The translations under genes were made by a program, and so were the position numbers. A stretch of 41,067 bases of DNA, from the NCBI GenBank assembly GCA_009733715.1, contig WMKJ01000107.1, positions 1 to 41,067 on the forward strand, read 5' to 3'. Below are positions 1-41,067 of this stretch, one piece after another. Under the pieces are notes generated by a model. That model was given only the letters and a program-made list of their open reading frames with translations, was not told where the DNA came from and ran no database searches. This DNA comes from Herpomyces periplanetae (Eukaryota > Ascomycota > Laboulbeniomycetes > Herpomycetales > Herpomycetaceae). Position 1 is the first letter of the stretch. Every line of letters starts with the position of its first letter.

Positions 1-1666
1 GGATCATATCTCCGTGGAGGTGGACGCCGTGAATCATAGTCGGGATGATAACGGTGACGATGGTAATCATCATTATGATACCCACTACGAGAACGTGGGG
101 GCGAACGAGCGTATCTGTCTCGTGGATCATAATATTCCCGTGGAACTGATCGACGCCGATATTCGGCTCGTCTGGGACTAAAATTGCGATGTTTAGGATA
201 GTAGTCATCATCTTGGGGTCCCCCAGCGTAACGATTACTATTCCAGGGTGATCGAGACCGGTACCGCTCGCGGGGACGTTCCTAATTACAAACCAAGTAA
301 GAGGAATTGACGATAATATGAGACTGCTGGCAAAACGGTATAGGCCTACAGAATTAGAAGCTTACCTCGGCTACGCAACGCACAACTGACCCCTTAAATT
401 CTCTATTATCAAGGGAGTCAATTGCCTTGCGAAGGTCGGATGAGGTTTCATATTCAACAAAACTAAAAACATTAGCTCCCCTTTAAAATTATGTATACAT
501 TTGAATACAATAACTAACCCTTTGCCATCCCTACCACGACCAACCTCAGAGTACACGACATCCAAGCCGGATTGGCGGGCAAAATCTTTCAGATCCTATA
601 GACGGTCCACCAGTTCCAGTAAGTCAATGGGACGTATAACGCAATAGGAGCAAACAGGCAGGCAAAGTAGAGAGTGAGAATGAAGAGGACACAATAAGAT
701 AATGTAATTCAAAGACGACCCGGAATCCAGATATCAAACGCCAGGCCACGCGACGTAGAAGCAGAGCCAGGTTGACACGGGTAAAACAAAGGGTAGAAAG
801 AGAGAAGAGGGAATGCCATCATATAAGGAGGCGAATAACTAAGCAGATGAACGACGATATGGGTACTCTAAAAGCGATAGCGGTGGAATGTAGAAGTAAA
901 ATCTGGCGGGCAATAAGGAATCCACAAAACTCGTCTACGGACGCAATTGTATTGCAAGATACGATGATATAAAAGGACTGACCTGCCAACTTGTTTCCGT
1001 AGGTAAGCCGGAGATTGTCATGCGATAAGGCGTTCGTCGGGGGCGTGGGACACGGCGATCATTGTTGTACGAATCGTGACGGGGATTTGAGCCTCGGGCG
1101 AATTGGACGATTATACGCTCGCCCATTAGTTCCGTTCCATCTGGTACAAAAGTGAATTAATCAGGTAAGGTAGCAACATAATGGGCATGACACGAACTAG
1201 TTTGATATTGAAGAAAGCAGATAAGTGAAAAACGTCACAACCAGCCCAACGTACTGAAAGCTATAAACGTCCCAATTAGTTAGCATATCATTTCCCCTTA
1301 TATATTATACGCAAAAGACAAAGGGGTAAGTCCTTACCGGTAACAACATCACGCGCATCCATGGCATCCTTGTACTCGATAAAGCCAAATCCATTCATAA
1401 GTTTAACTTCCGTAATTTCACCAGAGCCATGAGAAGCGAAGTGATTTTCAATTTCAGCTTTGGTAACTAAAATTGTGTAGGCCGAATGTACGGGAAAAAC
1501 AGGTAGCGTGTTGGACGAGTATATTAGGTAACGATACACGTGTACGAGCGAATGGGTGGGCGAACGGGCGTGTGAATGGGTAATAGTTACGGGAAGGCAA
1601 AGTAGTTAGCAAGCTTGAGAGGTTGGAGAGCACGATATATTTGGAGGAGCCAGTAGGATATACCAT
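1..1666 (-). CDS. srp2: SRSF1/Srp2-like SR splicing factor, 5' part (C-terminus off window)
   Basis: This is an SR protein that binds exonic enhancers and helps assemble the spliceosome in the nucleus. Exons I can join in frame are 1591-1666, 1338-1466, 983-1140, 519-595, 366-462 and 1-281 (open at the edge). RRM1 holds an RNP2-like YIVLSNL, then TKAEIENHF, the RNP1-like NGFGFIEY and ERIIVQFARG. RRM2 is a pseudo-RRM with the signature SWQDLKD, which is split by an intron (SWQ|DLKD), followed by DGKGFVEYET. The tail is rich in RSRS, YRSR, RRRS and RSPPRS, an RS domain that runs off the window. SWQDLKD points to the SRSF1 (ASF/SF2) / S. pombe Srp2 group. The first intron is the weak point: its donor is GTAACT and it leaves an unusually long beta1-alpha1 loop, so the start at 1666 is provisional. 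Exons 2 to 6 are secure. Confidence 0.9.
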
Positions 1667-2825
1667 TTTTGGGAAGATTTCCAAGGTAAAGACGGGTTGG
1701 AGATGTTTCGGACGAGGACGCCATTTGTTAATCTTCTGGTAGACAAGTAGTGTGTGTGCGTACGTGCGCGTGCGTGCGTGTGGGTGAGTGGAAGTGAACA
1801 AGGGGACACAAGGAACTAGATGAAAATAACCGTGGACAGGCTGGAGAGAGTAGGGAGAAGGGAAAAACAAAATATAGAGGCAAAATCTAGTTAAAGAATA
1901 TGCCAGTAAGAAACGGTTTGCCAATAGACCGAGTAGAAAATTCTCTAAAGTGAAAAATAAGGAACTTTCTCCGATTATGTGAGAGTACGTAAGCGGGGGG
2001 AGGGGGGAGAACTCCGCGGTATGACTTTGTTAAAATGATGAAAAAGTTAAAGAAAGACGCGAAGTGAAAATATTAAAAGTTCGGAATACAAAAGATTGAA
2101 TAAGTATGATAAATGGATAAGTTTAACAAGCATGAAACGGATGTGAAAGTACATAAATATCGTAAAAAATTCCGTGTAAAGAAAAAAGTGTGAAGTTTAA
2201 AGAAGCGAGAACGAGGAAGTTCGATAGAGTAAAGTGAAAAAAATCAAGTCAATAAACTTGACAAAACCGCCTTTGCTTAACCAAGTCACCGAAAAATTGC
2301 AACTAATAGACGAAGAAAGGCGATTAGAAAAACCTCGTGTCGAACAGAAACAAAATGATAAGTAGAAAATAAACTCGAACACGCGAGTTTCTAAATACTT
2401 TGCCCAACCTTCATTCCACACTATTTTAGAAGAGAATGCCAAGCACTTAGTCAGCACAGTCCCGGTAGGGCTGATGCCCTCCACTTAGTAAGGGTGTAGT
2501 GGCTGTGTATGGACTGTGGCGTAGAAGACTGTCGGAGAATAAGAGGAAAAGTGGGGTAAAGAGGGAACGGCTTTGTTGAGATACGACTTAAAGTGGGGGA
2601 AGGTTTGCGAATGATGTCCAGAGATATCAAAAAAAATAAATTAGTTGGGATTGAGACGAGACGACATGGGCGGGGTTAGGCTGTATACATATTTTTTTTG
2701 AAGTGAATTTTTCTTAACGAAAATCACTTTTAAATCATTTTATATTTTACTAGTTTTTATAAACAGTTCAATTTTGGTATTTACAAGGCATGGTTAATTT
2801 AACATTAGAGCTTTTGATAGTAGAT
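1667..2825. other. Gap between SR-protein gene and secreted gene A
   Basis: No convincing gene. The + strand is strongly purine-rich from about 1940 to 2640, so the SR-gene transcript strand is pyrimidine-rich here. An alternating GT/GC tract lies at about 1750-1790. A short minus-strand ORF at 2197-2484 (95 aa, hydrophobic, low complexity) has no recognisable domain. The stretch probably holds the SR-gene promoter and 5' leader, plus the 3' flank of gene A. Confidence 0.4.
1750..1790. repeat. Alternating GT/GC simple repeat
   Basis: About 40 bp of mostly alternating purine-pyrimidine sequence (GT, GC and TAC steps). It lies about 90 bp upstream of the proposed start of the SR-protein gene. 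It is plain low-complexity sequence and could be variable in length. Confidence 0.6.
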
Positions 2826-4151
2826 TTAAGTGGTTGGTAAGTTTGCTATCTCACTGTAATCTGGAGGACTTAAAGGATCCCTCAAAGATACCGTTTCGTC
2901 ATCTTGAGTTACTTTTATATTTTGCTTTTCAGAAGAATGTCTAAATGCACCCATACGTTCCAGTTCATCATAACTGGGAGCTCCTGCTTCAGCAGCTTTT
3001 ACAGTACGTCTTCTAATAGCTTCATTGTAATTAGGAAAATTCCCTCCCCTTGTCTGTTTGATTATATTGGGATCTTCCCCGGGTGGAAAAAATGGATTTT
3101 CATTTGCATTTCGGTCTCCGGTATACTCAGGTGGTGCAAACTGAGACCTCTCACAGTCACAACAAGTTAATGGTTCAAGTATAATCCTAACTCGGATATA
3201 CATATTACTCCGATATTCTGTATTCCTGTTTAACATGAAAAGTAGAGGCACTGAAGATACTCTTCTTATATAAAAAAAATAATCTTCTGGTGGAAGAATT
3301 TGTCGGTTGTAGACATCAAAAACATCTTTGACATCTTCACTTATAATTCCCCGAATATTGAAAAATTCACCAATTCCCAATGTTGTGGGTTTACGTGTAT
3401 GATCAAGTTTAAAAAAATATTTTTTTAATTGGGGAATATATTTTACGTGGACAACCAACCTTCGGGGGACATATTTTAGACCAGACCCGTTCAGAAAATG
3501 ACCTCGTGGAACTGTTGATTCTACATCATCGTATGGTGATATATAAAGTAGCGAATCATCAACAAAACCATAACGAAAAAAATTCAAATTTTTTTCAAAT
3601 TTTGCTAAGCCACTTGATCTTGCCACATCAGACTCTGGATCGGTATAAATGTTCAGATAATATTTTCTCCCATGGTAATTATAACTGGAGCAAAATGCAC
3701 TCGAACCAACTCGAATTGGTGATGGTAATATTTCAACGAGTTGTTTAGCCCCTACCAAACGTCTTCCAGAATTATTTGAATTTGAATTTACCATACTGGT
3801 CTGTGGGGTAGATGAATCTGATTGTGTAGATGTACCTGAAGCTGGTAACATTCGTGATGAAGTTGAGGGTTGCGAAGCATGTGATAAGCCCTGCAAAGAT
3901 AATGGACTTGATCCCCCATTTGAATCGGTAATATGTGCCAAATGTAATGAATTCTCTCCAGTTAATAAATCTGATGGAACCCGTGAACTCGATGAGCTAC
4001 GTGGCATTCCAGAATTTCCTGTTGCAATTACTGTCAACGAGGACATTAATATAGTTGAGGGTAATTTAAATAACCAGAATGTTAAGGTGAGAGACATCAC
4101 GATTGACGACAGAATGTCACCCCAGCTAAGTTGAATATTTTGGTTAACCAA
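2826..4151 (-). CDS. Secreted-family gene A (441 aa, intronless), unknown function
   Basis: Not recognised. Residues about 12-44 form one or two hydrophobic segments (signal peptide or anchor). Residues 50-130 are a Ser/Thr/Pro-rich linker. The shared domain runs from about 150 to 330: YHGRKYYLNIY (159-169), VVHVKYIPQLKKYFF (233-247), ILPPEDYFFYIRR (285-297) and IRVRIILEPL (319-328). The same four blocks occur in seven neighbours. Unusually, the C-terminus after a CCDC cluster carries APPEY, PNYNEA, PSYDEL and PPDYSEI, which resemble PPxY ligands of WW domains. Gene A and gene C are the only intronless members. If the N-terminal segment is an uncleaved anchor, the Tyr-motif tail could be cytosolic. 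If it is a cleaved signal, the motifs would be extracellular. The coding frame is secure and the function is open. Confidence 0.8.
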   Translation of the reverse strand: MVNQNIQLSWGDILSSIVMSLTLTFWLFKLPSTILMSSLTVIATGNSGMPRSSSSSRVPSDLLTGENSLHLAHITDSNGGSSPLSLQGLSHASQPSTSSRMLPASGTSTQSDSSTPQTSMVNSNSNNSGRRLVGAKQLVEILPSPIRVGSSAFCSSYNYHGRKYYLNIYTDPESDVARSSGLAKFEKNLNFFRYGFVDDSLLYISPYDDVESTVPRGHFLNGSGLKYVPRRLVVHVKYIPQLKKYFFKLDHTRKPTTLGIGEFFNIRGIISEDVKDVFDVYNRQILPPEDYFFYIRRVSSVPLLFMLNRNTEYRSNMYIRVRIILEPLTCCDCERSQFAPPEYTGDRNANENPFFPPGEDPNIIKQTRGGNFPNYNEAIRRRTVKAAEAGAPSYDELERMGAFRHSSEKQNIKVTQDDETVSLRDPLSPPDYSEIANLPTT

Positions 4152-5328
4152 CTCAATTCGGGTAACTATAAATGGTTATGATCTAACTCCGAATTTATTG
4201 ATTTTACCATAAGCTTAAGTGGTGTTACTCGGAACTTTTGGGGTGGAACCAATGTTGATATTTTAAAATTGACAATCAAATACGTGCACATACAAGTCTT
4301 CTCTTTATTCCACCAACGAAAAATAGTTAATTATATTTAACAATCCAAGTTGTAGTAAAATTGTCTTTCAGCAATTTTTAAAAACCTGAAATTAACCATT
4401 ATTTATTTGTATAGAAGGGAATACTTTCAGATTTCTATTTTTCAACTAGCGGTATTTTAATTAACATAGTTTTTAAACCAAATCTCTTGCTATGATAGTG
4501 AAGAGGTCAACCGAAAATAATTTCGTTTAACGTATTTTAACGTCACTTTATCAAAATGGACATAATCGTTGGTGTTTTGCATTAATATTGATCAAATTAT
4601 ATTTTCTTACGCCCCTCGTTGATAAAGATAAGTAAAATTAATTTGTATTGCTTGACCGTATCAGTTAACTGAAAATACTGCCAGTCAGGCTGTGGGGGTA
4701 GAAACATCGATAACTGATAAGCATTTAATCGAGAATACTTTTCGGCTAACTTTCCAATAACAGCCCAATTGAATATCGAAATTAATATTCTTGCTGAAAC
4801 ATTGCTCTGAATGACTAGATATTGTACCATCAAAGAGTTTTATGATATATACAATTTGAATAAATTTGCAGTCTTTCAGTTTACAAACTCTAAATGTACA
4901 AGAAATAATCTCAAAATGCTTCTGGCACTGCAGTTAATGTAATAAATTTCTCATATTGAGCTGTACATCCTCAAAAGTCTATTTGAGCTACCAATGGCTA
5001 TATTTGAGTATGGCCAAAACTTACTACATCAATTGGTTGTAGCCAAGTCAATTTTCAATACTCAAATTTACGTCTAAGTTTCACATAACCTTTATGAACA
5101 AGTTACCTCGACGGTTGTATGAAGTTCCAAATATTTTGTTAATAAAGCTGTAATTTCATCCTCATTCATGCTACAACTATATCTAATCATTTAATACGAC
5201 ATCATGATGTTCGCAAATAGCAATCCTCAAATTATTTGTCTGTAAAAACAGCTCAGCAGTAAAAGCTTCAGATTTGAAAAGAGCAATTCTCTAACTATCG
5301 CCATTAACTATAATTTAATCCTTTCAAT
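4152..5328. other. AT-rich gap between genes A and B
   Basis: No supported gene. A 78-aa minus-strand ORF at 4597-4833 has no clear match to the neighbouring family and no signal peptide, so I do not call it. The rest is AT-rich with short ORFs only. It should contain the promoter of gene A and the 3' end of gene B. Confidence 0.4.
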
Positions 5329-6904
5329 TTAGCTTATGGAACGACACGAATCTGGTATATTCTTTGGTGCTGATGCAAATGCATTACCATATTGTTGCTG
5401 ATAACTATCGATTAATGATTTAATGGAATATTTACAAACATCGACATGTTGATATTTTCGTAAAATTATCTGAACTGGTATCAAACTGTTTTTAGTATGG
5501 GAAAGTATCGATGCATCAACTGCGAAAATTCGGGATTCCATAATGTCGGCAGCTATAACAAATATTTTGTTGTTATGCGGTAAAATATGATAACCTTGTT
5601 GATAAAAGAGTTTGATATCGGCTGATGTGGGTCCCGAAAGCCTAAAATAAGACGGGCATTCATTTAACAGACTGACATGTTTGCCGCTTTCTGTTACTAA
5701 AAGATATTGATTTTGTCCTGGAATGTAAATTAATCGGACCAAAAGTGGCTGCATATGGCTCTCATAATTCCGATCCACTATGCATTGCAGAAAGTTAACA
5801 TTCCTAATAATGAATGCCTACGTTTCATTACTTACCAGCGTACAAAATATCCGGATAAGATTTATTAATTAGAACACGCAGCTGTTTTGCTGTGGGTTGT
5901 GAACATTGAACCACTAGCCTTTCCGAGGTCTGAGAGGAAGTTCCTAGGTCGAATTCCTCGGGCTTTTCAAGTTTTGCATGTCGACATACATTTAAATCTA
6001 GATAGTACAAAAATCTGTCCAACTTCACTTGATTTGCTTGATGTTTTTCGCTGTTTGGTCCATTATATAAAAGTGATAACTTTTGTGGACTTAATTGAAT
6101 ATCAGTTTCATCATTAGGTACTGTTTGCTTGTTAACAAAAGTCCGATTAAAATTTTCATGTATTATTCCACCTGCATGCTGAATTAAACTTCTAGAGGGT
6201 GGCTTATTTCTTGTTTGATTCACTGGGGAATAAAATACATTACCCGGCCCTCCCACTACAAATCCATTGCGTGTATTTGAAGGTAAAGGTGCTGATGAAG
6301 GCGATGGATGTGGTATAAAAATTGGAGTTCTCCTCGATCCATTAATGGCTAGAGTCTGATCAGTCTGGGGAGAGGTTGTGGCCTCATCATAATCAGCGAC
6401 TGATCTTTGGCCTGGAGGTCTTTGTGGTGGTTTAGTTCTCGTTGGTTCCAGTAGAGAACTAGTTTTATGAGCAGTTCCATGGATTGGAGTTCCACTGTGT
6501 GCATTTTCTGGTGATGGTGGTGGTGGAGGAGGTGAAATTGGTGGTTTAGTTCTCGTTGGATCCAGAAGAGAACTAGTTTTATGAGCAGTTCCATGGATTG
6601 GAGTTCCACTGTGTGCATTTGCTGGTGATGGTGGTGGTGGAGGAGGAGGTGAAATTGGTGGTGGAAGAGGGATTGGAATTTTACTCGATTCATGGCCCAA
6701 TGATGTCAGGTAGGTTTGTGTTGGAACTGAAAATTTTGAAGATGGTGCTTTTTCCAGCTGATCAGTTTGGGCGAAGGTTAGCGGCTCAATTCTAGCAGGA
6801 TCAAGTGTAGATGGAGAGGAATCATGATGTGGAATTTTGGCTAAGAGTTCTTCAAATAATAATGATGTTATCACAAGCAGAGGTAATTTGAGTAGGTTGA
6901 CCAT
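5329..6904 (-). CDS. Secreted-family gene B (505 aa, proline-rich), unknown function
   Basis: Not recognised. Two exons, 5836-6904 and 5329-5777, join in frame (phase 1) across a 58-bp GTAAGT...TAG intron. The N-terminus (MVNLLKLPLLVITSLLF) is a signal peptide. A long Pro/Ser-rich linker follows, with poly-proline runs (PPPPPPP) and two near-identical units of about 38 residues ending in PTRTKPP. The shared domain starts near FLYYLDLNV and continues through LVVQCSQPTAKQLRVL, MQPLLVRLIYIPGQNQY, HILPHNNKIFVIAA and IPVQIILRKY. These line up with gene A (VVHVKYIPQLKKYFF, ILPPEDYFFYI, IRVRIILEPL). A secreted, possibly glycosylated or cell-wall protein is a fair inference. Confidence 0.8.
6426..6656 (-). 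repeat. 114-bp tandem duplication in gene B
   Basis: Two direct copies (about 6426-6539 and 6540-6656) differ at only a few bases. The second has one extra GGA codon unit in the poly-proline stretch. Each encodes a unit that contains NAHSGTPIHGTAHKTSSLL, then PTRTKPP, and in the second copy direction a poly-proline run. The near identity indicates a recent duplication. Confidence 0.9.
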
Positions 6905-7309
6905 ATCTTTCTAATAGTAAATTTAACGAAAATAAATGGTTAAGTTAGGAAATTGAATGAAGTTGGGATTTTATATTGGCCAGATATTTGTATGATTAAC
7001 ATTATTTGTGCTCAATTTATGTTTTTTATCAGTTAATAAATCACTAAAATTAATAAACTGCCTGGCTATCTGTATTAATTATATGTATGAACCAATTTTA
7101 TGCATTTAATGTTAAATAATTTTTACTGTAAAAGATTTTAGGTTCGACAATCTTAAATGTAATTGGAGTAAACTCTAGCACATGTCTTTTTTAAATTATT
7201 TAAAATTACTTAAAGCCTCACTATACCCTTCCAGTTTGTATATGTCGACGTCCCCTAAAACACTTTAATTTAAAAACATCATCAAGTCACTGAAGATTCT
7301 ACATTTAAA
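6905..7309. promoter_or_regulatory. Divergent promoter region of genes B and C
   Basis: About 405 bp of AT-rich sequence separate the start codons of two outward-facing family genes, so it must hold both promoters. I see no conserved box that I can name and no CACGTG. Confidence 0.45.
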
Positions 7310-8302
7310 ATGTATTTTTGGAAGCCATACAGTGTATTCTACGGTGCAAATGTGCTCATTTTACTACAGTTAAACTTTCTTCGGGTGAGCTGTCAGCAAA
7401 CTGAAGAATCTTTGGCGTCACCCGCAAGTCATGGTGAACAACAGCCTGGATCTGTTGGACCTGCTTCACCGCAAGGATCCAATAATTATCATCACCCTAA
7501 TCTGGAACCAGCACCTCCATACTCCCCTACGTGGGAAGGTCATGCCATTCCGTCTTCACTGGATCCTACAGGTGAATCAGCAGAAGGAGATATAACGCTG
7601 TACGATCGTGATGTGTTGCAAAATCGATACCTCTACGACGGAAAAACGTTTTATATACGAGCCGCTGTTCTTCAATATCCGAGGTTGACATCAGTATATT
7701 ACATGGAATACGTAACTGATAAAACGACTCATTTAGTCTTTCACAGTAAGGTTGCCAAAGAATGTCCAGTTAGATTAGTATTTTTCCATGGGGCATATCA
7801 ATTACGATTTCTTACGGGATTAGGAGAATTTTTGCGAGCACACGGACCGTCTAACCGTGCAGTGGAAATCAGTAATGACCGTCGAAATCAGTACTTGTTT
7901 AAGGTTCAATCTATGCAACTTTTTTCACGATATGATCGAGTTTTGATGTTGTGTAAACTGAATAAGAAAAAAGTCATGTTTACATTGGATTTTGTGTGGA
8001 AAATACCGAAACCATTAGTCTGTATAAATGTCGCATTTACCTTACATGAAGCCAACGATATTGCTGCAAAAATGTTTATTTCAAGTGCAGAAACTTTAGC
8101 CGGTGAGCCGGTTCCACCTTTACCACCAGCACTAATCCCGCAAAAAACCCATCAATGTGATCTTTATGAAAAGCAACTGAAACAGACACTTCGTACAAAC
8201 CAAGCTTCCGGCGTAAACGAAGCCAGAGGTTCACGTCATAGTGATGAATCTCCGGTTTCACAATGGCTTCATAGGGTAATGTTGAGAGATACTTCACTAT
8301 AG
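7310..8302 (+). CDS. Secreted-family gene C (330 aa, intronless), unknown function
   Basis: Not recognised. The N-terminus has a hydrophobic signal (FYGANVLILLQLNFL) followed by VSCQQ, a plausible cleavage point. Residues about 32-100 are a Pro/Ser/Gly-rich linker with PAPPYSPTW. The shared domain has its clearest form here: YLYDGKTFYIRAAV, then ECPVRLVFFHGAYQLRFL, then a strand around LFSRYDRVLMLCKLNKKK and a last block LVCINVAFTLHEAND. The YDGK block is shared almost exactly with gene F, and the CPVR block with genes F and H. One exon, with a clear start after an AT-rich leader. It is probably exported. No catalytic motif is visible. Confidence 0.85.
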   Translation: MYFWKPYSVFYGANVLILLQLNFLRVSCQQTEESLASPASHGEQQPGSVGPASPQGSNNYHHPNLEPAPPYSPTWEGHAIPSSLDPTGESAEGDITLYDRDVLQNRYLYDGKTFYIRAAVLQYPRLTSVYYMEYVTDKTTHLVFHSKVAKECPVRLVFFHGAYQLRFLTGLGEFLRAHGPSNRAVEISNDRRNQYLFKVQSMQLFSRYDRVLMLCKLNKKKVMFTLDFVWKIPKPLVCINVAFTLHEANDIAAKMFISSAETLAGEPVPPLPPALIPQKTHQCDLYEKQLKQTLRTNQASGVNEARGSRHSDESPVSQWLHRVMLRDTSL

Positions 8303-8528
8303 AGCTGAAATTTCATGATGTAGGGTATATTTCAAGTTTTAAAAGCATTTATTTGACGAATTGATAAATGAGTTGGACAGCTGTGCAGTAGACATCGAGC
8401 CTGCACACTACGAGAAACATATAAATATTATCAAAAGTCATTAGAATTTCAGTGTAATTTCTATGACAGGCTGTTTTGAATTAAAAAAGACAATTGGATA
8501 GTTAACAAAGATTCAGTGTAATATAATG

Positions 8529-9615
8529 TTAGTTTTGTTCACTATCAAAAGTTTTCTTGGATTTACGTGGAGTCTTGCGTATTGCGCCCGTCTCTGGACG
8601 TGGTCCCTGGCTAGGCGTTATGATATCATTTTCCGGCCGGGAAGTTGAGACAGATGGAAATGTGTGAACAGTTGATCTTAGTGGTGTATTGTGAGTGAAG
8701 GTAGATAACGTCAACGATTTTTTGAGTGTATATTTCGAGGGTTCTGGATTTGTATGATCAAAATTTACTTTTCCATACTGGGGAAAAATCCATGTATTAG
8801 TAGTTGGATCTTGTGATTTCTCGTTCGTAATACCGTTGTTTTCGTCAGAAAATTTCCTACTATCTGCAGAATTTACAATTGTTCTCTCCAATTTCACGGT
8901 GGCATCATGATGAGGTGAATCATTATTGAAATAATCAGTGTTCACTATGTATAGCCTCTTTTTTCCTTTTGTTCCTGAGACAATAAACTTCTGATGTTTA
9001 ATTGGCGCTAAATACATCCCATGCACATTGAAATGAATTTCCTCATTCCTGTGATCTTTTGATAAATGAAGATATTGCCCAGCAGCTCCAGAAAGTCTGT
9101 AGTCTGGAAACATTTGAAATCTAAGACGGAAAGCGTCTTCTTCACCAATGTATTCGGGACAAACAACTGTCCATTGTTTTTGACGTGAAGTTCCCCCTAA
9201 ATAAATTTATATTCGTTAAAATGACGAAATTGATTTATATGATGTATTTTATGTGATATAACTTAATGCTCGGCATACTTAGTACAAACTGTTGTTGTTT
9301 TTTTCTTTGGTGGGCTAACCAGAACATATGGTTTGAATCCGTTTTGCCCGAAAGTTTAGCGGTATTCAATTTGTCATCATGGATAATTACTTGGATATTG
9401 AAATGACAATCGCAAATATCACTCTTATATTTCTCTTGAACCCAGGGATCCTCCTCATACCTGTGTGATCTCGGTGCTTGTTTAGCTTTTATAAGAGAAC
9501 TTGATGAAGGATGTGAGGAAGAAGCTTGAGTTTCATGGACATCTGAACCGGAAACTCCAAGGATGAGTATTAGCATCCAATAGCTAATGTGAAATATTAT
9601 CCGAAAATTGTACAT
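8529..9615 (-). CDS. Secreted-family gene D (334 aa), unknown function
   Basis: Not recognised. Exons 9279-9615 and 8529-9196 join in frame (phase 1) over an 82-bp GTATGC...TAG intron. I chose the ATG at 9615, which starts MYNFRIIFHISYWMLILIL, a signal peptide ending in GVSGS. An upstream in-frame ATG at 9675 would bury it. A Ser-rich linker (SSSHPSSSSL) follows. The domain blocks are CDCHFNIQVIIHD, WTVVCPEYIGEEDAFRLRF, MYLAPIKHQKFIVSG and DATVKLERTIV, matching the family pattern of CP, then RLRF, then xxxP...KFIV. The C-terminal about 100 residues are polar and basic (RKTPRKSKK) with no domain. The splice join restores the CP-RLRF block, which supports the model. Confidence 0.8.
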
Positions 9616-10945
9616 AGTCTTCCAAGAAAATAAAATTATTTTGGAATAAGTTGTTATGTCTAGTATCACACACAAACTATCATTTTCTTATATTTCTAAT
9701 TGTTCGCCTTGTACAAGTTAGCTTTTGGACAAAAATTCGTGATTTTATCCTAAATGTTATGCTAGAAAAGAAAATAACCAAGAAGTTTTCCCCGGTGTAT
9801 CTAGGAATACACTGGGCATGGTAAATTAAATAATAGAGTAGATGAGAACTATCAAGTTAAGTAATAACTGTATTTGCAATACTGGTGTTAATGGAATTAA
9901 ATGAAATGAAGGGAGCTTTACTTGGCATATGCAAGGCTTATGTGTAATAGGCAAAAGACATGCGAAGTTGTTTGGGACAAAATATGAATATATTTTATGT
10001 TGGACATGTTTACAAAGTAATATGGTGTGGGGGATTGGAGAATCAAAGGCAAAAAAATGGGGGCCTGAATGTCAAGAAAGTTATGAAATTGGAAACAAAT
10101 TTTTTCATCGGATAAATAGAAAGGTACAGTGAAGATAACGATTATAGAGGTAAGTATATTAGAAGAAGAGTTTTTAGACCCACGAGAGAACATCATTACG
10201 ACATTAAAAAAAAATTTCAGGAAAAATTTTCCAAGATGAAGACTAAGAACGGAATGTTAATCTGTACACACTGAAGATATAATACAAAGATATGTATAAC
10301 AGGAAAGATTTTGTTTAAAAATAATGAAAATATTGATTACCCAGCAAATGACCAATTATAAAATGCAGAGAAGTAATTTCGGCACTACAAAAACGAAAAA
10401 TCCAGTAAGTTATTAATTTAAAAATAACGAAAAACAAGTAATTCATGCATTTGGACAATTTATGGACCAGATTGATTAATTCGCGGCAAATTTGATGGAA
10501 AACCGAGTACACAATGTTCCCTAACACCGACTCAATTAATTTAGGAACAAGCTTCTAGAATACCACGTGATCGTCTGGACTAAATTGTACCTGCATAGGG
10601 CTGAAAACGTGGGGGTTACCAGATTAGGAAATATATTAGGAGATGATTTATGTGTGGTTGGAGGATTGAAGGTTTATTATTAACACAGGCTAATTGCAAG
10701 TGATGTCAGAATGCGGAGGTAAATGAAGCATGATACATGCGGTATATATAATGCGTAATGGGGACACATTAACGGTTAGCTTTAAGCGACTTGATGGTAA
10801 TAATTGTAATGTAGGAATGGTATAGTATGGTTAAGTAGGAGCAGTTGGTAACATCTGAATTAATGAGAAAATTTGCATCTAGATAATGAACTTTTAGACT
10901 GATTAGAGACTATATGAAACTTATCTGAATTAACAACTCCTGAAA
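9616..10945. other. 1.3-kb gap between genes D and E
   Basis: No supported gene. Short ORFs on both strands (9929-10132 plus, 9918-10196 minus, 10315-10527 minus) show neither the family blocks nor any domain I know. One CACGTG lies at 10564-10569. The + strand is G- and A-rich from about 10600 to 10900, which may be the leader or promoter of gene E. Confidence 0.35.
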
Positions 10946-12069
10946 ATGAGACCTGTACATTTCTATTCAAGATACATTTACATGATCTACGTTTTTTGTG
11001 AATTATGTTTAGAAGGTACTGCGATTAGACTGAAAAATGAGGTAATACAACAGGAATTTAAATATAGTTCGTATAATTTTGATTTTGGGTTAATTGATGA
11101 GATTCAAAAAAACACAACACAACAAGAGGAAAAGAAAAAAATTGCCAATTTTATTGAAAATTTTACATTCGTAATAAGAGCAGATTTTACGATGAAAAGA
11201 ATTACTGTAGAATCGGTGATAAGTACAGCTATAAGAAGAACCTTTGGAGGCGACACAAAGTTTGTTAATATTTTGCTGGAATATCCAAATATATTAACAC
11301 TAGACTCAAGTTAAGCTGGGATAGAAAATATTTAGGTGTAAAGCTAACAGATTGTATAGATTTTTACTATAAGGAAACACGGGCTTTTGTTAAGTTGAAA
11401 TATGTTCCTGAGCGCAATAAATTTCGGTTGATTTTTTTTAATCTACCCTTAACAAAACTGTCATCAAGTTATTACAGCGGACTGTACTTGGGAGGACCAT
11501 ATGATCCCGAATTTTTGGTTAAATTACAGGGAGCGTCAATAGTACCTCCGCTAAACCATTATTTTTTTTCTAAAGTATTGTGTGTGTGGCATATATATGT
11601 TAGACCTAAGCGAATTTTGAAAGATAGAAATAATTTCTATAAAATTAATCTCAGCCTTCAATCAGTTAAATTACAGCCTTTGCGGAAAAGTAACAAAGCA
11701 GGCACTGAATCACGGGCGACACCAGAAGATCTACTAAAGTTTTCGTCGTGTAAACATTTTTCCAACATACAGAAATCGAGATGTGTTGGTACTGGCAGAC
11801 TACCAGATAATATTAAGGATATTAGTAGACTGGAAAATACGCAAAGTATACCAGTATTTGTTGACCATGAAGCTAAGAAAATTCAAATAAATCCTTACTA
11901 TAATCTGGCCAAGGATTATGACGAGAAACGAAGATATAGTAATCAATCTAAATGGTTAAATGATCATTTAAAGAGCAAGATTAATATAAATGAAAATTTA
12001 AGCCCTTATGAGGTGTTTAAAAAGAAACTTAAATCTACGATTTTGAAACAGGAGCGAAATATGGCGTAA
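10946..12069 (+). CDS. Secreted-family gene E (359 aa), unknown function
   Basis: Not recognised. Exon 10946-11259 begins with a signal-like segment (YIYMIYVFCELCLEGTA). A 44-bp GTTTGT...TAG intron (11260-11303) restores the frame into exon 11304-12069. The same GTTTGT donor is used in the AAT gene of this window. Family blocks are ENFTFVIRADF, KLKLSWDRKYLGVKL, FVKLKYVPERNKFRLIFF, SIVPPLNHYFFSKVL and YKINLSLQSVKL. The C-terminal about 130 residues are polar and lysine-rich. It lacks the long Pro-rich linker of the others. The intron is short, so a frame change in a decaying gene is the alternative. The intact blocks on both sides of the join favour splicing. Confidence 0.65.
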
Positions 12070-12471
12070 TAGTATGAAGATGTTTCACTTGGAAGGAAGA
12101 AAATAGAATAGGGAGGGGGGAATCAAAGATTGGAGAAGACAGAGGTTAATGGAACCTCGGCGTCAAACCCGTAAAGTTTTATTGTGAGGTTTATATACTG
12201 AAGTAGCAAGTGTATAGTGGATGTTGTTTAATGGTAGTGAATATAATTATTTTAGGCTGGCATGATGTGGGAAGTGTAAATTATAGGGTAGAGGCTGTGA
12301 GAAGAAGAGGTGAAACATATATATATAGACGGGGGGAAAAGGTTGTAGGGGAAGGTTTTTAGTAGGAATAATAAGAATGGGTTGAAAAGGTGGGGTTCTA
12401 ACTAGATTGAGAAGGAAAAAAGATACGGTAGAGTGGAGATTTTTAATGGTAGTATGATTGAAGGTAGGGAA
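12070..12471. other. Convergent gap between genes E and F
   Basis: Tail-to-tail 3' flanks of genes E (plus) and F (minus). The + strand is purine-rich (many GGA, GAA and GGT runs) with no ORF or hairpin worth naming. Confidence 0.4.
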
Positions 12472-13480
12472 CTAGGAAAACCATTTTCTTACAGAATTTC
12501 GAACTTTTTGAAATTTTGAGGAATTTTCATTTTTGAGGGTAGTGAGTAAGGCAAAGTTAGTGGAATTTTGATCTTGAGGGGGAGTGTAAAAGGATTCGGA
12601 AATGGTGCGGCGGTCTATGGTTTTACCAAGAGAGTTTTCGGGAAAGGTTTCAAATCTAGACAAAGAGGGATCGTGTAAAGCAACGAGCTTTAAGTCGATA
12701 AAATAGCAAAAGGTTTTGATGAAAGAGCTAAGAGGCCATGCAATTAATACGAGATGTCCGGCTTCATTGCATGCTACAAATACATCATTTCGTAAAGGGT
12801 AAACTCTTCTAGACTGGATGGTAAAGTAAGCTTGATTTGTCTTGGATGGGAGTAACTCATAAATGGAATAGCTGTCTCCGTGTACTAAAGGGGAAAAGGG
12901 GATTAGTGAAGAGATATGAGAAAGAGGGAATTAAATTGAGAGGCATACTGCGAAGGTCCATGAGATTTGGGCCCAAAACACGGATTTGATAGTTACCGCC
13001 AACGTAGTGAAGTCTAATGGGGCAAGGATTTTGGTTGGACTTGAGAGGCTAAATGTGGGTAGGGAAGAATAAGTTTCACATAGTAATTAGCTATACAAGG
13101 TGGTGATAGTAGATATAACGTACATCGATTAAGTGAAGCTTTATTTTTTCCTTTGAGGGACAAGCAAGTTTGAAAACTTTACCGTGGTGGCATGGATGGG
13201 TAACGATAGCGTCGAGGTGAAAGGTTTTTCCATCGTAGACATGAGCAAATTCTAGGGATCGATAGAGAGCTACATCGTCAGGGTTGATAGTACTGTTTTG
13301 GGGAGAGGAAGAAGAAGCTGGCGGATTTGATGGGGGAAGATTAGTATGTTGGGACGGTGGAGGTGGATTAATAGCGCTGAGGCCTGGGATATTTGAAAAT
13401 ATTACGAGCGAAGTAGAGATGAGAAAGAAGGGGATGGCGGATTTTTTCCAGAGAAAGTAAGATAGAGATGATGGATGCAT
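12472..13480 (-). CDS. Secreted-family gene F (289 aa, three exons), unknown function
   Basis: Not recognised. Exons 13124-13480, 12949-13048 and 12472-12884 join in frame with introns of 75 bp (GTACGT, phase 0) and 64 bp (GTATGC, phase 1). The signal peptide is AIPFFLISTSLVIFSNIPGLSA, given here only as residues about 15-36. A short Pro/Ser linker (INPPPPSQHTNLPPSNPP) follows. The domain blocks are HVYDGKTFHLDAIV, VFKLACPSKEKIKLHLID, NPCPIRLHYVGGNYQIRVL, RVYPLRNDVFVACNEAG and CYFIDLKLVAL. The YDGK and CP-R blocks are the closest match to genes C and H. Both intron sites and phases equal those of gene H, which makes F and H sister genes. Confidence 0.85.
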
Positions 13481-13945
13481 TTTGGGATAATTGAGAAGCG
13501 AGTTTGTACGGTATAAGATGGGGGAATATGGTGAAAAGTTTTGGATGGATCCAGATTTAAGGGGGAGAAGATGATAGAGAGGAATTGGATGGAAATCAAT
13601 GTGATCATTGTAATTAATTTTTGGGCCATGTTATGCTTGAATAATTTAAGGAATGAGAGAGGTACAATAAATTAAAGAAATTTATGGGATGGCAGGTGAA
13701 GATTTGGGATAGAGGACCAAACAGAACAGTGACCTTTAGGAAGAAAGAGGGTAGAGTGGATGGGAATGATTGAGAGCATAAAAGAAGTTATGGAAGCATG
13801 AAAATGGAGAATTGAAAGAGAGATGGGAAGATTAGGGGGATTACAAAGGCCAACATTTCTCAGTAGATGGTTGAGTATGAAATATATTGAAGGCGGAAGA
13901 AGGAGAAATTAAAGGGAATAAATGAAGGGACAGTTAATGTTGAAG
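13481..13945. other. Gap between genes F and G
   Basis: Purine-rich + strand between the start of gene F and the end of gene G, both on the minus strand. It should hold the gene F promoter. I see no gene; a 75-aa minus-strand ORF overlapping the start of F is low-complexity and unsupported. Confidence 0.35.
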
Positions 13946-14847
13946 TTATTTTTCGGCAGATTTATGTTTGGATGGACGACGTTTGGGAGGGGGGAAAGGG
14001 GGTACATCGTGGAGATAGGATCTTTCATAGATGAAGAAGAGTTGAAGAAGGACGACTTTTACGTTGGATAACGAGGGTAATTCGGAAGATAAGAGATAAA
14101 GTAATCTTTTGCAGCCGTTCAATTGTTGCATGGCGAATATGAAGCCGGCTTTGGGGATGATATGATTATCGGAGATGTTGAATTCAACGGTATGAGGAGA
14201 TCGAATCGAACAACATTTGACATGATTATGAATAGTGGTGACAAGTTTTCGATTGCTGAAATCGCCCAGTTCAAAGAAATAGTAGTCATTTTCCCAACTG
14301 CTACGGATTAAGAATGAAACGGGTAGCCTTGTAGTTTGATGTTCTAGTGAATGAGCGACGAAAAAATTGGATTTTGGTTAATAGAGTTGGGAGGTCTGAT
14401 GAAGATGATGAACGTACTGAGACATAAATTTTCCTGGGAGCTTGGATCCCAAGCCAATCGGAGTCTATGGGAATGTCTTTTGAGAAGACAATTGGAAAAT
14501 TTTTGGAATAGAGTTATCTCGTCTTGGAGATGAACATCGATGTAAAATTCCTTGAATAGTAAATTTGGGGGATGGGTTTTCCGAGTAAGAGGGCTTGAAG
14601 ATTGAGTAGAATTGGAGCGGTGAGCATTGAGTTCGACGGGAAATTGGATTGAATTGGTGTGATCAATTGATCTTGAAGGTAGATCATCAGTATTGACGGA
14701 AAAGGTCAAGTAGATGGTTTGAGAAAACAGGAGAAGCGTAGTAAAATTGCGTAGAAAAGTCAGGGAAATCCAGGTAAGAAAAAGTCTGAAAGGTGGTAAA
14801 TCCGGCAGAATCCTAGCTTTGGAACTGATCATTTGTCTCCACACCAT
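13946..14847 (-). CDS. Secreted-family gene G (275 aa), unknown function
   Basis: Not recognised. Exons 14418-14847 and 13946-14343 join in frame (phase 1) over a 74-bp intron. Its donor GTACGT sits at the same place in the domain as gene F intron 1. The N-terminal hydrophobic segment (FRLFLTWISLTFLRNFTTLL) is signal- or anchor-like; ATGs at 14847 and 14832 are both possible. A Ser-rich linker is followed by FKEFYIDVHL, RLRLAWDPSSQENLCL, TRLPVSFLIRSSWENDYYFF, IIPKAGFIFAMQQL and NVKVVLLQLFFI. These correspond block by block to gene F, but the CP pair is lost and the tail is basic with PPFPPPKRRP. This is the most diverged member together with E. Confidence 0.75.
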
Positions 14848-15592
14848 TTGGTGATTGACTGGCCATTCAAATGAAGTCGGGTAGATTCAAGTTGAGGGAT
14901 GAAAGAATAATCGAATCCAGTTAAAAGTATTCCGTATCTTTGTAAATCAACGTCGCATCACCAGCACTCCACGCTTCCAGAAAATGTCCTTGTACATATA
15001 CTCTTAATACAATACAAATTCAATCTGCTCCAATCTTCCAGACTCCATTAAACCAATAAAATAGTTCTGGTTCTTCGACCAGTTGGAATATCACCACAAA
15101 TATCATTCTAGGCTTTTGGAACTTTACGGAGTATTTGAATTGTTGTCAATCATCATTTTGGCCTTTTCAGCTTTGCGTTTAGCCTGTTTCAATCATTCGG
15201 TATACGCATTCCGGTTCATTTCTCGATTTAATTCGTCAATATGCATCAAGATCCTCTGAACGTATTATCTTAAACAGTATGATGAACCATCTTTTTGGAA
15301 TGTAACATTTACAACAATTTAATCGCTTTAGTCATGCCTGGTCTGCCAAAATTATAAATTGCGAATGCTAGGTTTATCTGAACGTATTTATCATTTTAGC
15401 ACTAGCATTAATCAAAGACAAATTAAAAAATTGCTAGTCTTATCGCTTGCTTGCATGGAATACCACATTAACTTCTCCTTCATTTGCTCGAACTTCAACT
15501 ATTTTTAACCTTTTTTAAATAGTCCAATCCAATGTTGCCTTACAAAAATATTCACTATCAACTATTTCTTCTCCCTAATATACACTTTCATC
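14848..15592. promoter_or_regulatory. Divergent region between genes G and H
   Basis: About 745 bp between outward-facing starts, AT-rich and without a supported gene. An ATG at 15532 opens a 65-codon frame that overlaps the start of gene H out of frame. If it lies in the leader it would act as an upstream ORF, but its presence in the mRNA is unknown. Confidence 0.4.
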
Positions 15593-16636
15593 ATGAAGTC
15601 AATTCCATTTATTCTATTCCTAACCATCGAATTTTTGCATTCACACTCTCACGCCGCCCCCATTTCCGAGATGTATTATGTTTCTCCAACTGGAAAACTC
15701 ACCACTCTAAACGAATATTGTATACATGACCCAAATTTATTTCCCGTCGCAATCATTGAAAACAACAAATTTGTCACCAGAACCGCTGAAAGTTTTGACG
15801 GTCGAGAATTCTTCATCCATGCTATTGCAAAATTTAACATTAGACATACCTTCGCTCTAACTTGCATTTGGTCCGATATTCCAGACCTTCAATTCCGAGA
15901 GGTATGTGCAACTAAAATTTTTTTTTCCCATTTCTTAGCCTTTCCCACACCCTAGATCCGTAGAGATTACACACCCCTGTGCCCTGTTCGATTCCATTAT
16001 TACGATAATTCATTCCAACTAAGGTTTTTAACCAAAAAAACACTGAACCATCGCAGTATGTCAAATTTCCCTTGATCATTTTGCTTTGCTATTTCCTGGC
16101 TAATCTAATCATCAAAAGTTAACTACGTCGGAAACTTCTTCGAGCTCACCCGCCAATCAAATAGTCAAGCAACTGTTCATCTCTCAGCCAATAGAGTATC
16201 TCTTTCAAATGACCGCCAGTTTGCCATATGTCAAATCAACAAAAAGTTGAAACTTGCCATCTGGGATATAATATGGGTCCTAGAAGGTGTTGTAATCTGC
16301 CTTCCCGTTGATGTCTACATCGCCCAAGTCTACGGAGGACCTTATCAATTTCCAAAAACTTTTGCCGAAGATAACGAAGGTGTACCCATCGTCAAGTACA
16401 AACCCGGCGATGATCCTCATCTTACAAGAAGTTTTGAGCATGATTTTACCCCTGTTAAAAAAATTGGAGTAATTCCCCCCCTTAATGCTGATCGTGGGCA
16501 ACCAGGTTTTGATTCAACCACTCCCTTCAATCCCAAGTACAAAAATACAAAGCAACCAAATTCCTATTTACCCGCCAACTCGAAAGCTGGTGAAAATCAT
16601 GTTTATTCTATTGTCCCGAATCCCATTACTGAATAA
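15593..16636 (+). CDS. Secreted-family gene H (308 aa, three exons), unknown function
   Basis: Not recognised. Exons 15593-15901, 15956-16055 and 16119-16636 join in frame over 54-bp (GTATGT, phase 0) and 63-bp (GTATGT, phase 1) introns, matching gene F. The signal peptide MKSIPFILFLTIEFLHSHS is clear and the linker is short. Domain blocks are SFDGREFFIHAIA, HTFALTCIWSDIPDLQF, LCPVRFHYYDNSFQLRFL, RVSLSNDRQFAICQINKK and VICLPVDVYIAQV. The C-terminal about 90 residues are polar, Pro- and Asn-rich (NPKYKNTKQPNSYLP). It is a very good match to genes C and F. Function is inferred only as far as export. Confidence 0.85.
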
Positions 16637-17455
16637 GGCGATATTGACAAAGATTCAGCCAGTAGTGATCACGATTCCACTGGTTCTCCTTCAAGGTGAA
16701 CCTTTCTCATAATCCCGCCAAATCCGCCAATCCCTTCGTCTCTAAATTGTCCGGTCTTGATTGAACCCCGGTTCTTGTCAATGGGTATACATTGTACCTT
16801 GTAATTCACTACCCGGCGACTTTAACTACCCCTTTAGCCTTCCCTCCCAACGTGCGATATTGTATATAATTGTCTCATCTATTCAATGTACTTATACGAC
16901 TTGGATGTTATTGGCTTTTTAAATATTTTCATTAGCCGGCTTTAAATCCACCAATATTCACATCCATTTCCTTAGCTTTGCTCTGTAAACTTCTTCCCCC
17001 AAATATCCCCCCATTCATTCCACCCGCCAAACATCTACCACAAATTCGTATCCCCTTAAATATTCATATAGAATTTCCATAATACAACCTTTTTAAGTAA
17101 ATTCCATCCCAATAATTCATCCAAACCTTTACCCATTCACAACATCTTGATAAACATGTTAAATCCCCAACTATTTCCCCAAAAATCATCGCCAAACTCC
17201 CCCACGCCACAGCTTCGCACCGCCACTTGCGTCATGCCCGGAACAACACCGGCCCGGTTTCGGCTAAGACTCACGTGGATGAGACCACGTGACCCACGGT
17301 GAAGGTTTTCCGCCCGACTTTTGGAGTATTTAAGCACCAACATGGTTTTTTTCCCCATGAAAATTTTAAATCTTCACGATAGTTTTTCGTTTAAAGTAAA
17401 ATTTTCGAATTTTTATTCGTGTTAATCACTTATTTACTCTCTGTCATGTTGCGCT
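16637..17455. promoter_or_regulatory. Upstream region of the tubby-like gene
   Basis: About 820 bp without a supported gene; the + strand is C/T-rich. A 73-aa minus-strand ORF at 17137-17358 covers the paired CACGTG boxes and has no domain, so it is probably chance. The 3' flank of gene H and the promoter of the next gene lie here. Confidence 0.45.
17272..17291. promoter_or_regulatory. Paired CACGTG E-boxes
   Basis: CACGTG at 17272-17277 and again at 17286-17291, 14 bp apart, the second extended to CACGTGAC. This is the recognition core of Cbf1/USF-type bHLH proteins. They sit about 165-185 bp before the next start codon. Confidence 0.55.
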
Positions 17456-20952
<3,497 letters not shown>

Positions 20953-21140
20953 GTTAATACACGTAGATGGAACGTGGAAATGTGCAAGTGTTTTAAATGA
21001 TTTAGTCCAAAGCGTAATGCAAATGCAATAAAAGGCAAGGCTCACTCTACAATTCCAGTTTTAAAATATCGCTTTGCATTGGTTCATTCGCTCTATCATA
21101 CAATAAACTTATTATCGTCAACTTAACCTCTCGGCCCCAT

Positions 21141-23488
21141 TTACCTGTCGATGTCCATGGCGTCGGACTTCCCCACCAAATGAGATTGAGATGAATTTGT
21201 CCCTGGTCCAGGCGTTGATTCACATCCCGCTCCTTGGTTAACTTTATCATTGATTTGTTTCTCACACGATCTCGATACGTTATCGCTTTCGCTGCTCTCC
21301 TCATCCCAACTATCGTAGGCTTGTTCTCCTCGATTCCAATACGTCTTTTCCCGCTCAATCAATCTCATCATCGTGGCATCATCAAATAACGTGTCCCCAG
21401 GTATCTCTTCACTTATATCACTCACTGCCGGTCCAATTATTCTTTTCCATTTCATTATTCTTTCCATCAAATTCCGAATCGGTTCTCCAACACTAATTCT
21501 TGCTACGGCTGTTCCACTATTTCCCCCTCCATTATTTCCGCTTCCTGCTGGTCCATTATTTCCATTTCCTGGACATCCACTATTTCCTGAATACGAATTA
21601 TTCCCGCTATTCGAATAATTGTTTCCACACCCCGGCCTTTTGACATTTTTCTTATTTTTACCCAGTGTCCGATTCCTCTTCAAGTATGCTGCAACTAATT
21701 GTGCATCTAGATCTTCACTGATACTCATATACTCCTGGTAAGCCATCCTTTCCCTTGTTATTTCGAGAATTCGGGATTTTCGTGCTCCATTAATTAAACT
21801 TATTCTTTTCAACTCACTTTGTAAATAGCGTAATCGTCCAACTACTTCGTCGTCCCACCGTTCATCATAATCCGGTACTTCGGTTTCCTCAATTATTCCA
21901 ATATGCCTCAATTCCTGAATAACTCTCTCTTCGATTTGCGCATACGATACTCTTGGACTTGTTGATCCTCCTCCCCCTCCATACCCATTACACCCTTCAC
22001 TCGATTCCCCTCCTTTTGTCCTTGTCATTCTCATTGCTGTTGTCGTCGTTGATTCGTTAAATCTCGTCGCCGGTAAATATACTTCATCATCTAATGTTCT
22101 CTTCACAAAATCGTATACTTGATCAACTCCTTCATTTTTATCTTTGATGCTTTCTTCAAAGCACAATGGTCTTAATGCTTGTAATAATCTTGTCATAGCC
22201 GGTCCTAATGATACTCCATCCGTTTCACTTACTTCATTCGTTATCATTTCAACACTTCCTCGACTTTCATTTTCCTTTGCTCCACTTTCGTGATTTTCTT
22301 CGCCTTCATATGCTATTCCATCTTCTTCCGCCCAAATTTCCCGGTAACTCTTAACCCCCAACGTCGGCATCATAAATGCGTTTACTCTATCCCCTCGACT
22401 CTTCAGAAAGTGTATATCTTCTTCGATAAAATTCCTAAAATACGGCTCAAGATAATTCGCAAACGCTTGCGCGGATACTTGGTTAGACGGTTTAGCAAAA
22501 CTAAAATCTCGATCCGGTAATTCCCCCGCCGTTAATTCTTTAAGATCATTAGCCGGATATCCCGCTACACAATAAATATCTTTAATATCATCCTCCGTCA
22601 TGCCCGCTTTAACTTCCCGGATATAATAAACTGCTGGATCATCAAACGTTGATGGATCCTTGCCAAAGTATAAAATATCTCGTGATAATGGTGCATGATA
22701 CTCCGATGCTTCCATTGTATCCACCATTTTACCTTCCTGGCTACCATTTTCCACCTTTTCATTTTCTCTGCCCGTTTCCGTTGTACACTTTATCACAACA
22801 TCCGCTCCCGTCAAATTTTCTACTCTCTCAAGTTAGCTTTACCCATCCATCTTTTGCTCTTTTTCTTTCGTTTCTAAACCATGTATACACCGCGCCACCT
22901 ACCCTTTATTATCGCAGTTCCAGCCGTCGTCTCATCTTCTCTCTCCCGCTTTTTAGGTACAACCTTTAACTTTGTCTTCTGTTTGTTCTGTTGTAGTATA
23001 TGCTGTTGCTGCTGCTGTTGTGCTCGTTCTTCCGCTTCAATATCAAGTAAATTCGATCGTTCCACTCGATCCCGTTCCCGGTTTCGTTCAATGCGCTCTT
23101 TGCGTCGTCGTGCCAATTCTCGCATTAACCTATCACACGCTTCACCCCGTACCGTCAACGCCGCGATAACTTCACTTTTCACATTCTCCTGTATACTCGA
23201 TACACAGGCCGACGATGGGGCAGCTCCATTTCCACATATTCGCTCCAGTATACTTTCTATAACATTATCATTTGGTGTACAAGTTCGCGGTAAGTTCGTC
23301 GTTAAGTACGCTGTGCCTTGCGTAGGTGAATTCGACGTCGCTTGTCCCGTTATATTTCCCCCCAACCCTCCACCACCACCACCACCTCCTCCTCCGCTTA
23401 CCGTACCCGAAGGTGTTGAATTACGACTACGTGATTGTCGTCCCAGCTTTTTATTCTTGTGTTTCGGACCATACGTCGGCATACTCAA
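21141..23488 (-). CDS. NGG1: Ngg1/Ada3, SAGA and ADA histone acetyltransferase subunit
   Basis: Ngg1 links Gcn5 and Ada2 to the rest of SAGA/ADA in the nucleus. Exons 22903-23488 and 21141-22822 join in frame (80-bp GTAGGT intron, phase 1) to give 755 aa. The N-terminal exon has QSRSRNSTPSGTVS, a poly-Gly run, and GEACDRLMRELARRRKERIE, which is the basic helix found at the N-terminus of fungal Ngg1, then poly-Gln. The main exon has the Ada3 core: VAGYPANDLKELTAGELPD, FAKPSNQVSAQAFANYLEPY, MMPTLGVKSYREIWAEEDG, with the C-terminal block MERIMKWKRIIGPAVSD and LIEREKTYW. Gly/Asn/Ser-rich low-complexity stretches separate them. A GTAAAT directly at the stop could be a donor, so a further 3' exon is not excluded. 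Divergent to UTP21. Confidence 0.88.
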
Positions 23489-24304
23489 ATCCGTTCTCGC
23501 GCTCCCTTCTCTCCGTGTACTTAACTTCCCTTCAGCCTAGATTACTCCCAACCCCTATCTGTTTTCCTTGAATATATTTATATATATCCTAAGCACTCCA
23601 AATGTATGAAAAACGTACATAACCTTACATTTAACAACGCTCCATTAATTATCCTCCCTCATCCACGCACACGCCCTTTCATCATACTCTGCGTCCCCGT
23701 TCGCCTTGTCTTTCTCGCTCGTTTCCACCCCTCGCTCACCCTCCACCTCTTCCCCCACAGCACGTCACGTGCTACTCCTTTCTTTCCTATTACTAAGCTC
23801 CTCTTAGTGGTTTTGCTTCTATTTATCTTGTTGTTCCTTGCTTTACCATATCATCATTTCTACTTCGTCACATATGCCTCTATGTATCCCTAAGATAATT
23901 TCACTATCTAATTTTCTCCCATTCTTCCTCATTTCTAACTCCTACTCCTTTATCTCTCTACCTTCTCCCTCCATCTTCATCCCCCCGCCTTAATAATTGC
24001 CCCATTATCTAAGCACACTTTCCAGTCACGTGCATCCTCATGATATTTTTTTGCAAAATTTTTTTTTCCTTCTTTTACAATTATTTTTCCCCAATTTACC
24101 TTTAAACGTGGACTTTACCAGTTAAAGATTCGTTAATGCTGTCATTACTCTTTTTTTTAATTTCAAATTTAATTTGTTCATCTCAATATTTTATCTTTAC
24201 TTGTGTTTACGTTTTTTGCGCACACCTCCCCACGATTTTTTTACCGTATAAGCGAACATTTAATACGGTTATCTCAACTTTTGTTAATATCAACGCTACA
24301 AGTT
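23489..24304. promoter_or_regulatory. Divergent NGG1/UTP21 promoter with two GTCACGTG boxes
   Basis: About 816 bp between outward-facing starts. The + strand is strongly C/T-rich. GTCACGTG occurs at 23764-23771 and 24025-24032. I see no gene: the hydrophobic ORF at 23606-23893 has no domain and reflects the pyrimidine bias. Confidence 0.55.
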
Positions 24305-27300
24305 ATGTCGTTCGATTCCCAAAATTTCCTACCTTTGACTAATCTGGATAATAAACGTCGCAAGTTAAATGTTAAATCCACCCTTGACCATAACTCCTCT
24401 CCATCTCGTATCCGATCCTCAATATTTCGTTACTATCGTGTTCGTACCCTTTTCATTTTCCACGCTATCGCACTCAGCTAACTGGAAAGGGTGAACCTTT
24501 CCCCTTGCATTTTCTAGACAATTGGTTTAATTTCCCCTACATCCGTCGGATTTACTTGCGTTGCAAAAGGAAACAAAACCTTTCAAATCACTACCTCATG
24601 TGGCCGTTCCCTACACACGTACGATTTACGCAAAGGTCTTCACTTACAATTTATCAGTCAACCTCAAACACCCGGCCCAATTAACGCTACCCTAGCATGG
24701 CAAGATCAAGTCTTTGCCGCCTGGTCCATACCAATCAATACTACTACTTCCACTTCTTATAAACTCGGCTTATGGTCATTTCAACGTGGAATTCGTATCA
24801 CTCAAGCTGAATCCCCCCCCTCACCCTGTTTATTCCCTATCGGTCAACTCGTCAAAGTTGGATGCTGGCTTGTAGCAAGTACGGAATATTCAATTGAAGT
24901 TTGGAAACATCCCGACCTAACGTATCATTCCCGTATATCCCCCCAAACTTCCTCCCACTCACTCGTCAAATCCATCTACAATTCAACTACTCTATGCTCA
25001 TTACCTACGTATTTAAACAAAGTTTTTCTGGCCAGAAAAGACGGTTTTGTCGATATCTGCAATGTTAACACGGGAAAATTAGTTTACTCTCTTAAACCCG
25101 TTACCAAATCTTGGGGCAGTATTACCGCTCTATCCCCCGCTCCTGTTATATCCCTTCTAGTGATCGCTTACGAATCTGGCCCCATCGTCATACATAATGT
25201 TAAAACGGATAAATCCATCCTACAACTAAACACCGGTCCAGTCCCCGGTCCATACATCACTACTATTTCCCCTCGAACTGATGGTCTTGGTGCAGGTGAT
25301 GATGGCCGACTACCCGGCATTTTAGCAACCGCATCCATTAAATCGGGTGATATAACTCTATGGGACTTAAACAATGGTGGTCGTAAAGCGGGAATTCTTC
25401 GTGCAGCCCACACCGCCCCAATTCCCAATAGCAGTGTATCAGGTGGTATTAGCAAAGTGCAATTTCTACCCGGTCAAAGCATTCTCGTGTCAAGTGGTCA
25501 AGATAACTCTCTAAAAACTTGGATATTTGATTTAACCCCATTTTCCCCCATACCTCGGCCTTTACACTGTAAAATTGGGCATTCCGGTGATATTACTTGT
25601 TTAGAATTTCTTCCTGATCAATGTGATGATTGGGAATCATCAGGAAAATGGCTACTTAGTGGTTCCCTTGATCGCAGTTTACGTGCATGGAGTTTGCGAA
25701 ACGATAATCAAAACTTCGAAGTTAGCCAGGGTAACTTACAACACAAAGCTAATAAGTTTGGTTTATCCAATTCAGATACAATCTCTTTTTACAAACCCGC
25801 CCTACGCTCTGTTGAAGATTTAAAAGCTCCGCCCATCGAATCCTTAACTTGCTCGTTAAATCGTGACGGTGGCATGAATTCTCTTTCAGGTACACGTCAA
25901 TTGTGGGTTAACTCCCGACAAAATAAATCTCACTTGGATACAATTCCTAGTTCATTAACAGGATGGGAAAGTATGTTAACTTGTCACGAAAATGATAAAT
26001 TTGCCAGAACCTGGTCATGGGGTGCAAAACGAGCTGGAAGATGGAAATTTGAAAGTTCCGATGGTTCATTTATAACATCTATCGGTATATCATCGTGTGG
26101 AACCTTTGGCTTTATAGGATCAGCCAATGGATTAATTGAAGCATTTAACTTACAAAGTGGAGCTCATCGACAAACCTTTCCCGCTTTACTACGAGAAAAT
26201 CAACTTGAAAAACTCGGCCTTAACAAATCCGATTTAACAAAAGTTACTGCATCCTCAAGGTTTACGGAAGCCTTTATCAACGAAAGGCAGCGTCATAAAG
26301 GTCCAGTTACGGGAATTCATGTGGATAATTTAAACAAAGTCGTCATAAGCTGTGGACAAGACGGTTGTGTAAAGTTTTGGAATTTTGCAACTGGACAAGT
26401 ATCAAGTGAAATGTCATGGCCCGATATACTTCATCTTAAATTCCTAGCGTATAATAGGAATACTGATTGGCTTTTAATACGTTATAATGATCAAGAATTA
26501 AAGGTTTTAGATATCGGTACGCGACAATTAGTTCGAGTTTTTACATGTCCAAGTACTATACTATGCGCCCAATTTTCTCACGATGGTCGATGGATTATTG
26601 CTGCATGTACAGATGCTTGTATACGAGTTTGGGATTTACCTACGGCAAACTTAGTTGATATTCTTTCTTTACCACGACCGTGTACTGCCTTAGCTTTTTC
26701 TCCAACTGGTGCATTTTTAGCCGTAGCTTTACGCGGTTGTCCTGGCATTAGTATATGGAGCAATCGAACCCTCTTCTTACCAATTTCTTTACACAATCTC
26801 AGTGAATCTACCGTAACTTCATCATCAGTACCCCACGATTTACAAGGTTCTCCGGAACCTGGTGAAATTTATTTTGACGATTTAAACAACTCTCAAGATC
26901 TACCCTATGATAATTCGGACAATACCACTGATACACCCGATATTATTACATCTGCTCTGGTTCAACGGTCCAACCTTGATCAATTAGATCAAAGTTTACT
27001 TACTCTATCTCTTATACCACGACCAAAATGGCAAACTTTATTACACTTGGACTTAATTCGGGAGCGTAATAAAGCTCGCGAACCCGTCAATCTTCCCCAA
27101 CAAGTTCCCTTTTTTCTTACAGGCTTAATTGATAAATCTATCCGTTCTTCCACACACTCTGATTCACCGGGAACCTTGCTAAACCCTTCATCATCATGGG
27201 ATCCTACCTACGTCAAATCCCACATTCTTGCAAATCCAACTCCCCTACAAAATCCCCAACTTACTTCCTCTTTTCCCTGCACTGCTACAAATGATTTCCA

Positions 27301-27763
27301 GCCCGGTCCTACTGATTCATTATATCATTTCAACCAACTTATGAACGCATGCCTTGATCAACCCGACTCTTCCCCGTTACGCTCTCGTATGCTGGATTAT
27401 TTAGCTACCCTGCCCCCCCCCGCCGCTGATACCGCCATTTCTACCATGAACTCTACGCTTCCCTTTCCCGAATTCGTCCAATTTATACTTGCCCTTACCG
27501 AACGCTTAACTCTACGTTTACACGTCGATTTAACCTTAGTCTGGATGCGCGTTTTTATACGTCACCACGCTAATCCTATTCTCGACGCTACAACGCTTTC
27601 TCAAAATACTCCTCCCCCTGATACTACCCTCTCCCCTCTCGTGTCCGCTCTAAAGGAATGGCGCTCTACTTTGCACCGTGAGACTCACCGTTTATCCCAA
27701 CGTGTCAACTTTTGTATTGGTATGGCTAACTGGTTACGCGGCCATGATGCCGCTCCCCTCTAA
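24305..27763 (+). CDS. UTP21: Utp21 (WDR36), U3 snoRNP / SSU processome WD40 protein
   Basis: UTP-B subunit needed for 18S rRNA processing in the nucleolus. Exon 24305-24439 encodes a basic leader ending SSIFRYYR. A 78-bp GTTCGT...TAG intron leads into 24518-27763, which begins TIGLISPTSVGFTC. The join recreates the conserved 'IFxxxRTIGLIS' start, followed by KTFQITTSCGRSLHTYDLRK. WD40 repeats fill about 60-620 (for example GDITLWDLNNGG, WLLSGSLDRSLRAW, VISCGQDGCVKFW, WIIAACTDACIRVWDL). The Utp21 C-terminal domain follows: KWQTLLHLDLIRERNKA, VPFFLTGLI, and the final helices to VNFCIGMANWLRG. At 1126 aa it is longer than yeast Utp21 (939 aa), mostly through Ser/Pro-rich loops between 590 and 770. 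Confidence 0.95.
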
Positions 27764-27868
27764 CTCCCCCTTTGCGTGCTACATGTCCGCCCGCCTAAAT
27801 TGTACATGTGTAACTATTTTCCCAAGCAACGCGATACGTTAAACAATACGCATAGTGGGCGTGTGCGC

Positions 27869-27888
27869 GTGCGCGTGTATATACCAAT
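27869..27888. repeat. GTGCGCGTxTATATACCAAT element, copy 1
   Basis: This 20-bp sequence recurs at 38076-38095 with one mismatch (G/A at the ninth base). It lies in the convergent gap between UTP21 and the RNPS1-like gene. It is flanked by further GC/GT alternation and its role is unknown. Confidence 0.6.
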
Positions 27889-28048
27889 TAATGTATAAGT
27901 GAATGAATGTGTGAACAAATAAACAAAGTTCGTACATGTATACCTGAGGATGGGTGTAAGTGTAAGCGTCAATGCCGGTGCGAACCTAAATGTGCCCGTA
28001 TATCCTACATGGCACGAATAAGTCAATTCCGCAAGCGTATTAGCCCCA

Positions 28049-29807
28049 TCATCGAGGCCGTCGACTTCTCCATGTCCTATCACGAAGTCGTGAACGTGCT
28101 CGAAACCTTGGTGGACTCGCACTCCGGCTACGCGTACGCGTACGCGCACGCGTACGACTACGACTAAGACTGCGTGAATGAGTGCGCGCCCGCGTACGCG
28201 AGTGTACTCGCATTCTAGCACGATTATGACTTGGACTGCGACTACGACTACGACTCCGACTACCACTACGACTTCCACTGCGTGTACGTACCCGTGATCG
28301 AGAACGTGTCCTAGATCTTGTTGGACTACGTGTACGACTGCAACTCGACGTACGACTACGACCACCTGTTCGACCACGCCCTGCCATATTCCGTATGCGT
28401 GATCGTGATCGCGACCGTGATGGTGTTCGACTTAAGCTTCGCGAGCGTGAGTAGCTGTGGTCAGAATGACTTCGACGCCCCATTAAATGCCCATACCGAG
28501 ACCTATGATTTGGCCCTGCCCCGTGCCCACGTGTACGTCCCCGCATACGGTCCCGCGAATAACTTCGCCGGCGTTGACTCGATCCTCGTGATGAATAGGA
28601 TGATCGTGAATATCGTCGGTACGGTGAACCCCGACGACGAACCGATCGACGGTATGCAGGCGGAGACCGTGACGGCGATGCTGATACTGATCGTGAATAC
28701 GAATATGTACTACACGATGCTGATCGACGTGGGCTCCCTGAACATGCCCCCGGTGATGAACGATCTCGACTACCACGCCACGAATCACCTAAAGGTCGCG
28801 TAAACCTATGTCCTCGAGATTGAGATGGTGGTGGTGCTCGAAATCGCGGTGGCGATCGAAGTCGACTTCCCGCACTCGGCGGCGGTCCCCGCCCACGAAA
28901 GTACGCTGCTTGACTGACCAAAGGAGCCCGCGTATCCAATAATCCCGAACGTCGAGCAATTCGTGATAGCGGTGGTGAAAACCTTCGACTTGGCTGCGCT
29001 AAAGCTACCGATAAAAGAACCCCATCCAGTTGAGCATCGTGCATATGCGCAACGGCAGTTTCCGCTGCTGATCGTGCTGCATACGTAATAAATGCAACTC
29101 CACGATTAATTTGAACTAAGTTTTCCACGTTAACGTGTAAAGACAGTATCACCCCTCATATTAGTATTCATCATTCTAAGATTGTACTATGTTTAACTAG
29201 TATGTAACTGACATTGTCGATTTAACGGTAGCTCAATATCAATTATAGTACCATATACGGAAAATATTTCCCGCAAATGAGGTTCAAGGACATTTTTCGT
29301 TAAATGTTCAACAATAATCTGTTAAAATATTCCCTCTAATGAGTATGATAATGTCCTTATTCATCATTAACTATCATATCAGCTCACCTTATAACCCGGT
29401 CCACTAGTATCAGGTGCATCTACACCACGTTCTATAGACGTCATAACTTGAGGTGATGATGTATCAACACTACCACCGCCGCGACCAGATTTACTAGTCG
29501 TTGTTGCTGTGCCTGAATTGATTGTTGGATCTGCAATTTCGGAAACAGGTGGTGGTGATGTATCATTGTCAACCGCACCTGTATCATTCGCTCCATTCGT
29601 TGGACGTGGTGAATGATTGCGAGATATATGTTGTGATTGCGACTGTACCTGCCCTTGTGGTTGCATCGTGGTAAATTTTTTGGATAAACCGCCCCGTAAA
29701 CACGAATGTACTTCCCCTTGTGCCGCTATCTGTGACGCCTGCGATGGTGATGATCCTCGGCTTGATGAGTTGTACGGTGAAATACTCCTTGACACAGCAC
29801 TGCTCAT
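28049..29807 (-). CDS. RNPS1: RNPS1-like RRM/RS-domain splicing factor
   Basis: Likely a nuclear splicing activator of the RNPS1 type (ASAP/PSAP and exon junction complex periphery). Exons 29388-29807, 29213-29318 and 28049-29115 join in frame to 530 aa with GTGAGC and GTCAGT donors. Residues 1-140 are Ser/Gly/Thr-rich. The RRM is rebuilt only by splicing: IIVEHLTKNVLEPHLREIF, then SVYGTIIDIELPLNR, then INRGVAFITYAARSAAE and AHMHDAQLDGV, closing with SRRFSPPLSR. 'LTKNV-xx-HLREIF' and 'QLDG ... RRFSPP' are RNPS1 hallmarks. The last about 270 residues are an RS domain (RSRSRS, RTRSRSR). The start could also be 29888. The RS-coding DNA is highly repetitive, which creates long false ORFs on the other strand. 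Confidence 0.88.
28100..28350 (-). repeat. RS-domain coding microrepeat
   Basis: Degenerate hexameric coding repeats for Arg-Ser, Arg-Thr and Arg-Val, including an alternating CG/TACG tract near 28128-28160. It is translated as the end of the RNPS1-like RS domain, so the repetition is at the protein level. Confidence 0.75.
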
Positions 29808-30302
29808 ACTCGTCCCACCTTTATATCTATCAAATTCAACGCGTACACCGGACCGTGCTCGTGCGTGAATGAGTGCGCCCACACCCACACGAAGCCACGA
29901 TTACGAAAAAAAATTCAACTAAACCCCAAAATCTCCCTTTGCTAAACTAATTCCAATTATAATGAGAAAAGTATATCAATTTATCAATTTCATTGCGTGA
30001 AAACCGAGTGCAAATATCGCGTTCGTGCGCTGCGACGTTCTCACCAGAAAAAAGCTTTCCTTCATCACGTGCCACGTTCGCCTTGAGATGACTCATCTCT
30101 TTAAAAGTGCCGGTCACCTGAATGGGATCGGAGACAATTTACTCGGGAAACCGAGTCCATATGAATTACGTAAGATTCTCGGGAACCCGAGGCTACGGGT
30201 TCCCGAATCACGGATTGATTAATCGTCAAAAAAAGGATTTACGAGGAAAATTTAAAAATTTTATTAAAAACGTGTTAAACAACCTTCTAATCCTAACATA
30301 AA
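29808..30302. promoter_or_regulatory. RNPS1-like gene promoter region with CGG-N4-CCG triplet
   Basis: About 495 bp between the RNPS1-like start and the AAT stop, both on the minus strand. It contains CACGTG at 30066-30071 and, at 30141-30206, three CGG-N4-CCG palindromes that also fold as hairpins. The ORF at 30025-30222 is unsupported. Confidence 0.5.
30141..30206. promoter_or_regulatory. Three CGG-N4-CCG sites / hairpin cluster
   Basis: CGGGAAACCG (30144-30153), CGGGAACCCG (30180-30189) and CGGGTTCCCG (30196-30205). The first forms a 6-bp stem with a GAAA loop. The second and third pair with each other as a 10-bp stem (TCGGGAACCC with GGGTTCCCGA, 8-nt loop). Inverted CGG triplets are typical sites for Zn2Cys6 regulators. 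A structured RNA or 3' element of AAT is the alternative. Confidence 0.55.
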
Positions 30303-32044
30303 CTAGCCTGTAACTTTGTAAACGGCTTCCGCGAGTCGTTCAATATTGGTAGATGTTATTCCAGCAATAGATATGCGCCCATCAAGAGTTGCATAAACTG
30401 AATACTATTAAAAATTACATTCACAAAATTAGCAAAATTGATTAGGACTATGCAGCGCAAGAAAAGTACTATTTAAACTTACCTCGCTACGGAGTTGTTT
30501 CATTTGTTCCGGTGTTAAACCCGTATATGCGAACATTCCGATTTGAGAGGTTATATGACTCCAATCTTGTTTACTACCCACAGAAGCTAAATTATCTCTA
30601 AGTAAACGACGCATTTTTATGATACGTTCGGCCATTCCTCGAACTTCTGTAAGCCATTGGCCGTAGAGAGTCGAATCGTTTAGAATAATCGATGCAATTC
30701 GTGCACCGTGTATAGGTGGATTAGAGTATAGCGGTCGAATGATAATTTTAATTTGACTTTCAACTCGATCTCTCTCTTCCTCGGATTCGGTCACCACAGA
30801 AAATGCACCGACTCTTTCACCGTACAAGCCCTGCCCAAACAGCTATTAGCAACTGTGCTGAAAATACATAATAAATGACTAGCGACAACGAACCATATTC
30901 TTAGCAAAACTTTGAGCCAAAAGTGGCATGTGCCCGTCTTTAATGAAATGACGTAATGCGAAAGCATCTTTATCCGTATCACCGCTTGCAAAACCTTGGT
31001 ACGCCATATCAAAAAAGGGTAGATGTTCACATTCTTTGATAACCGCACTTAACTCTTTCCACTGCTCTTCAGTAGGATCTACACCAGTTGGATTATGAGC
31101 ACATGCATGAAGGAGAACAATACTTCTTCTGGGAAGGTTTTTTAAATCCTGAACCATTCCATCAAAGTCCAAGCCTTTAGTTTTAGGACTATAGTAACGA
31201 TATTGTCCAACTTTTAATCCACTATCTCGGAATACGGGTCCATGATTAGCCCAGGTCGGCGTTGGAAGATAAATTATTTTATCACCCGGATAAAATCTAC
31301 TCAAAAATTCCCCGCCGATCCGAAGAGCTCCCGTCCCAGATATACTCTGACTCACGACCACCCGTTTGTCCTTAAGAACGGGATTTTTATCATGATAAGC
31401 TAACCGGGCGGCAGCTGTGGTAAACGCAGGTATACCTGTTATGCCAGCGTATTCCTTATTGAAATCCATTGAAATCAATCGAGTTTCCGCCAACGAAACA
31501 GACGGCAATACATACGGTTTCCCATTATTATCACGATATGCACCGACACCTTTAATTGCCTTCTGTTAGTTCATTTATACGTTAATTGATCCTGTGTTAT
31601 ACAAACCCAAATTAATCTTGTTAGGATTTGGATCCGCCTTGAATGCTTCCGTAAGTCCTGCAAGTACGCACCACAATCAGGTTGTGTCGAGTCAATTAGT
31701 CAATGGCAGCTATATAAGACCGATTTTACAATATAACTTACCTAGAATTGCCTATGTAATACATTAGAAACGCAAAATACAACTGTCAGAGAACCACATA
31801 CACACGTGTATAACTATGACACGAAAATTATCCCAATCACGCGATTATAGCTATACTAACATCCTATAGTTCCCAAGTAAAATGTTAACTATTTCCTTGT
31901 AAACTCTTTGTAAAATATAACTTCGCATAAACCTACAGGAGGTCCCATGGTAACTTTTGACCAAACATTTAAAGAGCGAATCACCGATAAACGAGAGACG
32001 GGATGAGTTAAACGACGAATGGAGGTCAATCCTAGTAAGCCCAT
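30303..32044 (-). CDS. AAT1: Aspartate aminotransferase, mitochondrial
   Basis: PLP enzyme interconverting aspartate/2-oxoglutarate and oxaloacetate/glutamate; it serves the malate-aspartate shuttle. Six exons join in frame to 424 aa: 31937-32044, 31742-31751, 31607-31657, 30894-31549, 30483-30830 and 30303-30404. The presequence MGLLGLTSIRRLTHPVSRLS is basic. Then come TMGPP, AILGLTEAFKADPNP, NLGVGAYRDNNGKPYVLPS, SGTGALRIGGEFL, HACAHNPTGVDPT, and the PLP-lysine block AQSFAKNMGLYGERVGAF (Lys in FAKN). The end is GRISIAGITSTNIERLAEAV. Exon 2 is a 10-nt microexon. The usual 'GPPDPILG' is here GPPAILG, one residue shorter. Donors include GTTTGT and GTTCGT. Confidence 0.94.
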
Positions 32045-32545
32045 GATTCCGGTTAAATCTTCAACGCGTAAACGAGTAACGTATAAGAATAAATTATCAA
32101 AACCCCCTCTATTAAACTTTATAATAATTAATTAATGAACAAAACTAATCCAACAACTTGAATTGCCAATGTGAAATGCAAATTTAATCCGCATCGAGGA
32201 CACATCTTCCCACTCAAGCCTCAAAACTTGAACTTTCAATTCCATCCCCTCACGTGTTGTTCCCGTGACTAAATTGTCATTTAGGTGTGGTGTAGTCCCG
32301 TGATAATTTTTGGTGTCGGGTGGGGATAGAATGACTAAGAGGGGGTAATGATATATATGGAAGAATAGGCGTAAGAGGGCGTGCCAATCAAAATATCATG
32401 AATGGGCAACATGAATATAACAATGGATAATCAAATTTCTTGAGTTTATTTGGTTGAAGAATTTTGCATATTTATTGACTTTAATACGTCGGGTTCAAAT
32501 CCAATTTATTCTTTACATATTCTTCTGGTTTTATGAGACGGTACC
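32045..32545. promoter_or_regulatory. Divergent AAT / GEP3 promoter
   Basis: About 500 bp between outward-facing starts of two mitochondrial-protein genes. TCACGTG lies at 32250-32256. A GGGTTCAAATCC at about 32490 resembles a tRNA B-box but no tRNA folds around it. No gene seen. Confidence 0.5.
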
Positions 32546-34579
32546 ATGAAGTTTGGTACTCATATCGTCAAACTTTCGAAACAGTTCTTTTACCAAAATT
32601 TAATACGAAATCCCTCATTATACTTAAATCACTATCCATTTACATCTTATTCAATACCAATTCACCATTTACTCCCGCGAAATGCAACTTCAATCTCGCG
32701 ACATTTATCCACTAGCACCACTAACCCTCCTCTACCCCTCAACCCCGCTCCAACGCTTCCTCCGTTCTGTCCGGGTTGTGGCGCCCCTTCCCAAAGCGAC
32801 TCTCCCCATGCTGCCGGCTACTACTCGTTGACTCGGCCAGCCGTTAGCGCTTTCCTGTGCCAGATGTTGAATCCAGATGGTCTTGTGACTCCACCGGAAT
32901 CGGATCAATGTTTCATGCGTCAACCAAATTCGTGCCCTGACAGTAAGTTGTCGATCGTGAGAAGTATTTTGTACATTTTTATCTTTAAATTTTATTTAAT
33001 ATGGTTAACACAATTAATTCTATTATTGGTATAAGAAACGTTCTCTCCCCATCACCTCCAAATTCCCTCCTCCATCACAAGTGAACATCCCCCGGTGTGT
33101 AATCGATGTCATGATTTAATCCATCATTCACGCGGAATTAAAATTGTTTATCCGTCTTTATCAAACATAGCCAACATACTCCAAAAATCGCCTCATAAGC
33201 GTAATCAAGTTTATCATGTCATTGACGCTGCCGATTTCCCTTTGTCAATGGTGTCTGGATTTCACAATTACCCTGGACTACCGCAAGCCCGACCTCGCAA
33301 TCGTCGCAACCGTAATTTCATCTGGCGCAAAGGCGGTATCATGGAATCTAGCTTCATCATAACCAGATGTGACCTACTTACACCAAATCAAGACCATCTT
33401 GACAAATTGAAGCCCAAGCTTATCGAAGTTTTACGTGACCATATGGGTGAATCCAGTTCGCGCATTCGACTTGGCAATGTTCACTGTGTAAGTTCACATC
33501 GTGGATGGAGGACTCGATATCTTAAGGAAACTATCTTAAAACGAAGAGAAACTGTCTGGATGGTTGGAAGAGTAAATGTGGGAAAAAGTAGTTTAGTTCG
33601 CTCCATACTTCCTCGTGGCGGTGGACTGTTCAGCGATGTTGAAAACAGTGGAATACTCCGTCGTGAAAACAAATCAAGTTCATTACCCGAATTGCCTTCA
33701 TCACAACCCTTCGTTCCTTATCCCGTTTTGCCAACAGTGTCAACTGTCGCGGGCACAACGGCTATGCCAATTCGTCTTCCATATGGTGTTGGTGGATTCA
33801 AAAAGCCCGTTGGTGAGATCATCGATCTACCCGGTTTAAAGCGCCCCTCAATAACGGACCACATTAATTCGGATTATCGTTCCTCACACTCATCTACTGC
33901 CTTTATAATGCAACGTCGCATATCACCGTCTCCCTCACACTTAAACATGTCCGTTAAACCTGGCCAATCACTTCTTCTCGGTGGTGGTCTTGTTAGGTTT
34001 ACGCCTATTTATCCTAATTCCACTGTGTTCTTATTCACACCCTTCGTCCCTCATGCTATACTTCCTCACGTAACTTCAACTGCTAAAGCTATTGCGTTGA
34101 GTACAGCAGATACACTAGCCCATGAAGCTGCCCCTGCTTGCTCAAATATTTGCTCTGACGATGCCCGAAATAATATTCAATCGGCCGGTCAATTTGCACT
34201 TAAGTGGGACGTAACTCGTACATTCACCGGTCCTCTCACTCGTAAAGATGCTGCTAGAGTACCTGTAACCGCATTACCCTTTGAAATATTTGCTACAGAT
34301 ATACTTCTCGAAGGTTTAGGCTGGGTGGAAGTTCATGCTCAACTACGGAAAAAGTGCCCTCCTGAATCAGAATCTATATGTTCCATGTCACAAACGGTCA
34401 CTGGCGAAGAACGCAATAATAATGCAAATCAATTCCTAGGGAAGTATCCAATTATCGAAGTATTTTCACCTTACGGGAAGCATATTGCCATCCGTAGACC
34501 TCTGTGTATAAGTGCGTTTAAAAGGCCCGCCAAAGTATCCGTTCGAAACTCTGTACCCAGTTTAACCGATGAAACTTAA
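32546..34579 (+). CDS. GEP3: YqeH/Gep3-type circularly permuted GTPase, mitochondrial
   Basis: Mitochondrial ribosome-assembly GTPase (bacterial YqeH; yeast Gep3/Mtg3). Exons 32546-32942 and 33036-34579 join in frame (93-bp GTAAGT intron, phase 1) to 646 aa. The first about 55 residues are a basic, hydroxylated presequence. The zinc finger is FCPGCGAPSQSDSPHAAGYY with VCNRCHDLIHHS across the intron. HVIDAADFPLSMV follows. The G motifs are in permuted order: G4-like ITRCDLL (Arg instead of the usual Lys of NKxD), G5-like SSHRGW, G1 GRVNVGKSSLV, G2 AGTTAMP, G3 IDLPGL. The C-terminus has IEVFSPYGKHIAIRRPL, as in Gep3. Its stop is 29 bp from that of NSE3 on the other strand. Confidence 0.9.
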
Positions 34580-34608
34580 CATGATTAATTCACAGCAAAG
34601 TCTAACTC

Positions 34609-35755
34609 TTAGGTAACCGGAGGTGCAGGTATTCCTAAACTGCGATCTATCTTTTTGTCAAGTTCACTTGAATCCGGTGATCCATATATGAACTTAATTA
34701 ATTTCTTTATACCATCAGGCCCAATTTCAATTTTTCCGCGCGGCCCTGCCGTAAATAAAATGGCATCCTCCCCAGCAGCTTGATCTCGAGTTCTAACTAA
34801 ATAACCTTCTCTCTGTAAACGTAACAATAACTGATCCGTTTTATCCACTGGGGTATGTGTATCCGCTCTTGCACGACGCAAGTATCGTTCAAGTTTAGTA
34901 CTGGTTAAGGCACCACCGTTCAAATATATTAGCGATAAAATAAATGTATATAATCCTATGTAAGAAGCTTCGATTGCTTCAGTAGGGTTTCGTGGAGGAG
35001 GTATAATAGACGCATCACGTAGTTCACTTGGCAATACAGATGAAAGTATCCAAAATTTGCTAGACAAGCTCGCTTTTTGCCAATTTTGTGGAACTATACC
35101 ATAAAACAACAATTTTGTTAGGGCAAGTGTAATAAAAGGGTAAATCTTTCATACATACCACGACGTTGTTGAACGGTAATTTTATCCTTTAACGGCAACT
35201 CAACCAGTTCCATGCCAAAGTATCGCCGGAGTAAATTTTGCGTTTCAGCAAAAACAGGCTTGTATAAACGGGAATGGTTGGCCAAAACTGTTCAACGTTA
35301 AGTTGAGTAGAGTAAACATCGCAGTTGTATACACTAACCTTTAATTCCCATATCGGCACGACGTAGTGGGGTACGAGAGAATTCACTTGCTAGTGCAAGC
35401 CGAACAAGCTTTCGTGCAAGTAATGGGATATCCTTCTTATTTGATGATGATGAAGTAAAAGCACCGTCATCGCCCTCTTCATCTTCCATCTCAACATCTT
35501 CGTTTGGAACTATATCATCTACATCAGAATTTTCACTTTGTCCCGAAGAGACACATTCATTTTCAACAATTGGTACAATTACACGACCACGTTGATTACG
35601 CGATCGTGATGTGAATCCTGGCATATTTTCTTCGCCAAATCCATTCTATACCGTAAAAATATCTCTACCCGTTTTAGCCATTTCTTAATAAACCAAAAAA
35701 AATCAACAACATAAGCCACAGATGAACTCACCCTTGTACGTCGCCCACCGGCCAT
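34609..35755 (-). CDS. NSE3: Nse3 (MAGE-domain subunit of SMC5/6)
   Basis: Nse3 pairs with Nse1 and Nse4 in the SMC5/6 DNA-repair complex. Four exons join in frame to 314 aa: 35732-35755 (only 8 codons, MAGGRRTR), 35339-35645, 35159-35287 and 34609-35093, with GTGAGT, GTTAGT and GTATGT donors. The N-terminal 75 residues are acidic and Ser-rich. The MAGE homology begins at LLARKLVRLALASEFSRTPL and continues through RLYKPVFAETQNLLRRYFGM, ELVELP, KFWILSSVLPSELRD, and the winged-helix part YIGLYTFILSLIYLNGGAL and LERYLRRARADTHTP, ending in the wing LLLRLQREGYLVRTRD. Without splicing only fragments are seen. Head to head with ATP9. Confidence 0.9.
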
Positions 35756-36282
35756 TTTTCCTTACACCACGTTAACAAAATAGTTTCACGATTAAGCATT
35801 TAACTTATTTTGCGTAGGATTGAATCTTTTCCACACGTCATGCATTCTGACTCCTTGAATCCATACCAATATTCCGGGTATAACGTGACCACGCTTACAA
35901 ATGCGCTGACATAATTACACGTGACCCAATTGGAGAACCAGCTGAGAAATTGTTTGGAGCGCGGAGTTTAAAATTTGAAAGAATTCAAAACTCTTCTAAT
36001 CTTCACGCCAACGTTGGAATTCGAAATCTTTGATATTCTGTTCTTGATTCGGTTGAATTAGTGCGGGTTTACCTGGAACTTGACTTTTTTTATCTTGAAC
36101 AATCATTTCTTTTATGACACTTCGCGTAAATCGCACTTAACCGCGTGTTTCTAGTCTTCGTTAATCAGGATATAAAAGTTTTTCAGGCATGTTAACCATC
36201 GTGATTATAACGTTAAAGAATTTCCTTTGTTACACACACACTTTTTCAGTTTGATTAACGTTAATTTATCTAATCGAATGTT
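35756..36282. promoter_or_regulatory. Divergent NSE3 / ATP9 promoter
   Basis: About 527 bp between outward-facing starts. CACGTGAC at 35918-35925 is followed at once by a CCAAT box (35926-35930). Just before the ATP9 start, ATG TTA TGA (36278-36286) forms a two-codon upstream ORF overlapping it. Confidence 0.55.
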
Positions 36283-36286
36283 ATGA
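36278..36286 (+). promoter_or_regulatory. Minimal upstream ORF (ATG TTA TGA) overlapping ATP9 start
   Basis: A two-codon upstream reading frame ends on a TGA that overlaps the ATP9 ATG (36283-36285). It could reduce initiation there or shift it to the in-frame ATG at 36304. The presence of 36278 in the mRNA is not shown. Confidence 0.4.
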
Positions 36287-36962
36287 AGCTGACTCGGCAC
36301 AGAATGTCGTCTTATATCTCTCGCGTTACTACCAAATCCGCCTTAGCGTCAACCGCTATGCGTGCTTCGATGAAGCAAAGTTCTTTCGCTTCAAATTCCC
36401 TTCGTTTTTCCCACAATCGTACGTACCCTTTGGATAATTTTTTGGAATTTTTTCAACTAACTTTCTCGTCAAGTTTCCGCTTCTCGCTTGCCTAGCTCAA
36501 TTAACAAGCAAATACCATGCGTTGGATCTGGTAGTAGCTTACTCACGATTGCTCGTCGTTCCAATCTTCCCATGAACGTTTGGCGTAATGCTATGCAGAG
36601 TCGTGGTGTCGTTGCTGAAACCACTGCTGCAGCTTTGATAGCCTCAGCCAAGATTCAAGGTGCTGGTCTCGCGACAATTGGTTTAGCCGGTGCCGGTGTG
36701 GGTATCGGAACTGTGTTCGGTGCTCTTATTCAAGTAGGTTTACTATTATGTTTTTTCATCTCTTTATCCTTGTCACTCCTCATAGGCCCCCCTCCTCTCT
36801 CCTTTATTTTTATATGATTCTGACTTTAATATACAGGGTGTTGCTCGCAATCCAAGCTTACGCGCCCAACTCTTCCAATACGCTGTATTGGGATTTGCTT
36901 TCGCTGAGGCTACCGGACTGTTCGCTCTGATGATGTCTTTCCTTCTGCTCTACGTCGCCTAA
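36283..36962 (+). CDS. ATP9: ATP synthase c-subunit (subunit 9), nuclear-encoded with mitochondrial presequence
   Basis: Forms the c-ring of the mitochondrial Fo motor. Exons 36283-36418, 36474-36733 and 36837-36962 join in frame to 173 aa with GTACGT and GTAGGT donors. Residues 1 to about 95 are a basic, Ser-rich presequence ([32 protein letters not shown]). The mature part is two transmembrane hairpin helices: [20 protein letters not shown], the polar loop [13 protein letters not shown], and [20 protein letters not shown] with the proton-binding Glu in FAEATG. An intron falls exactly between helix 1 and the RNPS loop. The end [10 protein letters not shown] resembles mitochondrially encoded fungal subunit 9 more than the classic nuclear ascomycete form. 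A start at 36304 (MSSYIS) is possible. Confidence 0.95.
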
Positions 36963-37344
36963 ATCAAAAATCAAATCGTGTAATGTACGAAACCCTGTTA
37001 AACATTGCGTTATAAAGTCCTTCCATCCATGATTATAATTGTTTCTCTCAGCTTAATATATGCGATTTGTCCTTCACCGTTTACTTATCTGCTCACTCGG
37101 CAATTGCTATTATCGTGCATTTGTAATAATTCTTATACAATTCATATAAGCCTGCACATTGCTTATGTAGCGTGTAATATGTCGTAGAAATTTCCATTGC
37201 AATTTAAATATGTATGTGTATGCATTTGTTAGAATGTTTACATCTGCTGTTTGGCCCGTCCAGCATTTGTGTCACGTGATGACTATAAGGTGAGGGACGG
37301 GCCAAGTTTCCGGAGAGATCGGGTTGGAGGGTGCTTCACGGTAG
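36963..37344. other. Convergent gap between ATP9 and SRP9 with inverted repeat
   Basis: 3' flanks of both genes. It contains perfect 11-bp inverted arms (TTGGCCCGTCC at 37251-37261 and GGACGGGCCAA at 37295-37305). These enclose GTCACGTGAT (37271-37280), near the centre. No gene seen. Confidence 0.5.
37251..37305. repeat. Inverted repeat enclosing TCACGTGA
   Basis: Two 11-bp arms match perfectly and are separated by 33 bp. The loop carries the palindrome TCACGTGA at 37272-37279, 2-3 bp off the exact centre. Confidence 0.7.
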
Positions 37345-37916
37345 CTATTTTCGCTTTGTACGGCGATGTTTGCCGGTCGGTTTACCGGAAAATTCGCAAG
37401 TAGTCGGTTTGTCGGACTTTACGTTTGACGGTTCGGTGGGTACGTTAGTAGGTGAGGGAGCGGAAGTAGGTTGTGCCGCTAGCGTACGGGGATCTCGGTT
37501 ATCGGAATGGCAAGCCACGGGAAGAACGGACGGAGAATTGGCGTGAGTTAATTGTTGAGTTTTCGTTATATGGCCTAATAAACCGACCAAACGACGAATT
37601 TCGGCAGCACGGCGGGTACGATATTTTATGCACACTCCGCTTACGGGATCATATGCTTTCATTGTTAAGTAGGCTTTTCGGGTGGTAGAAGTATCACCAT
37701 CATCACAGGTACGGACAGTGTTTTGATTTCGATACGTAAATTTGGTAGTTATACGCGTCTGAAAGTTAATTAAGTGATTAACTTTATTAGCAATGGTACA
37801 CATGCCCACTGGCTATTCACATCCGTTCGCATGCATTAACATACCGTAACCGGTTGCGCTTCAATTAATGTAGTGGATTCGGCGATCCATCGTTGACTCG
37901 TTGAAACGTACGTCAT
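37345..37916 (-). CDS. SRP9: SRP9/Srp21-like signal recognition particle subunit
   Basis: Alu-domain protein of the signal recognition particle, which pauses translation of secretory proteins in the cytosol. Exons 37845-37916 and 37345-37758 join in frame (86-bp GTATGT...CAG intron) to 161 aa. Exon 1 encodes MTYVSTSQRWIAESTTLIEA, matching the N-terminal helix with its aromatic-Trp pattern. Exon 2 continues TTRITTKFTYRNQ, then AYLTMKAYDPVSGVCIKYRT and RRAAEIRRLVGLLGHI, the second beta strand pair and helix of SRP9. The C-terminal about 60 residues are Pro/Ser/Lys-rich, ending HRRTKRK, like the basic tails of fungal Srp21. The ORF on the opposite strand is a shadow. Confidence 0.87.
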
Positions 37917-38075
37917 ACCGTAGGCGTAAACGCGAGCTGGCCTAGAATTTACACGTTTGGCTCACCTCAGCTAAGCTCAGCCTCGTGTGCACGTAATAGT
38001 CTACACGCGGTTAATTTAATATACGTATACGTTCAAAAAGTTGTAATGTTTTGATCTGTTGAAAATTTTGTCGGC

Positions 38076-38095
38076 GTGCGCGTATATATACCAAT
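38076..38095. repeat. GTGCGCGTxTATATACCAAT element, copy 2
   Basis: One mismatch from the copy at 27869-27888. Here it lies 70-90 bp before the ATG of the small ORF at 38167, so the TATATA part could serve as a TATA box. About 160 bp separate it from the SRP9 start on the other side. Confidence 0.55.
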
Positions 38096-38166
38096 ATTAA
38101 ATTAAGCAAGCGTTCATTCATCGACTTGTATTAATCGTCGTACGAAAGCTCCCGTTCATAACAAAC

Positions 38167-38400
38167 ATGCGTAGAAGCAAGCTCAACCATTTCGTATCCC
38201 ACTTTCCAAGCCTGCTCCCTTCTGGCCTTTCTCCACACGCTTCCAACATTCTTCGCTTACCTCGTAAACTAACTTACGTCATACAAAATTCCGGGTTCGT
38301 GATTTACGCACCAAATTCACCTGGTACTGTCCTCCGTAAAGACAGCATCCTTGATGGAGCCCTCGAGTCATGTGTCTCACATTTAACCACCACTTTATGA
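38167..38400 (+). CDS. Small hypothetical protein (77 aa)
   Basis: Not recognised. The start context AACAAACATG is good and a TATATA element lies about 80 bp upstream. The N-terminus is basic and Ser/His-rich (MRRSKLNHFVSHFPSLLPSG), which could be a mitochondrial presequence. A short beta-like core follows (KLTYVIQNSGFVIYAPNSPG). The opposite strand also has an 80-aa ORF (38279-38521) with a hydrophobic N-terminus (GLLICCVCVYF), so at most one of the two is likely real. Codon content does not decide. I prefer the plus strand because of the upstream elements. Confidence 0.35.
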   Translation: MRRSKLNHFVSHFPSLLPSGLSPHASNILRLPRKLTYVIQNSGFVIYAPNSPGTVLRKDSILDGALESCVSHLTTTL

Positions 38401-38634
38401 ATTTCACGACAGGGGATATTTTCAATTCACATTTGCCCTTATAATCGTCAACGATCTGTCTTAATTTTGCGTCTGGTTCGAAGTACACACATACACAACA
38501 AATTAACAATCCTATCGTCATAAGTCAAAATCCAAAATATGGCTAGCCAAACCCGTTAATATGATGCAAAATTCACAAAAAAATCCAAATAACCCTCAAA
38601 ATACAAAGTAATAGTAAAACAAAACAAACATCAA

Positions 38635-41067
38635 CTAAGATTGTTCTGAGATATTTTTCGATTGTAACGCTTGTCTCGCTTCCATTTTCCGCGCTATAAA
38701 TTTATTTATCAACAAATCTAGCGTTTGTCCTATACGCTGGAGTTCCCGATGACTCTCTTCGAACAAACCGCATATCAAAGGATGTTCCGAATCACCCGTA
38801 GGTAAATCAGACACGTCGTCAATCACCGTTAAAAAGTCCTTTATGTTGGTAGAGTTGTCAAGATAATCATGCAAAACAGAGGGCGGTATCATAGAACTAG
38901 TACCGGGTGAGCGAAAGGTGTTTTTCCCTTCATTGTTCGACTCAGCCATCTCACCACTAGTTATTCCTTCATCTACCACTTTATCATTATTCTCAACTGA
39001 TGCACTCAATAAGGGAGGGTCTGACGTATTTTCGGTTGGTAAGGATACTTCATCTTTGGACTCCTTTTCCACATCCCGGGACTCTAATTGTAGTCCAATA
39101 ATTTCCGGTGTCGACTGCAATGATAAAGACTCCGAGTGTAATGATCCTGAAAATACTCGGCCATGCCGCGCCGAGCGCGGCACTGTCGATCCAAGAAAAT
39201 CCGGTGATGATGATGAAAAAAATGAATCACTTTCCTCCTGACTCGACGTGTCACCGCCCGGTACTAAGGCCGGGGGAATGGTAGAACTTTCCGACTCTGT
39301 GCTAACGGTTGATGGTGACTTCAAATCATCCATCTGTGGCTCTGTTTCTTCAGAAAGTATATCGGTAGGAGGCTCTAAGGGGACACCATCATTTTTATCA
39401 TCGGCTTCAACCACATCGGTAAGTTCGCTCGGTGCTTCTTCGGTCCTAGTTGTATCCTCACTATGAGATATTTCACTAGCTGTATCGTCCAGATTTTCGG
39501 AGTCCCCGATAATAGACGAGCTAGTTTTACCAGCCGTAGTATCAATATCTGTATGTTCATCATCACTAAGAATCTCGTAAGTACTAATATTATGATGATC
39601 CTCAACCCGGAGGATTTCTGGCGGAAAGGTCGATAAATTCATAGGATGTAGAACTAAATCGGGACTAAGCACTTCAGGTGACATGACTGGTCCCTTTGGA
39701 GCGTCGTTAACCTCGACGTGTAAAGACAAGTCACCTCCGCTTTTCGAGTAACCAGATGCATCGGGTGGTGATAAACTATTCGTGACGTTTACATGCTGAG
39801 TATCGCTGCAGGGCTTCCCCTGCAGATGATCAGAAGTATTTGGGGTCCCTTGATTAGCAGTGTCCATGACCGGCTCTCTACCGTTTTTGAGTGGGGGAGG
39901 GTTAATGGTTTGAGACGCTGGAGTATTTCGTTTGATCCCATGGTTGAATGGGTTCACACGATCCATAATGTTTGTTGATTTAGAAGCATCAACCACATCA
40001 ACATTTGACGCAGCCACAGAAGTTGTGGAACGAGGAGTAGCTGTATCCGATATAGCGGATCGCACTGAACTAACTGAATCAACTGCACTCAATGGCTCCA
40101 TATCTCGCGTTGTCGGGTCGGAATTTCGGTTTCCTAAACTTTGTGATACGATTCGCTCATTTGAAGATGAATGACTTGACACAGAAGCAACTGAGGGCGT
40201 TGATGAGGAGTTGACTGAATGAGAGGGCTCAGAGTTTTTTCGGAACACGTGACGAAACTCAAAGAACCGAGATATACTATCGTACGATTCACTTGGCGAT
40301 GGTGTAGCTTTTTTATCCGAATTAACCGGTGGACTATCCTGTGATTTGGTCAATGAAGGACGTTCAGTGTCACCGGAAGACAACCTCTCTGCGTTATTAT
40401 CCGTATCAAACTTGGTATTGTCGGCGGTAAGCGTAAGATTCTTGGTGGATGATTTTTTATCGCGACGCTTGAATAAACTGCTCAGTTTTCCTTTCTTCTC
40501 TTTTTTCTTTTTATCCTCCTTAACAAGTTCAACCGGTATAATCTTATCAAAGGTTGTTGAGGCTACGCTGACTTCTTTGGTCTCCGAACTTCTATTATTA
40601 TCATCTCGTAACAGATTCGGAGTAAGCGTGATTCTTCTAGTTTCTGTTGAATCATCCCGAAAAATGGAGTCAGCATTTCGGATATTATCTGGCTTAGCTT
40701 TAACTATAGTTGCGCACGCATACACATGAGTGTTAGAAACCGGAAACAAAAAAATTTGGGCTCATACACATATATATACACGTGTAGTATGCGCAACGCG
40801 TACCCGCATGTATGAACTTGAAATTTGCGACATTGATGAGAAACTTACGGGATGCAGAGTCGAGTGACTGAGGCGTATGGGAATCAGTATCCGTTTTTCC
40901 CGCGTGATTTAATACTGTTGTAGTGGCAAGTGGGTCCCCACCCTTGGAAGATGCCTCATTGCGTGATCCATCACTTTCGTTTTTGCGTTTTGCTTCGTCA
41001 AGTGCATTATCTGACGAACTCTCGCTAAGTACACAGCTCGTGTTATCCGTGTTAGGTGTTGAAGTAG
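38635..41067 (-). CDS. Large Ser/Thr/Asp-rich protein, 5' end off window
   Basis: Function not identified. Exons 40849-41067 (open at the edge) and 38635-40703 join in frame (145-bp GTAAGT...TAG intron, phase 1), giving at least 762 residues. Nearly all is disordered and rich in Ser, Thr, Asp, Glu and Pro. A basic patch KKKKEKKGKLSSLFKRRDKK stands out. 'LSxLFKRxxKK' patches occur in some large fungal SH3-domain and cell-polarity proteins, which is my weak guess. An upstream SH3 or other domain outside the window would be needed to confirm it. The C-terminus has a probable coiled-coil helix (ESHRELQRIGQTLDLLINKF, then ARKMEARQAL). The reading frame is secure. Confidence 0.8.

Follow-up and report, generated by a model that had tools for sequence, protein, structure and literature searches.

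Eight neighbouring genes, here called A to H, occupy positions 2826–16636 of a contig of Herpomyces periplanetae. The locus raises two questions, namely whether these genes descend from a single ancestor and what their products might do. The most likely answer to the first is that they constitute an orphan family, probably secreted, with one all-beta domain, which has spread by local duplication and inversion and whose sequence similarity is nearly lost.

The locus and its gene models

The window, by which we mean the whole stretch of DNA analysed, is an entire contig of 41,067 bases from a genome of 13.79 Mb in 220 contigs. H. periplanetae is described as an obligate biotroph of cockroaches with a genome of 15.0 Mb and a GC content of 40.2% (PMC7005119). 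The GC content of the contig ranges from 32 to 49% by 2-kb window, and the cluster is AT-rich (0.324–0.395 in the 2-kb windows of 2001–16000 versus 0.395–0.485 in the rest of the contig). Gene models were derived from open frames and from reading the sequence, with exons joined via donor, branch and acceptor patterns. All eight models are full-length, with a start and a stop; A and C contain no intron, B, D, E and G contain one, and F and H contain two. Their positions and their orientations (- - + - + - - +) match those given in the preliminary description of the locus. The features are as follows:

Gene A, 2826–4097, minus strand: one exon, 423 residues; core block 3168–3464; long polar N-terminal part plus a C-tail
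Gene B, 6904–5329, minus strand: 505 residues, one intron
Gene B exon 1, 5836–6904, minus strand: signal-like start, Pro-rich stretch, first strands
Gene B exon 2, 5329–5777, minus strand: core block 5452–5751
Gene C, 7310–8302, plus strand: one exon, 330 residues; core block 7757–8053
Gene D, 9615–8529, minus strand: 334 residues, one intron
Gene D exon 1, 9279–9615, minus strand
Gene D exon 2, 8529–9196, minus strand: core block 8877–9179
Gene E, 10946–12069, plus strand: 359 residues, one intron
Gene E exon 1, 10946–11259, plus strand
Gene E exon 2, 11304–12069, plus strand: core block 11377–11673
Gene F, 13480–12472, minus strand: 289 residues, two introns
Gene F exon 1, 13124–13480, minus strand: carries the YDGKTFHL strand
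Gene F exon 2, 12949–13048, minus strand: carries CPIRLHYVGGNYQIRV; flanking introns in phase 0 and phase 1, as in H
Gene F exon 3, 12472–12884, minus strand: core block ends at about 12676
Gene G, 14847–13946, minus strand: 275 residues, one intron
Gene G exon 1, 14418–14847, minus strand: long hydrophobic N-terminus, signal or anchor uncertain
Gene G exon 2, 13946–14343, minus strand: core block 14036–14332
Gene H, 15593–16636, plus strand: 308 residues, two introns
Gene H exon 1, 15593–15901, plus strand: carries the FDGREFFI strand
Gene H exon 2, 15956–16055, plus strand: carries CPVRFHYYDNSFQLRF; flanking introns in phase 0 and phase 1, as in F
Gene H exon 3, 16119–16636, plus strand: core block ends at about 16330

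The least certain junction is that of gene E, modelled with a 44-nt intron and the donor GTTTGT, and the second acceptor of gene H (AAAAG) was picked by eye from the reading frame and the likeness to F. The proline-rich stretch of gene B includes a 114-nt tandem repeat (6425–6662, 2.1 copies). Between A and B, a short frame on the minus strand (4493–4591) resembles the third of the blocks described for the family (VTLKYVKRNYFRL) and may be what is left of a ninth copy. In profile score it does not stand out: 48 of 1200 control segments do as well.

Other features of the contig lie to the right of the cluster. Between H and ARG5,6, a plus-strand open frame (17426–18226) begins without a signal-like sequence and contains a hydrophobic stretch towards its end; by eye its product looks like a tubby or scramblase-like protein. 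The frame has no Pfam match at E ≤ 1 and does not figure among the eight top-scoring gap matches of the family profile. Farther along are a gene for a MAGE-domain protein (34609–35148) and a putative gene for ATP synthase subunit c (36461–36817), the latter recognised by eye only, as a nuclear copy, with no supporting Pfam match.

A conserved core shared by eight divergent genes

The core block, which extends from the CPxRL-type strand to the last strand, measures 99, 100, 99, 101, 99, 97, 99 and 98 residues in A to H, respectively. The common order and spacing of blocks reported earlier thus holds in all eight genes, with a core of 97–101 residues. The low identity reported along with it is also borne out, as clear pairwise similarity is confined to C, F and H (blastp 1e-9 to 1e-12), which are homologous with 97.5–98.6% probability by leave-one-out profile comparison. 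No invariant column was found in the alignment of the eight cores.

Similarity among all eight was assessed by building a profile from seven cores and comparing it with the eighth full-length protein, in eight rounds. Controls consisted of 113 open frames of at least 120 residues, taken from other contigs and from the right part of this contig, and of 100 shuffles of each left-out protein. The cores were picked by pattern, which favours the profile, while the place of the match in the left-out protein was free. In each of the eight proteins the match fell on the protein's own core, with a score higher than those of all 113 control frames and all 100 shuffles (A 17.7, B 44.1, C 57.8, D 40.5, E 31.2, F 58.3, G 23.4, H 44.8). 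The weakest member is gene A, whose score of 17.7 compares with a control maximum of 17.4. Profile similarity among the eight, set beforehand as a test of the family, is therefore present in every member and marginal in A.

A profile-free comparison of register gives a similar picture. Of the 28 pairs, 18 have their best local alignment on the core register, where shuffles would give 1.0; when the pairs among C, F and H are excluded, the figures are 15 of 25 and 0.84. The other 10 of the 28 pairs are out of register. Pairs in register include A-B, A-D, A-E, A-F, A-G, B-E, D-E, D-G, E-F and G-H, of which A-D, A-F and E-F are no better than shuffles (21, 20 and 27 of 100 shuffles reach their scores, respectively). 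The intron positions of F and H are identical relative to the start of the core (−6 in phase 0 and +27 in phase 1). Introns in D, G and B lie at offsets of −6, −4 and −9, all in phase 1, and the intron of gene E is out of line with the others (−25, phase 2). At the nucleotide level, A (3269–3294) and E (11547–11572) have in common a 26-nt stretch, 77% identical and in opposite orientation, which underlies the segments ILPPEDYFFYI and IVPPLNHYFFS.

A smaller family, made up of C, F, H, B and D only and accompanied by A, E and G as unrelated secreted beta-rich look-alikes, would agree with the behaviour of a profile built from C, F and H alone. The number of shuffles (of 60) scoring as well as the protein itself was 0 for B, 2 for D, 8 for A, 10 for G and 47 for E. 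In a second control, 53 control frames were used both forwards and reversed; B scored above all frames in both directions and D above all forward frames, with 2 reversed frames matching it; 14, 11 and 10 forward frames reached A, E and G, respectively, and reversed G scored higher than G (18.1 versus 16.2). With this profile, many shuffles or control frames thus do as well as A, E and G, and the leave-one-out score of A is barely over its controls. However, the leave-one-out matches of A, E and G fall at the expected place, these three genes recur in the in-register pairs listed above, and A and E share the 26-nt stretch; we consider the smaller family improbable. Even less probable, in our view, is that the cluster is a decaying remnant in which several members are pseudogenes. 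The frame between A and B, which looks like a broken third block, and the 44-nt intron with a poor donor that gene E requires would fit such decay, but start, stop, full-length models and core length are kept in all eight genes. These sequence comparisons establish A to H as one homologous family, A only marginally, along with its clustering, its divergence and both introns common to F and H.

Searches for relatives

The preliminary description recognised no known family in these proteins, and Pfam, NCBIfam and PDB sequences indeed yield no significant match. No Pfam family matched the eight spliced proteins above the cut-off; of the three families that appeared at E ≤ 1, each was confined to a single member, and PF22713 was the best (E = 0.0064); against the frame of gene E exon 1 alone it reached E = 0.00086 and 20 bits, with a cut-off of 27. 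The same eight proteins matched no NCBIfam family, with a single match at E = 0.1. Among PDB sequences, the C/F/H profile had no match up to E = 10 and the eight-core profile had no significant match, the best two being at E = 0.43 and 0.65. A search of about 5.8 billion proteins, for which gene C and the C/F/H profile were the only queries, found no match at E ≤ 1 with either (1276 and 3521 candidates, respectively).

Within the genome, nothing outside this cluster was found with C, A or F as queries, or with the domains of H+B and of D+E+G joined end to end. Such searches detect the relationships C-F (2.8e-10) and C-H (4.8e-7) and not the remoter members, so that distant copies elsewhere in the genome are possible.

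The ARG5,6 gene adjoining the cluster resembles ARG5,6 of Pezizomycotina with 53–57% identity among the best 120 of 2404 matches, the top match being 55–57% identical. The four best named matches among those listed are from Eremomyces, Tothia, Verruconis and Trichodelitschia, which we take to be Dothideomycetes, and none of the listed matches, at this level of identity, represents a close relative of the fungus. The missing matches may reflect a lineage-specific family, in collections where no close relative of this fungus turned up. Of the earlier view of a lineage-specific, locally expanded, exported and diverging family, local expansion and strong divergence stand and export is probable, whereas lineage-specificity is suggested by missing matches. 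Among the listed titles on Laboulbeniomycetes and their genomes, none concerned secreted effectors of these fungi.

Probable export and protein layout

The N-terminal 12-residue hydropathy is at least 1.75 in seven of the eight proteins compared with 5 of 53 control frames. Values for these seven range from 1.76 to 2.30; gene G has 1.52, a level of 1.5 being attained by 12 of the 53 control frames. The most hydrophobic 12-mer of the protein lies within the domain, and not at the N-terminus, in G and H. The hydrophobic start that had been ascribed to all eight proteins is accordingly clear in seven and doubtful in G. The N-terminal hydropathy pattern is only suggestive of export, which we nevertheless regard as probable for the family.

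Residues of the set PSTQNGDEKR make up 54–85% of the part before the domain in seven genes (25% in H, which has only 4 residues there), 57–77% of the part after it and 45–53% of the core. The longest N-terminal part, that of B, has 260 residues. The C-tail of gene A contains two PPxY motifs (PPEY and PPDY, found by eye), which is odd in a secreted protein; in other proteins, PPxY motifs are ligands of WW domains.

Possible origin, fold and function

The explanation that we favour, and to which we would give about an even chance, is that A to H are diverged local paralogues of one secreted-protein gene, acting in an effector-like manner on a beta-domain binding scaffold. One ancestral gene for a secreted protein would have given rise to A–H by local duplication with inversions. 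Each product would start with a hydrophobic signal, followed by a polar linker that varies greatly in length, the beta domain and a variable polar tail. The all-beta domain would comprise about 150–160 residues, formed by N-terminal strands and the core block of 97–101 residues, and would fold as one closed, barrel-like unit. We assume contact with a host, in that the fungus would secrete these proteins where it meets another organism; the strands would keep the fold while loops and tails diverge and bind different partners. The array would work like published clusters of sequence-unrelated, structurally similar effectors, with the domain serving as a binding scaffold and not as an enzyme, because the aligned cores share no invariant column.

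A serious rival, which we hold to be rather unlikely, is a homologous secreted family that serves the fungus itself, in the wall or spore coat, in mating or in self-recognition, with fast divergence unrelated to any host. No datum links the A–H proteins to a host, and wall proteins also carry polar linkers and tails such as those seen here. Sequence-unrelated, structurally similar effector families are moreover not confined to plant pathogens, such diverged families occurring in non-pathogens too, according to PMC9816061, and the rival owes its seriousness to this. On the other hand, no wall-protein or other family is matched in Pfam, and a local array with extreme divergence around one conserved core is the pattern that the same paper gives for effector clusters, with which the rival is compatible. 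A further proposal, which we think unlikely, concerns the fold alone and can be true together with the favoured explanation: the domain may be a strongly diverged known fold, in the first place an up-and-down beta-barrel (lipocalin, avidin or other calycin-like proteins, which bind small ligands), or else a beta-trefoil. The structure predicted for gene C (7577–8104), the only member modelled, is of low confidence (pLDDT 46.3, pTM 0.39) and was obtained with an input alignment steered by trimming. In this low-confidence model the number and order of strands are like those of lipocalins, avidins and related up-and-down beta-barrels, and by eye a G directly precedes an aromatic residue of the first strand, as in lipocalins and avidins; no lipocalin profile is among the three Pfam families found at E ≤ 1 with the eight spliced proteins. 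Likeness to a beta-trefoil such as clitocypin consists of a comparable chain length, of a segment in B that by eye looks like part of a trefoil, and of a Foldseek match at rank 33, with an E of only 0.58. A beta-trefoil has three repeats of about 45 residues; comparison of the N-terminal strands with the core showed no repeat (score 9.1).

A bolder version of the favoured explanation, which we regard as quite improbable, is that a reduced and host-bound ascomycete has turned a beta-barrel into the scaffold of an effector-like array of its own, whose paralogues each bind a different small molecule or protein of the host. By analogy, and with equally low probability, such an array would parallel the salivary lipocalins of blood-feeding arthropods, and the fungus would possibly be an arthropod ectoparasite of the Herpomyces kind.

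If the favoured explanation is true, the locus holds an orphan secreted family in an ascomycete with a small genome, found via the order of its blocks and not via a database match. It would be a compact case of a duplicated gene losing its sequence similarity while the length of the core stays constant, with two members (F and H) keeping both introns, and would supply initial candidates for the proteins with which such a fungus handles its partner.

Comparison with known effector systems

The RNase-like effectors of powdery mildews are a diverged family of small secreted proteins with an intron conserved in the domain region, and the A–H proteins are like them in being small, diverged and probably secreted and, in several members, in having an intron in the domain region. 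A Y/F/WxC motif is named for these effectors in PMC9816061; no YxC motif common to all eight proteins was found by eye. A microbial or T2 ribonuclease was considered and rejected, as no ribonuclease family is among the Pfam matches of the eight spliced proteins. Searched exon by exon, the genome yielded no PF00445 at E ≤ 0.001 and no PF00545 at E ≤ 1.

By analogy, the closest published pattern is that of the cluster of sequence-unrelated, structurally similar effectors. Like a SUSS-type cluster, A–H are neighbouring genes of common origin whose similarity is mostly lost. In Ustilago maydis, secreted proteins that are encoded in one segment and look unrelated share the Tin2 fold according to predicted structures, and disordered stretches are fused to the core in some members of this Tin2-like cluster (PMC9816061). 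The Tin2-like cluster and A–H both consist of neighbouring genes for secreted proteins (probably so in A–H) of common origin with similarity visible only in sub-groups, and both combine conserved core strands with diverged surroundings and polar low-complexity stretches fused to the domain. The two differ in size, with eight genes in 14 kb here compared with the 24 genes in 40 kb described for the Tin2-like cluster, and they belong to different fungi, the likeness being one of published description.
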